A stretch of 64,000 nucleotides of DNA from an uncultured bacterium (GTDB lineage Bacteria > Desulfobacterota > BSN033 > UBA1163). Both the position numbers and the translations under genes were made by a program. Below the pieces are notes generated by a model. It was given only the letters and a program-made list of their open reading frames with translations, was not told the origin of the DNA and did not search any database. The stretch covers positions 1-64,000 of the forward strand of contig CALLAL010000001.1 of assembly GCA_938002255.1 (NCBI GenBank), read 5' to 3'. Every line of letters begins with the position of its first letter. The stretch's first letter is position 1. This document shows positions 1-64,000 of this stretch, piece after piece.

Positions 1-61
1 CTCTTCCCCCTCTTCTTTGGCGGGAGAGGATAACGGTAAGGGAGATTGGTGATCTACCTGT

Positions 62-139
62 CGGGGCGTAGCGCAGACTGGTTAGCGCGCCTGCCTTGGG
101 AGCAGGAGGTCGGCCGTTCAAATCGGCTCGCCCCGACCA
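62..139 (+). tRNA. tRNA-Pro (anticodon TGG)
   Basis: Cloverleaf read by eye. The acceptor CGGGGCG at 62-68 pairs with CGCCCCG at 129-135, followed by discriminator A and an encoded CCA (137-139). The anticodon stem CCTGC/GCAGG encloses the loop CTTGGGA, giving anticodon TGG (reads CCA, proline). The T arm GGCCG-TTCAAAT-CGGCT is intact. Confidence 0.95.
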
Positions 140-292
140 ATCCTTCTTTCCACTTTCCTTTCTTACTCTCTTCTATGTATCGGTGAGGCATTACCCTACT
201 AAAAATTATCTGATAGACTTTTTTTGTGATTTTCGATATTCTGAATCCGCTTGCCACTTTTTTAAAACCCTCTCCAGAGGAGTGAGTAAACA

Positions 293-1255
293 ATGGGTTC
301 AAAAAATATCTATGAGCGTTTTGTCTGGTTTGATCATCAGGTCCGGTTAAAGAAATATCCCAATGCCAATAGCCTCGCAAACCATTTCGAGATTTCGAAT
401 AAGACAGCCCAGCGGGATATCGATTTTATGCGTGATAGACTTTATTGCCCGCTTCACTACGACCCGAGCGAGAAAGGATACTATTACAAAGACGAAACCT
501 TTTCCCTTCCCATGATCTATCTCTCATCCGAAGAGCTGTGGTCTCTTCTTATCGCCAGAAAGATCCTTCAGGACATCAGCGGTGGAACCAGCGGCCCTGA
601 AATATCTTCCATTGTTGACAAGATTACCAATATCTTACAAAGGCATTCCATTCCTCCCCACTCGATTGAAGATACCTTCTCTTTTCAATTCATCGAATAT
701 TCTCCAACACCAGAGCCCGTGTTTAAAACCGTTCTGGAAAGCTGTCTCAAGAAGAGGCGTTTGAATTTTATCTATTACTCTCCTGCATCGGAAGAGAAGA
801 GTGAGAGAACCATCGAGCCCTATCACCTTCTCAATTACATGGGAACCTGGCATGTGATTGGGTTCTGCCATTTGAGGAAGGAGATCAGAGACTTCGCTCT
901 TAATCGGATCTCCGAGGCCAAGGTTTTAAAAAAATCGTTTAAAATTCCAACCGCTTTTGATTTTGAAGACTATTTCTCCTCGACCTTTGGTCTATATAAG
1001 GGGAAGTCCACTCAGGAAGTGACTCTCAGGTTTACACCTGAAAAATCAAAATGGATTAAGACACAGATTTGGCATCGTGATCAGAAGACCATCTTTCTGC
1101 ATGACGGTTCCCTTGAAATCAGCTTCCCTGTTTCGGACTTTTCAGAAATCAAAAGAGAGATTTTAAAACATGGAAGTGATGTGGAAGTGATACAACCCAA
1201 AATCCTCAGAGAATGGGTTAAATCTGAAGCCCTTAAGATTTTAAAAATCTATTAA
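293..1255 (+). CDS. WYL-domain transcriptional regulator (DeoR/YafY type)
   Basis: Predicted cytoplasmic DNA-binding regulator of 320 aa. Residues 1-60 form a helix-turn-helix region (ANHFEISNKTAQRDIDFMRD) typical of DeoR/YafY-like proteins. Residues about 145-225 carry the WYL-type sensor region (NFIYYSP, TIEPYHLLNYMGTWHVIGF, FALNRISEAKVL), followed by a C-terminal WCX-like extension. WYL domains in this family bind small ligands or nucleic acid. The ATG at 293 is preceded by an AGAGGAG ribosome site. It stands alone, downstream of tRNA-Pro and in the same direction as the two small zinc proteins that follow. Its target genes cannot be told from the sequence. The family call is firm; the role is unknown. 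Confidence 0.85.
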   Translation: MGSKNIYERFVWFDHQVRLKKYPNANSLANHFEISNKTAQRDIDFMRDRLYCPLHYDPSEKGYYYKDETFSLPMIYLSSEELWSLLIARKILQDISGGTSGPEISSIVDKITNILQRHSIPPHSIEDTFSFQFIEYSPTPEPVFKTVLESCLKKRRLNFIYYSPASEEKSERTIEPYHLLNYMGTWHVIGFCHLRKEIRDFALNRISEAKVLKKSFKIPTAFDFEDYFSSTFGLYKGKSTQEVTLRFTPEKSKWIKTQIWHRDQKTIFLHDGSLEISFPVSDFSEIKREILKHGSDVEVIQPKILREWVKSEALKILKIY

Positions 1256-1433
1256 AATTCGTATATTACATGAACCTTCTCCATCACCATTTCTAACCCT
1301 CTGAACACGTTCTTTTTTAACTATAACCCTTTGATATTAAATAAGAAAACATAGGACACTTCCTGGGGTAGGTGGCCTGCTATGATTTATCGTCTTAAAC
1401 CAAAATCCCAACCCATTTCAGAAGGAGGTGGAA

Positions 1434-1715
1434 ATGGAAATAGAAATAGAAATGGAAATAGAAATGGACATAGATCTACCGTTGACCGATCTGTTCTGGT
1501 GCCCCTACTGCGGTTTTCGGGAGATGTTCAAAGCCGAACCTGTGGCTTATGTGAAATGTGTCTGCGGCCACTGGTGGGTGATTGGCGATTATGAATACTA
1601 TTTATCTTTAAATGATGAAGAGAGGGGAAAACTCAAGAGGTATTATATTGATTTCTTCGAAGACCAGAGGGAATTGAACCAAAAGTTTTTTGGAATAGAG
1701 GCCTTCTATTCTTAA
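1434..1715 (+). CDS. small zinc-ribbon-like protein with a hexanucleotide-repeat N-terminus
   Basis: A 93-aa protein of unknown function. The ATG at 1434 is preferred over an in-frame GTG at 1428 because AAGGAGG (1422-1428) then sits 5 nt upstream. The first 16 residues (MEIEIEMEIEMDIDLP) come from an imperfect GAAATR hexamer array. Two cysteine pairs follow, Cys23-X2-Cys26 (CPYCGF) and Cys42-X-Cys44 (CVCGHWW), suggesting one bound metal ion. The C-terminal half is charged and aromatic (YEYYLSLNDEERGKLKRYYIDFF) and probably helical. No enzyme motif was seen. Another small cysteine-rich protein begins 23 bp downstream, so the two are probably co-transcribed. Confidence 0.7.
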   Translation: MEIEIEMEIEMDIDLPLTDLFWCPYCGFREMFKAEPVAYVKCVCGHWWVIGDYEYYLSLNDEERGKLKRYYIDFFEDQRELNQKFFGIEAFYS

Positions 1716-1738
1716 AAATTTTTTCGAGAGTAGTACCA

Positions 1739-1909
1739 ATGAAAGAAGAGAAGAAAAGAAAAAGGGAGATCAAGCCGGAGAAATTTCAGATGGTCTGGTG
1801 TCCAGCTTGTAAAGGCACGGGCAGGTCCCCCAATAAGGATGCAGAGGTCAAGGTTTGTACTCTCTGTGGAGGGTTTGGGTGGGTTAGAAAAGAAGCGTGT
1901 GACGCCTGA
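1739..1909 (+). CDS. 56-aa DnaJ-type zinc-finger miniprotein
   Basis: Short reading frame of 56 codons from ATG 1739 to TGA 1907-1909. A lysine/glutamate-rich start (MKEEKKRKREIKPEKFQ) is followed by CPACKGTG (from Cys21) and CTLCGGFGWV (from Cys40). This is the paired CXXCXGXG pattern of the DnaJ cysteine-rich domain, reduced to one finger with no J domain. Such fingers bind zinc and often unfolded protein or nucleic acid. It follows the preceding zinc-ribbon gene by 23 bp on the same strand. No strong Shine-Dalgarno sequence is visible just before the ATG, so translation may depend on the upstream gene. The domain call is good; the function is unknown. Confidence 0.65.
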   Translation: MKEEKKRKREIKPEKFQMVWCPACKGTGRSPNKDAEVKVCTLCGGFGWVRKEACDA

Positions 1910-1928
1910 CAACATAGTGTAAATTGGT

Positions 1929-2124
1929 AAATTGGGGTCAGTGGTAAATTGGGGTCAGGCATAAATAATTAACTATTGACAGAGGGGAGACAGGTAACTG
2001 TGGTAAGGAGGTTCTATGGCGAGAAGACCAGGGATTTATACTGAGACCTTTGTGAATTGGACACACTAAGGGTGTAGAGGAAGGACACGAAAAATAAGAA
2101 ATTAGTTATGCCTGACCCCAATTT
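1929..2124. mobile_element. decayed RAYT/IS200-like element bounded by a 19-bp inverted repeat
   Basis: The left arm AAATTGGGGTCAGGCATAA (1946-1964) is matched exactly by its reverse complement at 2106-2124, and the match continues inward with one mismatch to about 25 bp. A partial tandem copy of the left end (TAAATTGGGGTCAG) lies at 1929-1942. Between the arms, AAGGAGG (2005-2011) precedes a reading frame beginning MARRPGIY, which resembles the start of REP-associated tyrosine transposases but stops after 17 codons (2016-2069). I read this as the shell of a transposase gene with its terminal repeats. No catalytic HUH or Tyr region remains. Confidence 0.6.
2016..2069 (+). pseudogene. truncated RAYT-like transposase start
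   Basis: A strong ribosome site AAGGAGG lies 4 nt before this ATG. The 17-residue product begins MARRPGIYTETFVNWTH and then hits TAA. The opening MARRPxIY resembles the N-terminus of REP-associated tyrosine transposases, after which the rest of the gene is missing. It lies between the inverted repeat arms of the surrounding remnant. It could also be a chance short frame. Confidence 0.45.
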
Positions 2125-2410
2125 CTGCCGCTTTCAAACGTATTAAAAGGATAGCATTTTAATTCACCCGCTTTAATTAAAAGCCTCTTTTACTTCCCAT
2201 TAGATTAGATTTCCATATTCAATAGCATACAATTTTGCACAAAATGTCATCTAATGAATAAAAATCGAACAATGTTTCGGTAAAAAGGTGAAAAGTAGAA
2301 AATCTAAAATGATAGATAAAGTCAGAAAATCCGTTTACTTAGGATTTCTCTCCTTTGAACTGCTAACAACATATTGATTCTGGTATATTTTTTGCTCTTT
2401 TATAAAGATT
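2125..2410. other. AT-rich intergenic stretch upstream of the kinase gene
   Basis: These 286 bp between the insertion remnant and the histidine kinase gene hold no convincing reading frame or RNA gene. The stretch is AT-rich and probably contains the kinase promoter, but I could not pick out a clear -35/-10 pair. Confidence 0.4.
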
Positions 2411-4345
2411 ATGAAGGATCGTGACAAGAAAAAGGTTATTTTACTCCTAAGATGGGGTGCTATCATTGTCACCTCCTATCTCATTCTCCTTGGAAGGGGG
2501 AAGGTTACCAATCCAGATTTAAGCCACCTTCTTGTTTTGGGTTACATCCTCTCAAATATTATTTTGATCTTCTTACCTATTCCGTGGTTTTCAAATCCGA
2601 AGTTCTTTTACCCTCTGGTTCTTGGAGATACAGGAATCATCTTAATCGGGATGTACCTCTCAGAGAAGATGGTGACAGATTTCTATCTGGCATTTTTCCT
2701 GATCCTTATTTTTGCCTCTATGAGTCGAAACTTTAAGTTGTTGATGATTCTCGGGGGAGCGACCTCTGTTTTTTATGGCTTGCTTCTCTATTCATGGGGG
2801 CTGCTCATTTCAAAAGAAGGCAGCAGTTATGCCCTCCGCATCCCTTTTATTTTCATTATGACCGCTTTTTATGGTTATCTTGTCCAGACCTTGACTGGAG
2901 AGAAGCGAAAAGAACTCAGCATTTCCGAGGATAGGTATCAGGGCCTTTTTGAAAACGCTAACGAAGGGATCATCATTCTCAAAAACCCTTCCTTACAGAT
3001 TGTGAATGTGAATCGAGAAGTCGAAAAGACGACCCAGTATCCTAAAGAAGAGCTATTAGGGAAAGACATTCTTGTTCTCTTTGGAGATTCGGAGCAAGAA
3101 AAAGCGAAAAGCTATCTCCAAGAAGTGATGGAGCGGGGTGAAGGAAAACTCGATGCTTTTCCTCTGATGAAGAAGGACGGTACCTCTTTTGAAGCCGATT
3201 TATCCATGAAGAGGATCGATTTAGGAGACGACTCTCTCTTGCAGGTGATCTTCCGAGATATCACTGAAAAGAGAAGACTTGAGAAAAAGATCATCGAAGC
3301 CAAGCGGAATTTAGAAGCTATTTTTGACGGTATCCGAGATCAACTTTCCATCCAGTCTCCAAGTTTTGAGATTCTTCGTGTGAACAAGGCCGTTGTCGAA
3401 AAGTACTCTCTAACCTTTCAAGAGCTTCTCGGGAAAAAGTGTTTTGAGGCTTATTATCAAAGAGAGGCCCCTTGTGAAAGTTGCCCCCTCTTAGTAACGC
3501 TTGATACCCGACAGCCGGCCTCTGCCACCATGAAATCCCCAGAGGGCGAGAATGTCTTTGAAATTTCTTCCTATCCGGTTTTGGATGAAAAAGGCAATAT
3601 CCATTATCTCATTGAACATGTAAAGGATATCACAGAGGAACAAAGACTCCAGGAGCAACTCATTCAATCGGAGAAACTGGCGGGAATAGGGATTTTGGCC
3701 TCAGGGGTGGCCCATGAAATCAATAATCCCCTCAGTGGTATTATTGGAATGGCGGAGATTGCTTTGGAAGAGGAAAACCCAATTAAAAGTAGAGATTATT
3801 TAAAAGACATCCTGGTCTGTAGTCATAGAATTGGTGAAATTGTCAATGGTCTGCGTTCCTATTCCCGAACCGCTAAAAAAGGGGACATGGGGGTTATTGA
3901 TCTTCATGACGTTCTTGATACTTCGCTGAAGATGGTTCAACTGGCAACGAAAAACATTCCCGTAGAGGTGGTTAAAAGATATCTGGCTGTTGATAAAATC
4001 AAGGCAAATCCTGGTGAAATTCAACAGGTTTTTACTAATTTGATTACCAATGCCTTTCAAGCGATGAATGGCAAGAAAGGGAGTCTGATTCTTTCCACTC
4101 GATCCCTGAAAGATTTCGTTGAAGTCCAGGTCAGTGATAGTGGGGTGGGAATTCCCCACTCACATCTCAATAAAATTTTTGATCCCTTCTTCACAACGAA
4201 AAAATTAGGTGAGGGAACGGGACTCGGATTAAATATTGTTTATCGTATTGTCACTAAATATGAAGGGACGATTGAGGTCGAAAGCACAGAAGGTGTGGGA
4301 ACGACCTTTGCCATTAAGTTTCCAAAATGGAGGGAAGGACTATGA
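2411..4345 (+). CDS. membrane-bound PAS-PAS sensor histidine kinase
   Basis: A 644-aa inner-membrane kinase. About five or six hydrophobic segments lie in residues 9-160. A first PAS domain follows (about 172-290), then a second (about 300-412) containing Cys344, Cys355 and Cys358 in a C-X10-C-X2-C-P pattern. The HisKA phosphoacceptor is His435 in VAHEINNPLSG. The HATPase_c domain has an N box (FTNLITNAFQAM, about 541-552), G1 DSGVGIP (about 576) and G2 EGTGLGLNI (about 601). The stop overlaps the ATG of the response regulator (ATGA), so the two form a pair. The signal sensed is unknown; the cysteines suggest a redox or metal input, which is inference. The start at 2411 lacks a strong ribosome site. 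Confidence 0.9.
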   Translation: MKDRDKKKVILLLRWGAIIVTSYLILLGRGKVTNPDLSHLLVLGYILSNIILIFLPIPWFSNPKFFYPLVLGDTGIILIGMYLSEKMVTDFYLAFFLILIFASMSRNFKLLMILGGATSVFYGLLLYSWGLLISKEGSSYALRIPFIFIMTAFYGYLVQTLTGEKRKELSISEDRYQGLFENANEGIIILKNPSLQIVNVNREVEKTTQYPKEELLGKDILVLFGDSEQEKAKSYLQEVMERGEGKLDAFPLMKKDGTSFEADLSMKRIDLGDDSLLQVIFRDITEKRRLEKKIIEAKRNLEAIFDGIRDQLSIQSPSFEILRVNKAVVEKYSLTFQELLGKKCFEAYYQREAPCESCPLLVTLDTRQPASATMKSPEGENVFEISSYPVLDEKGNIHYLIEHVKDITEEQRLQEQLIQSEKLAGIGILASGVAHEINNPLSGIIGMAEIALEEENPIKSRDYLKDILVCSHRIGEIVNGLRSYSRTAKKGDMGVIDLHDVLDTSLKMVQLATKNIPVEVVKRYLAVDKIKANPGEIQQVFTNLITNAFQAMNGKKGSLILSTRSLKDFVEVQVSDSGVGIPHSHLNKIFDPFFTTKKLGEGTGLGLNIVYRIVTKYEGTIEVESTEGVGTTFAIKFPKWREGL

Positions 4346-4716
4346 GTAAAAGAATCTTGGTGGTCGATGATGAAGAGGTGATCAGAAAGTTTGTCAAAAT
4401 CCATCTAATGAAGTTAGGTTATGAAGTGGACGAAGCGGAGGATGGCCAAAAGGCTATTGAGAAGATTACCGAAGAGAAGTTCGACCTGATCATCTGTGAT
4501 GTGATGATGCCCAATAAGAGTGGGTGGGAGGTTGTTAAAGAGGTGAAGTCCAATCCAGAGATGAATGAGATTCCCATCATCCTGCTGACCGCAAAGAGTG
4601 ATGATGCCGATATGTTCAAAGGGTATGAATTGGGGGCAAATTATTATATGACTAAACCGTTCACCAAGGACCAACTGCTTTATGGAATGAAGTTGATGTT
4701 TGAAGAGACCTTCTAA
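4342..4716 (+). CDS. single-domain CheY-like response regulator
   Basis: A 124-aa receiver domain with no output domain. The acidic pocket is Asp9/Asp10, the phosphoacceptor Asp53 (LIICDVMMP), with the switch residue Thr83 (LLTAKSDD) and Lys105 (MTKPF). The ATG at 4342 overlaps the kinase stop codon as ATGA and has GGAAGG just upstream; an in-frame ATG at 4327 is less likely. As a stand-alone receiver it must pass its signal on by protein contact or act in a phosphorelay. The kinase directly upstream is the obvious partner. Confidence 0.9.
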   Translation: MSKRILVVDDEEVIRKFVKIHLMKLGYEVDEAEDGQKAIEKITEEKFDLIICDVMMPNKSGWEVVKEVKSNPEMNEIPIILLTAKSDDADMFKGYELGANYYMTKPFTKDQLLYGMKLMFEETF

Positions 4717-4782
4717 AATGAATGGGTTTACTTCAAAAATATCTTTTTTTTCGAAAAGTTATTGCATAGGGTGCCCAACCCC

Positions 4783-4811
4783 TTTACACCTGCCAAATTA
4801 AATCTTATAAT
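4783..4811 (+). promoter_or_regulatory. sigma-70-like promoter of the tRNA cluster
   Basis: TTTACA (4783-4788), a 17-bp spacer and a perfect TATAAT (4806-4811) lie 45 bp upstream of the first tRNA of the five-gene cluster. Confidence 0.8.
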
Positions 4812-4855
4812 TTGCCTTGATTAAAATTGAGCGAAGTCATATATTTAGAGATCAG

Positions 4856-4932
4856 GCGCCTGTAGCTCAGATGGATAGAGCTACGGACTTCTAATCCGTG
4901 GGTCGGGGGTTCGAATCCCTCCAGGCGCGCCA
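4856..4932 (+). tRNA. tRNA-Arg (anticodon TCT)
   Basis: Acceptor GCGCCTG (4856-4862) pairs with CAGGCGC (4922-4928), followed by G and an encoded CCA. The anticodon loop CTTCTAA gives TCT (reads AGA). First gene of the cluster. Confidence 0.95.
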
Positions 4933-5000
4933 CACATTGATCAAAGAAATTAGCAATTTGATTGGATGATTCATTGACCATTTTTTAATGGCCTTGGAGT

Positions 5001-5078
5001 GGTGAGTGTAGCTCAGTCGGATAGAGCACTGGGTTGTGGCCCCAGTGGTCGAGGGTTCGAGTCCCTTCACTCACCCCA
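5001..5078 (+). tRNA. tRNA-His (anticodon GTG)
   Basis: Acceptor GTGAGTG (5002-5008) pairs with CACTCAC (5068-5074). The extra 5' G at 5001 can pair with discriminator C at 5075, the histidine identity element. The anticodon loop TTGTGGC gives GTG. CCA is encoded. Confidence 0.95.
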
Positions 5079-5081
5079 GAT

Positions 5082-5158
<77 letters not shown>

Positions 5159-5181
5159 GATTCTTCAATGTTTTAAACCGT

Positions 5182-5257
5182 GAGCCGTTAGCTCAATCGG
5201 TAGAGCAACTGACTCTTAATCAGTAGGTTGCAGGTTCGATTCCTGCACGGCTCACCA
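5182..5257 (+). tRNA. tRNA-Lys (anticodon CTT)
   Basis: Acceptor GAGCCGT (5182-5188) pairs with ACGGCTC (5247-5253), then A and an encoded CCA. The anticodon loop CTCTTAA gives CTT (reads AAG). The T arm GCAGG-TTCGATT-CCTGC is perfect. Confidence 0.95.
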
Positions 5258-5263
5258 AGACTC

Positions 5264-5400
5264 AAAAGAGCAGTGGGTTATGGTTAGGGCAAGGATGCCA
5301 GTTTTGTATTAAAATAAAGGCAAGGGTTTAAATCATTAGCCCTAAGCTATCGACTTGACACCAAACTGGTTTCTTAGCCATCCCCTCACCCAAAGACTAA
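5264..5400 (+). repeat. dispersed intergenic repeat, copy 1
   Basis: This spacer between tRNA-Lys and tRNA-Leu aligns by eye with the reverse complement of about 60001-60137. Shared blocks, in order, are GAGCAGT, GTTATGGT, AGGGCAAGG, GCCAGTTT, GGCAAGG and CTTAGCCAT. It also contains the short inverted repeat CCAGTTT/AAACTGG. I know of no function; it looks like a degenerate non-coding repeat family. Confidence 0.5.
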
Positions 5401-5424
5401 TTTTTAGACCGGTTATGGCATAAG

Positions 5425-5511
5425 GCCGGGGTGGCGAAATTGGCATACGCGCGAGACTTAGGATCTCGTGGTCGAAAGACTGTGCGGGTTCAAGTCCCGC
5501 CTCCGGCACCA
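5425..5511 (+). tRNA. tRNA-Leu (anticodon TAG)
   Basis: Acceptor GCCGGGG (5425-5431) pairs with CTCCGGC (5501-5507) with one G-T pair, then A and an encoded CCA. The anticodon loop CTTAGGA gives TAG (reads CTA). The long variable arm (TGGTCGAAAGACTG region) is as expected for leucine. Confidence 0.95.
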
Positions 5512-5608
5512 TCCCTCCTGAATGAAAAATGGGGGAGCGAAGCGGCTTAAGGAGTGGCAGATCTAAGGAAAGCAGGAGTTAGAAAACGAAAAGAAAGGCT
5601 TTTGATCA

Positions 5609-6886
5609 ATGAATATTACCGTTGAAGAGATCAGTTCCATCAAGAAGAAGGTTCAAGTTGAAATTCCTGATGAACAGGTCACCAAAGAGGTGGAAACCCT
5701 CTATAAGGAGGTAGGAGCAAAAGCGAAGATCAAAGGGTTTCGTCCCGGAAAGGTTCCAAGAAATATTTTAGAAAGATACTTCAAGGATTATGTCAAGGGA
5801 GAGGTCATCCAAAAGTTGATTCAGGAGACCTATCCAACCGCCCTTTCCGAAAAGAATATTCACCCAGTCTCCCTTCCTGTTATCGATCCGGGGGAACTGG
5901 AGAGCGGAAAGCCTTTCCAATATTCCGCTACAGTGGAAGTGAAACCTGAACTTAAAATAGAGAACTATATTGGGTTGAAGCTTGAAGGGAAGAAAGAAGA
6001 AATCAAAGAAGAAGAGTTAGAATCCAGGCTGAAGGATCTTCAAAATCTCCACGCCCAGCTTAAAACGATTCCCCAGCCCAGACCCGTTCGCCATGGAGAT
6101 TATGTCATTATCGATTACGAAGCCCGAATGGAGAATAAACCTTTAGAGGAGGGGAAAGGCATTGATGTTACGGTGGAGGTTGGAGGAGGCCGCTTCATTC
6201 CTGGTTTGGAAGACAAGATGATCGGCTTAACACCCGAAGAGGAGAAGGAAATCGAGGTCTTTTTTCCAGAAGATTACGGTTATAAAAAGTTGGCAGGCAA
6301 GACAATTTCTTTTCTCGTTAAAGTCAAAGAGATTAAAGAGAAGGTTCTTCCTCCGCTTGACGATGAGTTTGCAAAGGATCTGGGAGATTATGCCTCTCTT
6401 GAGGATCTAAAGCGTAAGTTGCAGGAGGAGATTGAAAAAGAAAAAGAAATGATGCTGGACCGAAAATTAAAGGACCAGATAATCGATCAACTGATTCAAG
6501 CCCACTCCTTTGAAGTTCCGGAGAGTATGGTGGAGGAGCAGGCCAAAGCTCTGGTGTCTGATACCCAATTAAGGTTAGCCAGTCAGGGGATTGTTTTAAA
6601 GAATTTGAATATCCCTGAGGAAAAACTTCAGGAGGATTATCGCGAGGTTGCCCAGAAGCAGGTGAAAACCTTTTTGATCCTTGAGACCATTGCCTCTCAG
6701 GAGGGAATCACAGTAACAGACGAGGAGGTGGAGGAACGACTTCGATCCATTGCTGAGCGAGCCCATCAAAAAATCGAAGTGGTGAAACGATACTACGAAA
6801 CCAATGGTCTGATCCCGGAGCTTAAAACCGGCATTCTAACCGATAAGACTTTAAACTTTCTCTTAGGGAAGGCAAACATTTCCTAA
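5609..6886 (+). CDS. tig: trigger factor (peptidyl-prolyl isomerase chaperone)
   Basis: A 425-aa ribosome-associated chaperone that catches nascent chains at the exit tunnel. The N-terminal ribosome-binding domain has the signature GFRPGKVPRNILERYF at about residues 42-57. An FKBP-type isomerase domain spans about 150-240 (GDYVIIDYEARME, GFxPGLEDKMIGL-like segment, EDYGYKKLAGKTISFLVKVKEI). A long helical substrate-binding C-terminus follows (DDEFAKDLGDYASLEDLK to the end). Length matches the family. It lies 97 bp after tRNA-Leu and 39 bp before clpP, in the common tig-clpP-clpX order. An AAAGG motif upstream of the ATG is a modest ribosome site. Confidence 0.97.
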   Translation: MNITVEEISSIKKKVQVEIPDEQVTKEVETLYKEVGAKAKIKGFRPGKVPRNILERYFKDYVKGEVIQKLIQETYPTALSEKNIHPVSLPVIDPGELESGKPFQYSATVEVKPELKIENYIGLKLEGKKEEIKEEELESRLKDLQNLHAQLKTIPQPRPVRHGDYVIIDYEARMENKPLEEGKGIDVTVEVGGGRFIPGLEDKMIGLTPEEEKEIEVFFPEDYGYKKLAGKTISFLVKVKEIKEKVLPPLDDEFAKDLGDYASLEDLKRKLQEEIEKEKEMMLDRKLKDQIIDQLIQAHSFEVPESMVEEQAKALVSDTQLRLASQGIVLKNLNIPEEKLQEDYREVAQKQVKTFLILETIASQEGITVTDEEVEERLRSIAERAHQKIEVVKRYYETNGLIPELKTGILTDKTLNFLLGKANIS

Positions 6887-6925
6887 ACGGTCAGCCAATA
6901 GGTTGGATAAATGAGGAAGGGAAAC

Positions 6926-7528
6926 ATGACTTTAATACCGATAGTGATTGAGAAAGATGGACGGGGGGAACGGGCTTACGACATCTATTCCCGCCTCTTA
7001 AAAGAGCGAATCATTTTCGTGGGGACGGCGATTGATGATGATGTGGCCAACCTGGTCATTGCACAGTTGCTCTTTTTAGAGTCGGAGGATCCCGATAAGG
7101 ACGTCCATCTCTATATTAATTCCCCAGGAGGCATCGTTACCTCCGGGTTAGCCATCTATGATACCATGCAGTATATCCGCCCAAAAGTTTCCACTATTTG
7201 TATGGGACAGGCAGCAAGCATTGCGGCCCTCCTGTTATCTGCAGGAGAGAGGGGAAAACGATATGCTCTTCCCCATTCGAGGATCCTCATCCATCAACCG
7301 ATGGGAGGATTCCAGGGACAAGCCACGGATGTGGATATTCAAGCCAGAGAGATTTTACGTCTCAGGCAAGAGCTTAACGCCATCCTTGCCAAGCATACCC
7401 TTCAGCCGATCGAGAAGATTGAAACGGATACAGAACGAGATTTTTATATGAATGGGCAGCAGGCCAAGGAGTATGGTATTATTGACGAAGTGGTGATCCA
7501 ACGTCCTGTTCGATCTCAGGGAGTGTAA
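6926..7528 (+). CDS. clpP: ATP-dependent Clp protease proteolytic subunit
   Basis: A 200-aa serine peptidase that forms the tetradecameric chamber degrading proteins fed by ClpX. Counting from ATG 6926, the catalytic triad is Ser98 (GQAAS), His123 (ILIHQP) and Asp172 (ERDFYM). The hydrophobic core segments [10 protein letters not shown] and [15 protein letters not shown] are typical. I prefer 6926 over an in-frame ATG at 6911 because AGGAAGGG lies just before 6926 and the protein then opens MTLIPIVIE, as is usual. It sits between tig and clpX, 26 bp from the latter, surely in the same operon. Confidence 0.97.
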
Positions 7529-7554
7529 CGGAAACGAGAAGAAAGGAGGGGGAC

Positions 7555-8805
7555 ATGAAATCGAACGGAGGAGGTTATGGAAGCGTTTTACACTGTTCGT
7601 TCTGTGGCAAGAGCCAGGACGAAGTGAGAAAACTGATTGCAGGCCCCACCGTTTATATCTGTGACGAATGCATTGAGCTCTGTAATGAAATCATAGCCGA
7701 AGAGACAGAGGAACGATTCGTTCCCGGTAAGCTAACCGTCCCCAAACCGATGGAGATCAAAGCCAAATTGGATGAGTATGTGATCGGACAGGAGCATGCC
7801 AAACGCATCTTGTCGGTAGCGGTCCACAACCATTACAAACGAATTGATACGCGAGTGCTCTCCAGTGATGTGGAACTTCAGAAATCGAACATTCTTTTGA
7901 TCGGTCCCACAGGGTCTGGAAAGACGTTGCTCGCTCAGACGCTGGCCAGGATCCTCGATGTTCCCTTTACCATTGCCGATGCCACCTGTCTCACCGAAGC
8001 GGGGTATGTAGGAGAGGATGTGGAAAATATTATTCTCAGCCTTCTTCAAGCCTCCGATTATGACATTGAACGTTGCCAGAAAGGGATCGTATATATCGAT
8101 GAGATTGATAAGATCTCGAGAAAGTCAGATAGTCCCTCCATCACACGGGATGTATCAGGGGAAGGGGTTCAGCAGGCCCTCCTGAAGATTATTGAAGGGA
8201 CGGTCGCCAGTGTGCCGCCCAAAGGAGGCCGCAAGCATCCCCAACAGGAGTTCATTCAGATTAACACGACCAACATTCTTTTTATCTGCGGGGGAGCGTT
8301 TGTCGGTCTGGAGAAAATCGTTGAACAGCGGATTGGAGGGAAAAGCTTGGGATTTGGGGCAGACATCAAAACGAAAGATGAGCGGGATACAGGGGACTTA
8401 CTCAAAGAGGTTCAGCCTGAGGACTTGCTGAAATTTGGATTGATCCCTGAATTCATCGGGAGACTCCCCGTTATTGCTACACTTTCCGAACTCAGTCTTG
8501 AAGCCCTGGTTGATATCCTGAAGAAACCTAAAAATGCTCTGGTCAAACAGTATCAGAAATTATTTGAATTTGAAAATGTGAAATTGAGATTTACAGAGGG
8601 GGCCTTGACGGCCATTGCCAAAGAAGCGATCAAGAGAAAATCCGGGGCAAGGGGATTGCGGGCGATTATGGAAAACATCATGCTTGATGTCATGTATGAA
8701 CTCCCCTCTCAACCCAATATCCGTGAATGCATTATCAGTGAAGAAGTGGTCCTCCATCACGAAAGCCCGATCCTGCTTTATGAGAAGGAAGCTGGGGCGG
8801 CTTGA
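7555..8805 (+). CDS. clpX: ATP-dependent Clp protease ATP-binding subunit ClpX
   Basis: A 416-aa AAA+ unfoldase that recognises and threads substrates into ClpP. The N-terminal C4 zinc finger is visible (CSFCG...CDEC, residues about 14-42). Walker A is GPTGSGKT, Walker [11 protein letters not shown], and the arginine-containing segment [23 protein letters not shown] lies near the C-terminus. AAAGGAGG precedes the ATG. It is the last gene of the tig-clpP-clpX unit, followed after 32 bp by a strong terminator. The lon gene that often follows clpX in related genomes is absent here. Confidence 0.98.
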
Positions 8806-8837
8806 GTCAAGACAGTGAACCGTTCAATGACCTTCAT

Positions 8838-8872
8838 AAAAAAAGCCCTGTCTTTGAGACAGGGCTTTTTTT
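8838..8872. terminator. intrinsic, probably bidirectional terminator
   Basis: The stem GCCCTGTC (8845-8852)/GACAGGGC (8858-8865) with loop TTTGA is flanked by an A-run on the left and a T-run on the right, so it can stop transcription from both directions. It separates clpX from the minus-strand tRNA-Asp gene. Confidence 0.9.
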
Positions 8873-8948
8873 GGCGGGAGCGACGGGGATCGAACCCGCA
8901 ACCTCCGGCGTGACAGGCCGGCGCTCTAACCGATTGAACTACGCCCCC
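8872..8948 (-). tRNA. tRNA-Asp (anticodon GTC)
   Basis: On the minus strand the acceptor GGGGGCG (8948-8942) pairs with CGCTCCC (8882-8876), followed by discriminator G and an encoded CCA. The anticodon loop CTGTCAC gives GTC. It is the second gene of a Val-Asp tRNA unit. Confidence 0.95.
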
Positions 8949-9025
8949 TATTCCCTTAAAATTTAATATTTCTGGTTAAATTCCGCAATACCTGTTTACG
9001 GAAGAGACCCTATTATTTTATCGAA

Positions 9026-9101
9026 TGGTAGGCGGAACAGGGATTGAACCTGCGACCTCCGGCTTGTAAGGCCGGCGCTCTCCCAACTGAGCTATCCGCC
9101 C
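9026..9101 (-). tRNA. tRNA-Val (anticodon TAC)
   Basis: On the minus strand the acceptor GGGCGGA (9101-9095) pairs with TCCGCCT (9036-9030), then discriminator A and an encoded CCA. The anticodon loop CTTACAA gives TAC. It is transcribed first, 77 bp ahead of tRNA-Asp. Confidence 0.95.
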
Positions 9102-9114
9102 GAATAGTAATTCC

Positions 9115-9143
9115 ATTCTATTGGATCCTCCTCCCAATGTCAA
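9115..9143 (-). promoter_or_regulatory. sigma-70-like promoter of the tRNA-Val/tRNA-Asp unit
   Basis: Reading leftwards, TTGACA (9143-9138), a 17-bp spacer and TAGAAT (9120-9115) lie 13 bp before the 5' end of tRNA-Val. Confidence 0.8.
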
Positions 9144-9347
9144 GATAATCCCCAGGGGGTGGTCTCCCTCCGTGAGGGGTATGATGGATGTTTAAAGGGT
9201 TACTTGAACTGAAGGATTACGGTTTTGCAGAATGAAGGTTGATAGGAAGGAGGTTGATTTGATCTTAGAAATCATATACATTAAAAAGCAACTTCAATGC
9301 TTTTTCTGACCTTCTGAATATTTCTATGGGATGAGGAGGAGAGACGA

Positions 9348-9683
9348 ATGGAGAAAAAAGAGAAACCCTTGGAAAAGATGACCGCCAAAGAATTAAGGGA
9401 GATGGCCCTCGGATTGCCGGGGATTGCCGGTGTTCATGCCATGAAGAAAGAAGAGTTGCTGGTTGCCATTCGAAAAGCCAAAGGCATTCCAGAGCCAGAG
9501 GTGAAAAAGCGAATCCGTGGGAAGAAAGAGAAAGTCCTTCTCACCACTTCCCAGATCAAACAAAAGATAAAGGAACTTAAGGCCAAAAGAGAGGAGATGC
9601 TCCAACAACGAAATTTGGAAATGGCTGAAATTTTGAAGAAACGGATCAGACGATTGAAGAAAAAGACCAGAAGAGTCGCCTAA
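9348..9683 (+). CDS. small basic protein with Rho-N/SAP-like N-terminus
   Basis: A 111-aa, strongly basic protein. Residues about 8-48 (MTAKELREMALGLPGI ... MKKEELLVAIRKAKGIPEP) resemble the Rho termination-factor N-terminal (SAP-like) fold, which binds nucleic acid. The rest is a lysine/arginine/glutamate-rich helix (TTSQIKQKIKELKAKREEMLQQ) that may form a coiled coil. A GAGGAGGAGAG ribosome site precedes the ATG. It stands alone between the tRNA unit and a glycosyltransferase. Its function is not established; an RNA- or DNA-binding role is inferred from the fold and charge. Confidence 0.75.
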   Translation: MEKKEKPLEKMTAKELREMALGLPGIAGVHAMKKEELLVAIRKAKGIPEPEVKKRIRGKKEKVLLTTSQIKQKIKELKAKREEMLQQRNLEMAEILKKRIRRLKKKTRRVA

Positions 9684-9754
9684 CCCAGGAACACAGCGCA
9701 TGGGGCATAGGGGATCGTGTTTAACTCTATGCCCTAGGTGAGTTTGAAAGAACC

Positions 9755-10588
9755 ATGCCTAAAGTCTCTGTTATCATTCCCACCTATAATCGGCTTCCGA
9801 TGTTGAAAGAGGCGGTTCAATCTGTTTTGGCCCAGGACTATGAGGATTTTGAATTAATGGTCGTGGATGATGGATCCACAGATGGAACCTCTGAAGTGAT
9901 GAAGCAGTACGGAGGAAGGGTCAAGGTCATTCAACATCAGGAGAATCGAGGTGTCAGTGCCGCCAGAAACAGGGGGATTCTTCAGGCAAAGGGAAAATAT
10001 ATTGCATTCCTCGATTCAGATGATCTCTGGGTGAAGGGAAAGTTGAAAATCCAGGTAGCCTTTCTTGATGAGAATCCGCATTATTCCCTCTGCTATACCG
10101 ATGAGATCTGGATCCGCAGAGGAAAGCGGGTCAATCCGATGAAGAAACATTCGAAATACTCTGGCTGGATCTTTGAAAAATGCCTTCCTCTCTGCATAAT
10201 CAGCCCGTCTTCAGTCATGATGCGAAAGACCCTTTTCTCAACCGTTGGTCTTTTCGATGAGGCCCTTCCGGTGTGCGAAGATTATGACTTCTGGCTCAGG
10301 CTCTCGATTCGGTTTCCGATTTTTTTTATCAATAAGAAACTGATCATCAAGCGAGGGGGGCACCCCGACCAGCTTTCGAACCGGTCCTGGGGAAACGATC
10401 GCTATCGGGTGATCGCGCTCGAAAAAATCTTATCCGAGCCTTGCCTGAAACCCGAAGAGAAAGCCATGGTCCTTAACGAGATGAAGAGAAAATGTCAGGT
10501 CCTTTCTCAGGGATTCTTGAAGCGAGGGAATGAACTTGAGGGAAGGTATTATCAAGAAGTGATGAGGAGATATGGGATAGAGATATAA
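9755..10588 (+). CDS. glycosyltransferase family 2
   Basis: A 277-aa GT-A fold transferase that moves a sugar from a nucleotide-sugar donor. The N-terminus VSVIIPTYNR, the nucleotide-binding VVDDGSTDGT (about residues 38-47), the conserved GVSAARNRGI, and the metal-binding LDSDDLW (about 92-98) define the family. EDYDFWLRLS near residue 182 is the usual acceptor-side acidic motif. No membrane segment is visible. A small hairpin GGGCATAG/CTATGCCC lies in the 71-bp spacer upstream. It has no polysaccharide genes around it, so its acceptor cannot be predicted. Confidence 0.9.
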   Translation: MPKVSVIIPTYNRLPMLKEAVQSVLAQDYEDFELMVVDDGSTDGTSEVMKQYGGRVKVIQHQENRGVSAARNRGILQAKGKYIAFLDSDDLWVKGKLKIQVAFLDENPHYSLCYTDEIWIRRGKRVNPMKKHSKYSGWIFEKCLPLCIISPSSVMMRKTLFSTVGLFDEALPVCEDYDFWLRLSIRFPIFFINKKLIIKRGGHPDQLSNRSWGNDRYRVIALEKILSEPCLKPEEKAMVLNEMKRKCQVLSQGFLKRGNELEGRYYQEVMRRYGIEI

Positions 10589-10712
10589 AGGAAGTCCGAA
10601 GGCCAAAAGAAATTAAACATCCAGGTTTAATGGTCAGCATTATTTTTTTAACCTTCCTTTGATATTGGAATTTTAAAATTGGATCTTTTTCCTGAATCGG
10701 TAGGAAACCCAA

Positions 10713-11678
10713 ATGAAAACGATTCAAGAAATACCCCTTAAGCAAATTGACATCACGGATGAGACTTTTTCTGTCAATTTTATGCCTGACCTTCAACGCC
10801 TTCGATCTTCTCTCCAAACCGTCGGGTTGATTCAGCCAGTCCTTCTGAAACGAAGGGAAAGGGATTATCAAATCGTCAGCGGATTTCGAAGGGTTTGGGT
10901 GTGGCAAGAACTGGAAAGAGATAGCATCTCAGCCATGGTTTTTGGGGGACAAGAGAAGAACGATTTGGAATTCTTCCTCTTATCTCTTGAGGAAAATCTG
11001 ACCACCAGGCGTTTCAATATGGTGGAAAAAGCGATGGCTCTTCAGAAATTGCACCGCCTTTTTCAGGTGGATTCCCTGGAGATCATCAAAACGTATTTGC
11101 CTCTGTTTTCTTTGGAGCCTCATGAGAAGATATTAAACACTTTCCTCGCCCTCGCAGAGATGGAGGAGGAGGTAAAAACGTATATCCTCCGGGAGGAGGT
11201 GTCCCGTTTTAACATTCGACTGTTTGGAAAGATGGGCTCAGAGGACCGGTTGACGTTAATTCCCATTCTTTCTCATTTGAAGTTAGGAGAGAGTCGTCTA
11301 AGAGAGATGTTGACTCTCCTGCTCGAAATTTCTCAGCGGGACGGCCAAAGAATCAAAGATATCCTTCGCCGTTCAGACCTCCAGTCCATCCTATCCCAGA
11401 AGGAACTGACCCCGCCACAACGAACAGAAAGAGTGAAGAAGTTTCTGTTCTGCCTTCGTAATCCCAGGATGAGCGAGAAGGAGGAGGCGTTTAAGAAGAA
11501 GGTAGCAAGTTTTCATTTACCAGAGGGAATTTCTATCCATCCTCCCCCCTTTTTCGAAGGGAGAGGGATGAAGCTCGCATTTCAGTTTCGGACAACCGAA
11601 GAATATCGTGCTGTCGTTGATTTTTTATCGAAGCTTGGAGGCAAGGAAGAGTTTAAAGCGTTAATTCAGAATTTTTGA
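10713..11678 (+). CDS. ParB-like nuclease-domain protein
   Basis: A 321-aa protein whose first 90 residues follow the ParB/Spo0J N-terminal domain: IPLKQIDI..., RLRSSLQTVGLIQPVLLKRR, YQIVSGFRRVWVWQEL, and EENLTTRRFNMVEKAMAL. The remainder is helical, with a ParB-like middle and a basic C-terminal third. There is no ParA next to it, so this is probably not the chromosome partition protein. The stop codon overlaps the possible TTG start of the next gene, an SPL-family radical SAM protein, so the two are likely one transcript. ParB-fold proteins bind CTP or DNA; which applies here is unknown. Confidence 0.75.
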   Translation: MKTIQEIPLKQIDITDETFSVNFMPDLQRLRSSLQTVGLIQPVLLKRRERDYQIVSGFRRVWVWQELERDSISAMVFGGQEKNDLEFFLLSLEENLTTRRFNMVEKAMALQKLHRLFQVDSLEIIKTYLPLFSLEPHEKILNTFLALAEMEEEVKTYILREEVSRFNIRLFGKMGSEDRLTLIPILSHLKLGESRLREMLTLLLEISQRDGQRIKDILRRSDLQSILSQKELTPPQRTERVKKFLFCLRNPRMSEKEEAFKKKVASFHLPEGISIHPPPFFEGRGMKLAFQFRTTEEYRAVVDFLSKLGGKEEFKALIQNF

Positions 11679-11716
11679 AATGGGTTGAAACTTGGGCGTT
11701 CACCACAACGTTGAAG

Positions 11717-12823
11717 ATGCTTCCTTTCCAAATTGAACGCATTTACCTCGATTTTCAAGCTGAGAACGATTGGGTAACCCAGCATGTTCTCCAATCCCTC
11801 CCAGAAGTCCCTGTCAAAGGGGTTGGAGACAAAAGGGGATTGATTAAAAACGCCCTATCGATGGCAGATCCCATCGGGGAGGGGAAAAGGAACCTTTTCA
11901 TCACCCGTTTTTATGGGAAACGATTAAAACCCTGTCCGGGAACCTCCCGCCATATCTGCTGCGGATATTTTGTGATTAATACCGTGACCAATTGTCCTAT
12001 GGATTGTTCCTACTGCGTTCTTCAAGGCTATTTGAACAATCCTTTTTTGACGCTCTATTCGAATTGGGACGACCTGCTTCAAGAAATTGAATCCTTTCTT
12101 TCGGTCGATTGTCGCCCTTTTTCCCGTTTGGGGACAGGAGAACTCTCCGATAGCTTGGCTTTAGAACCTCTCTTCCCATTTTCCCAATATCTTGTTCCTT
12201 TTTTTGCTCAGAAGAATGCGATTCTTGAACTGAAAACGAAGACAACGGAAGTGCAAAATCTTCTTTCCCTTGATCATCGTGGAAGGACTGTGGTTTCCTG
12301 GTCACTCAATCCCCCCCGGATGATCGAGGAGGAAGAAAAAGGAACGGCGCTCCTCAGAGATCGGATCGAGGCGGCCAGGCGATGTCAGGAAGCTGGTTAT
12401 CCTTTGGGGTTCCATTTCGATCCAATGATCTATTTTGAGGGATGGGAGAAGGAATATGAAGAGGTCGTTCAACTTCTTTTCAGTCGGATCGATCCGAAGC
12501 GGGTGATCTGGATCAGTTTGGGAGGATTTCGTTATCCGCCTCAGCTCAAAGGGATTGCTGAGGAACGGTTTCCTCAAACTCGAATCTTTTTGGGAGAGTT
12601 GTTTCCCGGAAAAGATGGCAAAATCCGATACTTTAAAGAGATTCGAAAAGAGATGTATCAAAAAATGGTGAAGACGTTAAAGGAGGTTAACCCGGATCTG
12701 TTTGTCTATCTCTGCATGGAAAGCCCTGAGATCTGGAAGGAAGTTTTTGGATGGTCTCCCCAAAACAGTTCCCATTTGAATGAATTCTTTGAAGAAAGAA
12801 TCAAGAAATTTATTGGGAGGTGA
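11717..12823 (+). CDS. SPL-family radical SAM protein (spore photoproduct lyase-like)
   Basis: A 368-aa protein counted from ATG 11717. It carries the radical SAM cluster motif Cys93-X3-Cys97-X2-Cys100 (NCPMDCSYCVLQ), preceded by RHICCGYFVINTVTN and followed by YLNNPFLTLYSN, which is characteristic of SplB-like proteins. SplB repairs thymine dimers in spore DNA; homologues in non-sporulating bacteria have unproven roles. The start is uncertain: TTG at 11675 would overlap the ParB-like stop and add 14 residues, while ATG 11717 matches the family opening LPFQIERIYLDF. It lies between the ParB-like gene and an SDR gene that begins 4 bp after its stop. Confidence 0.8.
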   Translation: MLPFQIERIYLDFQAENDWVTQHVLQSLPEVPVKGVGDKRGLIKNALSMADPIGEGKRNLFITRFYGKRLKPCPGTSRHICCGYFVINTVTNCPMDCSYCVLQGYLNNPFLTLYSNWDDLLQEIESFLSVDCRPFSRLGTGELSDSLALEPLFPFSQYLVPFFAQKNAILELKTKTTEVQNLLSLDHRGRTVVSWSLNPPRMIEEEEKGTALLRDRIEAARRCQEAGYPLGFHFDPMIYFEGWEKEYEEVVQLLFSRIDPKRVIWISLGGFRYPPQLKGIAEERFPQTRIFLGELFPGKDGKIRYFKEIRKEMYQKMVKTLKEVNPDLFVYLCMESPEIWKEVFGWSPQNSSHLNEFFEERIKKFIGR

Positions 12824-12827
12824 AACC

Positions 12828-13631
12828 ATGAGGTTGAAAGGAAAAGTAGCGCTGATTACGGGATCGACTCGAGGAATCGGAAAAGCCTTTGCGATGGGGT
12901 TTGCGAAAGAGGGGGCAGAGATTATTGTCCACGGTCGGAATCTGGAGAAAGCAAAAGCCGTGGCTGAAGAGATCAAGCTTCTTGGAGTTCGATCATTCGC
13001 TGTTGCGGGAGATGTTTCCCTTTCTGGAGATGTGTTGAAAATGGTTGAGGAGGCCATCCAGGCAAGCAGGAAGATCGACATCCTCATCAACAATGCCGGT
13101 GTCAATCCCTTTATTCTCGAGGCGGAAAACATCAAGGAAGAAGGCTGGGATCAGGTAATGGATATTAACCTGAAGGGAGTCTTTCTCTGCTGCCAGGCTG
13201 TCGGAAAGAGGATGATCGAACAAGGGGGAGGAAAGATCATCAACATCTCTTCGGCCGTGGGTTTTCTCGGAGAGCAAGGATTTCTTCCCTATGCCGTCAG
13301 TAAAGCAGGGGTGATGATGTTGACCAAAGTCCTGGCCTATGAATGGAGCAAGTATTATATTTCAGTCAATGCCATAGCCCCTGGATTGGTTGCCGGTGGG
13401 ATGAATGCCCCTATTCTTAGCAAAGACATTCTGGTCAAAGGATTGAGTGAACAAGTTCCTCTGAAACGCTTGGGAAGACCTGAGGAGATTGTGAATCTTG
13501 CTCTGTTCCTGGCCTCTGATGAAGCCACCTATATCAATGGCACGACGATTGTTGCGGACGGAGGCATGACGGGCTATCGTCCCTTTGGTTTTCTTGATAT
13601 GATTGCAGGCATGATGAAGAAGAAGGAGTAA
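12828..13631 (+). CDS. short-chain dehydrogenase/reductase
   Basis: A 267-aa NAD(P)-dependent oxidoreductase of the classical SDR type. The cofactor motif is TGSTRGIG (about residues 12-19), then NNAG, the catalytic Ser in ISSAVGF, and Tyr-X3-Lys as YAVSK. The C-terminus has DGGMTGY. The length and motifs resemble 3-oxoacyl-ACP reductase or 3-hydroxyacyl-CoA dehydrogenases of the SDR family; the substrate is not clear. ATG 12828 has GGGAGGTGAAACC upstream and is chosen over 12780. It starts 4 bp after the SPL gene, but its last 36 residues (FGFLDMIAGMMKKKE end) are unusual. Confidence 0.88.
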   Translation: MRLKGKVALITGSTRGIGKAFAMGFAKEGAEIIVHGRNLEKAKAVAEEIKLLGVRSFAVAGDVSLSGDVLKMVEEAIQASRKIDILINNAGVNPFILEAENIKEEGWDQVMDINLKGVFLCCQAVGKRMIEQGGGKIINISSAVGFLGEQGFLPYAVSKAGVMMLTKVLAYEWSKYYISVNAIAPGLVAGGMNAPILSKDILVKGLSEQVPLKRLGRPEEIVNLALFLASDEATYINGTTIVADGGMTGYRPFGFLDMIAGMMKKKE

Positions 13632-13637
13632 TGTTTT

Positions 13638-14939
13638 CTATTTGAGGTTAGGCAACCAGAGGGCAATCTGAGGGAAGAGGATCAGGATGCCTACGGCAAT
13701 AAGCTGGATGATCATAAATGGAATGACCCCGCGGAAGATATGACTCATGGTCACCCCTGGCGGCGAAACTCCACGCAGAAAGAAAAGGCTCGCTCCCACA
13801 GGAGGGCTCAAAAAGGCAGTCTGAAGGTTCATGGCGATGAGGACCGCATACCACAACAGATCCACCCCCACGTGTTGAGCCGCTGGCACAAGGAGGGGAA
13901 CGGCAATCAGGCTGATTTCGAGAAATTCGAAGAAGATGCCAAGGAGAAAAATAAGAATCATACTGGTTAACAGGAATCCCACTTTTTCGCCGGGAAGGTT
14001 TAAAAGCCAGCCCTTCACCATGTCCTGACCGCCCAAGCCAATAAAGACCATCCCAAAGGCGCTTGCCCCAATCACAACCATGAAGACCATGCAGGTCAGC
14101 AGGGTTGTCCCCTGCATGACTTCGTAAAGCATCTTCAGTTTTAAGCGACGGTGAAGTGCACAGAGGATCAGAGCTCCCAAGACGCCAATCGAGGCTGATT
14201 CTGTAGGCGTAGCAATTCCAAAAAAGATCGAGCCTAATACAGCAATAATGAGTGCTGCGGGAGGGATGACCGATTTGGCAACGCGCAAAAAGAGTTGCCT
14301 CCGGGTCAGACCTGAAGCAATCGGAGGAGGCGAGAGTTCGGGTTTCAAGTGGGCAATGATTCCAATATAAATAATATAGAGAATCACCAGGAGAATGCCT
14401 GGCAGAAAAGAGGCGGCGAAAAGGTCGCTCACCGAAAGACCCATGACATCCCCCAGGACGATCAACACAATGCTTGGAGGAATGATCTGCCCTAATGTAC
14501 CGGCAGCACAGATTGTTCCAGTAGCAAACTCAGGCGAATAATGGTGACGAAGCATGGTGGGAAGGGCGAGGAGCCCCATGGTGACAATAATCCCTCCTAC
14601 AATCCCGGTAGAGGCAGCGAGCAGGGCACCAACAATAATGACCGAAATGGCAAGTCCTCCGCGGAGGGGACCAAACATCACGGTCATCATCTCGAGCAGT
14701 TCATCAGCAATTCCTGATCGTTCAAGAATGAGCCCCATCAGGACAAAGAGAGGGACCGCAATCAGGGTCATGTTCGTCATCAATCCCCAGACCCTTAAGG
14801 GGAGTAAAGAGAAAAGATCAAGTCCAAAACCGATGAGACCGAAGAAAATGGCCGTTGACCCAATGGCAAAGGCGACATGAGTTCCCAGAAGAAGGAGAAC
14901 GGTTAAAACAATTAGCATTAGGATACTGAGATACTCCAT
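13638..14939 (-). CDS. dctM: TRAP transporter large permease
   Basis: A 433-aa multi-pass inner-membrane protein, the substrate-translocating subunit of a tripartite ATP-independent transporter driven by a sodium or proton gradient. About a dozen hydrophobic segments are visible, with DctM hallmarks such as LIAVPLFVLMGLILERSG, GIVGGIIVTMGLLALPTML and GTLGQIIPPSIVLIVLG. The ATG overlaps the stop of the small permease by one base, so the order is dctP-dctQ-dctM in one operon. The gene converges on the SDR gene with a 6-bp gap. The substrate is probably an organic acid, as for most of the family. Confidence 0.93.
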   Translation of the reverse strand: MEYLSILMLIVLTVLLLLGTHVAFAIGSTAIFFGLIGFGLDLFSLLPLRVWGLMTNMTLIAVPLFVLMGLILERSGIADELLEMMTVMFGPLRGGLAISVIIVGALLAASTGIVGGIIVTMGLLALPTMLRHHYSPEFATGTICAAGTLGQIIPPSIVLIVLGDVMGLSVSDLFAASFLPGILLVILYIIYIGIIAHLKPELSPPPIASGLTRRQLFLRVAKSVIPPAALIIAVLGSIFFGIATPTESASIGVLGALILCALHRRLKLKMLYEVMQGTTLLTCMVFMVVIGASAFGMVFIGLGGQDMVKGWLLNLPGEKVGFLLTSMILIFLLGIFFEFLEISLIAVPLLVPAAQHVGVDLLWYAVLIAMNLQTAFLSPPVGASLFFLRGVSPPGVTMSHIFRGVIPFMIIQLIAVGILILFPQIALWLPNLK

Positions 14940-15487
14940 TAGGTTCCTTCCTGTTCCCTTAACTCGTTGTTTGTTTGAGAGGAAGCAGAATGATCCCGCA
15001 GAATGACAATTAAGTTTTTAAAGAGTTCAGAAATTCCCTGAAGCAGGAGGAGGCCAAAACCTACGGGGATCGCGGCTTTTAGGAGCCAGCGCGCTGGAAG
15101 CCCTCCAGGATCTCCAGAGCGTTCGCCGATCTGATAGGCGGTAAGCATAAAAGGCCAAGAGAAACGAATCATCAGAAGACAGAAGGGAATAATGAGGACA
15201 AGCATGCCGAAAAGATTGGTCCATGCCTTCCATCGGTCTGACATGCGATCGTAAAAGATATCCACGCGCACATGACGATCATGTTTTAAGGTGTAAGCCA
15301 TACCGAGAAGGAAGAGAAAAGCGTAAAGATGCCAGGTCGTCTCCTGGAGAGCCACAGAGGTGACACGAAAGAGATACCTTTGAATGGTCTCGTAGGCGGT
15401 GATGACAAATAAGATCAGGGCGAGCCACATGACGACCCGCCCCGACCCTTCACTGATCAAGTCAAAGATACGGACAAGACCTCTCAT
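14939..15487 (-). CDS. dctQ: TRAP transporter small permease
   Basis: A 182-aa inner-membrane protein with four hydrophobic segments (about residues 17-35, 52-68, 90-110 and 130-150), matching the DctQ family. The basic loop KHDRHVRVDIFYDRMSDRWK after the second segment is typical. It joins the binding protein to the large permease. It lies 16 bp after dctP and overlaps dctM by one base. Confidence 0.9.
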   Translation of the reverse strand: MRGLVRIFDLISEGSGRVVMWLALILFVITAYETIQRYLFRVTSVALQETTWHLYAFLFLLGMAYTLKHDRHVRVDIFYDRMSDRWKAWTNLFGMLVLIIPFCLLMIRFSWPFMLTAYQIGERSGDPGGLPARWLLKAAIPVGFGLLLLQGISELFKNLIVILRDHSASSQTNNELREQEGT

Positions 15488-15503
15488 AGAGCCTCGGACG
15501 TTT

Positions 15504-16595
15504 TTATTTTAGCTCCTCAGCCTTGAAATAGGCTCGTGCGGCAATCTCTCCCCACGGGTCCACATCCTTTCGAAACCTGAGATAAGCTTCGTACACTTTT
15601 TTAAAGGCACCGGTCTTATCTGCAGCGGCTTCTTCAGCGAGAACGTCATGGGTCAATTTACGGAATGCTTTGAGCACCTCCGCTGGAAATTTGACAAACT
15701 TGACATCAGGAAATTGTCTCTTGATTTCGGCCATGCCTTTAGCATTTTCCACTTCAAACTGGGCATAAGACCAGTTGTTGATTTCGTAGGCGGCTGCACG
15801 GACAACCGATTGCAGGTCTTTGGGGAGTTCTTCCCATTTCTTCTTGTTGATCATCAGTTCACACTGAGATCCGGGTTCGTGCCATCCTGGATAATAATAA
15901 TATTTGGCCACTTTAGGAAATCCAAGCCTGAGATCGTGGGCTGGTCCTACCCATTCGGCTGCATCCACCACCCCCTTCTCGAGAGCAGGGACCCTTTCTC
16001 CGCCTGGAAGAAGAACAACTGATACGCCAGCCTTTGCCATGACTTTACCCCCCAATCCGGGGATGCACATTTTTAAACCTTTCAGATCATCGAGGGTTTT
16101 AATCTCTTTTCGGAACCAGCCGCCCATCTGGACGCCGGTGTTGAGCATCGGAATGGCCACCAGGTTAAAAGGAGCATAGATCTCATTCCAAAGCTCCAGT
16201 CCCCCACCTCCATTAAGCCACGTAGTCATCTCATCAAAGGTAAAGCCGAAAGGCACAGCAGTGAAAAACTGTGCCGAAGGGACCTTACCAGGCCAATAGT
16301 AAGAGGCACTGCTTCCCATTTCTACGGTCCCAGCCGAGATGGCATCAAACCCTCCGAGAGCCGGGATGAGCGTGCCTGCCGCAAAGACATCGATCTTCAT
16401 TCGGCCCCCACTCATTTCTTCCACCCTTTTGGCAAAGAGTTCAGCACCTTCCTGTAAGATAGGAAATTTAGGTGGCCAGGAGGTCACCATTTTCCATTTT
16501 ACCAGCGCCTGAGAAACTTTCACTGAAGAAAGCGTTGTTATGGCTCCTGCTCCCCCTATGCCAGCGATCTTTAAGAAATCCCTACGTTTCAGCAT
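15504..16595 (-). CDS. dctP: TRAP transporter substrate-binding protein with Tat signal
   Basis: A 363-aa periplasmic binding protein. The N-terminus MLKRRDFLKIAGIGGAGAITTL is a twin-arginine signal (RRDFLK), with cleavage likely near SQA at about residue 30, which implies export in a folded state. The mature part shows DctP features, including MVTSWPPKFPILQEGAELFAK, the AGTLIP segment and MCIPGLGGKVM with the conserved arginine/ligand region nearby. This subgroup is often linked to 2-oxo or aromatic acids, but the ligand here is unproven. It is the first gene of the minus-strand dctPQM operon and has its own promoter. Confidence 0.92.
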   Translation of the reverse strand: MLKRRDFLKIAGIGGAGAITTLSSVKVSQALVKWKMVTSWPPKFPILQEGAELFAKRVEEMSGGRMKIDVFAAGTLIPALGGFDAISAGTVEMGSSASYYWPGKVPSAQFFTAVPFGFTFDEMTTWLNGGGGLELWNEIYAPFNLVAIPMLNTGVQMGGWFRKEIKTLDDLKGLKMCIPGLGGKVMAKAGVSVVLLPGGERVPALEKGVVDAAEWVGPAHDLRLGFPKVAKYYYYPGWHEPGSQCELMINKKKWEELPKDLQSVVRAAAYEINNWSYAQFEVENAKGMAEIKRQFPDVKFVKFPAEVLKAFRKLTHDVLAEEAAADKTGAFKKVYEAYLRFRKDVDPWGEIAARAYFKAEELK

Positions 16596-16628
16596 TGGAA
16601 TCCCTCCTTTCTCAATTTATAAAACCAA

Positions 16629-16657
16629 ATTAGAACCTAAGAATCCCCTCTTGTCAA
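16629..16657 (-). promoter_or_regulatory. promoter of the dctPQM operon
   Basis: Reading leftwards, TTGACA (16657-16652), a 17-bp spacer and TCTAAT (16634-16629) lie 34 bp before the dctP start. Confidence 0.75.
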
Positions 16658-16721
16658 GATTTCATTTCAAATAACCAATAGTTTTTTATTGGAGGATCTC
16701 CGTTTTGCAGTATTTTTTAAG

Positions 16722-16749
16722 TTGACAACGGATTAGAAATTTGTAAATA
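16722..16749 (+). promoter_or_regulatory. promoter of the livKHM operon
   Basis: TTGACA (16722-16727), a 16-bp spacer and TAAATA (16744-16749) lie about 80 bp upstream of the binding-protein start, back to back with the dctPQM promoter. Confidence 0.65.
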
Positions 16750-16828
16750 TTACCCTATTTAAAAAATAGAAGATTTCTATTTGTTCTGTTTTTTGAATTT
16801 AACTATTGAAAGCAAGAAAGGAGGGTCT

Positions 16829-18088
16829 ATGGTGAAAAAGAAGATGAATCGTCGTACATTTTTAAAGTATTCGGCGGCCTTCGGGGCTACAACAGCGGTG
16901 GCCGGTGTCCCCACGTTGCTGCGTGCCCAACCTCCCGAAATTAAAATCGCTTCGATCCAACCGGTGACAGGTGTCATTGCTGACATTGGAATCTCGATGC
17001 GCCGGGGGAACCAGATGGCGGTCGATGACATCAATGCCAGGGGTGGCATCAAATCGATGGGTGGAGCCAAACTTAAACTGTTGTTGGCAGATACGGAGGC
17101 CAAAGAAGAGGTGGCCCGGACAGAAGCTGAAAGAGTCATTAAAGAAGGTGCGGTTTGCTTGGTTGGACCTTTCTTAAGTGGAAATGCAATGACGATTGCT
17201 ACGCTTTGTGAACAGAGAGGGGTTCCTTTTGTCATGGATGTGGCTGCTGCTGATGATATCACGCGAAAGGGATTTAAATATACCTTTAGAGTCTTTCCCA
17301 CGACAACCAAATTTGCTGACTCCATGCTTTTCTACATGGATAAAATTATGAAAGAAAAAAATATCAGCAAAATCAGAGGAGTGTTGACGAACACGGGAGA
17401 CCTCTTTGGGCGCGTCCAGGGGGCAACCTTCAAAAAAGCCGTTACGGACAAAAAATTTCCTATTGAACTGGTCGGCCATATTGAGTATCCGCTGGGCATT
17501 CAGGATCTTTCTGCAGAGGTTTCAAAGATCAAAGCCCTCAAACCTGATATTCTCTTTCCGGTGGCCAGACCTGGGGATGCCAAATTGATGATTCGAGAAC
17601 TCTACAAGCAGAGAGTCGAACTTCAGGGGATCATCAGTCCAGGAAGTCCAGGATGGTATGAACCAGAATTTATTCGAGATATGAAAGCCTTAGCAGACTA
17701 TGTAATGGATAATGTGCCATGGTATAACCCCATCGGAAAAATGTATAAGGAAGTGAACGCCGCTTTCTCCAAAAAATATCCCGGGAAATATATTGACACC
17801 AATTCAGGATATGCCTATCTGGGAGTGCTGGTCATTGCGGATGCATTAGAGAGAGCCAAATCCACGAAGGCCGATGACATTGTTGCGGCTTTACAAAAAA
17901 CGTATTTCAAGCAAGATCTAATGGTTGGTTTGGCAGTTGCCTTTGATTCGAGAGGAGACAACATTAATGCCGATACCGCGATGATCCAGATTATCAATCA
18001 GTCCCTCAAAGTGGTCTTACCGGAGAAGGCGGCAGAAGCCAAATATATCCATCCGATGCCGAAACAACTCTGGGAACGGGGCGTTTAA
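16829..18088 (+). CDS. livK: ABC transporter substrate-binding protein, LivK family, Tat signal
   Basis: A 420-aa type I periplasmic binding protein. The ATG at 16829 is preceded by AAGGAGGG. The signal MVKKKMNRRTFLKYSAAFGATTAVAG contains a twin-arginine motif (RRTFLK), ending near RAQ at about residue 32. The mature protein opens IKIASIQPVTG, followed by GNQMAVDDINARGGI and CLVGPFLSGNAM, as in leucine/amide/urea-type binding proteins. It heads a plus-strand operon with livH (8 bp downstream), livM, livG and livF. In anaerobes this family also carries aromatic and dicarboxylic acids, so the name does not fix the ligand. Confidence 0.9.
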   Translation: MVKKKMNRRTFLKYSAAFGATTAVAGVPTLLRAQPPEIKIASIQPVTGVIADIGISMRRGNQMAVDDINARGGIKSMGGAKLKLLLADTEAKEEVARTEAERVIKEGAVCLVGPFLSGNAMTIATLCEQRGVPFVMDVAAADDITRKGFKYTFRVFPTTTKFADSMLFYMDKIMKEKNISKIRGVLTNTGDLFGRVQGATFKKAVTDKKFPIELVGHIEYPLGIQDLSAEVSKIKALKPDILFPVARPGDAKLMIRELYKQRVELQGIISPGSPGWYEPEFIRDMKALADYVMDNVPWYNPIGKMYKEVNAAFSKKYPGKYIDTNSGYAYLGVLVIADALERAKSTKADDIVAALQKTYFKQDLMVGLAVAFDSRGDNINADTAMIQIINQSLKVVLPEKAAEAKYIHPMPKQLWERGV

Positions 18089-18096
18089 CAGAGGCG

Positions 18097-19008
18097 ATGA
18101 ATCTTAACCTTATTCTTCAATTAGCCCTTAGTGGATTTTTGTTGGGAGGGGTCTATAGCCTAATCGCATTAGGCCTCTCCCTCATTTTTGGCGTGATGAG
18201 GGTCATCAACTTCGCCCATGGGGAGATGATGGTTTGGGGGATGTATGTTGCCTATACCATTCTCCTCTGGACTGGTGTGGACCCTTTTTTTTCTTTTTTA
18301 GTCAGCGCCATCATTCTTTTCATTCTCGGTTATCTCCTTCAAAGATCTGTTGTCAACCGGATTCTTGATTTCCCAGAAGCCATGCAGGTTTTACCTCTGG
18401 TTGGGATGGCGATGGTCTTTGAGAACAGCGCCAGGCTCATCTGGGGTCCTGATTACATCAGTCCTCAAAGCAAGTTTGCTCTTAGCTCCATCAGTTTAGG
18501 TCCCTTGACCATTGACACCCCACGCCTGATGGCGTTCTCTATCGCCATCCTCATTACAGTCCTCGTTCTTGTTTTTCTAAAGAAAACCGATATGGGAAAG
18601 TCGATCCGCGCCGCAGCAGACAATCGTTTAGGCGCTTTCCTCGTAGGCACAGATGTCAATAAAGTGTATGCCGTCTGTTTTGGAATCGGAACAGCCTGTG
18701 TGGGGAGTGCGGGTGGGCTTCTCGTTCCCATCATGCCCCTTTCTCCCTATATTGGAGCCCCCTTTACGTTGATCTCGTTTATCATCGTCATCTTAGGGGG
18801 GATGGGGAGCTTGACAGGCGCCATGGTCGGTGGATTTATCATTGGGGTGGCCGAATCTATCGGACCAGAGGTGATCACGAACATCTTTCACGGTCTTGGT
18901 GTGGATCTCGAATTTCCCCACACCATGAAACAGGTAGTCAGTTTCTTTATTCTCATCGTCATTTTAATCTTGAGACCCCAGGGATTATTTGGAGGAAAGA
19001 AAAGATGA
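18097..19008 (+). CDS. livH: branched-chain amino acid-type ABC permease LivH
   Basis: A 303-aa inner-membrane permease with about eight hydrophobic segments. The conserved opening GVYSLIALGLSLIFGVMRVINFAHGEMMVWGMY is diagnostic of LivH. The EAA-like cytoplasmic region RAAADNRLGAFLVGTDVNKVYAVCFGIG contacts the ATPases. Its stop overlaps the livM ATG (ATGA). It pairs with LivM to form the membrane channel for the Tat-exported binding protein upstream. Confidence 0.93.
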   Translation: MNLNLILQLALSGFLLGGVYSLIALGLSLIFGVMRVINFAHGEMMVWGMYVAYTILLWTGVDPFFSFLVSAIILFILGYLLQRSVVNRILDFPEAMQVLPLVGMAMVFENSARLIWGPDYISPQSKFALSSISLGPLTIDTPRLMAFSIAILITVLVLVFLKKTDMGKSIRAAADNRLGAFLVGTDVNKVYAVCFGIGTACVGSAGGLLVPIMPLSPYIGAPFTLISFIIVILGGMGSLTGAMVGGFIIGVAESIGPEVITNIFHGLGVDLEFPHTMKQVVSFFILIVILILRPQGLFGGKKR

Positions 19009-19976
19009 GAAAACTTTATCTCTTCCTGCTTCTTGCTTTTCTCATCTTATTGGTCCTTCCGAAAGTCATGAGCTCCTATGCCCTGGGTATTTTTATTATG
19101 ATCTTTTTTTATGCTTATCTTGGGCAATCCTGGAATATTCTCACGGGTTATACCGGTGTCATTTCATTAGGGCATTCTCTTTATGTAGGCATTGGAGCCT
19201 ATATGACATATCTCCTTACGCTCACCCTTGGGTTACCCCCCTGGATAGGCATGTGGATCGGTGGAATCTGTGCGGGCGCGGTGGGTTTGGTGATCGGTTT
19301 TTTTGGGTTTCGCTTTGGTCTCAAAGGCGTCTATTTTGTGCTTCTCACGATCTCGTTTGCTGAGATTGGCCGATTGATTGTCCTCCATTTGAAAGTTTTT
19401 GGATCCTTTCAGGGACTCTTTATTACTCCCCATTTTTCTGCGGTCAACTTCCAATTCAAAGATAACGTCCCTTACTATTATATCGCCCTGGGTTATGTCG
19501 TTTTTTCTCTGATCGTTGTCAGGCTTTTGGAACGATCAAAGATCGGGAGGTATATGGTGGCTCTGAGAGAGGAAGAAGAGGCTGCCGAGAGCCTTGGCGT
19601 GGATGTCTTTAAGTATAAGATGATTGCCATCTTTATTAGCGCGTTTATGACCTCTCTAGCAGGAGCTTTCTATACCAATTATCTCTATTACCTTCATCCA
19701 AGTACGATGATGTCCATGGCTTTCTCCATTGAGATCATTCTGAGGCCTATCATTGGTGGCATGGGAACCGTGCTGGGTCCAGTGATTGGGTCCTTTTTGA
19801 TTACTCCCTTAGCTGAAATTTCAAGGACTTATTTTGCGAAAGCCGGATACGAAGGGCTCCATCTGGTGATCTATGGATTTTTACTGGTCGCCGTGGTTCT
19901 TTTCTTTCCCAGAGGAGTCATTTCGTATATGAAGAAAGCCCTCTCCCCGTTGTTGAGCGGTGAGAAGTCACATTAA
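19005..19976 (+). CDS. livM: branched-chain amino acid-type ABC permease LivM
   Basis: A 323-aa inner-membrane permease with about ten hydrophobic segments. The family signature SWNILTGYTGVISLGHSLYVGIGAY is clear, and ALREEEEAAESLGVDVFKYK is the ATPase-contact loop. It overlaps livH by 4 bp. A 156-bp hairpin-containing spacer separates it from livG, but no terminator is evident, so the five liv genes may still be one unit. Confidence 0.93.
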   Translation: MRKLYLFLLLAFLILLVLPKVMSSYALGIFIMIFFYAYLGQSWNILTGYTGVISLGHSLYVGIGAYMTYLLTLTLGLPPWIGMWIGGICAGAVGLVIGFFGFRFGLKGVYFVLLTISFAEIGRLIVLHLKVFGSFQGLFITPHFSAVNFQFKDNVPYYYIALGYVVFSLIVVRLLERSKIGRYMVALREEEEAAESLGVDVFKYKMIAIFISAFMTSLAGAFYTNYLYYLHPSTMMSMAFSIEIILRPIIGGMGTVLGPVIGSFLITPLAEISRTYFAKAGYEGLHLVIYGFLLVAVVLFFPRGVISYMKKALSPLLSGEKSH

Positions 19977-20132
19977 GATAGGGGAAACATTTTAAATTTG
20001 AAGCCCAAAACCAACTGGAATGACCGGAATCCAAAATTTAGAACGATCCCGGTTTAGAAATTTTGGCATTTAACTTTTGGAATTGTTTGGAAATTCGCCA
20101 TTTGGATTTATTGGGTCATTGGAGGGTCTAGG
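19977..20132. repeat. AT-rich hairpin spacer between livM and livG
   Basis: CCAAAATTT (20031-20039) is the exact complement of AAATTTTGG (20058-20066), and the pairing continues imperfectly into the loop. Similar AT-rich hairpin spacers interrupt the dpp operon downstream. A role in RNA stability or differential expression is possible but unproven. Confidence 0.4.
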
Positions 20133-20858
20133 TTGCCTCTTCTTGAACTAAAAAAAGTTTCTAAAAATTTTGGTGGCCTCAAGGCAGTCAGTCAGGTCTC
20201 CTTTAGCTTAGAAAAAGGAGAGATTCTTGGAATTATCGGGCCCAACGGAGCGGGGAAAACCACTCTGTTTAACACCCTTACGGGATTTTATAAACCCGAT
20301 GAAGGAGAAATATGGTTCGAGGGAGAGAAACTGATTGATCTTAAACCTCATCAAATTTGCAAAAAAGGGATGGTGAGAACCTTCCAAATTGTAAAACCTT
20401 TCCTTGAGCTAACGACGTTGGATAATGTGATGATTGCGGCTTTAAACCGAACCAAGCATATTCATGAAGCCACTGAGAAGGCACTTCGAACCATCGAAAT
20501 GGTAGGTCTGAAAGATAAAGCCCAGACTCTGGCAACTGGCTTGACCCTTCCCCACCGTAAACGATTAGAATTGGCAAGGGCCCTGGCGACCGAACCGAAG
20601 CTTCTCCTATTGGATGAGGTGATGGCCGGGTTGACTCCGACGGAGGTTGATGAGTTGATCCGGCTTTTAAAGGAGATCAATCGACAGGGCATTACGATCT
20701 TATTGATCGAACATGTCATGCGAGGCGTGATGGCGCTTTCTCAACGGGTCATTGTGCTCAATTATGGCGAAAAGATAGCCGAAGGAGTTCCTGAAGAGGT
20801 TGTAAAAAATCGTCAGGTCATCGATGCCTATTTAGGCGAGGAATTTAGGAATGCTTAG
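20133..20858 (+). CDS. livG: branched-chain amino acid-type ABC ATPase LivG
   Basis: A 241-aa ATPase. Walker A is GPNGAGKTT (about residues 36-44), Walker B LLLLDEVMAGL, and the H-loop His is in LLIEHVMRG. The signature region reads GLTLPHRKRLELARAL. The start codon is TTG at 20133, preceded by GGAGGGTCTAGG; no in-frame ATG fits. It overlaps livF by 8 bp. With LivF it powers the LivHM channel. Confidence 0.93.
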   Translation: MPLLELKKVSKNFGGLKAVSQVSFSLEKGEILGIIGPNGAGKTTLFNTLTGFYKPDEGEIWFEGEKLIDLKPHQICKKGMVRTFQIVKPFLELTTLDNVMIAALNRTKHIHEATEKALRTIEMVGLKDKAQTLATGLTLPHRKRLELARALATEPKLLLLDEVMAGLTPTEVDELIRLLKEINRQGITILLIEHVMRGVMALSQRVIVLNYGEKIAEGVPEEVVKNRQVIDAYLGEEFRNA

Positions 20859-21555
20859 TGTCAAAGGGATTGAGGTCTTCTACGGTGATCTCCAGGCCTT
20901 GCGAGGAGTTTCCCTTGAGGTCAACCAGGGAGAGATTGTTACGATCGTCGGGTCCAATGGAGCAGGTAAATCGACAACCTTGATGACGATTTCAGGGATC
21001 TATAAACCCAGGCGCGGAGAGATCCAATTTCATAAGGAGACGATCCACCCTTATCCGACGGCAAAGATCGTTTCGTTAGGTATTGTTCAAATTCCAGAGG
21101 GACGGCAACTCTTCCCTACCCTCACAGTGATGGAAAATCTCGAAATGGGTTCTCAATTCCCGAAGGCAAAACAGGTGAGAAAGGAGTCGATGGAGTGGGT
21201 CTTTAAATTATTCCCAAGATTGGAGGAAAGAAAAAAACAGTTGGCCGGAACGCTCAGTGGGGGGGAGCAACAAATGCTTGCCATCGGTCGAGGATTGATG
21301 GCCCGTCCTATCCTTCTGATGCTGGACGAGCCCTCTCTGGGACTTTCACCCATTTTAGTGAAAACCATCTTCGACATTATCAGAGAGATCAATCGTCAAG
21401 GAACGACCATCCTTTTAGTGGAACAGAATGTGTTTCATTCCCTCAGCCTCTCTCACCGGGGGTATGTCTTGGAGAATGGATCCATTACCATGAGTGGAAC
21501 GGGCCAGGACCTCCTTAAGAATCAGCACATACGCCAGAGCTACCTGGGTTTATAA
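20851..21555 (+). CDS. livF: branched-chain amino acid-type ABC ATPase LivF
   Basis: A 234-aa ATPase. Walker A is GSNGAGKST (about residues 35-43), the signature LSGGEQQMLAIGRGLM, Walker B ILLMLDEPSLGLSP, and the H-loop position carries Gln (LLVEQNVFHS), as is usual in LivF. It is the last liv gene. The spacer to the next gene (21556-21678) contains an imperfect inverted repeat built on CAAGGATC/GATCCTTG. Confidence 0.93.
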   Translation: MLSVKGIEVFYGDLQALRGVSLEVNQGEIVTIVGSNGAGKSTTLMTISGIYKPRRGEIQFHKETIHPYPTAKIVSLGIVQIPEGRQLFPTLTVMENLEMGSQFPKAKQVRKESMEWVFKLFPRLEERKKQLAGTLSGGEQQMLAIGRGLMARPILLMLDEPSLGLSPILVKTIFDIIREINRQGTTILLVEQNVFHSLSLSHRGYVLENGSITMSGTGQDLLKNQHIRQSYLGL

Positions 21556-21678
21556 ACAAGGATCCAAGGGTTTGAAGATGCCAGAAGCCGAGAGAGGCGT
21601 CAATTATGAACTCCATGACAATGAGACGTTTGAACCTTGATCCCTCGATCCTTGCCCCCTTGATTTTTTAAAGAACCA

Positions 21679-22920
21679 ATGAAGATCAAAATCCCCCAAC
21701 TTCTATGGTATGGAAATAGAGAGATGGAGTTAGAGTTTCCAGACTCCTGGACGGTCTTCTTTTGCCCGATGAGGGGAGGGGAAAAGAACCGTCTTACAAC
21801 CAAGGAGATGGAGAAAGCCTTTTCTCATCCTATCGGATCAAAGACCATCGCAGAGTTAGCCAGGGGTAAGCGAGAGGTGGTTATTCTTTTCGATGACATG
21901 GCCAGACCTACTCCGGTCCACCAGATCGTTCCTTTTGTACTCAGGGAGCTTGAAAAAGCCGGGATTTCGGACCAACAGGTTCGTTTTATTGCGGCTTTAG
22001 GAGCCCACGGAGCCCAGACCGCGAACGATTTTATAAAAAAACTTGGCCAGGAAGTCTTGGACCGATTTCCGGTTTATAATCATCATCCCTTTGAATATTG
22101 CAAATTTATCGGGACAACCCAATACGGGACCCCTGTCTCCATCAATCGTGAAGTGATGGCTTGTGATTTGAAGATCGGCATTGGATGTATTGTCCCTCAT
22201 TCTTTTTCCGGGTATGGGGGAGGTGGAAAGATGATCCTTCCAGGTGTGGCCCATATCGAATCCATACGAGCCAATCACGGCTTGATCAAAACGCATCCGG
22301 ATTGCGTCGGTCAGGGAAAGATTGACGGAAACATTCCCCGACTGGATATTGAAGAGGCGGCGAAAATGGCAGGGTTCGATATCAAGATCGATGCCCTTGT
22401 CAATCTCAGGGGTGAAATCACAGGACTCTTTGTGGGAGATCCGATCTCAGAACATCATGAGGGAATGAGATTAGCCAGAGAGGTCTATGCCACCACGCCT
22501 GCCATGGAGATGGATGTGGTGGTGGTCAATGCCTATTCAAAGGCTAATGAATGTGCGATTGCTCCGTTTATCGGTGTTCCTTCGTTGAAAGAGGAAGGAG
22601 GCGATTTGGTCATCATCGCCAATGAACCCGCAGGCCAGATGGTTCATTACCTCTTCGGGGAGTTTGGACGATGCGGAGAAGGAGGGCTCAAGCTTCCTCA
22701 GCCCCTTTCGAACAAAGTGAAAAGAATGATCGTGCTTTCACCTTTCCGGGATCAGGTCGGGGCCTGTTTCTTTGGACAGGTCTCCTCCCTTGTCTGGGTT
22801 AAGACATGGAAGGAAGTTCTGGATCTTTTAAAAGAAGAATGGCGGGATAAGGCAAGGGTAGCCGTCTATCCAGATGGGACCATTCAATATTTACGAGAGA
22901 CCCTGGATAATCATCGATAG
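21679..22920 (+). CDS. LarA-family nickel-pincer racemase/epimerase homologue
   Basis: A 413-aa cytoplasmic protein of the lactate racemase (LarA/DUF2088) family. LarA uses a nickel pincer nucleotide bound to a lysine to racemise 2-hydroxyacids by hydride transfer. The key residues are all in place: Asp72 and Arg76 (FDDMARPTP), His110 (AALGAHG), His174 (VPHSFSG), Lys184 (GGGKMILPG, cofactor attachment in LarA) and His200 (RANHG, nickel ligand in LarA). The substrate is not fixed, as the family includes many 2-hydroxyacid epimerases. It lies between a liv transporter and an amidohydrolase gene 14 bp downstream. No larB, larC or larE pincer-synthesis gene is in this window. Confidence 0.82.
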   Translation: MKIKIPQLLWYGNREMELEFPDSWTVFFCPMRGGEKNRLTTKEMEKAFSHPIGSKTIAELARGKREVVILFDDMARPTPVHQIVPFVLRELEKAGISDQQVRFIAALGAHGAQTANDFIKKLGQEVLDRFPVYNHHPFEYCKFIGTTQYGTPVSINREVMACDLKIGIGCIVPHSFSGYGGGGKMILPGVAHIESIRANHGLIKTHPDCVGQGKIDGNIPRLDIEEAAKMAGFDIKIDALVNLRGEITGLFVGDPISEHHEGMRLAREVYATTPAMEMDVVVVNAYSKANECAIAPFIGVPSLKEEGGDLVIIANEPAGQMVHYLFGEFGRCGEGGLKLPQPLSNKVKRMIVLSPFRDQVGACFFGQVSSLVWVKTWKEVLDLLKEEWRDKARVAVYPDGTIQYLRETLDNHR

Positions 22921-22934
22921 GCGAAGGAGAAGAT

Positions 22935-24134
22935 ATGGCAGTCGTATTTGAGAAAGGAACGGTGATTATTGGAAATGGAGAGGTCCTTGAGAAAGGAACG
23001 GTTGCTGTTGAAGGGAAGTTATTGAAATTTGTTGGAACTGGCAAAAATTATCCTGTTTCAAAGAAGGATAAGGTGTTTGATCTTTCAGGAAAAACCATAC
23101 TTCCAGGTTTGATCGATGCCCATGTTCATCTCTGCGTAGACGGAAGTCCAGACCCGATCACTTTGCTACTGAGAGAGTCGATCCCTCAGACCACCCTAAA
23201 AGCAGCCGATCACGCTCGCCAAACCCTGGAAGCCGGAGTGACAACGGTCAGAGATATGGGCGGTAAAGATTACATCGATCTCGCCATTCGAGATGGGATC
23301 GAATCAGGAGTGCTTCAAGGACCGAGGATGCTCTGCAGCGGTAAACTGATCTGCATGACAGGTGGTCATGGCTGGCAATTCGGCCGGGAAGCCAATGGGG
23401 TTGATGACGTGAGGGCCGCGGTGAGGGAACAACTCAAGGCTGGAGCAGACCTGATCAAATTGATGGCCACCGGAGGGATTATGACCAAGGGTGTGGACCC
23501 CGGATCCACACAGTTCACCCTTGAAGAATTGATTGCCGGGGTTGAGGAGGCTAGAAAAGCAGGGAGGCGAACAGCCACCCATGCACAAGGAACAGAGGGG
23601 ATTAAAAATGCCCTCTGGGCGGGGATCCATTCGATTGAGCATGGGTTCTTTTTGGATGATGAAGCCATTGAATTAATACTGCAGATGAAGGTATTTGTTG
23701 TTCCGACCCTATGCGCTCCCTATCACATCATCCGTGCAGGAGTTCAAAAAGGTGTCCCTGCCTTCGTTGTAGAAAAGTCTAAATCGGTGATGAAAAGTCA
23801 TTGGGAAAGTGTCAAGAAGGCCCATCGCGCAAGGGTTCCCATAGCCATGGGAACCGATGCAGGGACCCCTTTTAATCGGCATGGTGAAAATTTAAAGGAG
23901 ATGGAATTGCTCGTTCACGTGGGACTGACTCCCATGGAAGCCATTGTGGCAACCACAAAGACAGCTTCAGAAGTTTTAGGCATGGGAGATAAGATTGGAA
24001 CTTTGGAAAAGGGAAAACTGGCTGACCTTGTCGTGGTCGATGGAGATCCTTTAAAAGATATTACCCTGTTTCAAAAGAAAGAGAAGATTTTGACCATTAT
24101 GAAGGAAGGGCAATGTTACAAGTGTACGTTTTAA
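22935..24134 (+). CDS. amidohydrolase-superfamily metal-dependent hydrolase
   Basis: A 399-aa TIM-barrel hydrolase of the imidazolonepropionase/Xaa-Pro dipeptidase-like group. Metal-binding residues are visible: His63-X-His65 (DAHVHL), Lys175 (LIKLMATGG, possibly carboxylated), His216, His236 (SIEHG) and Asp308 (GTDAGTP). The small beta-sandwich parts lie at both ends, closing with GKLADLVVVDGDPL. Relatives cleave cyclic amides, prolyl dipeptides or lactones. It begins 14 bp after the LarA-like gene and is followed 48 bp later by a dpp-type binding protein, suggesting a peptide-like or amide substrate taken up by that transporter. That link is inference. Confidence 0.88.
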   Translation: MAVVFEKGTVIIGNGEVLEKGTVAVEGKLLKFVGTGKNYPVSKKDKVFDLSGKTILPGLIDAHVHLCVDGSPDPITLLLRESIPQTTLKAADHARQTLEAGVTTVRDMGGKDYIDLAIRDGIESGVLQGPRMLCSGKLICMTGGHGWQFGREANGVDDVRAAVREQLKAGADLIKLMATGGIMTKGVDPGSTQFTLEELIAGVEEARKAGRRTATHAQGTEGIKNALWAGIHSIEHGFFLDDEAIELILQMKVFVVPTLCAPYHIIRAGVQKGVPAFVVEKSKSVMKSHWESVKKAHRARVPIAMGTDAGTPFNRHGENLKEMELLVHVGLTPMEAIVATTKTASEVLGMGDKIGTLEKGKLADLVVVDGDPLKDITLFQKKEKILTIMKEGQCYKCTF

Positions 24135-24182
24135 GGGGGCACGTTTAAAGAGATCACATGTCTATAAAAAAGGAGGAGAGAG

Positions 24183-25739
24183 ATGGAAAAGATGGTTAGA
24201 TTCATGAAAGCATTTCTTTTTGTCCTGATGTTCATCGTGGGGATCAGTTTTATGACCCTTTATCCGGTACATGCCCAAATCCCTGAACTCAAAATTGGTA
24301 TCGGAATTGATGCCGATACGCTAAACCCGCAAGAACAGACAACCACTTTAGTCCAGAATATGTGTGATCTCATCTACGATACCCTTTTTTATCAGACTCC
24401 TGATGGGAAGCTCGAACCGAGGTTAGCCACTGGCTATAAGGCCTCCAAGGACGGTCTGTCTTATACGATCACTTTACAAAAGGGAGTTAAATTCAGTGAT
24501 GGCACACCTTTTGACGCAAAAGCCGTCAAGTTAACGCTCGACCGCGCCCTTGATCCAAAACTCAGAGTTCCACTCCGTTTTGCGATTGCCATGATCAAAG
24601 AGGTGAAGGTGATTGATGATCATACACTCCAGATCGATCTCAAATATCCTTTTGCCCCTTTTGTCCCCACCCTTTCCCTAACGATTTGCAGTCCTATCTC
24701 ACCCGCAGCCATTGAGAAATATGGAGAAGAGGTTCGTCAGAACCCGGTAGGGGCAGGCCCCTATATTCTTAAGGAATGGGTCAAAGGCGACCGAATTGTG
24801 ATGGTCCGAAACGAGAATTACTACGGAAAGAAACCAACCGTTGCTCGTCTAACATTTAAGATTATTCCCGAAACTGCCACGCGGGAAGCCATGCTCAGAA
24901 CGGGTCAGATCGATGTCTGTTACAAACCGTTGCCTTCCAATGTTGCGTCGCTCAAGGCGGATCCCAATGTGACGGTGGAGATGCCCCTTTCCACCCGAAC
25001 CATCTTTATGGGCTTGAACTACCAGAAGGGAGTGACTCAGAACAAATTGGTGCGGCAAGCCTTCAACTATGCTGTGGATAAGAGAGCGATCTGCAGTAAA
25101 ATTCTCTTTGATACGGCTGTACCGATGAACGGGCCGGTCTCTTCCATCCTTTTCGGTTACCATAAGATGGCGCACCAATACGAATATAACCCTGAAAAAG
25201 CCAAAGAGCTTCTAAAAAAGGCTAACTTTGATTTTAGCAAAACGGTTAACATGCGGACGCCTCAGGGCCGTTACCTTTTCGACCAACAGGTTTCTGAAGC
25301 TGTTCAAGCTTATCTCCAGGCGATTGGCGTGAAGACAGAATTAAGGACCTATGATTGGCCTACCTACGTGGCTGGCCTGCTCAAGCCCATTCAGGAGACC
25401 GAACTCGAAGTCTTCCTTTTGGGCTGGGGGCCTTTAATCCTTGATGCCGACATGGGGCTTTACGGACAGTTTCACTCCAGCACCAATCCGCCCAAAGGGT
25501 TAGGCGCTGCCCATTACAACAACCCTGAGTATGATAAATTGATGGATGCAAGCCGACTCGAGCAGGATCCCAAAAAACGACTGGAGATCTTAAAGAAAGC
25601 CTCTGAAATGGTCTGGGATGATTGTCCCTGGATCTGGCTCCATGTGGAAAAGTTCGTCATTGCCTATTCGAAGAAGATCAAAGGCATGGTGGTGACCAGC
25701 ACCGAAAAATTTTATCCGACCTATATCAGGATGGAGTAG
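24183..25739 (+). CDS. ABC transporter substrate-binding protein, family 5 (DppA/OppA type)
   Basis: A 518-aa periplasmic binding protein with a Sec-type signal peptide (hydrophobic residues about 10-30, cleavage near VHAQ). The mature part carries LNPQEQTT, YDTLFYQTPDGKLEPRLATGYKASKDGLSYTITLQKGVKFSDGTPFDAKAV-type features and the conserved VGAGPYILKEW. GGAGGAGAGAG precedes the ATG. Family members bind di- and oligopeptides, nickel complexes or glycosides. It opens a dppABCDF-type operon. No lipobox cysteine is seen, so it is soluble rather than a lipoprotein. Confidence 0.92.
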   Translation: MEKMVRFMKAFLFVLMFIVGISFMTLYPVHAQIPELKIGIGIDADTLNPQEQTTTLVQNMCDLIYDTLFYQTPDGKLEPRLATGYKASKDGLSYTITLQKGVKFSDGTPFDAKAVKLTLDRALDPKLRVPLRFAIAMIKEVKVIDDHTLQIDLKYPFAPFVPTLSLTICSPISPAAIEKYGEEVRQNPVGAGPYILKEWVKGDRIVMVRNENYYGKKPTVARLTFKIIPETATREAMLRTGQIDVCYKPLPSNVASLKADPNVTVEMPLSTRTIFMGLNYQKGVTQNKLVRQAFNYAVDKRAICSKILFDTAVPMNGPVSSILFGYHKMAHQYEYNPEKAKELLKKANFDFSKTVNMRTPQGRYLFDQQVSEAVQAYLQAIGVKTELRTYDWPTYVAGLLKPIQETELEVFLLGWGPLILDADMGLYGQFHSSTNPPKGLGAAHYNNPEYDKLMDASRLEQDPKKRLEILKKASEMVWDDCPWIWLHVEKFVIAYSKKIKGMVVTSTEKFYPTYIRME

Positions 25740-25740
25740 G

Positions 25741-25900
25741 GATTAGGGTTTGGTCTAAAGGGTTAAGGTGACGAAGCCTGTTTCGGTTACGGGTTGCCCT
25801 TATGGATGAAAAACTCCAAGACGATACACGTAACCTTTTATTGACGATTCGGGTCTGGTTACCTTAACCGGTCACCTTTTCTCCGGTGATTCATTAAACG
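25741..25900 (+). repeat. dispersed intergenic repeat in the dpp operon
   Basis: A 160-bp spacer rich in inverted repeats: GGTTAAGGTGAC near its left end faces GTTACCTTAACC near its right end. A block beginning GGTGACGAAGCCTGTTTCGG matches the reverse complement of the spacer at 48541-48699 in most positions, so the two look like diverged copies of one family. It has no coding potential. Confidence 0.45.
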
Positions 25901-26830
25901 ATGTTTCAGTACGTCTTAAAACGTCTCCTTTCAACCCTTCCGGTTCTGATCGGGATATCCCTTCTTCTCTTCTTTATGTTACGGATGCTGCCGGGTGATC
26001 CGGCGCAGGTTCTTGCTGGCCAGATGGCTTCTCAAGAGGATATCCAGAGCATTCGGCAGCAACTCGGTTTCGACAAACCCATCTTCGTTCAATTTGGCTT
26101 ATTTCTGAGCCGTTTAATCCGCTTTGATCTTGGACGCTCCGCACGGACTCAGAATCCGGTGTTGGAAGAGATCGGGTCAAGGCTCCCCAATACCGTCCTG
26201 CTTGCGGTGGCTGCCATTACGCTCGCCTGTCTCTTCGGGATTCCCGCCGGAATCATTTCAGCCGTGAGGCGTTATACCTGGATTGATTATCTCTTCACTT
26301 CAATGGCCCTCTTTGGTATCTCCATGCCTGTTTTCTGGCTCGGATTGATGCTGGTGGTAGTCTTCTCCGTTCTGCTCAAGTGGCTTCCAGCAGGTGGAAC
26401 GGGAAGTTTTAAACACATCATTCTTCCTTCCTTCACCCTTGCCGCTTTTGTCGTTGCCTTTATTACCCGGATGACCCGTGCGAGTATGATGGAAGCTCTT
26501 TCTCAAGATTATATCACGACGGCGCGTTCCAAGGGACTCAAAGAGCAGATGGTCATCATCAAACATGCGCTTAAGAATGCTCTCATCCCGATCATCACGG
26601 TTGTGGGCCTTCAGTTTGGACTTCTTCTTGGTGGGGCGGTCCTCACGGAGACGGTCTTTGCTTGGCCGGGTATGGGACGGCTCATCGTCGATTCAATCCT
26701 TGCCCGAGATTATCCTGTGATACAGGGAGCCATTCTGATTTTTGGACTCCTTTATATTCTGGTCAATCTGGTGGTGGATCTGATCTATGCCTATATCGAC
26801 CCGAGGATCAGATATGATGGAAGAAAATGA
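25901..26830 (+). CDS. dppB: dipeptide-type ABC permease DppB
   Basis: A 309-aa inner-membrane permease with six hydrophobic segments. The N-terminus YVLKRLLSTLPVLIGISLLLFFMLRMLPGDPA is diagnostic of DppB/OppB, as is the EAA loop ARSKGLKEQMVIIKHALKNALIPIIT. It forms the channel with DppC. A 132-bp AT-rich spacer follows before dppC. Confidence 0.95.
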   Translation: MFQYVLKRLLSTLPVLIGISLLLFFMLRMLPGDPAQVLAGQMASQEDIQSIRQQLGFDKPIFVQFGLFLSRLIRFDLGRSARTQNPVLEEIGSRLPNTVLLAVAAITLACLFGIPAGIISAVRRYTWIDYLFTSMALFGISMPVFWLGLMLVVVFSVLLKWLPAGGTGSFKHIILPSFTLAAFVVAFITRMTRASMMEALSQDYITTARSKGLKEQMVIIKHALKNALIPIITVVGLQFGLLLGGAVLTETVFAWPGMGRLIVDSILARDYPVIQGAILIFGLLYILVNLVVDLIYAYIDPRIRYDGRK

Positions 26831-26962
26831 CAAATCGCATAAAGGTCAAAGTTCGAATAAATTTCGACTTCTAACGTTCAGAGGTAAAACTATTTTTTAA
26901 TATAGAGCGATTTGGCATTGGTTTAAAATTTGGACTTTGACCTTTGGATTTTCCAGTTCGAT
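26831..26962. repeat. AT-rich hairpin spacer between dppB and dppC
   Basis: AAAGGTCAAAGT (26841-26852) is the exact complement of ACTTTGACCTTT (26934-26945), and CAAATCGC/GCGATTTG nests partly with it, so the whole spacer can fold back on itself. It is one of several AT-rich fold-back spacers in this window. Confidence 0.5.
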
Positions 26963-27811
26963 ATGGATTCCTCAAAACCTCAACGCTCACTGATCTGGAT
27001 AAAGTTTAAGAGAAATCGAGCAGCCCTTTTCGGTAGCTTCTTGATTTTGATCTACTTGGCTGTTGCCCTTCTGGCTCCGGTTCTCTTTCCTGGAAATCCA
27101 TCGGCTCCCAATCTCATGAAATCGCTGGAACGGCCTTCCCTGAAACACCCTCTGGGTACGGATGAATTGGGACGCTCCATCCTGGGCCGGATCCTATACG
27201 GCTCCCGCATATCCCTATTGATCGCTATCGGTGTGGTTTGTGTTGGGTTATTGGTCGGTGTTCCCCTCGGGCTCATTTCAGGGTACTACGGAGGCAAGAT
27301 CGATTTTGTCATTCAACGAGTCACCGACACCCTGCTGGCCTTTCCAGGTTTTCTGTTAGCTCTGGCCCTGGTGGCCGTCTTGGGCGTGGGGCTTAAAAAT
27401 ACGATCGTCTCAGTGGGGATCAGCATGGTACCCATCTATATTCGCCTGGTCCGGGGTTGCACTCTCGGGGTGAGAGAACAGACCTATGTAGAGGCAGCCC
27501 GGGCCATGGGCACACGCAACGGGATCATTCTGATCCGACACATTTTGCCCAATGTCTTAACTCCAATCACCATACAGACAAGCCTTGGAATGGGCACAGC
27601 CATTCTCTTTGCCGCAGGTCTGGGTTTTCTTGGAATTGGAGTTCAACCGCCCACTCCTGAATGGGGCGCCATGCTGGGTTCTGGCCGGGCTTATTTATTT
27701 AATGCTCCGCATGTAGCAACCTTTCCAGGGATAGCGATTTTTCTCGCTGTTCTCGGGTTTAATCTTTCTGGAGACGGATTACGGGATATATTAGACCCAA
27801 GGTTCAAATGA
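26963..27811 (+). CDS. dppC: dipeptide-type ABC permease DppC
   Basis: A 283-aa inner-membrane permease. The N-terminal region [26 protein letters not shown], then [24 protein letters not shown] and the EAA loop [26 protein letters not shown], identify DppC/OppC. ATG 26963 is chosen; an upstream TTG at 26930 would place the first 11 codons inside the fold-back spacer. No clear ribosome site is visible. The stop overlaps dppD (ATGA). Confidence 0.93.
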
Positions 27812-28788
27812 TGGAATTCCATTCTCTTCTCTCCATCAGAAATCTGAGGACCTGCTTTCATACTTATGAAGGGGTTGTGACAGCGGTGGATGGGATCGAT
27901 TTAGAAGTCTACCGGGGAGAGACCCTCGGAGTGGTAGGAGAAAGCGGGTGCGGTAAAAGCGTAACGGCTCTATCGATTCTCAGGCTACTTGCCTCGCCAC
28001 CTGCGGAGATAAAAGGGGAGATTCTTTTTGAGGAGAGAGACCTCCTCAAGATGAGCGTAGATGAGATACGGGAGATTCGAGGCAATGCCATCTCCATGAT
28101 CTTTCAGGAACCGATGACCTCACTCAATCCCGTCCTGACGATCGGAGAACAGATCTCCGAAGCCATCCGGCTCCATCAGGGGTTGACCCGACAGGAGGCA
28201 TGGGCAAAGGCCATCGAGATGCTTCAGATGGTCCAGATTTCTTCTGCAGAGGTGAGGGTTAATGAATATCCTCACAAGTTAAGCGGAGGGATGCGTCAAC
28301 GCGCAATGATCGCCATGGCTTTGTCCTGCCATCCGAGGTTGCTTCTGGCTGATGAACCGACCACAGCATTAGATGTGACCATCCAGGCCCAGATTGTGGA
28401 TTTAATGGAGCGCCTCAAGGAGGAGATCCATACCTCTGTTTTGTTAATCACTCACAACCTGGGTCTCATTGCAGAGATGGCCAGGCGGGTGGTGGTGATG
28501 TATGCAGGGAAAGTGGTTGAAGAGGCTTTGGTGGAAGATCTTTTTAGCGAGCCCCTCCATCCCTATACTCAGGGACTCTTGGGATCCATCCCATGGATAG
28601 GTCGGAAGATGGAGACGGGCAGAAGGCAGCTCCAGGAGATTCCGGGAATGGTTCCCAGCCTGCTTGAGATGCCCGAAGGATGCAGATTCCATCCTCGGTG
28701 TCCACGAGTCATGGAGGTATGTAAAGGAGAAGAACCTCCATTGGTTCAGAAAGAGGGCCGCCGGATATTGTGCTGGCTGTGGAAATGA
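27808..28788 (+). CDS. dppD: dipeptide-type ABC ATPase DppD
   Basis: A 326-aa ATPase. Walker A is GESGCGKS, Q-loop [11 protein letters not shown], signature [15 protein letters not shown], Walker [13 protein letters not shown] and H-loop ITHNLG. The C-terminal oligopeptide-transporter extension has the cysteine cluster CRFHPRCP...C...C typical of a [4Fe-4S]-type site in this family. It overlaps dppC by 4 bp. Confidence 0.95.
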
Positions 28789-28890
28789 GTTCTGAACATG
28801 AGGTCATCAAGGAAAAATTCAAATCATATATTTCAAATTAAAAACCTTCTAATTGAAAATTTGAAATGTGAAATCTGACATGGCTGACCT
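28789..28890. repeat. AT-rich hairpin spacer between dppD and dppF
   Basis: Outer arms AGGTCA (28801-28806)/TGACCT (28885-28890) and inner arms TTTCAAATT (28831-28839)/AATTTGAAA (28858-28866) let most of this spacer fold back. It resembles the spacers at 26831-26962 and 39450-39649 in base composition and motif content. Confidence 0.45.
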
Positions 28891-29859
28891 ATGGATCCTA
28901 TTCCCCTTCTCCAAGTTAAGCACCTGAAAAAATATTTTCCTGTTCGGAAAGGAATCTTTTCAAAAAGAATCGGATGGGTGCAGGCAGTGGAAGAGATCAG
29001 TTTTCACCTCCATTCAGGGGAGACCCTTGGATTGGTGGGAGAGAGCGGATGCGGGAAGACCACGGTGGGCAGGTGTATTCTTCGACTTCTTGAGCCTGAT
29101 GCAGGAGAAATTTGGTTCGAAGGTGAAGATCTTTTAAGGATGGATGCGGAATCGCTCCGAAAGGTCAGAGCCAGACTCCAGATCATCTTCCAGGATCCTT
29201 ACTCCTCCTTGAATCCCCGGATGACTGCAGGAGAGATCATTGCAGAACCCATTCGCAACCACACCCGCTGTTCACGAAAGGAGATCCAGGACCAGGTTTC
29301 TTTTCTCATGGATAAGGTGGGGCTTCATCCGGAACAGGCGCATCGATTTCCTCATGAGTTCAGCGGCGGCCAGCGTCAACGGATTGGTATTGCACGGGCC
29401 TTGGCCCTCCATCCCAGGCTGATTATCTGCGATGAACCTGTGTCCGCTCTCGATGTTTCCATCCAGGCACAGGTGATCAACCTTCTGGTCAACCTCCAGG
29501 AGGAAATGGGGCTTTCCTATCTCTTCATCGCACATGATTTGAGCGTGGTGGAGCATATCAGCGACCGGGTGGCTGTGATGTACCTTGGGAAGATCGTTGA
29601 GCTGGCAAAGGATACCGTTCTCTATAGCTCACCCAAACATCCCTATACAGAGGCGCTCCTCTCAGCTGTTCCTATTCCCAACCCGAAGATGAAAAAACAG
29701 AGGATTCTCCTTCAGGGAGAGATTCCCAGTCCGATCAACCTTCCAAAGGGATGTCGATTTTATAGCAGATGCTCCTATCGAATGGACCACTGCAGAGAGG
29801 TTGATCCAGAGTTCAAGGACTTAGGTGAAGGACATTGGGTCGCCTGTCATCTTTACTGA
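28891..29859 (+). CDS. dppF: dipeptide-type ABC ATPase DppF
   Basis: A 322-aa ATPase. Walker A is GESGCGKTT, Q-loop FQDPYSSLNPR, signature FSGGQRQRIGIARAL, Walker B LIICDEPVSALD and H-loop IAHDLS. The C-terminal cysteine cluster CRFYSRCSYRMDHC is present, as in DppD. It is the last gene of the dpp set and converges on the nitroreductase gene with no gap. Confidence 0.95.
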   Translation: MDPIPLLQVKHLKKYFPVRKGIFSKRIGWVQAVEEISFHLHSGETLGLVGESGCGKTTVGRCILRLLEPDAGEIWFEGEDLLRMDAESLRKVRARLQIIFQDPYSSLNPRMTAGEIIAEPIRNHTRCSRKEIQDQVSFLMDKVGLHPEQAHRFPHEFSGGQRQRIGIARALALHPRLIICDEPVSALDVSIQAQVINLLVNLQEEMGLSYLFIAHDLSVVEHISDRVAVMYLGKIVELAKDTVLYSSPKHPYTEALLSAVPIPNPKMKKQRILLQGEIPSPINLPKGCRFYSRCSYRMDHCREVDPEFKDLGEGHWVACHLY

Positions 29860-30699
29860 TTAAAAAATTTTAAAACCTGCATTTTGAATCGATTCTTTTA
29901 TCCGGTGGTTCATGCGGACCATCACTTTGGTGGGATACCTTACTTTAAAGAGGAATTGGGCGTTGTTCTGAATATCGAGTCGTTTCATCTCCTTCTTCAC
30001 GCGGTCTAAAAATCTGGTGGTCTCCTGCTTTTCTGCCTCAAGGGCTTCAACGAAGGCTCTTTCAAGATACTTCTCCATGTCCTCATCGATCTTGCCATAC
30101 TTGTCATCGAAGGCTTTTTGAATCGCTTCTTTCTCTAAGGGTTGGTATTTCTCATGGTGGGTGATCGTCTCTCTCTTCAATTTGGGAATGTGCTGAGGAA
30201 TCGATTTCGGGTACCCGAGGCAAAGGACCATCAGGGGAAGGACATATTCAGGGATTTGAAAATATTTTCTTGTCTCATCGATCTCATGCTGAATAGAACC
30301 GATGTAGACCGAGCCGAGCCCCAGGCTCTCAGCAAGGATGACCACATTCTGGGCAGCAGCCATCAGGTCTGCGTAGGCAATAAGAAAGTGATTAAGCGCC
30401 TGCTCACCTCTGAAATCAGTCTGACACAATTCTGCCCACTTCTTAACTCGATAAAAATCGAGACAGAAGATCATAGAAAGGGGAGCATTCTTGACCCAGG
30501 GTTGACCTCCTGCCAGTTCGGAAAGCTTATTTCTTGACTCTGGATTGCGTACGACAATGATCGAGAGAGGTTGGATGTTACCTCCGGAAGGAGCGTTATT
30601 GGCCACATCCATCAGTTTTTCGATCACCGATTCAGGAACCTCTCGATCGTGAAATGCCCTGACTGACCTTCGCTTCATCATCAATTCGTAGGTGTCCAT
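29860..30699 (-). CDS. nitroreductase-family flavoprotein
   Basis: A 279-aa FMN-dependent oxidoreductase. The N-terminal MMKRRSVRAFHDREVPESVIEKLMDVANNAPSGGN pattern places phosphate-binding arginines and the NAPSGGN loop as in the family. The C-terminal third (about residues 190-279, rich in Lys/Glu) is longer than in minimal nitroreductases and is of unknown role. Such enzymes use NAD(P)H to reduce nitro groups, quinones or enones; the natural substrate is not evident. It has its own promoter (30732-30760), which overlaps the -35 region of the divergent trp-like leader. Confidence 0.85.
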   Translation of the reverse strand: MDTYELMMKRRSVRAFHDREVPESVIEKLMDVANNAPSGGNIQPLSIIVVRNPESRNKLSELAGGQPWVKNAPLSMIFCLDFYRVKKWAELCQTDFRGEQALNHFLIAYADLMAAAQNVVILAESLGLGSVYIGSIQHEIDETRKYFQIPEYVLPLMVLCLGYPKSIPQHIPKLKRETITHHEKYQPLEKEAIQKAFDDKYGKIDEDMEKYLERAFVEALEAEKQETTRFLDRVKKEMKRLDIQNNAQFLFKVRYPTKVMVRMNHRIKESIQNAGFKIF

Positions 30700-30731
30700 G
30701 GACCTTCCTTTCTCTCCAAACGGTCTGTATG

Positions 30732-30760
30732 AGATTAACAGAGAGTTTCCATCTTGACAA
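30732..30760 (-). promoter_or_regulatory. promoter of the nitroreductase gene
   Basis: Reading leftwards, TTGTCA (30760-30755), a 17-bp spacer and TAATCT (30737-30732). Its -35 box shares bases with the divergent TTGACA at 30754-30759, because CTTGACAAG is nearly palindromic. Confidence 0.65.
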
Positions 30761-30782
30761 GTCGTTTGAAATTTGCTAAAAG
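30754..30782 (+). promoter_or_regulatory. promoter of the trp-like leader and trpD-like gene
   Basis: TTGACA (30754-30759), a 17-bp spacer and TAAAAG (30777-30782) precede the leader peptide start by about 37 bp. Confidence 0.7.
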
Positions 30783-30819
30783 AAAAAACACGGGTTAGAA
30801 AAAATCAAAGGAGGATCGA

Positions 30820-30891
30820 TTGAGGTTAAAGAAGATATACTGGTGGTGCTGGCAGAATTATAGAGGGGAGGTCTGCCCGGCACCGTTCTAA
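30820..30891 (+). CDS. tryptophan-rich leader peptide
   Basis: A 23-codon frame from TTG 30820 to TAA 30889-30891, with a perfect-looking ribosome site AAAGGAGG (30807-30814) 5 nt upstream. The product begins MRLKKIYWWCWQNY, with three Trp codons within four positions (30841-30852), a composition expected of a trp attenuation leader. The Trp codons lie in the 5' arm of the first downstream hairpin. The gene it leads into is a TrpD homologue 168 bp further on. The non-ATG start is the main weakness. Confidence 0.65.
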   Translation: MRLKKIYWWCWQNYRGEVCPAPF

Positions 30892-31030
30892 TTTTTCAAA
30901 TTGAATCAAGAGGCCATGGGCGGCTTCCCTGCCTGCGATAGGCAGGCCGACCCCCATGGCCTTTTTTCTTTTTGCCTGTTTTGGAGAAAGGATTTCAAAG
31001 GCTATGGAAATCATCCATAGCCTTTTTTAT
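30845..31030 (+). promoter_or_regulatory. attenuator-like hairpins upstream of the trpD-like gene
   Basis: Hairpin 1:2 pairs GGTGCTGGCAGA (30845-30856, over the Trp codons) with TCTGCCCGGCACC (30872-30884), with one bulged C. A terminator-like hairpin pairs GGCCATGGG (30912-30920) with CCCATGGCC (30953-30961) and ends in six T (30962-30967). An alternative pairing of GGTCTGCC (30870-30877) with GGCAGGCC (30941-30948) would compete with the upper part of that hairpin. A second terminator, GGCTATGG/CCATAGCC with a T-run, lies at about 31000-31027. The layout matches ribosome-stalling attenuation, though the antiterminator would not disrupt the whole terminator stem. Confidence 0.55.
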
Positions 31031-31059
31031 TTCTAAAATCCAAATAAAAGGAGAAGAAA

Positions 31060-32154
31060 ATGATTAAAGAAGCGATTGGCAAACTGGTGTTGAGGAAAGA
31101 TTTGACGGACGAAGAGATGATAGAATCCATGAGGGAAATCGTATCCAGAAAGGCATCCATAGCGGGGATAGCGGCCTTCCTCACCGCATTGAGGATGAAA
31201 GGAGAGACCCCCGAAGAGATCACAGCAGGAGCAAAGGTGATCAAGGAGAAATCTTTAAGACTTCCTTTAGGAGAAGAAGCCATCTGTCTGGACAGGGAAG
31301 AGATCACGGTTGAGAGGGAAACCATACTAAGCACGGCAAAAGATTTTTCGGGAGAGACTACCATCTTCAATATCTCAACAGCGACCGCCCTGGTCGTGGC
31401 AGGAGGGGGGGTAAAGGTGGCAAAATATGTTAGAACACCTGCCCCACCTCTTTGCGGTTGCGCCAATGTCGTTGCAGCTCTGGGAGTCCATCTTGACTTA
31501 ACGCCCAGTCAGATTGAAAGATGTTTCAAAACCCTGGGCATCTGTTTTTTTCATGACCCTCTGGTCCACAATGGAATGGATCACCTTCTTGCTCTTCGAA
31601 AGAAGATTGGCATCCGGTCCCTTCTCAATCTCATTGACCCACTCATCAATCCTGGAGGGGCAACCACCCAGATACTGGGCGTTTATGACCCCAATCTAAC
31701 AGAAACGATGGCCATTGTTCTTGGTAACCTCGGAATCAAAAGAGGGCTTGTGGTTCATGGAAAGGACACACTGGATGAGATGAGCATCACAGGAGAAACG
31801 AAAGTGACTGAGTTGAGAGAGGGGATAGTGAAGACCTATACGATCAGCCCGGAGGACTTTGGCCTGCGGCGATGGGGAGTTGGTGAGATCAAAGGAGGAA
31901 CGAAAGAGGAGAATGCAAAGATGATTCGCAAGATCTTGGAGGGGGAGAGAGGAGGAGGGAGGGAGGTTACCCTGTTAAATGCCGCTTCCGCCTTTTATAT
32001 GGCTGGAAGGGTAAAAGACCTTAAGGAAGGAATTGGAATGGCAGAGGAAGCCATTGATTCGGGGAACGCTTTTAAAACTCTCGAAAGGCTCATTCGTTTT
32101 ACCAATTCAGAAAACCGATTCGTGAGAGGCGAACTGACAACAGAGATGAGATAA
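31060..32154 (+). CDS. divergent anthranilate phosphoribosyltransferase homologue (TrpD-like)
   Basis: A 364-aa protein of the TrpD/thymidine phosphorylase fold. The small helical domain (residues 1-65) and later blocks are family-like: NISTATA (104-110), a PLINPGG segment equivalent to the PLTNP motif, and HGKDTLDEMSI with the Asp-Glu metal pair. But the PRPP-binding GTGGD motif is replaced by AKDFSGE (93-99), and KHGN by KYVR (122-125), so the usual transferase chemistry is doubtful. AAAGGAGAAG precedes the ATG. The Trp-rich leader upstream argues for tryptophan-linked control. It may be a real but divergent TrpD or a neofunctionalised paralogue. No other trp gene is in the window. Confidence 0.7.
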   Translation: MIKEAIGKLVLRKDLTDEEMIESMREIVSRKASIAGIAAFLTALRMKGETPEEITAGAKVIKEKSLRLPLGEEAICLDREEITVERETILSTAKDFSGETTIFNISTATALVVAGGGVKVAKYVRTPAPPLCGCANVVAALGVHLDLTPSQIERCFKTLGICFFHDPLVHNGMDHLLALRKKIGIRSLLNLIDPLINPGGATTQILGVYDPNLTETMAIVLGNLGIKRGLVVHGKDTLDEMSITGETKVTELREGIVKTYTISPEDFGLRRWGVGEIKGGTKEENAKMIRKILEGERGGGREVTLLNAASAFYMAGRVKDLKEGIGMAEEAIDSGNAFKTLERLIRFTNSENRFVRGELTTEMR

Positions 32155-32159
32155 AGGGT

Positions 32160-32385
32160 GTAACCCCTCAGTGATGGGGTGTTTGCAGTTTAAAAGGGTT
32201 GGAACGTTCCTCCTCCAAAACCTTGAATAGCGGTTATAAAAGGTTATCCTCATCGAAGCCCTCATGCCCTTTGAGTCGGATTTTTTTGAATCAGATGGGG
32301 TCGTTTTGACGAACAGAGGTTTCGCTTAAAGGTTTTTCCGAGGCAACCTCCCAACCCTTTTTTATTTCTTTAACTGAGGGGTTAC
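32160..32385. mobile_element. 226-bp MITE-like element, copy A
   Basis: Perfect 13-bp terminal inverted repeats GTAACCCCTCAGT (32160-32172) and ACTGAGGGGTTAC (32373-32385). The interior contains the palindrome GGAACGTTCC and is closely similar along its whole length to copies B and C, all exactly 226 bp. The -35 box of the thiolase promoter begins 20 bp after its last base (19 bp between). The frame that is open in copies B and C is broken by an early TAA here. Confidence 0.85.
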
Positions 32386-32404
32386 TAAAGGGTCTCTTTT
32401 TTTA

Positions 32405-32433
32405 TTGACAGGGGTGGGAAATCGGTTTATTGA
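32405..32433 (+). promoter_or_regulatory. promoter of the lone thiolase gene
   Basis: TTGACA (32405-32410), a 17-bp spacer and TATTGA (32428-32433), 31 bp before the thiolase ATG. The T-rich run just upstream of the -35 could act as an UP element. The -35 lies 19 bp from the end of MITE-like copy A. Confidence 0.7.
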
Positions 32434-32464
32434 ATCAACAACAATCCTAAAAAAGGGGGATGCT

Positions 32465-33688
32465 ATGGGACAGGGTGATGTTGTTGTGGTGAGTGCGGTG
32501 CGAACACCTTTTGGGAAATTTGGAGGAACCCTTAGAGACATTCCTTCAATTGACCTTGGAGCCATGGTGATTCGAGAAGTTCTCCAGCGAGTCAATATAA
32601 AAGGGGAAGAAGTGGAAGAGACCTATTATGGGGTTGCCGTACCAGGGGAGGTGGGGCTTGAGACTGATGTTCCAGCCAGGCAAGCCACGCTTAAGGCAGG
32701 GTTTCCAGGAGATTCCATCTCCATTACACTGGACCGAGCCTGCTGTTCATCGATGGCGGCCGTGAGGCTGGGGTATCGGGCGATCAAAGCCGGGGAAATT
32801 GAAATTGCCCTGGGAGTTGGAGCTGAAAATATGAGTCGAACCCCGCTGATTGTCCCGCCTTATGTTCGATGGGGAAGTCGGTTGGGAAACATCGAGGTCT
32901 GGGATGGTCTCTTTGAGCTGGGATACAAAGGATTTAATCCTGTCTCGGTTGATACCGGTGAGGTTGCACTCGAATATGGAGTCAGCCGGGAGGACCAAGA
33001 CCGCTGGGCTTATGAAAGTCAAATGAAATATGACAGGGCTTTTAAAGAGGGAAAATTTAAGGTAGGGGAGGAGTTGATGAGGGTTGAAATTCCCCAGGGG
33101 AAAAAACCTCCCCTCCTTTTTGAAAAGGATGAGTTTCCAAAACCGGATACCACGATGGAAAGACTTGCTAAGCTGCCAACGGTCTATGGAAGCCCCACAG
33201 TAACTGCGGGCAATGCCCCTGGGCTTGATACGGGCGCTTCAGCTATTCTTATCATGAGCGAAAGGAAAGCCAAAGAGAAGGGACTTAAACCTCTTGCCAG
33301 AATCATTTCCATGATTGCCACCGCTACTGCTCCGAGATTGATTGCTGCCATTCCGGGATTTACCATTCAGAGGGTTCTTGAGAAAGCAGGTCTCCGTCTC
33401 GACCAGATGGATTTAATCGAGGTCAATGAAGCCTTTGCCGCCATGCCACTCGTAAGTGCCAAGATTCTGTCGAACGGTCATCCCGAAAAGATGAAAAAGA
33501 TCCTTGAAAAAACAAATGTGAATGGAGGTGCCATTGCTATTGGACATCCTGTAGGGGCAAGTGGGGCAAGAATATTGATGACCCTGATTTACGAATTGAG
33601 AAGAAGGGGTGGTGGGATGGGGGTGGCTTCCATCTGTGGAGGATTAGCCCAGGGCGAAGGCGCCATCATTCAGGTGGATGGAGAATAG
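32465..33688 (+). CDS. thiolase-family acetyl-CoA acyltransferase
   Basis: A 407-aa thiolase that cleaves 3-ketoacyl-CoA or condenses acyl-CoAs. The nucleophile is Cys94 (RACCSSMAAV). The His motif is NGGAIAIGHPVGASGAR, and the C-terminal Cys is in ICGGLAQGEG, a variant of the usual CxGGGxG. ATG 32465 has AGGGGGATGCT upstream and is preferred over a TTG at 32405 that lies in the promoter. It is transcribed alone, with its promoter 19 bp from MITE-like copy A. A degradative or acetoacetyl-CoA role is likely, given the neighbouring beta-oxidation genes. Confidence 0.9.
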   Translation: MGQGDVVVVSAVRTPFGKFGGTLRDIPSIDLGAMVIREVLQRVNIKGEEVEETYYGVAVPGEVGLETDVPARQATLKAGFPGDSISITLDRACCSSMAAVRLGYRAIKAGEIEIALGVGAENMSRTPLIVPPYVRWGSRLGNIEVWDGLFELGYKGFNPVSVDTGEVALEYGVSREDQDRWAYESQMKYDRAFKEGKFKVGEELMRVEIPQGKKPPLLFEKDEFPKPDTTMERLAKLPTVYGSPTVTAGNAPGLDTGASAILIMSERKAKEKGLKPLARIISMIATATAPRLIAAIPGFTIQRVLEKAGLRLDQMDLIEVNEAFAAMPLVSAKILSNGHPEKMKKILEKTNVNGGAIAIGHPVGASGARILMTLIYELRRRGGGMGVASICGGLAQGEGAIIQVDGE

Positions 33689-34083
33689 GTTACCCTATCA
33701 TTTGTAACCCCGGTGCCTTTTACACAATAATTTTACACAATAGGGAGGCCAGTCAACGGAAACAAGGTATTTCTCTTTTCACCGCTTGATCAACTTTTCC
33801 CCCTTTGTTTTGCTGACCCCGGTGAAGGTGCTGGAAAGACATAGATAGTTTCATCTTCATTGATTTCAGATATGTAGGAACCAGTAAACCAATTAAGTAT
33901 TTAAGTTTTTTTCTGATCAACTCCTCCGTAGGTGATTGGTGGGTAGCCGAATCTTTCAAAACCCTTCTTATTTCAATTTTGATAACCTATTGTTAATATT
34001 ATAAATAATTCATTAAAGTCTGATCTAAAACGGGCTTGACGGTGATAGGTTTTTTCCTCTCTTTTATAGACATTAAAAATAAC
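33689..34083. other. intergenic stretch with possible decayed coding sequence
   Basis: This holds a small hairpin GGTTAC/GTAACC (33688-33719). On the minus strand, from about 33975 to 33790, one frame looks protein-like (ERFGYPPITYGGVDQKKT, then INEDETIYVFPAP after a stop), which may be the remains of a gene. I recognise no family. The rest is AT-rich without features. Confidence 0.25.
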
Positions 34084-34112
34084 TTGACAAGGAAAGTGGG
34101 GCTGTGATAGAA
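34084..34112 (+). promoter_or_regulatory. promoter of the TetR-MBL-fadNAE-like operon
   Basis: TTGACA (34084-34089), a 17-bp spacer and ATAGAA (34107-34112), about 31 bp upstream of the TetR start. The A-rich AAAAATAAC lies just before the -35. No clear TetR palindrome could be picked out here. Confidence 0.6.
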
Positions 34113-34143
34113 AACTGAAAGTTAAATAAGGTTTCTATTGATT

Positions 34144-34728
34144 ATGGAATCGGAAAAAAGGGCTCAGATTTTAAGTCTTGCCAAAAAGAGGTTTGAGCGG
34201 TTTGGATTCAATAAAACGACGGTTGATGAAATTGCCAGAGACGCTGGCATTTCGAAGCGGACACTCTATCAGGAATTTGAGAATAAAGAGAAGATTCTTG
34301 AAGAACTTCTGATGTACGAAGCTTTATCCGTAAGAAAGGCTATTTTGAATCAGATTAATAAAATTTCTGATCCTTCTGAAAAACTTCAGATTTACATCCG
34401 GTTGTCCAACAAGTATCTTGAGCAGAACCCATTTATTGTGAATGTCCTGAACGATGAATCAGGCTTCTATGCCCCTTTTCTCAAAGAGAAGCCCCACATT
34501 ATCGAAACAGGAATCGAAGAGATCTTTATCTCTATTTTAAAAGAGGGGATAGAGAAGGGCATCTTTCGTAAGATGGACGAAAAGGTAGTCGGGCATTGCC
34601 TTTTTCTTCTTTTCAAAGGGTTTACCTATGGGAGGCAGAATACCCACCACTCCATCGGTTCGAACCAGATCAATGAGTTCATCAATTTTATACTGAGCGG
34701 AGTGGGTGCAAAAACATCTAATGTATAA
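34144..34728 (+). CDS. TetR/AcrR-family transcriptional regulator
   Basis: A 194-aa repressor. The N-terminal helix-turn-helix reads FGFNKTTVDEIARDAGISKRTLYQEFENKEKILEELL (about residues 18-55). The C-terminal ligand-binding domain is divergent. ATG 34144 is chosen over a TTG at 34138. Its stop TAA shares its last base with the ATG of the next gene, so it is the first gene of the MBL-fadN-fadA-fadE-like operon. Its ligand is probably an acyl-CoA, as for FadR-type TetR proteins near such operons; this is inference. Confidence 0.88.
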   Translation: MESEKRAQILSLAKKRFERFGFNKTTVDEIARDAGISKRTLYQEFENKEKILEELLMYEALSVRKAILNQINKISDPSEKLQIYIRLSNKYLEQNPFIVNVLNDESGFYAPFLKEKPHIIETGIEEIFISILKEGIEKGIFRKMDEKVVGHCLFLLFKGFTYGRQNTHHSIGSNQINEFINFILSGVGAKTSNV

Positions 34729-35555
34729 TGATTCGATATTCGATCAAAAAAGAATTAAACGGGCCGGTCCATTCGATTCACATGACGAGTCGGATTCTTG
34801 GGATACCTGTCTTTAAAGTTCATGCTTATTATGTGGAAGGGCTTCTTATTGACACAGGTTTTATAAGGTGCAGGAAAGGGTTTTTAAAAGTGTGCGCGGA
34901 TCTTCCGGAGATTCAGACCGTGATCAACACGCATCACCACGAGGATCATACGGGCAACAATTTTTGGATGACCCGGAAGTATGGCATCATTCCCATGGCC
35001 CATCCGAATTCCGCCTCCTATACCCACTCTCCCTCAAAGTGGGTCCGACTTTACCGACGATTCATCTGGGGAGCACCTCCTGGCTGGGAGATGACTCCAG
35101 TGGAGTGTGAAGTGCACACAAAGCATCATCCGTTTTTAATCATCCACACTCCAGGACATTCGGATGACCATATCTGTCTCTATGAGCCGAACGAAGGCTG
35201 GTTATTTTCAGGCGATCTGTTTTTGGATGAAGCAGTGAGGTATACGCGGGAAGACGAGGATCTTTATGAACTCCTTGATTCCCTGAAGAGGGTAGCCACC
35301 CTTAACCTCCGGAGGATGTTCTGTTCTTATTGTGGTGTTATTGAAAAACCAAGGGAGGCCCTTCAGAAAAAGATCGAGTTTCTTGAGAGTATCCGTGAGG
35401 GAGTTGAAGAAGGAGTGCGGCAAGGGTTCACTCCTAAAGAGATTCAACAAAGACTTCTTGGCCCAGGAGATCGGTTCCGTTGGATCACAGCAGGACAAAT
35501 TTCTAAAAAGAATACCATTCAGGCATTTTTAAAAAGAAAAGGAGTGGAACGATGA
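34728..35555 (+). CDS. metallo-beta-lactamase-fold hydrolase
   Basis: A 275-aa MBL-fold protein. The zinc-binding motif is His69-X-His71-X-Asp73-His74 (INTHHHEDHTG), followed by TPGHSDDH and the bridging Asp in FSGDLF. A C-terminal helical extension (about residues 215-275) resembles the tail of LACTB2-like or thioesterase-like MBL proteins. It overlaps the TetR stop by one base and the fadN-like start by 4 bp, so it is translationally coupled to fatty-acid genes. An acyl-CoA thioesterase or lactone hydrolase role would fit but is not shown by the sequence. Confidence 0.85.
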   Translation: MIRYSIKKELNGPVHSIHMTSRILGIPVFKVHAYYVEGLLIDTGFIRCRKGFLKVCADLPEIQTVINTHHHEDHTGNNFWMTRKYGIIPMAHPNSASYTHSPSKWVRLYRRFIWGAPPGWEMTPVECEVHTKHHPFLIIHTPGHSDDHICLYEPNEGWLFSGDLFLDEAVRYTREDEDLYELLDSLKRVATLNLRRMFCSYCGVIEKPREALQKKIEFLESIREGVEEGVRQGFTPKEIQQRLLGPGDRFRWITAGQISKKNTIQAFLKRKGVER

Positions 35556-37957
35556 AGCAGAGAATTCGGAAAGCAGCGGTCTTAGGAGCAGGGGTGATGG
35601 GAAGTGCGATTGCGGCCCATTTTGCTAATGTGGGGATTCCTTCCTTTCTCCTCGATATTGTGCCACCGGAGCTGAACGAGGCGGAAAAAAAGAAAGGCTT
35701 GACACCCGAGAGTCCGGAATTCAGAAACCGATTTTCCATTCAGGGGAAGAAGAATATTCAGGAGGTAAAGCCTGCTCCTCTCTATCTGAAGGAGGATGCA
35801 GACCTGATCACCGTGGGTAATTTTGAAGATCATCTCTCATGGATCTCACAGACCGACTGGGTCATTGAGGTGGTTGTCGAAAATTTAAATTTGAAAAGAG
35901 AACTTTTTAAAAAGGTCATTCCCTTTTTGAAGGATGAGGCTGTGATCAGTTCAAACACCTCGGGTATCTCGATCCAGAAGATGTGCGAAGGGTTTCCAGC
36001 AGGATTTGAAGAGAGGTTTTTAGGGACCCACTTCTTCAATCCGCCCCGCTACATGAAACTTCTTGAGATCATTCCTGCTCGGTCTACGTCCAGAGATGTG
36101 GTCAAGCAGATGGCTGAAATCGGTGAGAGGGTTTTAGGAAAAGGAATCGTTTTTGCCAAGGATACGCCTAATTTTATAGGAAACCGGATCGGAGCCTTTG
36201 CAGGGGCTGTGACCATCAGAACTGCCTTGGAAGAGGGATACTTGATCGAAGAGATCGATCAAATTACCGGACCAGCCATTGGAAGAACCAAATTGGCTAC
36301 CTTCAAACTTGCTGACCTGGTTGGACTTGATGTGATGTCTCATGTCTCAAAAAATCTCTATGAAAGTCTTCCTGAAGGGAAAGAAAAGGATTATTTTAAA
36401 CCCTCTCCTTTGATCGAACAGATGATCAAGAACCAATGGCTGGGCCAGAAGACCAAGCAGGGTTTTTATAAGCGAGTGAAAAGAGTGGGAAAAGACGAAA
36501 TTCTGGTTCTCGATTATGAAAAGATGGAATACCGTCCTCAAAAGAAGGTGACCTTCGCTTCTGTGGAGGCAAGTAAAAATATCGAGGATGTCAGAGAGCG
36601 ACTCAAAGCCATGGTTACCAACCCTGACCGTGGAGGCCAGTTTGCCTGGAAGATCCTGAAAAAGACCTTCCTTTATGCGGCTGAGAGGGTTCCTGAAATT
36701 TCGGATGACATCGTCAATATCGATCGGGCAATGCGATGGGGATATAACTGGGAGTTGGGGCCCTTCGAACAATGGGATGCCATCGGTTTGAAATCATCGG
36801 TTCAAAAAATGGAGAAGGAAGGAGAGACCATTCCCCCCCTTGTCGAGACACTCCTGAACAAAGGATATTCTTCTTTTTATGAAAAAAAAGAAGGCCGTGT
36901 TTCATACTTTGACTTAGGGAGTGGCCAATATCAGCCCATTGAAGAGAAGCCGGAGATCATCCTTTTAGCAAGCCTGAAAGAGCAAAACAAAACGGTTCTT
37001 TCAAATCCTGGGGCAAGTCTGATTGATCTGGGCGATGGAGTTGCCTGCCTTGAGTTCCATTCGAAGATGAATTCGATCGGGGCAGATACCGTACAGATGC
37101 TTCGGGATGCTCTGAACCAAGTTGAAGAGAAATTCGAGGGTCTTGTCATTGGAAACCAGGCTGAAAACTTCTCCGTCGGAGCGAATTTAATGCTCATTCT
37201 CTTTGAGATTCAGGACGAGAACTGGGACGACATTGATAGGATGGTGAAAGCCTTTCAGGATGTTCTTATGGCGGTGAAGTATTTTGAAAAGCCTGTGGTC
37301 GCCGCACCTTTTGGAATGACTCTCGCAGGGGGATGTGAAATCTGCCTCGCCTGCAACGCTGTGCGAGCGGCTGCTGAGACCTATATGGGGCTGGTCGAAG
37401 TTGGGGTGGGCTTGATCCCGGCAGGTGGGGGAACCAAAGAGATGCTTCTCCGATCCATAGAACATATTCCACCAGAAATGGATATGGACTATCTTCCCTT
37501 TGTCCGGCGAGCCTTTGAAACCGTTGCCATGGCAAAAGTTTCAACGAGCGCCAAGGAGGCACAGAAACTGGGATATATGAGGAAAACAGATCGTTTTTCA
37601 GTCAACCGGGATTATCTCCTTCATGACGCCAAAGAGACTGTGCTCCAGATGGTCAAAGAGAATTACCGACCTCCCAGACCAAAGAAGATCAAGGTCATGG
37701 GGGAAAGAGGCCTGGCCCTGATGAAGATGGGTCTCTTTTACATGAGGGAAGGGGGTTACATCAGCGAATACGACGAGCATGTTGGAAGAAAGATCGCTTA
37801 TATCATGTCCGGAGGAAACCTGCCAGATGGAACTGAGGTGACCGAACAATATCTCCTGGACTTGGAAAGAGAAGCGTTCTTAAGTTTGTGCGGGGAGGTT
37901 AAAACACAGGAGCGAATCGAATATATGTTGAAGAAGGGAAAACCACTTAGGAACTAA
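35552..37957 (+). CDS. 3-hydroxyacyl-CoA dehydrogenase/enoyl-CoA hydratase fusion (FadN type)
   Basis: An 801-aa bifunctional beta-oxidation enzyme. The 3-hydroxyacyl-CoA dehydrogenase comes first: NAD-binding AAVLGAGVMGSAIAAHFANVG (about residues 8-28), GTHFFNPPRYMKLLEII with the catalytic His, then two C-terminal dehydrogenase domains. The enoyl-CoA hydratase is at the C-terminus: oxyanion-hole region FSVGAN and the two acidic positions in GGCEICLAC and LVEVGVGLIPAGGG. This order is that of Bacillus subtilis FadN and the reverse of FadB. It is followed by fadA-like and fadE-like genes, the same order as fadN-fadA-fadE. Confidence 0.93.
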   Translation: MKQRIRKAAVLGAGVMGSAIAAHFANVGIPSFLLDIVPPELNEAEKKKGLTPESPEFRNRFSIQGKKNIQEVKPAPLYLKEDADLITVGNFEDHLSWISQTDWVIEVVVENLNLKRELFKKVIPFLKDEAVISSNTSGISIQKMCEGFPAGFEERFLGTHFFNPPRYMKLLEIIPARSTSRDVVKQMAEIGERVLGKGIVFAKDTPNFIGNRIGAFAGAVTIRTALEEGYLIEEIDQITGPAIGRTKLATFKLADLVGLDVMSHVSKNLYESLPEGKEKDYFKPSPLIEQMIKNQWLGQKTKQGFYKRVKRVGKDEILVLDYEKMEYRPQKKVTFASVEASKNIEDVRERLKAMVTNPDRGGQFAWKILKKTFLYAAERVPEISDDIVNIDRAMRWGYNWELGPFEQWDAIGLKSSVQKMEKEGETIPPLVETLLNKGYSSFYEKKEGRVSYFDLGSGQYQPIEEKPEIILLASLKEQNKTVLSNPGASLIDLGDGVACLEFHSKMNSIGADTVQMLRDALNQVEEKFEGLVIGNQAENFSVGANLMLILFEIQDENWDDIDRMVKAFQDVLMAVKYFEKPVVAAPFGMTLAGGCEICLACNAVRAAAETYMGLVEVGVGLIPAGGGTKEMLLRSIEHIPPEMDMDYLPFVRRAFETVAMAKVSTSAKEAQKLGYMRKTDRFSVNRDYLLHDAKETVLQMVKENYRPPRPKKIKVMGERGLALMKMGLFYMREGGYISEYDEHVGRKIAYIMSGGNLPDGTEVTEQYLLDLEREAFLSLCGEVKTQERIEYMLKKGKPLRN

Positions 37958-38016
37958 AAATATCAAAGCGAGAAATCCCCCGCTCCCCACCTTTGAAAGC
38001 TGTATCGTATTGAGGA

Positions 38017-38192
38017 GAATAGGAGGGAGAGACAGTCGGGTTACAAAGCTTTAGAATGCGGGTCCTTTAAATTATGGGAAAGGGTTGTTTGGATAAAATC
38101 GAATGCTTTCATATGGTTAGCACGCCTGAATCTGAACGGATAAAGGTTACCGGTCTAAATCTTTTTCACCTGACCGCCTCTCCCTCCTATTC
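38017..38192. repeat. 176-bp inverted-repeat element between fadN-like and fadA-like genes
   Basis: The arms GAATAGGAGGGAGAG (38017-38031) and CTCTCCCTCCTATTC (38178-38192) are perfectly complementary. Imperfect pairing extends about 15 bp further inward (GTCGGGTTACAAAG against the reverse complement of the CTTTTTCACCTGAC region). The interior has no reading frame. It could be a MITE-like insertion or a large hairpin acting on operon expression. Confidence 0.55.
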
Positions 38193-38267
38193 GAATAGTC
38201 TCTTTTTTCGTCTTACGACACAATCTCTTTGAGGTGGAGGGTTGGCTGGGAGAAAGGGGAGGTTTTT

Positions 38268-39449
38268 ATGAGAGAAGCAGTGGTTGTATCGGCAGTGAGA
38301 ACAGCAGTGGGCAAAGCTCCGCGGGGTATCCTGAAGGATACAAGACCAGATGATGTTGGAGCTCTTGTCATCAAGGAAGCACTCGATAGGGTTCCTAGCC
38401 TTAAGGCCGAAGAGGTGGACGATGTTGTCATTGGATGTGCCTTCCCTGAATCGGATCAGGGATTGAATCTCGCTCGAGTCTTAGCCATGCGGGCAGGGTT
38501 TCCATACACAGTGCCAGGACAGACCGTGAATCGCTTCTGCTCTTCAGGCCTCCAGGCCATTGCAACAGCCGCCTATGAGATTATGGTCGGAGCAACGGAT
38601 GTGATGATTGCTGGAGGCGTGGAATTTATGAGCCAGGTGCCCATCATGGGATTAACCCCTTCTCCCAATCCTTATCTGGTGGACCATAATCCTCAAGTCT
38701 ATACTTCCATGGGGTTGACGGCTGAAAATGTGGCAGAGCGATTTGGGATATCGAGGGAGGATCAGGATCGATTTGCCCTTTCAAGCCATCAGAAGGCGGC
38801 AAAAGCCATTAAAGAGGGAAAATTCAAGGAAGAGATCCTTCCCATACCCGCTAAGGTGAAAGAAATCAAAGAGGATGGAACGGTCATGATTAAAGAGGTC
38901 ATGTTCGATACGGATGAGGGCGTACGCTATGACGCTTCTTTAGAGGGTATGGCGGCGCTGAAACCGGTGTTTAAAGCGAAAGGAACAGTGACCGCAGGCA
39001 ATTCTTCTCAGACGAGTGATGGAGCGGCCGCTCTGGTCCTGATGTCAAGAGAAAAGGCCCATTCACTCGGTCTTAAGCCTTTAGCGGTTTTTAGGGCCTT
39101 TGCCGTTGCCGGGGTTCCGCCCGAGATTATGGGGGTGGGTCCTGCTTACGCCATTCCAAAAGTTTTAAAAAAAGCGGGTCTCAAATTGGAGGACATTGGA
39201 CTCATTGAGTTGAACGAAGCTTTTGCCTCACAGGCTTTTTATGTGGTGAGAGAGTTAGGGCTTAATGTCGATATCGTTAATGTGAACGGGGGGGCGATCG
39301 CCATGGGCCATCCCCTGGGTTGCACGGGTGCTAAACTGACCACTACTCTGCTCTATGAGATGAAGCGGAGAAATGTGCGCTATGGCTTGGTCTCCATGTG
39401 TATTGGCGGTGGGATGGGAGCTGCGGGCATCTTCGAAAGATTTGAATGA
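38268..39449 (+). CDS. acetyl-CoA C-acyltransferase (FadA-type thiolase)
   Basis: A 393-aa thiolase performing the last step of beta-oxidation. The active-site Cys91 is in [12 protein letters not shown]. The His motif is [17 protein letters not shown], and the second Cys is in [16 protein letters not shown] 38268 follows GGGGAGG and is preferred over 38229. It follows the FadN-type gene after a 310-bp spacer with a fold-back element and precedes the acyl-CoA dehydrogenase gene. Confidence 0.95.
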
Positions 39450-39649
39450 GATCCGTTCATGATGGACGAGGTGACAACATGACATGTCTTTGGATACTCA
39501 ATCCAAAGCACAACATCCGAAATCCGAGACAAATTCAAATTAACGAAACACAAAATTTAAAACAAATGTAACATTAGGTCATTCGAATTTGAGCTTTGTT
39601 TCAAATTTCGACATTTGAATTTCGAATTTTCTTTAAGGAGGAGGTTTTT
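39450..39649. repeat. AT-rich fold-back spacer
   Basis: Rich in CAAATT/AATTTG words that can pair imperfectly across the spacer (for example the ATTCAAATT region near 39530 with AATTTGAG and GAATTTCGAATT near 39590-39630). It ends in the strong ribosome site AAGGAGGAGG of the next gene. No coding content. Confidence 0.4.
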
Positions 39650-41428
39650 ATGGAAAGCTTTATTAAGGGGGGAGCGTTTTTGCTGGAGTCGATTTCACCT
39701 CAGGAAGTTTTTACACCTGAGGAGTTCACAGAAGAACAGCGGTTGATCGCAAAGGCGGCATCAGAGTTTGTCGTTGGAGAGCTTGAGCCCGCGATCGAAG
39801 ACATCGAAGCCTCTAAGGAAGGTCTTCTTCCAAGCCTGCTCAAAAAGGCAGGTGAACTTGGGTTTCTCTCAGGGGATATTCCCGAGGAGTACGATGGACA
39901 GGCACTGGACAAGGTCAGTGTCATCCTGTTGATGGAAAAACTGGCTCAGGGAGGAGGTTCCTTTATGACGGCTTATGCCGTGCATACGGGCATCGGTTCG
40001 CTTCCGATCATCTTTTTCGGAAACAAAGACCAAAAGAAGCGGTACCTGCCAAAGATTGCCACTGGAGAAATGATTGCGGCCTATGCCTTGACAGAACCGG
40101 AGGCAGGGTCGGATGCGTTGAATGCTAAAACGACCGCCGTGCTCAGTTCGGATGGAAAGTATTATCTCCTGAACGGTCAGAAACAATTCATCTCAAACGC
40201 TGGATTTGCAGACCTCTTTGTCACCTATGCTAAGGTGGATGGGACAAAGTTTACTTCCTTCATCGTCGAGAGAAAATTTGAGGGAGTGTCGCTTGACGAA
40301 GAAGAGAATAAGATGGGGATGAAAGGGTCCTCCACGCGAAGCGTCATCTTCTCTGATGCCAAAGTCCCTGTGGAAAATGTGTTAGGAGAAATTGGAAAGG
40401 GCCATATTGTCGCCTTTAATACGCTCAATATCGGTCGTTTTAAATTAGGTGGGGGGTGTCTGGGATCTTCTAAGCTTGCCCTTCAGGATGCGGTGACCTA
40501 TGCGAAGCAAAGAGTCCAGTTTGGAAAACCCATCGCGGAATTTGGACTGATTAAACATAAAATTGCTGAAATGGCTATCCGGAGTTTTGCTTTAGAAAGC
40601 ATGGTCTATCGGACCGCGGCTCTGGTGGACCGCATCTTGAAAAAGATTGATTACAATGCTGATGATGCAGGAATCCAAATGGCCAACGGCATAGAAGAAT
40701 ATGCCATCGAGGATTCAATCAATAAGGTTTACTCTTCGGAGGTATTGGATTACATTGTGGATGAAGGGGTCCAGATTCATGGAGGATATGGATATATTCA
40801 CGATTATGCCATCGAACGGGGCTATCGGGATTCCCGAATCAATCGCATCTGGGAGGGAACAAATGAGATCAATCGCCTTCTCATCGTGGATATGCTGACG
40901 AAACGGGCGATGAAAGGCCGACTTCCTGTGCTGGCCGCAGCCCAGAAAGTAGCAGGAGAGTTGCTCAGTTTGCGGCCTCAAGTGGAAACCGACGACGGAA
41001 AGCTCACCCTTCAGCAGGAGATGGTGGAGATGGCAAAGAAGATTGGCCTGCTGGTGGCTGGAGCAGCTGTCCAGAAGTACATGGCCAGATTGGCAGAAGA
41101 ACAGGAGATCCTTGCCATGATCAGCGATATCATCATCGAGGTCTTTGCGATGGAGAGTGCTCTTCTCAGGGCCATGAAGACGATGGAGAAGGTCGGGGAT
41201 GAGAAAGCCCTCATTCAAAGAGCGATGGTGAAGGTTTATGTCAATGATGGTTTTGATCGGATAGAAGGGTTGGCAAAGCAGGCCCTTTCAGCCATTGCGG
41301 AGGGAGATACCCTACGAACACAGTTGTCCGCTTTGAAGAAGCTGACCCGATTCACTCCGGTGAATACGGTGGCTTTAAGACGCACCATTGCCGATCATGT
41401 GATTAAGGTCGGGAAATACCCTTTTTGA
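39650..41428 (+). CDS. acyl-CoA dehydrogenase with C-terminal extension (FadE type)
   Basis: A 592-aa FAD enzyme for the first step of beta-oxidation. The core shows YALTEPEAGSDA (FAD/substrate loop), the MGMKGSSTRSVIF segment, KQRVQFGKPIAEF, and the catalytic Glu in RIWEGTNEINRL. About 190 residues follow the core, an arrangement seen in B. subtilis FadE and related long-chain enzymes. The ATG at 39650 has AAGGAGGAGG upstream. It is highly similar to the gene at 61033-62811, especially at both ends. A terminator follows at 41471. Confidence 0.95.
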   Translation: MESFIKGGAFLLESISPQEVFTPEEFTEEQRLIAKAASEFVVGELEPAIEDIEASKEGLLPSLLKKAGELGFLSGDIPEEYDGQALDKVSVILLMEKLAQGGGSFMTAYAVHTGIGSLPIIFFGNKDQKKRYLPKIATGEMIAAYALTEPEAGSDALNAKTTAVLSSDGKYYLLNGQKQFISNAGFADLFVTYAKVDGTKFTSFIVERKFEGVSLDEEENKMGMKGSSTRSVIFSDAKVPVENVLGEIGKGHIVAFNTLNIGRFKLGGGCLGSSKLALQDAVTYAKQRVQFGKPIAEFGLIKHKIAEMAIRSFALESMVYRTAALVDRILKKIDYNADDAGIQMANGIEEYAIEDSINKVYSSEVLDYIVDEGVQIHGGYGYIHDYAIERGYRDSRINRIWEGTNEINRLLIVDMLTKRAMKGRLPVLAAAQKVAGELLSLRPQVETDDGKLTLQQEMVEMAKKIGLLVAGAAVQKYMARLAEEQEILAMISDIIIEVFAMESALLRAMKTMEKVGDEKALIQRAMVKVYVNDGFDRIEGLAKQALSAIAEGDTLRTQLSALKKLTRFTPVNTVALRRTIADHVIKVGKYPF

Positions 41429-41470
41429 AAAAAAAGCTCCCCATGAAAGAACGCTCTCTTGGTTTATCCT

Positions 41471-41508
41471 TCCCATCCCTCTTTTTGGGAGAGATGGGAT
41501 TTTTTTTA
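41471..41508 (+). terminator. terminator of the fadNAE-like operon
   Basis: TCCCATC (41471-41477) pairs with GATGGGA (41493-41499), with an inner TCCC/GGGA extension, followed by a run of T. Confidence 0.8.
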
Positions 41509-41536
41509 ACAAAAGGGTCTGCAGATCACAAATCCC

Positions 41537-43369
41537 ATGCGTGTTAAGAAGATGCTCTTACTCCAACTTCCCCTTCAGGGGCATGATTTCTTTTTCAGTC
41601 GTGAGAATATCCCTCTGGCTTCTGCTGGGCTTACGCTCATTTCTCAGGAAGCAGGGTTTGAAGCGGAGTTAATGCCAGAACCAATCATGAGCTATGGGAA
41701 CGACCGGTCTATCCTCAAGTTTATAATCGATTTCAAACCCGATGTGGTGGGAATGAGCTGTTATCTCTGGAATATCGAACGATCTCTATTTATTGCTCAA
41801 GAGATTAAGAAGGTACTTCCCTCATGTATCCTTGTTCTGGGGGGACCGGAGATTACTCCAGAAAATCAATTTCTTAAGAAACACCACGATTTTGATATCG
41901 GAGTCGTCGGAGAAGGGGAAGGAACCTGGGAAAGCCTTCTGGGCTCTTCTTTCCATTTTAAAGCGATTTCGGGACTCCTGCTTCCGACACAAAGAAAAGG
42001 ATGGCACTTTACCGGTTTTTCTTCTTCTTCCATTGATCCACATCAACTTCCCTCCCCTTTCTTAAAAGGAACACTTGAAGGTCATCTCAAGGAGGTTCTA
42101 TGGGTGGAATCAATTCGAGGGTGCGTGAATCGGTGTGCCTATTGTTACTACCATAAAAGATTCAAGGGGATTAGGGCCTTTTCTCTTGATCGGGTTTTGG
42201 AAGAGATTCGAATGGCGCGAGACAGAGGAATGAGAGAGGTCGTCTTTCTCGATCCCTGCTGGAATCGGCATCCCAGAAGAGGAGATTTTCTTGATCGCCT
42301 TTTAGAGATGAACAGGGATCGAACATTAAAGTTATATGCTGAGTGTGAGGTTGAAGAGATCGATCTGGAAACAGCCAAGCGGATGGCTCAAGCCGGATTT
42401 ACAGAGTTAGAAGTAGGGCTTCAGAGCATCAGAAAAGAAACGCTTCATCATATTCATCGGAGATTTAACCCCAAGCGATTTCTCAAGAGTGTCCAGTTTC
42501 TTCAATCCTCAGAGATAGAGGTTATGGTTGATCTGATTGCAGGTTTACCAGGAGAAGGACTTCAGGACATTCTCAAAAGCCTCCATTGGGTTCTGGATAA
42601 GGAAGCTTACGATTCCCTTATGCTCTATCCCCTTAGCCTGATTCCGTCCACAGAACTGTATCACCTTTCTGAACAGTTTGGATTAAAAGCCATGCCCCAT
42701 CCTCCCTACCTGATCACTCAGACTTCCCATCTGGGGGCGGAGGAGATCCGTCAAGCCTTTATGGAATATGAAAAATGCATGGGAGAGGATATTGCGCCGC
42801 TTGAAATGCCGCTTGTTTTTGATGATCGAATGAAGGATTTCTCATTTTTGAAAGGATTAACCTATTTAATTCCATGGACGTCCTTAGACGATGTGAAGGC
42901 CTTTCCTTTCCTCGAAGATCGGTTGGCTTATAGCCTTACCATCCAAATGGGCCCGGAGGTGATCAACCGGCCTGATCTCTATGTTCCGATCCTAAAGAAT
43001 TATTTAAGGGAAAATCCTTTCAGCCTGCTGTCCATCGAAGTTTCTGAAGAGACTTCTCCCCAACAACTCATCCCTTTATGGAACCTGGCCAAAGAGCATT
43101 CCCATCCGATGGAGCGAGACTACACGGTTCCCCATAGTCCCTACCGGAGTGTTTTGCTCCTCACGAAGGCAAAGGGAAGGATATGGAAATGGCCTGATCC
43201 AAGAGAATGGGACCCTCTGGTTCTTTTTGATGGCCAGAAAATTCCCTGCCAACCTATCTGTCTTTTAGCCTCCCCCGATGAAGATATCCCGAAATGGTTT
43301 CGAAAATGGATTGAAGAACGATTTGTTGATCCACCTAAAGTCAGATTATGGGAATTGCCTGAAGATTGA
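41537..43369 (+). CDS. B12-binding-domain radical SAM protein with unusual C-terminal domain
   Basis: A 610-aa protein. Residues 1-140 look like a cobalamin-binding Rossmann domain (LASAGLTLISQEAG, PDVVGMSCYLWN, LVLGGPEITPE, GVVGEGEGTW), without an obvious DxHxxG cobalt-ligand motif. The radical SAM core carries Cys196-X3-Cys200-X2-Cys203 (RGCVNRCAYCYY), then VFLDPCWNRH and EVGLQSI. The last 200 residues, after KCMGEDI, resemble nothing I can name. The family includes methyltransferases, cyclases and RNA-modifying enzymes. ATG 41537 is used; 41552 is an alternative. It stands alone, convergent with livF. Confidence 0.85.
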   Translation: MRVKKMLLLQLPLQGHDFFFSRENIPLASAGLTLISQEAGFEAELMPEPIMSYGNDRSILKFIIDFKPDVVGMSCYLWNIERSLFIAQEIKKVLPSCILVLGGPEITPENQFLKKHHDFDIGVVGEGEGTWESLLGSSFHFKAISGLLLPTQRKGWHFTGFSSSSIDPHQLPSPFLKGTLEGHLKEVLWVESIRGCVNRCAYCYYHKRFKGIRAFSLDRVLEEIRMARDRGMREVVFLDPCWNRHPRRGDFLDRLLEMNRDRTLKLYAECEVEEIDLETAKRMAQAGFTELEVGLQSIRKETLHHIHRRFNPKRFLKSVQFLQSSEIEVMVDLIAGLPGEGLQDILKSLHWVLDKEAYDSLMLYPLSLIPSTELYHLSEQFGLKAMPHPPYLITQTSHLGAEEIRQAFMEYEKCMGEDIAPLEMPLVFDDRMKDFSFLKGLTYLIPWTSLDDVKAFPFLEDRLAYSLTIQMGPEVINRPDLYVPILKNYLRENPFSLLSIEVSEETSPQQLIPLWNLAKEHSHPMERDYTVPHSPYRSVLLLTKAKGRIWKWPDPREWDPLVLFDGQKIPCQPICLLASPDEDIPKWFRKWIEERFVDPPKVRLWELPED

Positions 43370-43374
43370 AAACA

Positions 43375-44124
43375 TTAAAGTCCCAGGTAAGTTTTTCGCA
43401 AGACTTCGTCCTGGAGGAGTTGGTCACCCGGGCCTTGGGCAATGATTCTTCCTGAGGAGAGGACATAGTTGCGGGTTGCCATTTGGAAGACGATGCCCAC
43501 CTCTTGTTCCACAAGCAGAACCGTAATTCCCAATTGATGAACGCCCCTGATCTTTTGAAAGACCTCTGCTCTCAGAAGAGGGGCGAGGCCTGTTGAGGGT
43601 TCATCGATGCAGAGCAGTTTAGGTTTGGACATGAGAGCTCTGCCGATTGCAAGCATCTGCTGCTCTCCGCCAGAGAGCGTTCCTGAGATTTGATTGGATC
43701 GGTCCTTGAGTATGGGAAAGAGTTGATAGACTTTGCTGAGATTGTTCCGTATCTCGTTTCTGTCCTTGAGCAGGTAGGCTCCAGCCATGAGGTTGTCAAG
43801 GACCGTCATCTCCCGAAAGGGTCTTCTTCTTTCCGGACAGTGGATTAATCCCCGCTTGGCAATTTCGTGGGCTGGGATTTGATCGATTCTCTCCCGATCA
43901 AAGGTGACTTTCCCTTCAAGGATAATATCGCCGTGAGCGGATCTTCGAGTGATCTCTCTTTCCCAAGAGACCAATCCGGTGATCGCTCTTAAAAGGGTTG
44001 ATTTACCCGCTCCATTAGGACCCACCAGGCTCACCAACTCTCCCGTGTCCACCCCCATACTTAGATGGTTGATGAGCATAGCCTTGTCATACCAGACCGA
44101 AAGATTTTCAACCTCAAGGAGCAC
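43375..44124 (-). CDS. livF: ABC ATPase, LivF type (second liv system)
   Basis: A 249-aa ATPase. Walker A is GPNGAGKST, signature LSGGEQQMLAIGRALM, Walker B LLCIDEPSTGLAP, and the Gln-type H-loop LLVEQEVG. A short insertion (VSWEREITRRSAHGD) follows the first strand region. It is the last gene of the long minus-strand run and lies 2 bp after livG. Confidence 0.92.
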   Translation of the reverse strand: MLLEVENLSVWYDKAMLINHLSMGVDTGELVSLVGPNGAGKSTLLRAITGLVSWEREITRRSAHGDIILEGKVTFDRERIDQIPAHEIAKRGLIHCPERRRPFREMTVLDNLMAGAYLLKDRNEIRNNLSKVYQLFPILKDRSNQISGTLSGGEQQMLAIGRALMSKPKLLCIDEPSTGLAPLLRAEVFQKIRGVHQLGITVLLVEQEVGIVFQMATRNYVLSSGRIIAQGPGDQLLQDEVLRKTYLGL

Positions 44125-44126
44125 GC

Positions 44127-44894
44127 CTAAATGCCTCCTTTGCCCAGGTAGGCTTCGATCACAAGTGGGTTTTCTATGATCTCATCGGGTGTTCCACTGG
44201 CAATGAGCGTCCCGAAATTGAGGACGATGACCCGATCCACGATCTTCATCAACCACTGGAGTTTATGTTCGACAATAATCATGGCTGGCCCTTCACTATG
44301 CAATCGGCCAAAACGGCCTCCCTTATGTAACCGTTTGATTGACTTTGCCATGAGGTCGGTTTCAGCGGGGCTGAGTCCGCCAAAAGGCTCGTCAAGAAGG
44401 AGCAGGTCAGGCTCGGTGGCGACGGCTCGTGCCACCTCCAGTCTTTTCAGGTCACCCTGAGAGAGGGTGGAGGCTTTTTCAAGGGCCATGTCTGAAATGC
44501 CTGCAAACTCAAGAGCGTCCATCGCTTTTGCCTCCAAACGTTTGACCCATTCGCCCTTTTTCATGGCCCGGGGAGAGAGGCAGGAAACCATGACGTTTGC
44601 AATGATAGGAAGGCGACGGAAGGGCCTCATGTTCTGGAAAGTACAGGTAATCCCCAGATTGACGATCTCCCAGGTTTTCCGACCTACGATCTCTTTTCCC
44701 ATGAAACGGATACTTCCTTCATCCGGTTTCAGGATGCCTGTCATCAATTTCAGAAGAGTGGTTTTGCCTGCTCCATTCGGTCCGATCAAACCGAGGATTT
44801 GATCTCTTTCCATCGAGAAAGAAACGTTATGGACAGCCCTTAGTCCCCCAAACGTTTTGGTAAGGTTTTTAATCTCAAGAAAGGGTTGGGTCAT
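44127..44894 (-). CDS. livG: ABC ATPase, LivG type (second liv system)
   Basis: A 255-aa ATPase. Walker A is GPNGAGKTT, signature-like LSQGDLKRLEVARAV, Walker B LLLLDEPFGGLSP, and H-loop MIIVEHKL. An extra basic stretch (HKGGRFGRLHSEG) before the H-loop is unusual for LivG. The gene begins 1 bp after the acyl-CoA ligase stop, so the ligase is embedded in the transporter operon. Confidence 0.92.
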   Translation of the reverse strand: MTQPFLEIKNLTKTFGGLRAVHNVSFSMERDQILGLIGPNGAGKTTLLKLMTGILKPDEGSIRFMGKEIVGRKTWEIVNLGITCTFQNMRPFRRLPIIANVMVSCLSPRAMKKGEWVKRLEAKAMDALEFAGISDMALEKASTLSQGDLKRLEVARAVATEPDLLLLDEPFGGLSPAETDLMAKSIKRLHKGGRFGRLHSEGPAMIIVEHKLQWLMKIVDRVIVLNFGTLIASGTPDEIIENPLVIEAYLGKGGI

Positions 44895-44895
44895 C

Positions 44896-46602
44896 TCAAG
44901 TTTCTTCTTCCTCTCTTAACTCCCTTCGAGACACCTTTCCGACATCTGTTTTAGGGAGTTCGCCACGGAATTCTATCACCTTTGGCACTTTGTAGTGAGC
45001 CAGGTTCTCCCTGCAGAAGTGGATGATTTCTTCCTCCGAAATCTTTCCCCTGGCTTCACTTTCGAGAACGACATAGGCTTTGATGTACTGACCTACTTTG
45101 GGATCGGGCACGCCAACTACACCAGCAGCTTTGATTTGAGGATGCTTGTAGAGAACCTCTTCCACATGGCGTGCAAAAACCGAATACCCTTTGTACTTGA
45201 TGAGGTCTCGTTTTCGGTCGAAGAAATGGAAGTAGCCTTCCTCATCCATGCTGACCAGATCACCTGTCCGTAGCCACTTCTCTCCATCGATTTCAATCAA
45301 TGCCTCCCGGGTCCCTTCTTCCCTTTTCCAGTAGCCCTTCATGATAGTTGGACCGTTAAGGATCAATTCACCAATTTCTCCAGGAGGTAAGAAATCGGTT
45401 CCTTCATGGTCAATGATGGCTGCTCTTACTCCTGGCAAAGGCACACCAAAAGAGCCTTTTTTAGGCCGGTGGATGGGACTTCCGTGGCTGATGGCAGTGG
45501 TCTCAGTCATCCCATAGCCTTCAAAAATCTTTGTGCCTGTCCTTCTTTCCCAGGCATCAATCGTCGATTCATGGAGTGTATCCGCACCGCAGGCGATGAG
45601 CTTGAGACGTTTCCAGTTGACCCGGTCGGTTTTTTCATATTCTTTAAGGTATTCGAACAGAGTGGGGACGCCGTAAAAGGCCGATGCCCGGTATCGTTCC
45701 ATAGCTGATAGAATGTCATCGATGTCGGGCGTGGTGAAAAGGACCATGGTAAAACCTTGACAAAGACTTCCAAGCATCACGACGACCTGTCCGTAAATGT
45801 GAAAAAAAGGTAAAAAGGCCATCACCACTTCATTGCCCTCTTCAAAAAAGGGCCAGAAGGCCCTTACTTGAGCCTGTAGGGCAACCATATTGCGATGAGT
45901 GAGGATCGCTGCTTTGGGAAGGCCTGTTGTGCCTCCCGTGTAGGGCAAGGCAACGATGTCCTGGTCCGGATCAATGATGACCTTGGGAGGCCGGGGTGGA
46001 TATTTCTTGATGAGGTCCTGAAACTGGAGAAGACCAGCTTCCTGTATCAACTTAGGCGTGGGCACATGGAGATCGCTGTAGACTTTGCCAAGGGCGCTCT
46101 TTCCTAAAAGCCTTTTGATCGGTGGGAGATATTCTGCGATATTGGTCAGGATGACCTTCTTCAGACGGACACCAGTCTTTTCCACATTCTCATAGAGGAT
46201 GTCCTGACAGATAATCGTTGTCGCGTCACTGTCCAGAAGCTGATGTTTGATCTCATGGCTGGTGTAAACGGGACTGATGGGGGTCACTTTTGCACCGACC
46301 CTGAGAGAGGCGAAATAAGCAATTACATATTGAGGACAGTTTAAAAGGTAGAGGGCTATGGTATCTCCCTTAACCACACCGAGGTCCGAGAGAGCTTTAG
46401 AAAAACGGTCAACCTGTTCTTTGAGTTCCGCATATCTCATCTTTTTGCCATAAAAGATCAGAGCGGTCTTATGAGCATATGTTTCGGCGACCTGATCGAA
46501 GAGATCAGGCACGGACAGGTGAGGAATCTCTACCGTTTCAGGGACTCCCTGGGGATAATACCTTAACCAGGGTTTCACCGCATAGGCTTCTTTCGGGTTC
46601 AT
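44896..46602 (-). CDS. AMP-forming acyl-CoA synthetase/ligase
   Basis: A 568-aa adenylate-forming enzyme that activates a carboxylic acid to its CoA thioester in two steps with ATP. Motifs are YTGGTTGLPKAAILTHRN (phosphate loop), EGYGMTETT, the RTGDL and FFDRKRDLIKYKGYSV hinge region, and the catalytic Lys near the end in KTDVGKVSRREL. Length and motifs fit long- or medium-chain fatty acid or aromatic acid ligases. It lies between livM and livG, which suggests the imported compound is activated at once. The exact substrate is unknown. Confidence 0.92.
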   Translation of the reverse strand: MNPKEAYAVKPWLRYYPQGVPETVEIPHLSVPDLFDQVAETYAHKTALIFYGKKMRYAELKEQVDRFSKALSDLGVVKGDTIALYLLNCPQYVIAYFASLRVGAKVTPISPVYTSHEIKHQLLDSDATTIICQDILYENVEKTGVRLKKVILTNIAEYLPPIKRLLGKSALGKVYSDLHVPTPKLIQEAGLLQFQDLIKKYPPRPPKVIIDPDQDIVALPYTGGTTGLPKAAILTHRNMVALQAQVRAFWPFFEEGNEVVMAFLPFFHIYGQVVVMLGSLCQGFTMVLFTTPDIDDILSAMERYRASAFYGVPTLFEYLKEYEKTDRVNWKRLKLIACGADTLHESTIDAWERRTGTKIFEGYGMTETTAISHGSPIHRPKKGSFGVPLPGVRAAIIDHEGTDFLPPGEIGELILNGPTIMKGYWKREEGTREALIEIDGEKWLRTGDLVSMDEEGYFHFFDRKRDLIKYKGYSVFARHVEEVLYKHPQIKAAGVVGVPDPKVGQYIKAYVVLESEARGKISEEEIIHFCRENLAHYKVPKVIEFRGELPKTDVGKVSRRELREEEET

Positions 46603-46615
46603 CTGACCTCACTCC

Positions 46616-47656
46616 TTAATCCAAAGGTGCCGTGCAAATCCGGCATGCGTCACGGAAGGCAACATTTCTGATCTTACACCGAGGGCACTCTTTTTCTGTT
46701 TTTTCCCTCAACCATCTGAAAAGACCGTCAGGCATATAGAGAAGAGTGAAGAGGACAATGCAGGCAAACATCAAGATTCGATAGTCCTGCCAGAAACGCA
46801 ACACCTCCATCAAAGGAAAGAGAAGAAATACCCCACCGACCGGACCATAGATCGTTGCAATACCGCCAAAGACGGCCCAGATGACCACTTGAAAGGAGAG
46901 AGAGACCTCAAGGGTCGAAGGGCCAGCAACTCTCATGAAATGGGCATAGAGTCCTCCAGAGATCCCCGCAAAAAAGCCGCTGAGGGAAAAGGCTAAAAGC
47001 TTGTAGCGTGTGGTGTTAATGCCCGAAGCCCGGACTGCCAGTTCATCCTCCCGGATGGCGTGAAAGATGATGCCGGTTTTGGAGTCAGTGATCTTCCACA
47101 TGGTGGTGCACAGGCCGAGCATGACTACGACCGCGATATAGTAACTTGTGATGCGGGACTTGGCTAACCGGGTGATTCCTGAAATTCCAAGTTCTCCTCC
47201 TGTTAAACCAGGCAGGGCGAAGACAAGTCCTAATAGAATGATAGGAAAAGCAAGGGTGGTCAGAGCCAGATAGGTTCCTCGTAATCTCAAACAGGGTATC
47301 CCAATGATTAAACCTGCCAAAACAGCCGTCAACGCACCAAGGGGAATGGTTCCCCATGGAGGGATACCTGCATATTTATTCAAGAGAGCAGCTCCATAGG
47401 CCCCAACACCAAAGAAGAGGGCATGTCCGAAATTCATCTGTCCGGTGAACCCGGAGAGCAGATCCCAGCTTGCTGCCAGGATGGCAAAGATGCTGGTGAG
47501 CGTGAGGATTCGGAGGAGATAAGGATCTTCCATCCATAGAGGTAAGAAGAGAAGGATGAAAAAGAAGAGCAGAACAGCAATTCTGTAAGGAAGGACGAGC
47601 ACTTCGTTTTTCAAGATGGTGAGAAGTTTTCTGAAGTAGAAAAGAATGAGGTCCAT
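46616..47656 (-). CDS. livM: ABC permease, LivM type, with C-terminal zinc ribbon
   Basis: A 346-aa inner-membrane permease with about ten hydrophobic segments. It has the LivM signature LLSGFTGQMNFGHALFFGVGAY and the ATPase-contact loop IREDELAVRASGINTTRYK. The last 25 residues add Cys-X2-Cys...Cys-X2-Cys (CPRC and CRIC), a rubredoxin-like zinc knuckle not usual in LivM. ATG 47656 starts 4 bp after the livH stop and is chosen over 47689, which would overlap livH. A cytoplasmic position for the knuckle is inferred. Confidence 0.9.
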   Translation of the reverse strand: MDLILFYFRKLLTILKNEVLVLPYRIAVLLFFFILLFLPLWMEDPYLLRILTLTSIFAILAASWDLLSGFTGQMNFGHALFFGVGAYGAALLNKYAGIPPWGTIPLGALTAVLAGLIIGIPCLRLRGTYLALTTLAFPIILLGLVFALPGLTGGELGISGITRLAKSRITSYYIAVVVMLGLCTTMWKITDSKTGIIFHAIREDELAVRASGINTTRYKLLAFSLSGFFAGISGGLYAHFMRVAGPSTLEVSLSFQVVIWAVFGGIATIYGPVGGVFLLFPLMEVLRFWQDYRILMFACIVLFTLLYMPDGLFRWLREKTEKECPRCKIRNVAFRDACRICTAPLD

Positions 47657-47660
47657 CACA

Positions 47661-48536
47661 CTATCTTTCTTCCTCGAAGGCGATGCCAAAGAGGCCTTCA
47701 GGTCTGATGAGCAAGACGAGAATCATGATGGAAAGGGCAACAGAGCCTTTCAAGAATGCTCCCATAGGAGCGAGAAAGACGACCAGCGCCTCTGCAAAAC
47801 CAAGGATGTAAGCCCCCAAGAAGCTTCCCTTTAGACTTCCCAACCCCCCTAAGACAACGACGGCCATCATCATGATGAGCGGGTGGGTCCACATATGCGG
47901 CTCAAGGACCGTGAGGGGGACGACCATGGCGCCTGTGAAAGCAGCCAGTCCAACAGAGACCCCCATCGTGATCAAGGCAACACGAGATTCATTGATTCCC
48001 ATGAGATTGGCTACCTCTCTATCCTGCGAAGTAGAGCGAATGGCCAGACCCAATTTTGTTCTCATCAAAAAGAACCACAGGGCCCCAATAGCAAACAATG
48101 CCACGCAAAACGTGATGAGTTGCTGATAAAAGACTTTCACCCCGAGGACAATCAAGTACCCTTTGACAAGCGATGGAACACTCAAGAAGGTTCCGGTGAA
48201 CATTAAACTCATCACTTCCTGGAAAGCCATGGCCAGGGCAATGGTTGCAATGAGAACAGCGCCGTGATGTTCCCGGATGGGGTTGATGAAGATTTGGTAA
48301 GAGATCATTCCCAGTCCAGTGACCAAGATAACCGCAATCCCCATCGCCCACAGAGGATGTATTGTCAATCGAGCGGTGACGAAATAGATGCAATAAGCAG
48401 CTACCATGTAGAAAGCGGTATGAGCAATGTTGACAATGCGTGCCACGCCAAAGATCAGGGAAAACCCGATGGCCAGGAGGGCAAGCATACTCCCGCTGAT
48501 GAGCCCACTAATCAGAATGTCGATGAGAAGAGACAT
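47661..48536 (-). CDS. livH: ABC permease, LivH type (second liv system)
   Basis: A 291-aa inner-membrane permease with about eight hydrophobic segments. The signature SMLALLAIGFSLIFGVARIVNIAHTAFYM is clear, and the ATPase-contact loop is STSQDREVANLMGINESRV. It follows the binding protein after a 163-bp spacer that contains a dispersed repeat. Confidence 0.93.
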   Translation of the reverse strand: MSLLIDILISGLISGSMLALLAIGFSLIFGVARIVNIAHTAFYMVAAYCIYFVTARLTIHPLWAMGIAVILVTGLGMISYQIFINPIREHHGAVLIATIALAMAFQEVMSLMFTGTFLSVPSLVKGYLIVLGVKVFYQQLITFCVALFAIGALWFFLMRTKLGLAIRSTSQDREVANLMGINESRVALITMGVSVGLAAFTGAMVVPLTVLEPHMWTHPLIMMMAVVVLGGLGSLKGSFLGAYILGFAEALVVFLAPMGAFLKGSVALSIMILVLLIRPEGLFGIAFEEER

Positions 48537-48540
48537 AACC

Positions 48541-48699
48541 TCTTAAAAGCTTGAAGAGAAAAGTTCGTCAAATAGTAAGGGAAGGATGTCCGTTTCGTTC
48601 ATAAGAGGCTACGAGAATCGTTTTTTAATGTTTTGACGTAACCGTTACCGATATCCGATACGGGCTTCATCACCGTACCCCTTCCCTTTGCTGCATGCC
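48541..48699 (-). repeat. dispersed intergenic repeat between livK and livH
   Basis: The reverse complement contains a block GGTGATGAAGCCCGTATCGG, which matches the block at about 25768-25787 in 17 of 20 positions. GGGAAGG near one end and CCTTCCC near the other allow a long fold-back, and GTAACCGTTAC is a small palindrome. No coding content. Confidence 0.45.
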
Positions 48700-50019
48700 T
48701 TACTTTTTATACTTCTCAATCATCCACGGAGGAATCTTGTAAGGAACCATTCCTTTATAAGTGATCTCTGGCGCCTCTGGAGCGACCTTCCATTTATTAG
48801 GCCAGAAGCCTTTCAGTTCGCCGTCCTGCCACTGGACGCCCAGCGCTGTGAGATACCCCGGGCCCCAGGTCAGTTCGTGAAGATGCCTTCCCTGGGCATC
48901 TTTCATATATTTGACTGTGCCAGAGGGAGTTTTATAAACGCGCTCCTCAAGGAGGGATACGATCTTATCCGCATCCAGAGTACCGGCCTGTTCAATCGTC
49001 GGTGCAAGGCCATAGATAATGGCAGCATACGTATCTGCTGTATAGGTCGGTGTCTCACCAAATCGTTTCACATAGGTGTCCACAAATGCCTTGGTTAACT
49101 CGTTGGACTCAACTCCACGAGCGTAGGTATTCATCGTAGCCACATAGTTTCCCATTCCCCGGGTAGCTTGCCAGAATCCGTCTTTCTGGGCTTCGACATT
49201 GATACCAACCTGAACAGCAGGTATTTTCAACTCTCCAGCCTGTCTGGCAAAGGGAATCCCAACCGAAGCAGAAAAGATAGTAAAGATGATATGGGCTTCT
49301 GAACGTTGAATCGCTGAGAGTTCTGCAGTCACATCCGTTGCCACGGCAGAGGGTCTCCAGATACCCACCGTCTCCATTCCCATGCCAGGGATGGCTGTCT
49401 CGGCAGCCTTGATCATAGGTTCGGTCCATTCGGCCTTCTCTGCGGTGATTGCCACTTTTACTTTAGGGATGTTTAAGGATCCTTTCAGTATGGCTCCCAC
49501 CGTGCCCAAATGGATGAAGCTCGTCCTTCCAAGAAAAGAGGAATTGAAAGGTGAGCCCCGGAACCAATATTTATATGTTTTGTAATCCCTAGCCACCCTC
49601 AAGCAGAGCTCATCGTGGGCCGCTCCAACGCCAATGAAGATCTTCTTGTGCTCCATGGCGATGTCCTGCATGGCCAGAACTGCCTCGGTTCGGAAGCCAC
49701 CCACAATATAATGAACCTTATCCCTTGTGATAAGCCGTTCGATCGCCGTAGTGGCGTCGGGGATGCTCAGGAATTCGTTGGAGTCGGCCTGGACCAGCTC
49801 AACTTTCATCTTTTTAGATCCAACCTGGATTCCCCCTTTCGCGTTGATCTCTTCAGCGGCCATGGTCGCTCCATTCCAGTGGCCGATGCCCTGCACAAAT
49901 TTCATCGGGCCGATCACCCCGATCTTGATCACATCCTGTCCAAATGAAAGCGTCACGTTTGACATGAAGAATAAAAAGATGATTGCCAGCATGAACATTC
50001 CTTTTTTCCACCTTTCCAT
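48700..50019 (-). CDS. livK: ABC transporter substrate-binding protein, LivK family (Sec signal)
   Basis: A 439-aa periplasmic binding protein. ATG 50019 follows AAAGGAGGG at a good distance and is chosen over 50049. Residues about 4-28 form a Sec-type signal (WKKGMFMLAIIFLFFMSNVTLSFGQ), unlike the Tat signal of the other LivK in this window. The mature protein begins VIKIGVIGPMKF, followed by GATMAAEEINAKGGI. The ligand is not predictable, but the operon with abfD, thiolase and an acyl-CoA ligase suggests an organic acid rather than an amino acid. Confidence 0.9.
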   Translation of the reverse strand: MERWKKGMFMLAIIFLFFMSNVTLSFGQDVIKIGVIGPMKFVQGIGHWNGATMAAEEINAKGGIQVGSKKMKVELVQADSNEFLSIPDATTAIERLITRDKVHYIVGGFRTEAVLAMQDIAMEHKKIFIGVGAAHDELCLRVARDYKTYKYWFRGSPFNSSFLGRTSFIHLGTVGAILKGSLNIPKVKVAITAEKAEWTEPMIKAAETAIPGMGMETVGIWRPSAVATDVTAELSAIQRSEAHIIFTIFSASVGIPFARQAGELKIPAVQVGINVEAQKDGFWQATRGMGNYVATMNTYARGVESNELTKAFVDTYVKRFGETPTYTADTYAAIIYGLAPTIEQAGTLDADKIVSLLEERVYKTPSGTVKYMKDAQGRHLHELTWGPGYLTALGVQWQDGELKGFWPNKWKVAPEAPEITYKGMVPYKIPPWMIEKYKK

Positions 50020-50106
50020 TTTGGAGCCCTCCTTTCTTTGCATGATCAATAGAAACGAATCCCACGAATGGCACCGAATGACACAAAGAGGTTCATGAAA
50101 AATAGG

Positions 50107-52239
50107 TCAATGATTTTCATAAAATGTTCGTCCGCTTTCAGCCATTTCTTTGAGTAGAGGCGCAGGTTTGAATCGAACTCCGTGCTCCTTCTCTAATTTC
50201 AAAAGATACTCATAAATGTTACGGATACCCCAGGTATCAGCATACCGAAGAATTCCGCCCCGATAGGGAGGAAATCCTGTTCCATAGACCATGGCCAGAT
50301 CCATATCCTGAGGTCGATCGCAGATCCCTTCCTGAATCATATAGGCCGCTTCGTTGATCGCTCGAGCAAGCATCCGATCTACTATTTCTTTGTTGGAAAG
50401 TTTTTTAGGTTGAATCCTATTCTCCTTGAGATAGTTTTTAATGACCTCCTGAACTTTAGGGTTAGGAATAGGTTTTTCGCCGCTGTAATCATACCAACCG
50501 GCTCCTGTTTTGCGACCATAACATCCCGTCTGATAGATGAGTTCATAGATGGGCGAAACTCCCCAGCGCTCTCCAAGGTTTCTCTCAAAATTTTTAATGA
50601 CATGATAGTTGATGTCGAGGCCAGTGAGGTCGCCCAGTGTTGCCGGTCCCATGGGGAGCCCAAAATCAAGGACAGCCTCTTCAATCTGGGCTGGTTCAAC
50701 TCCCTCTCCCACCATAAACGTTGATTCTCCAAGAAGGGCTCCCAACTGTCTTGAGACATAGAAACCAGGACCGTCGTTAACCACAATGGGGACTTTTCGT
50801 ATTGCTCTGGCAAAGGCGACGCTCGTTGCTAAGGTTTGATCAGAGGTCTTTTTTCCACAGATGATTTCAAGCAGCTGCATCCGCTCCGCAGGGTTAAAGA
50901 AATGGAGCCCAATCATCCGACTCGGATCCTTCAAGACGGAGGCCATTTCGGTGATGGGAAGAGCGGATGTATTGGTGCCAAAAACCACCTCAGACCTGCA
51001 GATTCCCTCCAACTGTTTCCATATGTCCTGTTTAATCTTCATATCTTCGAGAACAGCCTCAATGATTAAATCTGAACGTCCGAGTTCTTCAAGGGAGGTT
51101 GTCGTAATCAAGCGCTCCTTGATCATTCGGTCCAGTTCTTCTTGAGACATCTTCCCCTTCTTGATCGGGTAGTCGAAGGTCTTCTGGATAGCGGTGAGGC
51201 CTTTCTGAATGGCCTCATCGTTAATATCCCATAGAAGCGTATGAAAACCACTGGTGAGAAGGAGGTTGCAGATCCCCGAGCCCATCGTACCTCCTCCAAG
51301 CATGGCAACCGTCTTGATCTTCTGTGGTTCGATGCCTTTGATTTTCGGAAGCTTTCCTGCGGCTCTTGTATTGAGGAAGATTCCGATCAGGTTTTTTGCG
51401 ATATCGGAGACTGCGCAATCGCTGAAAAGTTCTGCCTCAACCTTTAGGTCGGCCTCGAAATCATCAGAAAGCCCCCACTCCATGGCTTCAATGGCTTTAA
51501 AAGGTGCAATGTAACCTTTCCCCTTCTTCTCCGCTTCTGATCGAGCAAACGAAATGATCATCTTCTTTGAGACAAAATTTGGAAGTTTATCTTTACGCCA
51601 TCGGGTGATCCGATCCTTCTGGTTCAATAGGCCAGAAAGAAAGCGTTGGGCAGTTTCGAAGGCTTTATCCGTCAGGGACTCCAGAGGCACAACCTCATCG
51701 ACAACGCCCTTTTTCAATCCTTCCTCTGCTGAGATGGGTTGACCGGTGGCGATCATCTGCAAAGCATCGGGAAGGCCCACCAGTCTGGGAAGTCTCTGTG
51801 TTCCGCCTGCTCCGGGGATTAAACCGATCTGAACCTCGGGTTGTCCGATCTGAATCCCTTGCGCGGCAATTCGGTAGTGACAAGCCATGGCGATTTCGAG
51901 TCCTCCGCCAAGGCAGTTTCCATTGATGGCTGCAATGACAGGCTTTGGACCTAACTCAATCGAATTTAGAAATCGGTTGTTCTCCATGACAAAAGGGAGA
52001 ATGGTATTTCGGTCTTTAAACTGCTGGATTTCTGTGATGTCTGCCCCTGCGATGAAGTTCTTATCGGTTCCTGTGAGGATGATGGCTTTGATTTCATTCT
52101 CTTGAAATGCTTCAGTAAAAGCCTCTCGCATTTCGTCCACAAAAGGTTTGGAGAGTTGGTTCACAGGAGGATTATTCAATTTGAAAAGAGCGACTTCGTG
52201 ATTCAATTCGACTTTTAATGTGCGGTAATCTGTTTTCAT
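50107..52239 (-). CDS. enoyl-CoA hydratase/3-hydroxyacyl-CoA dehydrogenase fusion (FadB/FadJ type)
   Basis: A 710-aa bifunctional enzyme. The hydratase comes first: AGADITEI oxyanion region, Glu115 (GGGLEIAMAC) and Glu135 (GQPEVQIGLIPGAGG) as catalytic acids. The dehydrogenase follows from about residue 305: MLGGGTMGSGICNLLL, GLHFFNPAERMQLLEII with the catalytic His, and PPYRGGILRYAD near the C-terminus. This is the FadB/FadJ order, the reverse of the FadN-type enzyme at 35552. GGGGGGAT precedes the ATG. It lies 12 bp after the thiolase gene. Confidence 0.95.
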   Translation of the reverse strand: MKTDYRTLKVELNHEVALFKLNNPPVNQLSKPFVDEMREAFTEAFQENEIKAIILTGTDKNFIAGADITEIQQFKDRNTILPFVMENNRFLNSIELGPKPVIAAINGNCLGGGLEIAMACHYRIAAQGIQIGQPEVQIGLIPGAGGTQRLPRLVGLPDALQMIATGQPISAEEGLKKGVVDEVVPLESLTDKAFETAQRFLSGLLNQKDRITRWRKDKLPNFVSKKMIISFARSEAEKKGKGYIAPFKAIEAMEWGLSDDFEADLKVEAELFSDCAVSDIAKNLIGIFLNTRAAGKLPKIKGIEPQKIKTVAMLGGGTMGSGICNLLLTSGFHTLLWDINDEAIQKGLTAIQKTFDYPIKKGKMSQEELDRMIKERLITTTSLEELGRSDLIIEAVLEDMKIKQDIWKQLEGICRSEVVFGTNTSALPITEMASVLKDPSRMIGLHFFNPAERMQLLEIICGKKTSDQTLATSVAFARAIRKVPIVVNDGPGFYVSRQLGALLGESTFMVGEGVEPAQIEEAVLDFGLPMGPATLGDLTGLDINYHVIKNFERNLGERWGVSPIYELIYQTGCYGRKTGAGWYDYSGEKPIPNPKVQEVIKNYLKENRIQPKKLSNKEIVDRMLARAINEAAYMIQEGICDRPQDMDLAMVYGTGFPPYRGGILRYADTWGIRNIYEYLLKLEKEHGVRFKPAPLLKEMAESGRTFYENH

Positions 52240-52251
52240 ATCCCCCCCAAT

Positions 52252-53454
52252 CTATAGTTCTCTTTCAATGACGGTGGCGACCCCCTGGCCGCCGCCGACA
52301 CAGGCATTGGCAAGGCCATAACGTCCGTCCTTCACTTTCAGGATTCGTGCAAGTGTTCCCACCAGGCGGGTGCCTGTGGCTCCCAAGGCATGTCCGATGG
52401 CTGTGCCTCCTCCCATCACATTGACCCGCTCTGGATCGATCCCTAACTCCTTAATGCAGTTGAGAGCCACAATGGCAAAGGCTTCATTGATCTCCCAGTA
52501 ATCGATGTCCTTGACCTCCAACCCTGCCCTTTCAAGAGCGATACGGCTGGCAGGAACCGGTCCGATTCCCATGATGGTCGGGTCCACACCAGCGAACCCC
52601 ATGGAGCGGATGGTCGCCATTGCCGGGATCCCTTTCTTTTGAGCTGTCTCCTTAGACATTAAGATCATCGAAGCTGCCCCTGCATTGAGAGGAGAGGAGT
52701 TGCCTGCCGTAATCACTCCATCGGATTTAAACGCCGGCTTCAAATCTCTCATCCCTTCAAGCGTTGCATCGTCCCGAACGGTCTGATCCCGGTCCACCAC
52801 AATTGTCTTACCGTCAGCCTGTTCGGCTTCAACAGGAAGAATCTCACCTTTAAAAAAACCCTCCATCTGAGCTTTAGAGGCTAACTGATGGGCACGAGTT
52901 CCCCAACGATCCATCTCCTCTTTTGTAAACTGGGTCAGACTGAAGAGCTTTTCTGCGGTAAGGCCCATGTTGGTAGAGGTGACCATGTCCCAGTGTTGGT
53001 AGGCCGGGTCAGTAAAGAGGGAGGGGTTCAAAGAAACAATTCCCTTCTCTTTAAGGGGAGCACCCATGGGAACTCGAGTCATATGTTCGAATCCGCCTAC
53101 CATCACGATATCTGCGTTGCCGGTGGCAATCTCCATAAAACCGATGTGGATAGCTGCCATTCCAGACCCGCATTGCTGGTCTACAAATTTGGATGGGATC
53201 TTCTCAGGTAGATTGGCTAAAAAGAGAGGGATTCGGCCACCGTAGGTCCATTGTTCGCTCACGCCGTAAGCGGACCCGATGATAAAGTCGTCAATTTCTT
53301 CTGCCTTAATTCCGGTCCGTTGAATCAGCTCGGGAAGAAGTTTTGCCATCAGTTCATCGGCTCTCAATTTGTGAAACCAGTCCCGTGCCGGGTCATTCGG
53401 TCTGGATCGGGAGAGCGCTGTTCTTAGATACCCGGCAATCACCACTTCTCTCAT
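52252..53454 (-). CDS. thiolase (acetyl-CoA acetyl/acyltransferase)
   Basis: A 400-aa thiolase. Cys95 is in VDQQCGSGMAAI, His in GGGTAIGHALGATGTR, and the second Cys in ACVGGGQGVATVIE. It overlaps the upstream isomerase gene by 4 bp and precedes the fadB-type gene by 12 bp. With AbfD and the hydratase-dehydrogenase fusion it can complete conversion of crotonyl-CoA to two acetyl-CoA. Confidence 0.95.
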   Translation of the reverse strand: MREVVIAGYLRTALSRSRPNDPARDWFHKLRADELMAKLLPELIQRTGIKAEEIDDFIIGSAYGVSEQWTYGGRIPLFLANLPEKIPSKFVDQQCGSGMAAIHIGFMEIATGNADIVMVGGFEHMTRVPMGAPLKEKGIVSLNPSLFTDPAYQHWDMVTSTNMGLTAEKLFSLTQFTKEEMDRWGTRAHQLASKAQMEGFFKGEILPVEAEQADGKTIVVDRDQTVRDDATLEGMRDLKPAFKSDGVITAGNSSPLNAGAASMILMSKETAQKKGIPAMATIRSMGFAGVDPTIMGIGPVPASRIALERAGLEVKDIDYWEINEAFAIVALNCIKELGIDPERVNVMGGGTAIGHALGATGTRLVGTLARILKVKDGRYGLANACVGGGQGVATVIEREL

Positions 53455-54245
53455 CTTCCTTTCTCCTTGGTCTTAAATTTCATTTGGTTCAATAATTGCT
53501 CGAGAGCTCGTCGATGTTCCTCGGTGTTCATACAATCCATGAATGCCGACCGTTCGACCTGGATGACCTGATCGAGGGTCGATTGCATTCCATGGCGGAG
53601 AATTTCTTTCGATTTTTGAATGGCTGGAGCAGGCATCGACGCAATCAGTTTAGCCATCTTCTTGGCTTCGGGGATCAATTGTCGGTGAGGGAGGATACGG
53701 TCAATCGCTCCCATTTCCAAGGCCTCTCGGGCGTCAAAGGGTCTGGCCGTAAAGATCAATTCTGCAGCCTTGCCATATCCGATCAGACGGGGCAGGAAGT
53801 AGGTGCTGCAGAATTCTGGAGTCACTCCGATCCGAACAAAAGCACAGCTAAAGACCGCCCTTTCTGAAGCCAAGCGGATATCACACGTAAGAGTGACTGT
53901 AAATCCAAAGCCATATGCAGGGCCATTAATAGCCGCGATTAGGGGCTTAGGATAATGGATAAACGCCCTTGGAAAATCGAGCGAACCGAACCTGAATTTC
54001 CTTCTCTGAGATAGGTCCTCCTGTTGTGCTTCGATAAATCGATTCAGATCTGCTCCTGCGCAGAACCCCCGACCCCGACCGGTAAGTATCAATACCTTTA
54101 TCTCTTCATCTTCCTCTGTTTCCCTAAGCGCCCGAATCAGTTCGTTTTTCATCGTCTCGCTCAGGGCATTGAGCGCTTTGGGCCTGTTCAAATAGATCAA
54201 AGCGATATCCTCTTCCTGGACCAGTTCGATCTCTTCATAGGGCAT
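53451..54245 (-). CDS. enoyl-CoA hydratase/isomerase-family protein, probably isomerase
   Basis: A 264-aa crotonase-fold protein. The oxyanion motif FCAGADLNRF is present. Of the two acids used by hydratases, the first is missing (AYGFGFTVTL, Phe115 at that place), while Glu144 (VTPEFCSTYF) remains. This one-glutamate pattern is that of delta3-delta2-enoyl-CoA isomerases and PaaG-like enzymes. An isomerase next to AbfD would move the double bond of vinylacetyl-CoA or longer 3-enoyl-CoAs into conjugation. It starts 11 bp after abfD and overlaps the thiolase. Confidence 0.85.
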   Translation of the reverse strand: MPYEEIELVQEEDIALIYLNRPKALNALSETMKNELIRALRETEEDEEIKVLILTGRGRGFCAGADLNRFIEAQQEDLSQRRKFRFGSLDFPRAFIHYPKPLIAAINGPAYGFGFTVTLTCDIRLASERAVFSCAFVRIGVTPEFCSTYFLPRLIGYGKAAELIFTARPFDAREALEMGAIDRILPHRQLIPEAKKMAKLIASMPAPAIQKSKEILRHGMQSTLDQVIQVERSAFMDCMNTEEHRRALEQLLNQMKFKTKEKGR

Positions 54246-54256
54246 CTTTTTTTCCT

Positions 54257-55735
54257 CTATGGGTTGGGTTTTTTGTCCTGGATACCTGCCAATCGCTTCA
54301 CCATTTTCTTTCGGGATTCGATATCATATTGGGAGGTGATCGCAATGGCTTCCATCACTGGGGAACCGCCTCCATGGTAGGATCCCATGAGATGGATCCC
54401 TCCACTCGCAGAACAGAGAATGTCTCCAATATAACGCCATAACTGAGCAGCGTCTTCCGGGTGGACATTGGGGTTGCGGGTAATATATTTGTAGAGCAGG
54501 TCCCTTGTTTCCGGATTGACGAAATCCCCTTCGTAGGGAAAGGTTGCAGGAATCCCGCCTGCAATGTCGCATAAAATCTCTGCCTCACGATAGACCGCCT
54601 CCCCTGTTAAGCATCTCCCCACATTGGCATAGATCGAATGAGGGATATAACTTCCTGGGCCATAAGGGATGAATCCCACTCCAGGAACATAGAGCTCTGG
54701 TTTTGCCAGCTCCGAAGCAGTAAAACCGGCTGCATAACCTAATTCAGAAACACGGATAATTTCCGCCAGTTTGTCTCTCACATGAGAGGCCTTGGCTATC
54801 CCATTATATTCGGCTGCCAGCGCAACAGCTCCCAACATTAAGTCACCGAGAGCCGGTTTGCAACCGGAATAACTGTGGCGATGGAAAAGGGCAAAAAGGA
54901 GAGCACATGCCCCTCCATGGAGGGTCTCTCCACAGAGGAAGACTCTTTCCCAAGGGACAAAACAGGTGTCGAAGATGACATAGGAGTCCGTATAGCCCGG
55001 TGAAAATCCCCTCTTGAAGTGTTGCCGTTCTCTCAAATTGTGGACCGAGACGATCTGTTTAATCCCTTCCCAGTCTGCAGGAAGGGCAAAGGCCACAGCC
55101 CAATCCTTTTCTTCAGGCAGGAGGGCTCGGGTGGGAACGACCAGGATTTCATCAGCCACAGAAGCCTCTGAAATATGGAGCTTGGACCCTCGAACCACAA
55201 TCCCATCACTCTTTCTCTCCACGACACGGACATAGAGGTCCGGATCTTTCTGTTCACTGGGCCGTTTCATCCGATCGCCTTTGACGTCCGTTTGGGCACA
55301 ACATCCGACCAGGTCTTCCTTCTGAAACCTTTCGAGCCATCTGACGAAATTCTGATGGTATTGAGTGGCTCCGTTGTTCTGCTTATCGGCTTCATAGGAG
55401 ACATTATAGATGGCGTTGGTTGCATCGATTCCCATACATCTCTGAATACATCCACCAGCCACCTGACAGAGGAGCCGAGTCATATCCTGCTTCTTATGCA
55501 GGTCCTCCTTGCTGTAATGAATATTGCAGAATCGGTTAATCTTTTGTCCGGTCAGATGGGAGGTTGCGGTGCAGAGCCCTTCATATGTTGGGTCAGCGGC
55601 ATAATCAAAGGTTAAGCTCATGGTCTGGATCGTTGGCATCTGACTCTCATCATCCCGGTCAATTTTCTCACCATTCAGATAGAGATTCCTCCGCATCTTT
55701 CGCAATCCTTCGAGGTACTGCTCTTTGGTTCTCAT
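54257..55735 (-). CDS. abfD: 4-hydroxybutyryl-CoA dehydratase/vinylacetyl-CoA isomerase
   Basis: A 492-aa flavin and [4Fe-4S] enzyme that dehydrates 4-hydroxybutyryl-CoA to crotonyl-CoA by a ketyl-radical route and isomerises vinylacetyl-CoA. The cluster ligands known in Clostridium aminobutyricum AbfD (Cys99, Cys103, His292, Cys299) have matches with the same spacing: Cys96, Cys100 (GGCIQRCMGID), His285 and Cys292 (HRHSYSGCKPALGD). The ligands separate it from the related flavin hydroxylases of the HpaB family, which lack the cluster. Its ATG overlaps the TetR stop (ATGA), so it is the first enzyme of the operon. The natural substrate may be a longer 4-hydroxyacyl-CoA. Confidence 0.92.
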   Translation of the reverse strand: MRTKEQYLEGLRKMRRNLYLNGEKIDRDDESQMPTIQTMSLTFDYAADPTYEGLCTATSHLTGQKINRFCNIHYSKEDLHKKQDMTRLLCQVAGGCIQRCMGIDATNAIYNVSYEADKQNNGATQYHQNFVRWLERFQKEDLVGCCAQTDVKGDRMKRPSEQKDPDLYVRVVERKSDGIVVRGSKLHISEASVADEILVVPTRALLPEEKDWAVAFALPADWEGIKQIVSVHNLRERQHFKRGFSPGYTDSYVIFDTCFVPWERVFLCGETLHGGACALLFALFHRHSYSGCKPALGDLMLGAVALAAEYNGIAKASHVRDKLAEIIRVSELGYAAGFTASELAKPELYVPGVGFIPYGPGSYIPHSIYANVGRCLTGEAVYREAEILCDIAGGIPATFPYEGDFVNPETRDLLYKYITRNPNVHPEDAAQLWRYIGDILCSASGGIHLMGSYHGGGSPVMEAIAITSQYDIESRKKMVKRLAGIQDKKPNP

Positions 55736-56352
55736 CTTTTCTGGATTCCTTTCTTTGCAGGACCCCTCAAACCCTCCAGGGCAAACTTAAAGATGAAATC
55801 CACAAGGTCCCCTACGGTTGAGCCCTTTTTGGGATGAAACCAGATTCGGGTTCGAGTGATCATAGAGGCAATCATAAACCCTGCCAGCTTGACGTCCACT
55901 TCGGAAAACTCTCCTGCCTCAATCCCACGGTAAATAATTGTACGGATAATTCGATCATAGGTGTCTCGATAGTCAATGATCTTTTTTCGTTTTTCGGGCG
56001 AGAGATTGTCGAGGGCAACATCAAACAATAGCCTGGATGATCTCCGATAACTTAATGTTACCTTGAGGTGGCATTCAATCAGATACCTCAATTGTTCGAT
56101 GGGACTGGTTTGATCATCGTCTTCGAGGTGCTGAATGGGGCGGATGATCTGTTCCATCTCCTCCCGGAGGACCTCAAAGAGGATTTCCTCTTTGTCAGAG
56201 AAGAAATTGTAGATATTGGCCGGTTTACAGCCATAGGAGAGTCCAATATCCCTCATGCTGGTTGCCCGATACCCCTTCTCCCAGAAGAGTTTTCGAGCCG
56301 TTTCCAGCATTTTTGCCCGCTGAACTCCAGGTTTCGTTTTCTGATTAGCCAT
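55732..56352 (-). CDS. TetR-family repressor of the abfD operon
   Basis: A 206-aa regulator. The helix-turn-helix reads GYRATSMRDIGLSYGCKPANIYNFFSDKEEIL (about residues 27-58), followed by a TetR_C-type ligand domain with an R-rich helix (IKAGEFSEVDV-type segment). ATG 56352 is preferred over a TTG at 56358. It is the first gene of the abfD-thiolase-fadB-liv run. Upstream lie a TTGACA/TAGATT promoter and the palindrome ATTAATG-N6-CATTAAT, repeated before the acyl-CoA dehydrogenase operon, so it probably represses both and is relieved by an acyl-CoA. The effector is inference. Confidence 0.88.
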   Translation of the reverse strand: MANQKTKPGVQRAKMLETARKLFWEKGYRATSMRDIGLSYGCKPANIYNFFSDKEEILFEVLREEMEQIIRPIQHLEDDDQTSPIEQLRYLIECHLKVTLSYRRSSRLLFDVALDNLSPEKRKKIIDYRDTYDRIIRTIIYRGIEAGEFSEVDVKLAGFMIASMITRTRIWFHPKKGSTVGDLVDFIFKFALEGLRGPAKKGIQKR

Positions 56353-56396
56353 CTTCAATCGATCTTCATGAGGAAGGAGGGATAAACCGATATCTT

Positions 56397-56443
56397 ATTA
56401 ATGAACGACCATTAATCTACTGCATCGGTTTATAACTTGTCAA
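56397..56443 (-). promoter_or_regulatory. tetR-abfD promoter with TetR operator
   Basis: Reading leftwards, TTGACA (56443-56438), an 18-bp spacer and TAGATT (56419-56414). The 20-bp palindrome ATTAATG-AACGAC-CATTAAT (56397-56416) overlaps the -10 box and start region. The identical palindrome, in the same position relative to its promoter, is at 62905-62924. Confidence 0.8.
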
Positions 56444-56462
56444 GTTAAAAATGGCGTTTCTC

Positions 56463-56688
56463 GTAACCCCTCAGTTAAAGAAATAAAAAAGGGCTGGGAG
56501 GGTGCTTCGGAAAAACCTTGAAGCGAAACCTCTGTTCGTCAAAACGACCCCATCTGATTCAAAAAAATCCGATTCAAAGGGCATGAGGGCCCCGATGAGG
56601 GTAACCTTTGATAACCGCTTTTCAAGGTTTTGGAGGGGGAACGTTCCAACCCTTTTAAACCGAAAACACAACTTAACTGAGGGATTAC
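56463..56688. mobile_element. 226-bp MITE-like element, copy B
   Basis: Terminal repeats GTAACCCCTCAGT (56463-56475) and ACTGAGGGATTAC (56676-56688) with one mismatch. It is inverted relative to copies A and C but the same length. The palindrome GGAACGTTCC is present. Its left end is 19 bp from the -35 box of the tetR promoter. A frame from GTG 56502 (VLRKNLEAKPLFVKTT...) is open across most of the element. Confidence 0.85.
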
Positions 56689-56735
56689 TGTTTCTCTTCA
56701 ACCCACCTTCGGCGTATTGAGATTTGTGGCCTTGT

Positions 56736-57605
56736 CTATTTGGGAAGACGTTTGCCTTCAGGAGAGTATTGATAAAAACCCCTCCCAGATTTTTTCCCTA
56801 AACGCCCCTCGGCCACCATTCGTTCAATCAAATCTGACCGAGGAGCAAGAAGGGTTTCTCCGAGGGCTCTCATGCTTTGGCTGACTCGTGCACAGGTCTC
56901 CAATCCTGCATTGTCCGCAATTTCAAAGGGGCCGACGTTCCATCCATACCCAAGCCGCATACCGATGTCCACCTCTTCAGGGCTGACCATTCCTTGATCC
57001 ACTAAGTCCACGGCCTCTCGAAAAGCAGCAGAGAAAATTCGATTCAACACAAAACCCGGGATGTCTCGTTGGACCCGAATAGGGATTTTCCCGAGGGAGT
57101 GGACAAAAGCAACTCCTCGTTCAAAAACCTCTTCAGACGTTTTCTCCCCTTTGACCACCTCGACCACCCCCATCATGGGCACAGGTCCGAAGAAATGCAA
57201 CCCTAAAACCCTCTCGGGATAACTCGTCCTTTCAGCAAGGCGTGTGATGGGGATGGAAGACGTGTTGGTTGCCAGTGGAGTTTGAGGCCTTGAAATTCGA
57301 TCAAGATCCTGAAAGAGTGTACGCTTCACCCCTTCGTCCTCGATCACTGCTTCGATCACCCAATCTACCTCAGAGACGCGACTGAGATCTTTCTCCGCTG
57401 AAATCCGGGTGAGCACACTCACGGGGGATTCTTTGAGAAGGCCCTTTGCATAAACCCTCTCCACGGACCAACGGATTTGCTCAAGAGCTCTTTCGAGGGC
57501 CGAAGCCTCTATGTCCATCAGATAGACCTGATATCCTGCCTGGGCAGAGACCTGGGCAATTCCCGATCCCATAAATCCTGAACCTACGACCAGAATTTTC
57601 TCCAT
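56736..57605 (-). CDS. 3-hydroxyacyl-CoA dehydrogenase (3-hydroxybutyryl-CoA dehydrogenase type)
   Basis: A 289-aa NAD-dependent dehydrogenase with a single catalytic core. The cofactor motif is LVVGSGFMGSGIAQVSAQAGY at the N-terminus. GLHFFGPVPMMGVVEVV holds the catalytic His, where the second Gly replaces the usual Asn of HFFNP. The helical dimer domain ends at GKKSGRGFYQY. ATG 57605 is chosen; an upstream frame to 57797 runs through the end of the preceding gene. It is the last gene of the acyl-CoA dehydrogenase operon, 43 bp after its neighbour, and faces MITE-like copy B. Confidence 0.92.
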   Translation of the reverse strand: MEKILVVGSGFMGSGIAQVSAQAGYQVYLMDIEASALERALEQIRWSVERVYAKGLLKESPVSVLTRISAEKDLSRVSEVDWVIEAVIEDEGVKRTLFQDLDRISRPQTPLATNTSSIPITRLAERTSYPERVLGLHFFGPVPMMGVVEVVKGEKTSEEVFERGVAFVHSLGKIPIRVQRDIPGFVLNRIFSAAFREAVDLVDQGMVSPEEVDIGMRLGYGWNVGPFEIADNAGLETCARVSQSMRALGETLLAPRSDLIERMVAEGRLGKKSGRGFYQYSPEGKRLPK

Positions 57606-57648
57606 CAATTTTGCTTCCTTACAATCACAGAGACCTGGGGGTGGGTTC

Positions 57649-58773
57649 TTACCCCAGCATCCTCTCAGCAATTCTATCCCGCAGTTCTCCTTCAGTCCCG
57701 AGGTCCACTCCGATGACCCAGGCGTCTCGAAAATAATGTTCAATGGCCTGTTCTGCCATATAACCATAACCTCCGAATATCTGGAGAGCTTCATCAACCA
57801 CCCTCACCAATCTACGACCAACTTCGAGCTGGGTCATGGAGAGAAATTGAGGATCGATTCTCCCCTGATCATACTCGGTGGCAGACTTGTAGGTGAGCCA
57901 GCGGCAGACCTCGATATCCACTGCCATGTCCGCCAGTTTGTGTCGAATGGCTTGAAATTGTGAAAGTCTCTTTCCAAATTGCTCTCTCTGTTTGGCATGA
58001 CCCATGGCCCGATCGAAGGCTCCTTGAGCCGTCCCTAATGCCTGAGCGGCACTACGAAGCCCCATTCCCTGAAGGCCATAAGACGCCTGAACCAATCCTT
58101 CTCCTTCTTTTCCGACTCTATTTTCAAGACCAACCTGGACCTCTTTGAGAGCGACATCTCCAAAAGGGATCATCCTTAGCCCCAACTTCTCAAGGGGATG
58201 GATGAGGAGCCCTGCCTGTTGTCGATCAATGACTAAAGTGATCCATCCCTCTGTCGAATCTTTGCAGAGGATGACCAGCCAATCTGCAAGGGTGGCATTT
58301 GCTACAAACCTTTTTTCTCCTCGCAGGAGATATCCCTCCTTCTTTTTCTCGGCAAGGGTGGAGAGAGATGAGAGGTCGTAAGGATCCTCCGATTCAGAAA
58401 AGGCAATACTCATTCGTTTCTCTCCCCTTGTCACTGGAATCAAAAAGCGTTGCTTCTGCTCTTTCGAGCCAAACGTTAAGATGACCTCCGATCCAAGGTC
58501 AACGAAACTCAAAGCACTTCCGATCCCCGAATCGACCCGACAGAAGGCTTCGGTCAAGAGGACATTCTCGAAAAAACCGAACCCCTGACCTCCGAATTCC
58601 TCCGGATAATAGATTCCAATGAATCCTAATTGAGCTGCCTTCTTCCAGAGAGAGTCTGGAGACTTTCCTTCCCGATCCAGTTCAAACGCGAGATCAGGAT
58701 CGAACTCTCCCAGAGCAAATTCCCTGCCGGCTCTCTGGATATCCTTTTGTTCGTCCGTTAGTTCAAAATCCAT
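57649..58773 (-). CDS. acyl-CoA dehydrogenase lacking the canonical catalytic Glu
   Basis: A 374-aa FAD enzyme of the acyl-CoA dehydrogenase fold (FGGQGFGFFENVLLTEAF, KRFVANATLADWLVIL, KQREQFGKRLSQFQAIRHKLADMAVD, QIFGGYGYMAEQAIEHYFRD). At the usual YEGT position it reads VDLGTEGE, so the base Glu is Leu358, and no helix-G Glu of the isovaleryl-CoA dehydrogenase kind is seen. Asp92 (SFVDLGSE) is a candidate base, as cyclic acyl-CoA dehydrogenases are reported to use non-canonical acids. It may act on a cyclic or branched acyl-CoA, or be non-catalytic. It follows another dehydrogenase gene by 51 bp. Confidence 0.85.
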   Translation of the reverse strand: MDFELTDEQKDIQRAGREFALGEFDPDLAFELDREGKSPDSLWKKAAQLGFIGIYYPEEFGGQGFGFFENVLLTEAFCRVDSGIGSALSFVDLGSEVILTFGSKEQKQRFLIPVTRGEKRMSIAFSESEDPYDLSSLSTLAEKKKEGYLLRGEKRFVANATLADWLVILCKDSTEGWITLVIDRQQAGLLIHPLEKLGLRMIPFGDVALKEVQVGLENRVGKEGEGLVQASYGLQGMGLRSAAQALGTAQGAFDRAMGHAKQREQFGKRLSQFQAIRHKLADMAVDIEVCRWLTYKSATEYDQGRIDPQFLSMTQLEVGRRLVRVVDEALQIFGGYGYMAEQAIEHYFRDAWVIGVDLGTEGELRDRIAERMLG

Positions 58774-58824
58774 TTTCAGCCCCTTCTGGCATCAAATTGA
58801 TCATCCTTCCCCCATCCACAATCG

Positions 58825-59967
58825 TCAGAGTCCCAGGCCTGCGGCTATCACCAGATGTTGAATTTCCGAGGTTCCCTCTGGAATTTTGCTCAGCCTTCCA
58901 TCCCGAAGAAACCGCTGGACTGGGTTGTCCATCATCACTCCATAATTCTTTTGAATAAGCATTGCTTTTTGGACGATGGTCTGGACGGATTCACTGCAAA
59001 AAAGTTTAACCACAGAGGCGTCTTTCATCGAAGCCAGACCCTGATCGAAAAGCCAGGCTCCCCGAAAGGTCATATACCGCATGGCTTCCAGCGTCATCGC
59101 CATCTCTGCCAGGATAAATCGGATCGCCTGAGATTTTGAGAGAGGTTGGCCCTGCCTCTTCGTTCTTTTAACGTAAGAGAGGATGGCTTCAAAGGCCGCC
59201 TGCCCGACCCCTGTGCTCCTTGCACCATAGGTGAGCCTACCTGATTTTAGCGTCTGTTCTAATTGGCCCAATCCTCCTCCTTCCTCTTCCCCAAGCATCC
59301 TCTCTTTTGGAACGTAACAGTCGTCGAAAGCCAGTTCTGCTGTGTCTGAAGAATGGTTGCCGAGTTTTTTCAATTTTTTGACGACTGAGAATCCAAAATC
59401 ATCACGTTCCACTACAAAGAGGTTGATGCCCACCCCACGCTTTGAAGGATCGGTGTAAGCGGCAACCGTTACAAAATCACAGATCGTTCCATTGGTGATA
59501 AACGTTTTCAGACCATTGAGTCGGTAACCTCCCTCTTGCCGAAGGGCCGTTGTGCGGATGCCTGAGGCATCTGATCCAGCATTGGGTTCGGTCAAGGCAA
59601 AAGCCCCTATCTTTTCCCCTCGGACAGCAGGGGAGAGATAATTTTGCTTCAGCTTTTCGGAACCATAATGGAGAATAGGGTCTGTGGCAAGGCCTCCATG
59701 GACCATGATGCCTGCACCGATTCCCACACAGATTCGGTTCAGTTCCTCTACAGCAATACATTCAGAGACTTTATCGAGACCCGGCCCCCCATATTCCTTC
59801 GGACAACGGAGACAGAGAAGATGTTCTTTGCCAAGGATTGGGTAGAGCTGGACTGGAAAGGTTTCTTTCCGCTCATACTCCTCAACCAACGGGCTAACCT
59901 CCCTCTCATAAATGGCTCGAACCTTCTTCTGGAAGGTTCTTTGTTCGTCATTCAGTTCGTAAAGCAT
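58825..59967 (-). CDS. acyl-CoA dehydrogenase
   Basis: A 380-aa FAD enzyme that introduces an alpha-beta double bond into an acyl-CoA and passes electrons to ETF. Motifs are [51 protein letters not shown] and [14 protein letters not shown]. The catalytic Glu364 lies in [11 protein letters not shown]. It is the middle gene of the operon, between the hydratase gene (after a 204-bp repeat-bearing spacer) and the atypical dehydrogenase. The two small dehydrogenases side by side may form a heteromer or act in sequence. Confidence 0.93.
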
Positions 59968-60000
59968 GGTGACCTCACCTAAATTAAAAATAAAAGCTGT

Positions 60001-60137
60001 GGGTTTGAGGGCTATGGCTAAGAACCCCGTATGGTTAATGGGTTAGGTCATTTGGGTGAATCATTTCACCTTGCCCTTTCACTTAGCCCAAACTGGCTTC
60101 CTAACCCTTGCCCTGACCATAACATCTTACTGCTCAA
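60001..60137 (-). repeat. dispersed intergenic repeat, copy 2
   Basis: The reverse complement shares ordered blocks (GAGCAGT, GTTATGGT, AGGGCAAGG, GCCAGTTT, GGCAAGG, CTTAGCCAT) with the spacer at 5264-5400. It lies between two genes of the operon. No coding content. Confidence 0.5.
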
Positions 60138-60171
60138 GCTCAAGTAGGAGCAACGCAGGAGGTAAGGGCAA

Positions 60172-60954
60172 TTATCCACATTTATATTGTGGTTTTCTTT
60201 TTTCAATGAAAGCACGGACGCCCTCTTTCATGTCTTCTGTGGCCGTCAGATTGGCCCAGAGTTCTGTTTCTAATTCCAATCCTTGCTGGATTGAAAGATC
60301 TCTTGCCCGATTAATCACCTTTTTCCCTGCGAGTATGCCCAGCGATCCCTTCTCAATGATTTTAGCCGCAAGTTCGAGACTGGCTTCCAAGCTCTTTCCT
60401 GGAGAAACGACCTTTTCAATGAGTCCGAGGGAGAAGGCCTCCTGGGCACTGATGATTTCTCCAGTGAAGACCAGTTCTTTTAACTTGCCCAGAGGGAGAT
60501 GAAAGAGCGAGCGGGCGATCCCTCCATTTCCGGGAAAGACCGAAAGGTTGACCTCCGGAAAGCCGAACTTGGCAGTCTCTTCAGCATAGCGAATATCACA
60601 ACAGAGGGCCAACTCCAACCCTCCGCCAAGACAGAACCCATGAATGGCTCCGATCACAGGCCACTGAAAATTTTCAATCATGGAATAGATTTGGTGACTC
60701 CTTGACAGACGCCTTCTGGCAAGATCTGGAGTCAATTCTAAAAAGGATTTGATATCAGCCCCCGCAGCAAAAGCTTTCTCTCCAGATCCACGTAGAATAA
60801 CCGCTCTGATCTTTTCCCTCTGATCGTCGAGCTCCGTGAAGACTTTGGCTAGAGCTTCTTTTGTAGCACCATCCAGGGCATTCATTGGAGGATGATCCAT
60901 GGTGACGATCGCTACCTGACCTCTGATCTCATAGTAGGCACGTTTTTGATCCAT
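60172..60954 (-). CDS. enoyl-CoA hydratase
   Basis: A 260-aa crotonase-fold hydratase that adds water to trans-2-enoyl-CoA. Both catalytic acids are in place: Glu114 (GGGLELALCC) and Glu134 (GFPEVNLSVFPGNGG). The oxyanion motif is AFAAGADIKSFL. It lies between the FadE-type gene (78 bp upstream) and the small acyl-CoA dehydrogenases. It supplies the hydration step for the dehydrogenase encoded at the end of the operon. Confidence 0.93.
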   Translation of the reverse strand: MDQKRAYYEIRGQVAIVTMDHPPMNALDGATKEALAKVFTELDDQREKIRAVILRGSGEKAFAAGADIKSFLELTPDLARRRLSRSHQIYSMIENFQWPVIGAIHGFCLGGGLELALCCDIRYAEETAKFGFPEVNLSVFPGNGGIARSLFHLPLGKLKELVFTGEIISAQEAFSLGLIEKVVSPGKSLEASLELAAKIIEKGSLGILAGKKVINRARDLSIQQGLELETELWANLTATEDMKEGVRAFIEKRKPQYKCG

Positions 60955-61032
60955 TTACTTCTCCTGGTATAATGATCGCAGTGTGTGATCTAGGTTAAAG
61001 GTTAGGAGGGGGGCGCAGGAATGATCACGCGA

Positions 61033-62811
61033 TTAAAAAGGATACCTCCCCACCTTGATCACATGGTCTGCGATCTCTCTTCTTAAGGCAATCGAGTTGA
61101 CTGGGGTAAAACGAGAGAGTTTCTTAAGGGCAGAAAGTTGTGTTCGGAGCGTATCCCCCTCGGCAATTCCAGCAAGGGCTCGTTTCGCATAGAGGTCCAG
61201 GCGGTCAAAAGCGTCTTGAATAAAGACCTTGGCCATAGCCTTCTGAATCTGAGCTCTTTCGTCTTTAAACCGTCCCATCGTTTTCATTGCCCGAAGAAGT
61301 CCGCTTTCCATGGCGAAAACCTGAATCACCATATCACTAATCAATCCCAAAAGCTCTTGTTCTTCTGCCAATTTCATCATATATTTCTGGACAGCGGCTC
61401 CGGTGACGAGAAGGGTGATCTTTTTTGACATCTCCACCATTTCCTGCTGTAACGTCAATCTTCCATCATCGCTCTCCACTTTGGGCCTGAGGCTGAGGAG
61501 TTCTCCCGCCACTTTCTGGGCAGCAGCCAGAACAGGAAGTCGACCTTTCATAGCTCGCTTGGTCAGCATATCCACGATGAGAAGGCGGTTAATCTCATTT
61601 GTTCCTTCCCAAATCCGGTTGATTCGGGCATCCCGGTAACCCCGCTCCACAGGATAATCACGAATATACCCATATCCTCCGTGGATCTGGACTGCCTCAT
61701 CCACGATGTAACCTGCCATCTCCGAGCAGAAGATTTTATTGATGGAGTCTTCGATATTATACTCCTCAATTCCATTTGCCATCTGCATTCCAACATCTTC
61801 GGCATGGCGGTCTATGGGTTTGAGAATGCGATCTGTCAATCCGCCGGTTCGGTAAACCATGCTCTCCATCATAAAGGACAGAATCGCCATCTCTGCGATC
61901 TTGTGTTTGATCAAACCGAATTCAGCAATCGGCCTTCCAAACTGGACCCTCTTCTTCGCATAGGAGACGGCCTCCTGCATGGCTCTCTTTGCTCCTCCCA
62001 CGGCGCCTGCGCCCAGAGCAAAACGTCCCATGTTAAGGACATTGAGAGCCACAATGTGCCCTTTGCCTATCTCCCCGAGAACGTTTTCTACAGGGACTTT
62101 GACATCGGAAAAGATGACGCCCCGGGTGGAGGACCCCTTCACGCCCATCTTATTCTCCTCCTCATCCAGAGAGACGCCTTCGTAGTTTCGTTCGACAATG
62201 AAGGCGGTGAATTTCGTTCCATCCACTTTGGCATAGGTTGTGAAGAGGTCTGCAATGCCGGCATTGGTGATGAATTGTTTCTGACCATTCAAGATATAAT
62301 ATTTTCCATCCGGGCTAAGGGTGGCTGTGGTTTTGGCATTGAGAGCATCGGAACCTGCTTCGGGCTCCGTAAGGGCATAGGCGCCAATGATCTTTCCGGT
62401 TGCAAGCCCAGGAAGATAACGCCTTTTTTGCTCTGGAGTGCCAAAAAAGATAATAGGCAGAGAACCAATTCCGGTCTGGGTTCCGAAGGTAGCCATGAAC
62501 GAACCTCCTGCCTGAGCCATCCTTTCCCAGAGGAGAAGAGAACTGACTTTATCAAGATCCTGTCCTCCATACTCTTCTGGAATATCCGCCGCAAGGAATC
62601 CCAGCTCCCCTGCCTTCTTGAGGAGACTTACCAGAAGACCTTCTTTTTTCTCTTCGATCTCTTCACTTACGGGATGGATTTCACCCTCCACGAATTCGGT
62701 TACAGCTTTGGCGATCAAAAGTTGCTCTTCATTGAAGTCCTCCGGTGTAAAGACCTCCTGAGGTGGAATCGATTCGATTAAAAATGCTCCCCCTTTAACG
62801 AACTCTTCCAT
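61033..62811 (-). CDS. acyl-CoA dehydrogenase with C-terminal extension (FadE type), paralogue of 39650
   Basis: A 592-aa FAD enzyme, the same length as the plus-strand paralogue and very similar throughout (shared MGxKGSSTR, RIWEGTNEINRLL, and the ending IADHVIKVGxYPF). YALTEPEAGSDA and KKRVQFGRPIAEF are present, and the catalytic Glu is in WEGT. It is the first gene of the minus-strand operon, under a promoter with the TetR palindrome at 62905-62924. The two paralogues are thus under different control: one next to a TetR without a visible shared operator, the other with it. Confidence 0.95.
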   Translation of the reverse strand: MEEFVKGGAFLIESIPPQEVFTPEDFNEEQLLIAKAVTEFVEGEIHPVSEEIEEKKEGLLVSLLKKAGELGFLAADIPEEYGGQDLDKVSSLLLWERMAQAGGSFMATFGTQTGIGSLPIIFFGTPEQKRRYLPGLATGKIIGAYALTEPEAGSDALNAKTTATLSPDGKYYILNGQKQFITNAGIADLFTTYAKVDGTKFTAFIVERNYEGVSLDEEENKMGVKGSSTRGVIFSDVKVPVENVLGEIGKGHIVALNVLNMGRFALGAGAVGGAKRAMQEAVSYAKKRVQFGRPIAEFGLIKHKIAEMAILSFMMESMVYRTGGLTDRILKPIDRHAEDVGMQMANGIEEYNIEDSINKIFCSEMAGYIVDEAVQIHGGYGYIRDYPVERGYRDARINRIWEGTNEINRLLIVDMLTKRAMKGRLPVLAAAQKVAGELLSLRPKVESDDGRLTLQQEMVEMSKKITLLVTGAAVQKYMMKLAEEQELLGLISDMVIQVFAMESGLLRAMKTMGRFKDERAQIQKAMAKVFIQDAFDRLDLYAKRALAGIAEGDTLRTQLSALKKLSRFTPVNSIALRREIADHVIKVGRYPF

Positions 62812-62904
62812 AAGATCCTCCTGTTATCATGAATTGAATTTCATCTTCAACATGTGGTCATCACAAAACGGGCTGATTCAAGCCTTTAGTTTGAATAAGC
62901 TTTT

Positions 62905-62950
62905 ATTAATGAACGACCATTAATCTATAAAACCGAACCAAGACTGTCAA
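62905..62950 (-). promoter_or_regulatory. promoter of the acyl-CoA dehydrogenase operon with TetR operator
   Basis: Reading leftwards, TTGACA (62950-62945), a 17-bp spacer and TAGATT (62927-62922). The palindrome ATTAATG-AACGAC-CATTAAT (62905-62924) overlaps the -10 box and is identical to that before tetR. Confidence 0.82.
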
Positions 62951-62969
62951 GTAAAAACTTTAAGGGCGG

Positions 62970-63195
62970 GTAACCCGTCCGTGATGGGGTGTTTTCGGTT
63001 TAAAAGGGTTGGAACGTTCCCCCTCCAAAACCTTGAAGAGCGGTTATAAAAGGTTATCCTCATCGAAGCCCTCATGCCCTTTGAATCAGTTTTTTTTAAA
63101 TCAGATTGGGTCGTTTTGACGAACAGAGGTTTCGCTTCAAGGTTTTTCCGAAGCAACCTCCCAACCCTTTTTTATTTCTTTAACTGAGGGGTGAC
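62970..63195. mobile_element. 226-bp MITE-like element, copy C
   Basis: Terminal repeats GTAACCCGTCCGT (62970-62982) and ACTGAGGGGTGAC (63183-63195), somewhat decayed. Full-length match by eye to copies A and B, with the GGAACGTTCC palindrome. It lies between two divergent promoters, with 19 bp from each end to the adjacent -35 box. On the minus strand a frame starting TTG (LRKNLEAKPLFVKTT) is open through the element. Confidence 0.85.
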
Positions 63196-63214
63196 CCAAT
63201 ATAAAACATTTTGT

Positions 63215-63243
63215 TTGACACCCCTTCTTCCATAAGGTATAAA
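63215..63243 (+). promoter_or_regulatory. promoter of the DUF362 gene
   Basis: TTGACA (63215-63220), a 17-bp spacer and TATAAA (63238-63243), 44 bp upstream of the start codon. The -35 is 19 bp from MITE-like copy C. Confidence 0.8.
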
Positions 63244-63287
63244 ATTGAACGGTTATAAAGGTTTTGCACAGAATAAAAGAGGAAGAC

Positions 63288-64000
63288 ATGGGGAAATATA
63301 CTGTAGCCATCGTGCGTTATGAGAGGCCCTTGGAATCGGTCAGAAGGGCAGTGGATCTCTGCAAGGGTCTGGCGCATCTCCCCCATAAAGCGAAAGTCTT
63401 TATCAAACCGAATATTGTTTTCTGGACCCGGACCACCCCTTTCCCCAAATGGGGAGTGGTGACCACCTCCAGAGTGGTCGAAGATATGGTGATCCTTCTT
63501 AAGGAACGCGAAGTGGAGGAGATTACCATTGCTGAGGGGATTACCACCTTTGACCCACAAGACCGGGAAACACCTGCCCATGCCTTTGAAAGCCTTGGGT
63601 ATCCTATCTTGAGAGAGCGTTACGGAATAAAAACTCTTAACGTGTTTGAACGGCCTTTTAAAAAGGTGGAGTTAGGGGCCGGGGTTGTACTCAACTTCAA
63701 TCCGGATATCCTCGAGAGCGATTTCGTGGTCAACCTTCCTGTTCTCAAGACACATGCTCAGACCATTGTAAGCCTCGGGATCAAGAATTTAAAAGGATTA
63801 ATCGATGTCGCGTCCCGTAAAAAATGCCATAGCCCTGACACCGTTAAAGATTTAAACTACATGGTTGCAAGGCTTGCCAATAAACTTCCTCCCTCCTTTA
63901 CTCTTCTCGATGGAATCTACACCACCGAAAGGGGGCCTTTTTTTGAGGGAAGGCTCAGGAGGAGCAACCTTCTCATTGCCTCATCAGATATCTTTTCGGC
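63288..64000 (+). CDS. DUF362-family protein (partial, runs off the window)
   Basis: The first 237 codons of a DUF362 protein, from ATG 63288 with AGAGGAAG upstream. The segments KAKVFIKPNIV, FVVNLPVLKTHAQTIVSLGIKNLKGLI and TLLDGIYTTERGP are characteristic of the family, which often also carries ferredoxin-type cysteines near the C-terminus, not visible here. The function of DUF362 is not settled; members sit near iron-sulfur and corrinoid or radical enzymes in anaerobes. It is divergent from the acyl-CoA dehydrogenase operon, with MITE-like copy C between them. Confidence 0.85.
   Translation, partial: MGKYTVAIVRYERPLESVRRAVDLCKGLAHLPHKAKVFIKPNIVFWTRTTPFPKWGVVTTSRVVEDMVILLKEREVEEITIAEGITTFDPQDRETPAHAFESLGYPILRERYGIKTLNVFERPFKKVELGAGVVLNFNPDILESDFVVNLPVLKTHAQTIVSLGIKNLKGLIDVASRKKCHSPDTVKDLNYMVARLANKLPPSFTLLDGIYTTERGPFFEGRLRRSNLLIASSDIFS

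Follow-up and report, generated by a model that had tools for sequence, protein, structure and literature searches.

In the trpL leader of Escherichia coli, Trp codons are located in a short leader ORF whose stop codon lies just behind region 2, and the leader transcript can form 1:2, 2:3 and 3:4 hairpins. Leaders with more than one terminator have also been described. According to the portion of the source considered here, the rimP leader of Gammaproteobacteria is a 5′ leader with a tandem second terminator and a potential antiterminator; the gene that it precedes is unrelated to the one discussed below, and that portion mentions neither an amino-acid leader peptide nor a stem relay (Naville and Gautheret 2010, PMC2965389). 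On the protein side, the GTGGD motif and the KHGN(R)xVSS loop of AnPRT hold the phosphate and ribose of PRPP, and TrpD2/YbiB is a nucleic-acid-binding protein with an AnPRT-like fold that is devoid of the PRPP motif (PMC9835598).

The locus described here can be compared with each of these systems. It lies on the forward strand of the window, i.e. the whole stretch of 64,000 nucleotides that was analysed (positions 1 to 64,000 of contig CALLAL010000001.1, assembly GCA_938002255.1, lineage BSN033; UBA1163), and consists of a gene for a TrpD-like protein of 364 aa (31060-32154, ATG at 31060) and its leader. Judging from comparative sequence analysis, the gene is very probably governed by a ribosome-mediated Trp attenuator with tandem terminators. 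A more far-reaching reading, to which we assign a probability of roughly 35%, is that this leader would be a relay attenuator, widespread in Thermodesulfobacteriota, which in aromatic-amino-acid auxotrophs turns on a TrpD-derived pseudo-enzyme as an effector of Trp starvation.

The layout of the leader can largely be read from the sequence itself, as proposed in a preliminary description of this DNA. The promoter claimed there, TTGACA-N17-TAAAAG (30754-30782; TTGACA at 30754-30759, TAAAAG at 30777-30782), is present, and its spacing and −35 element recur as TTGACA-N17-TAAA at the equivalent place upstream of the orthologues; a promoter scan did not list it because its −10 element (TAAAAG) is weak. 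The Shine-Dalgarno sequence AAAGGAGG (30807-30814) precedes the predicted TTG-started frame of 23 codons (30820-30891, UAA stop at 30889-30891), the translation of which reads (M)RLKKIYWWCWQNYRGEVCPAPF and carries three Trp codons in four positions (30841, 30844 and 30850). These regulatory codons, UGG UGG UGC UGG (WWCW; 30841-30852), are placed inside region 1, the 5′ arm of the 1:2 pause hairpin (30845-30855), and folding positions this hairpin at 30845-30884 with the Trp codons in its 5′ arm, just as had been suggested. Region 2 (30865-30884) provides both the 3′ arm of the 1:2 hairpin and the 5′ arm of the antiterminator.

The two T-tailed hairpins that had been noted ahead of the gene are likewise found, at about 30910-30967 (T1) and at 30997-31028 (T2). 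The T1 hairpin spans about 30910-30961 and is followed by a U-run at 30962-30967; its 5′ arm constitutes region 3 (30910-30929), within which GGGCGGCUUCCC (30918-30929) doubles as the antiterminator partner, and its 3′ arm CCCATGGCC forms region 4 together with the U-tract (30953-30967). T2, whose hairpin spans 30997-31025, is composed of region 5, the 5′ arm AAAGGCTATGG (30997-31007), which is complementary to the T1 3′ arm, and region 6, the 3′ arm with its U-tract (31015-31028). As a whole, the leader has a folding energy of −97.6 kcal/mol (z −4.9), and none of 200 shuffled sequences reached so low a value. Nested in the T1 loop is the palindrome CCTGCCTGCGATAGGCAGG (30928-30946), which strengthens T1 and is missing from the other 11 orthologues; it occurs once in the window, and a similar palindrome is found once more in the genome (contig C19, position 38911).

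All sequence features of a Trp attenuator are thus in place, i.e. a leader ORF with adjacent Trp codons, a 1:2 hairpin, an antiterminator and a terminator before the gene. Like in E. coli trpL, a short Trp-codon ORF is combined with a 1:2 pause hairpin, a 2:3 antiterminator and a 3:4 terminator that shares the bases of region 3, and the stop codon lies just behind region 2. Unlike in trpL, the peptide carries a W-rich WWCW/WWWW motif, the second terminator is complementary to the first, and what is controlled is a TrpD paralogue on its own in the window and, at other loci, trpE, trpB2, trpS, iorA or aro genes. When Trp-tRNA is ample, the translating ribosome would reach the UAA at 30889 and cover region 2, so that T1 could form and transcription would end near 30967; polymerases escaping T1 would then meet T2 near 31027. 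When Trp-tRNA is scarce, the ribosome would stall on UGG UGG UGC UGG and mask region 1, leaving region 2 (30865-30884) to pair with the 5′ arm and loop of T1 (30918-30929), whereupon T1 would fail and the gene at 31060 would be transcribed.

This scheme is borne out by comparative data. The orthologue set comprises 12 genes including the window's own, to which the other eleven are 57-75% identical, and Trp-rich leader codons and both hairpins are present upstream in 12/12. Conservation of the Trp codons and stems had been set beforehand as a test of the attenuation claim, and both have been kept throughout, the motifs being WWCW, GWRW, GWCW, WWRW, WRRW, WWWW and WWYW, with WWW in one leader (L011). 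Over 92 leaders, the 1:2 duplex has a mean z of −1.9 (below −1 in 73% of leaders) and the antiterminator 2:3 duplex one of −2.9, the latter pairing being found in nearly all. The covarying stems that had been recommended as a further check were recovered from an alignment of 78 sequences, fitted to a model with T1 and without the antiterminator: T1 is paired in 99% of cases with a covariation of 0.366 (0.205 when shuffled), and the antiterminator in 88% with a covariation of 0.374 (0.250 when shuffled), neither value being reached in 500 shuffles. Sliding the antiterminator out of register yielded far lower covariation. The bases common to both structures change together with both partners, which is a hallmark of mutually exclusive alternative structures; the ribosome-stalling layout recognized in the preliminary description is therefore supported by conserved, covarying alternative pairings. 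Together, the conservation in 12/12 orthologues, the model matches described below and the covarying terminator and antiterminator are the reason why Trp attenuation is considered well supported.

The orthologue leaders were used to build a covariance model of the segment bounded by the Trp codons and T1. At E<=1e-3, this model finds matches in 21 of the 23 genomes of the class and in 174 of the 395 that were sampled across the phylum. The weakest of these matches include false positives; the model is only roughly calibrated, so weak E-values are not reliable. Two in-frame TGG codons are present in 92/103 model hits. The genes downstream of these 103 hits, which were named by their N-terminal sequence and mostly without profile searches, are mainly trpE (37), trpD or TrpD-like (15), iorA (10), trpB2 (5), trpS (4), DAHP-type synthases and aroK, and 23 were left without assignment; because the leaders share descent, such counts do not represent independent events. 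Some loci of the same family occur in Thermodesulfobacteriota and Syntrophaceae MAGs. Two candidates, L160 and L162, were rejected as likely false positives, as ATGGGTGG repeats end the ORF (tail GGMGGMGDMY) just before the terminator. Four Trp-type leaders with a single terminator (L153, L154, L163 and L217) precede trpS and have an antiterminator of the kind GATATTGCCC:GGGCAATATC.

T2 is present in over half of the 103 leaders that were read; it stands ahead of trpE in 29/37 cases, of trpD or TrpD-like genes in 12/15, of trpB2 in 5/5 and of an aldolase-type aro synthase in 3/3; among the leaders read, it was found in 0/4 for trpS and 0/10 for iorA. In the window, the T2 5′ arm can pair with the T1 3′ arm at 7/7 core positions, and 57 of 58 tandem leaders show this complementarity at at least 6 of 7. 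In staged folding with region 1 masked and the T2 5′ arm, not yet its 3′ arm, transcribed, the predicted equilibrium changed from T1, at 0.90, to the antiterminator, at 0.76; this shift was abolished when the T2 5′ arm was shuffled (0.09), and it is seen in 47/55 leaders. Given the complementarity of the T2 5′ arm and the ability of the native, not the shuffled, arm to flip T1 to the antiterminator, we infer a relay in which the T1 3′ arm, once freed by the antiterminator, would capture the emerging T2 5′ arm, such that a single stall also delays or prevents T2. We put the odds of such a double disarming by a single stalled ribosome at about even. As equilibrium folding of the full-length leader lets T1 and T2 win, i.e. 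the complete transcript prefers the two terminators, any such relay would have to be kinetic.

The strongest alternative, whose probability falls somewhat short of even, retains the same Trp attenuator and regards T2 as an independent back-up that takes out some of the transcripts under all conditions, with the likeness of T1 and T2 stemming from duplication or from shared preferences of terminator stems. Such a view accords with the leaders of trpS and iorA, which, where read, do without T2, and with the near-equal complementarity of the control pair, T1-5′:T2-3′, which indicates that plain stem similarity accounts for part of the T1-3′:T2-5′ pairing. It also accords with the energy of the leaders' own T1-3′:T2-5′ pairing, which, in a per-leader null that is too weak to prove the relay, reaches a median no more extreme than the 7.7th percentile among unrelated terminators. 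Yet, if T2 (about −13 to −25 kcal/mol) acted unconditionally, induction would be blunted, the T1-3′:T2-5′ duplex is stronger than the control in 15/21 families (p 0.016), and the antiterminator is stabilized by the native T2 5′ arm and not by shuffled arms. Covariation leans slightly in the same direction, T1-3′:T2-5′ exceeding its shuffles by a little more than T1-5′:T2-3′ does. Against the relay, single substitutions in T2 go both ways with respect to the T1-3′:T2-5′ pairing; the leaders of TrpB2, for instance, have an A.C mismatch at its centre.

Tandem hairpins are also seen at aro genes. Leaders with T1 and a complementary T2 precede an aldolase-type aro synthase in L158 (G005) and L161 (G004), both with a mixed aromatic stretch (GFYFYWFFYTGICP in L158). 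In two further genomes, a second leader is located between the TrpD-like gene and an aro operon (L041 in G018 and L040 in G019); it encodes a Phe/Tyr-rich peptide (MMIKGFGRVFYFSFYYLFVMVCPQGWG; MVMTFGKAFYLFFYYFAAMVCPFGWG) and again has two tandem hairpins ahead of the operon, so the tandem arrangement extends beyond Trp. The aro genes that follow the TrpD-like gene in these two genomes were considered as part of its unit and rejected, since their own promoter-like TTGACA site and their own Phe/Tyr-rich leader make them probably separate units.

The protein encoded behind the window's leader is a TrpD homologue by sequence, scoring 307 bits against the TrpD model TIGR01245 (cut-off 199) and being 45-50% identical over its whole length to canonical TrpD of related bacteria. 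The predicted structure is an AnPRT fold as well (TM 0.84-0.87 compared with PDB 9ucw and 4hkm), based on a model built with 38 sequences (pLDDT 86) after a 12-sequence model (pLDDT 54) had been set aside. The earlier assignment thus holds for sequence and fold; it does not extend to the active site, which marks a divergent paralogue. Unlike in TrpD, the PRPP motifs GTGGD and KHGNR are absent from 12/12 orthologues, LGPLTNP has changed to (L/I)DPLxNP, and pathway partners were not detected in the genome. The 12 paralogues are monophyletic (100/100), spread over three families and evolve with a dN/dS of 0.10-0.17. The product, which is under purifying selection, has probably lost phosphoribosyltransferase activity and is a probable pseudo-enzyme. 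An AnPRT-like fold without the PRPP motif is shared with TrpD2/YbiB; unlike members of that family, the protein reaches 35 bits against a YbiB cut-off of 185 and is much closer to true TrpD, arguing for an independent loss of the motif.

A less favoured, rather unlikely alternative is that the protein is still an enzyme, i.e. a phosphoribosyltransferase, or a related transferase, whose donor or acceptor has changed and which acts in salvage or another pathway. Its full-length predicted AnPRT fold with many invariant AnPRT residues retained, the strong purifying selection and the retention of TrpB2 in the genome would fit such a role; the loss of GTGGD and of the KHGN(R)xVSS loop in 12/12 orthologues speaks against it, as does the model, which has no confident structure for residues 81-95, a segment that leads up to the lost loop and reaches into it.

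Eroded relatives exist beyond this group. In another family, a leader-controlled TrpD (L239, G122:C185) has lost the PRPP motifs independently (ASGDDG and RYGTR; branch 1.06), and TrpD of G143 and G245 shows partial motif erosion, so the association of a Trp leader, a lone trpD and an eroded active site recurs. In G078, a highly divergent TrpD relative whose motifs are degenerate (L257, G078:C8; HPSRAT and RTGVLS) is encoded alongside a normal, leader-controlled trpD.

The preliminary description had also remarked on a single TrpD-like gene in place of a whole trp operon, and indeed the gene looks monocistronic. Upstream lies a divergent nitroreductase gene (29860-30699), and downstream follow thiolase, TetR, metallo-hydrolase and FadB-like genes (32405-37957). 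The thiolase gene follows the TrpD-like gene in all loci of the genus that were read and not in those of other families; as loci of the genus provide it with a TTGACA promoter-like site of its own, it was rejected as a co-transcribed partner. All genomes are drafts, and statements on absence refer to searches of the assemblies. In the window's genome (98.46% estimated completeness), pathway searches whose controls were positive in all 14 reference genomes returned no match for TrpE, TrpC, TrpA or chorismate synthase, and neither TrpC nor chorismate synthase was found in the congeners G007-G009. TrpB2 is present, the window's TrpD-like gene is the only one found, and the only Trp leader detected in the genome precedes it. 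On this basis, the organism seems to have lost the genes for making tryptophan. Since the TrpD-like protein would be made upon Trp shortage in an organism in which neither Trp nor chorismate biosynthesis was detected, it probably acts as a regulator or takes part in another reaction.

The same missing genes (trpE, trpC, trpA and chorismate synthase) could suggest a relic, with leader and gene as what is left, in the course of decay, of a trp operon that was lost; this is very improbable in light of the 12/12 intact leaders and the dN/dS of 0.10-0.17. Moreover, four genomes (G001, G005, G006 and G011) contain the paralogue in addition to a canonical trpD that has intact motifs and lies next to trpC, meaning that the paralogue did not stay behind from that operon. 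Less probable still, and with nothing found in its favour, is sensing by a T-box, a TRAP-like protein or a riboswitch instead of a stalled ribosome, as the Trp codons and leader frame are conserved and an Rfam scan at the gathering score returned no matching family, T-box (RF00230) and riboswitch families included.

A permissive Rfam scan of the leader gave a weak sRNA match as its best hit and no match to RF00513 (Trp_leader), from which the leader thus differs in having no detectable covariance-model relation. Neither Rfam nor the open-licence papers to which the literature search was confined appear to contain a description of such a leader for the phylum; subscription articles, for example reviews of how trp operons evolved, may hold one. 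If the interpretation given here is true, the phylum would gain a family of Trp attenuators together with its regulon (trp, trpS, trpB2, ior and aro), and the coupled terminators may represent a second layer on the textbook mechanism. The TrpD-derived protein, whose motifs are gone while its gene is conserved and tied to Trp starvation in bacteria that apparently do not make Trp, would have a function that is directly testable.
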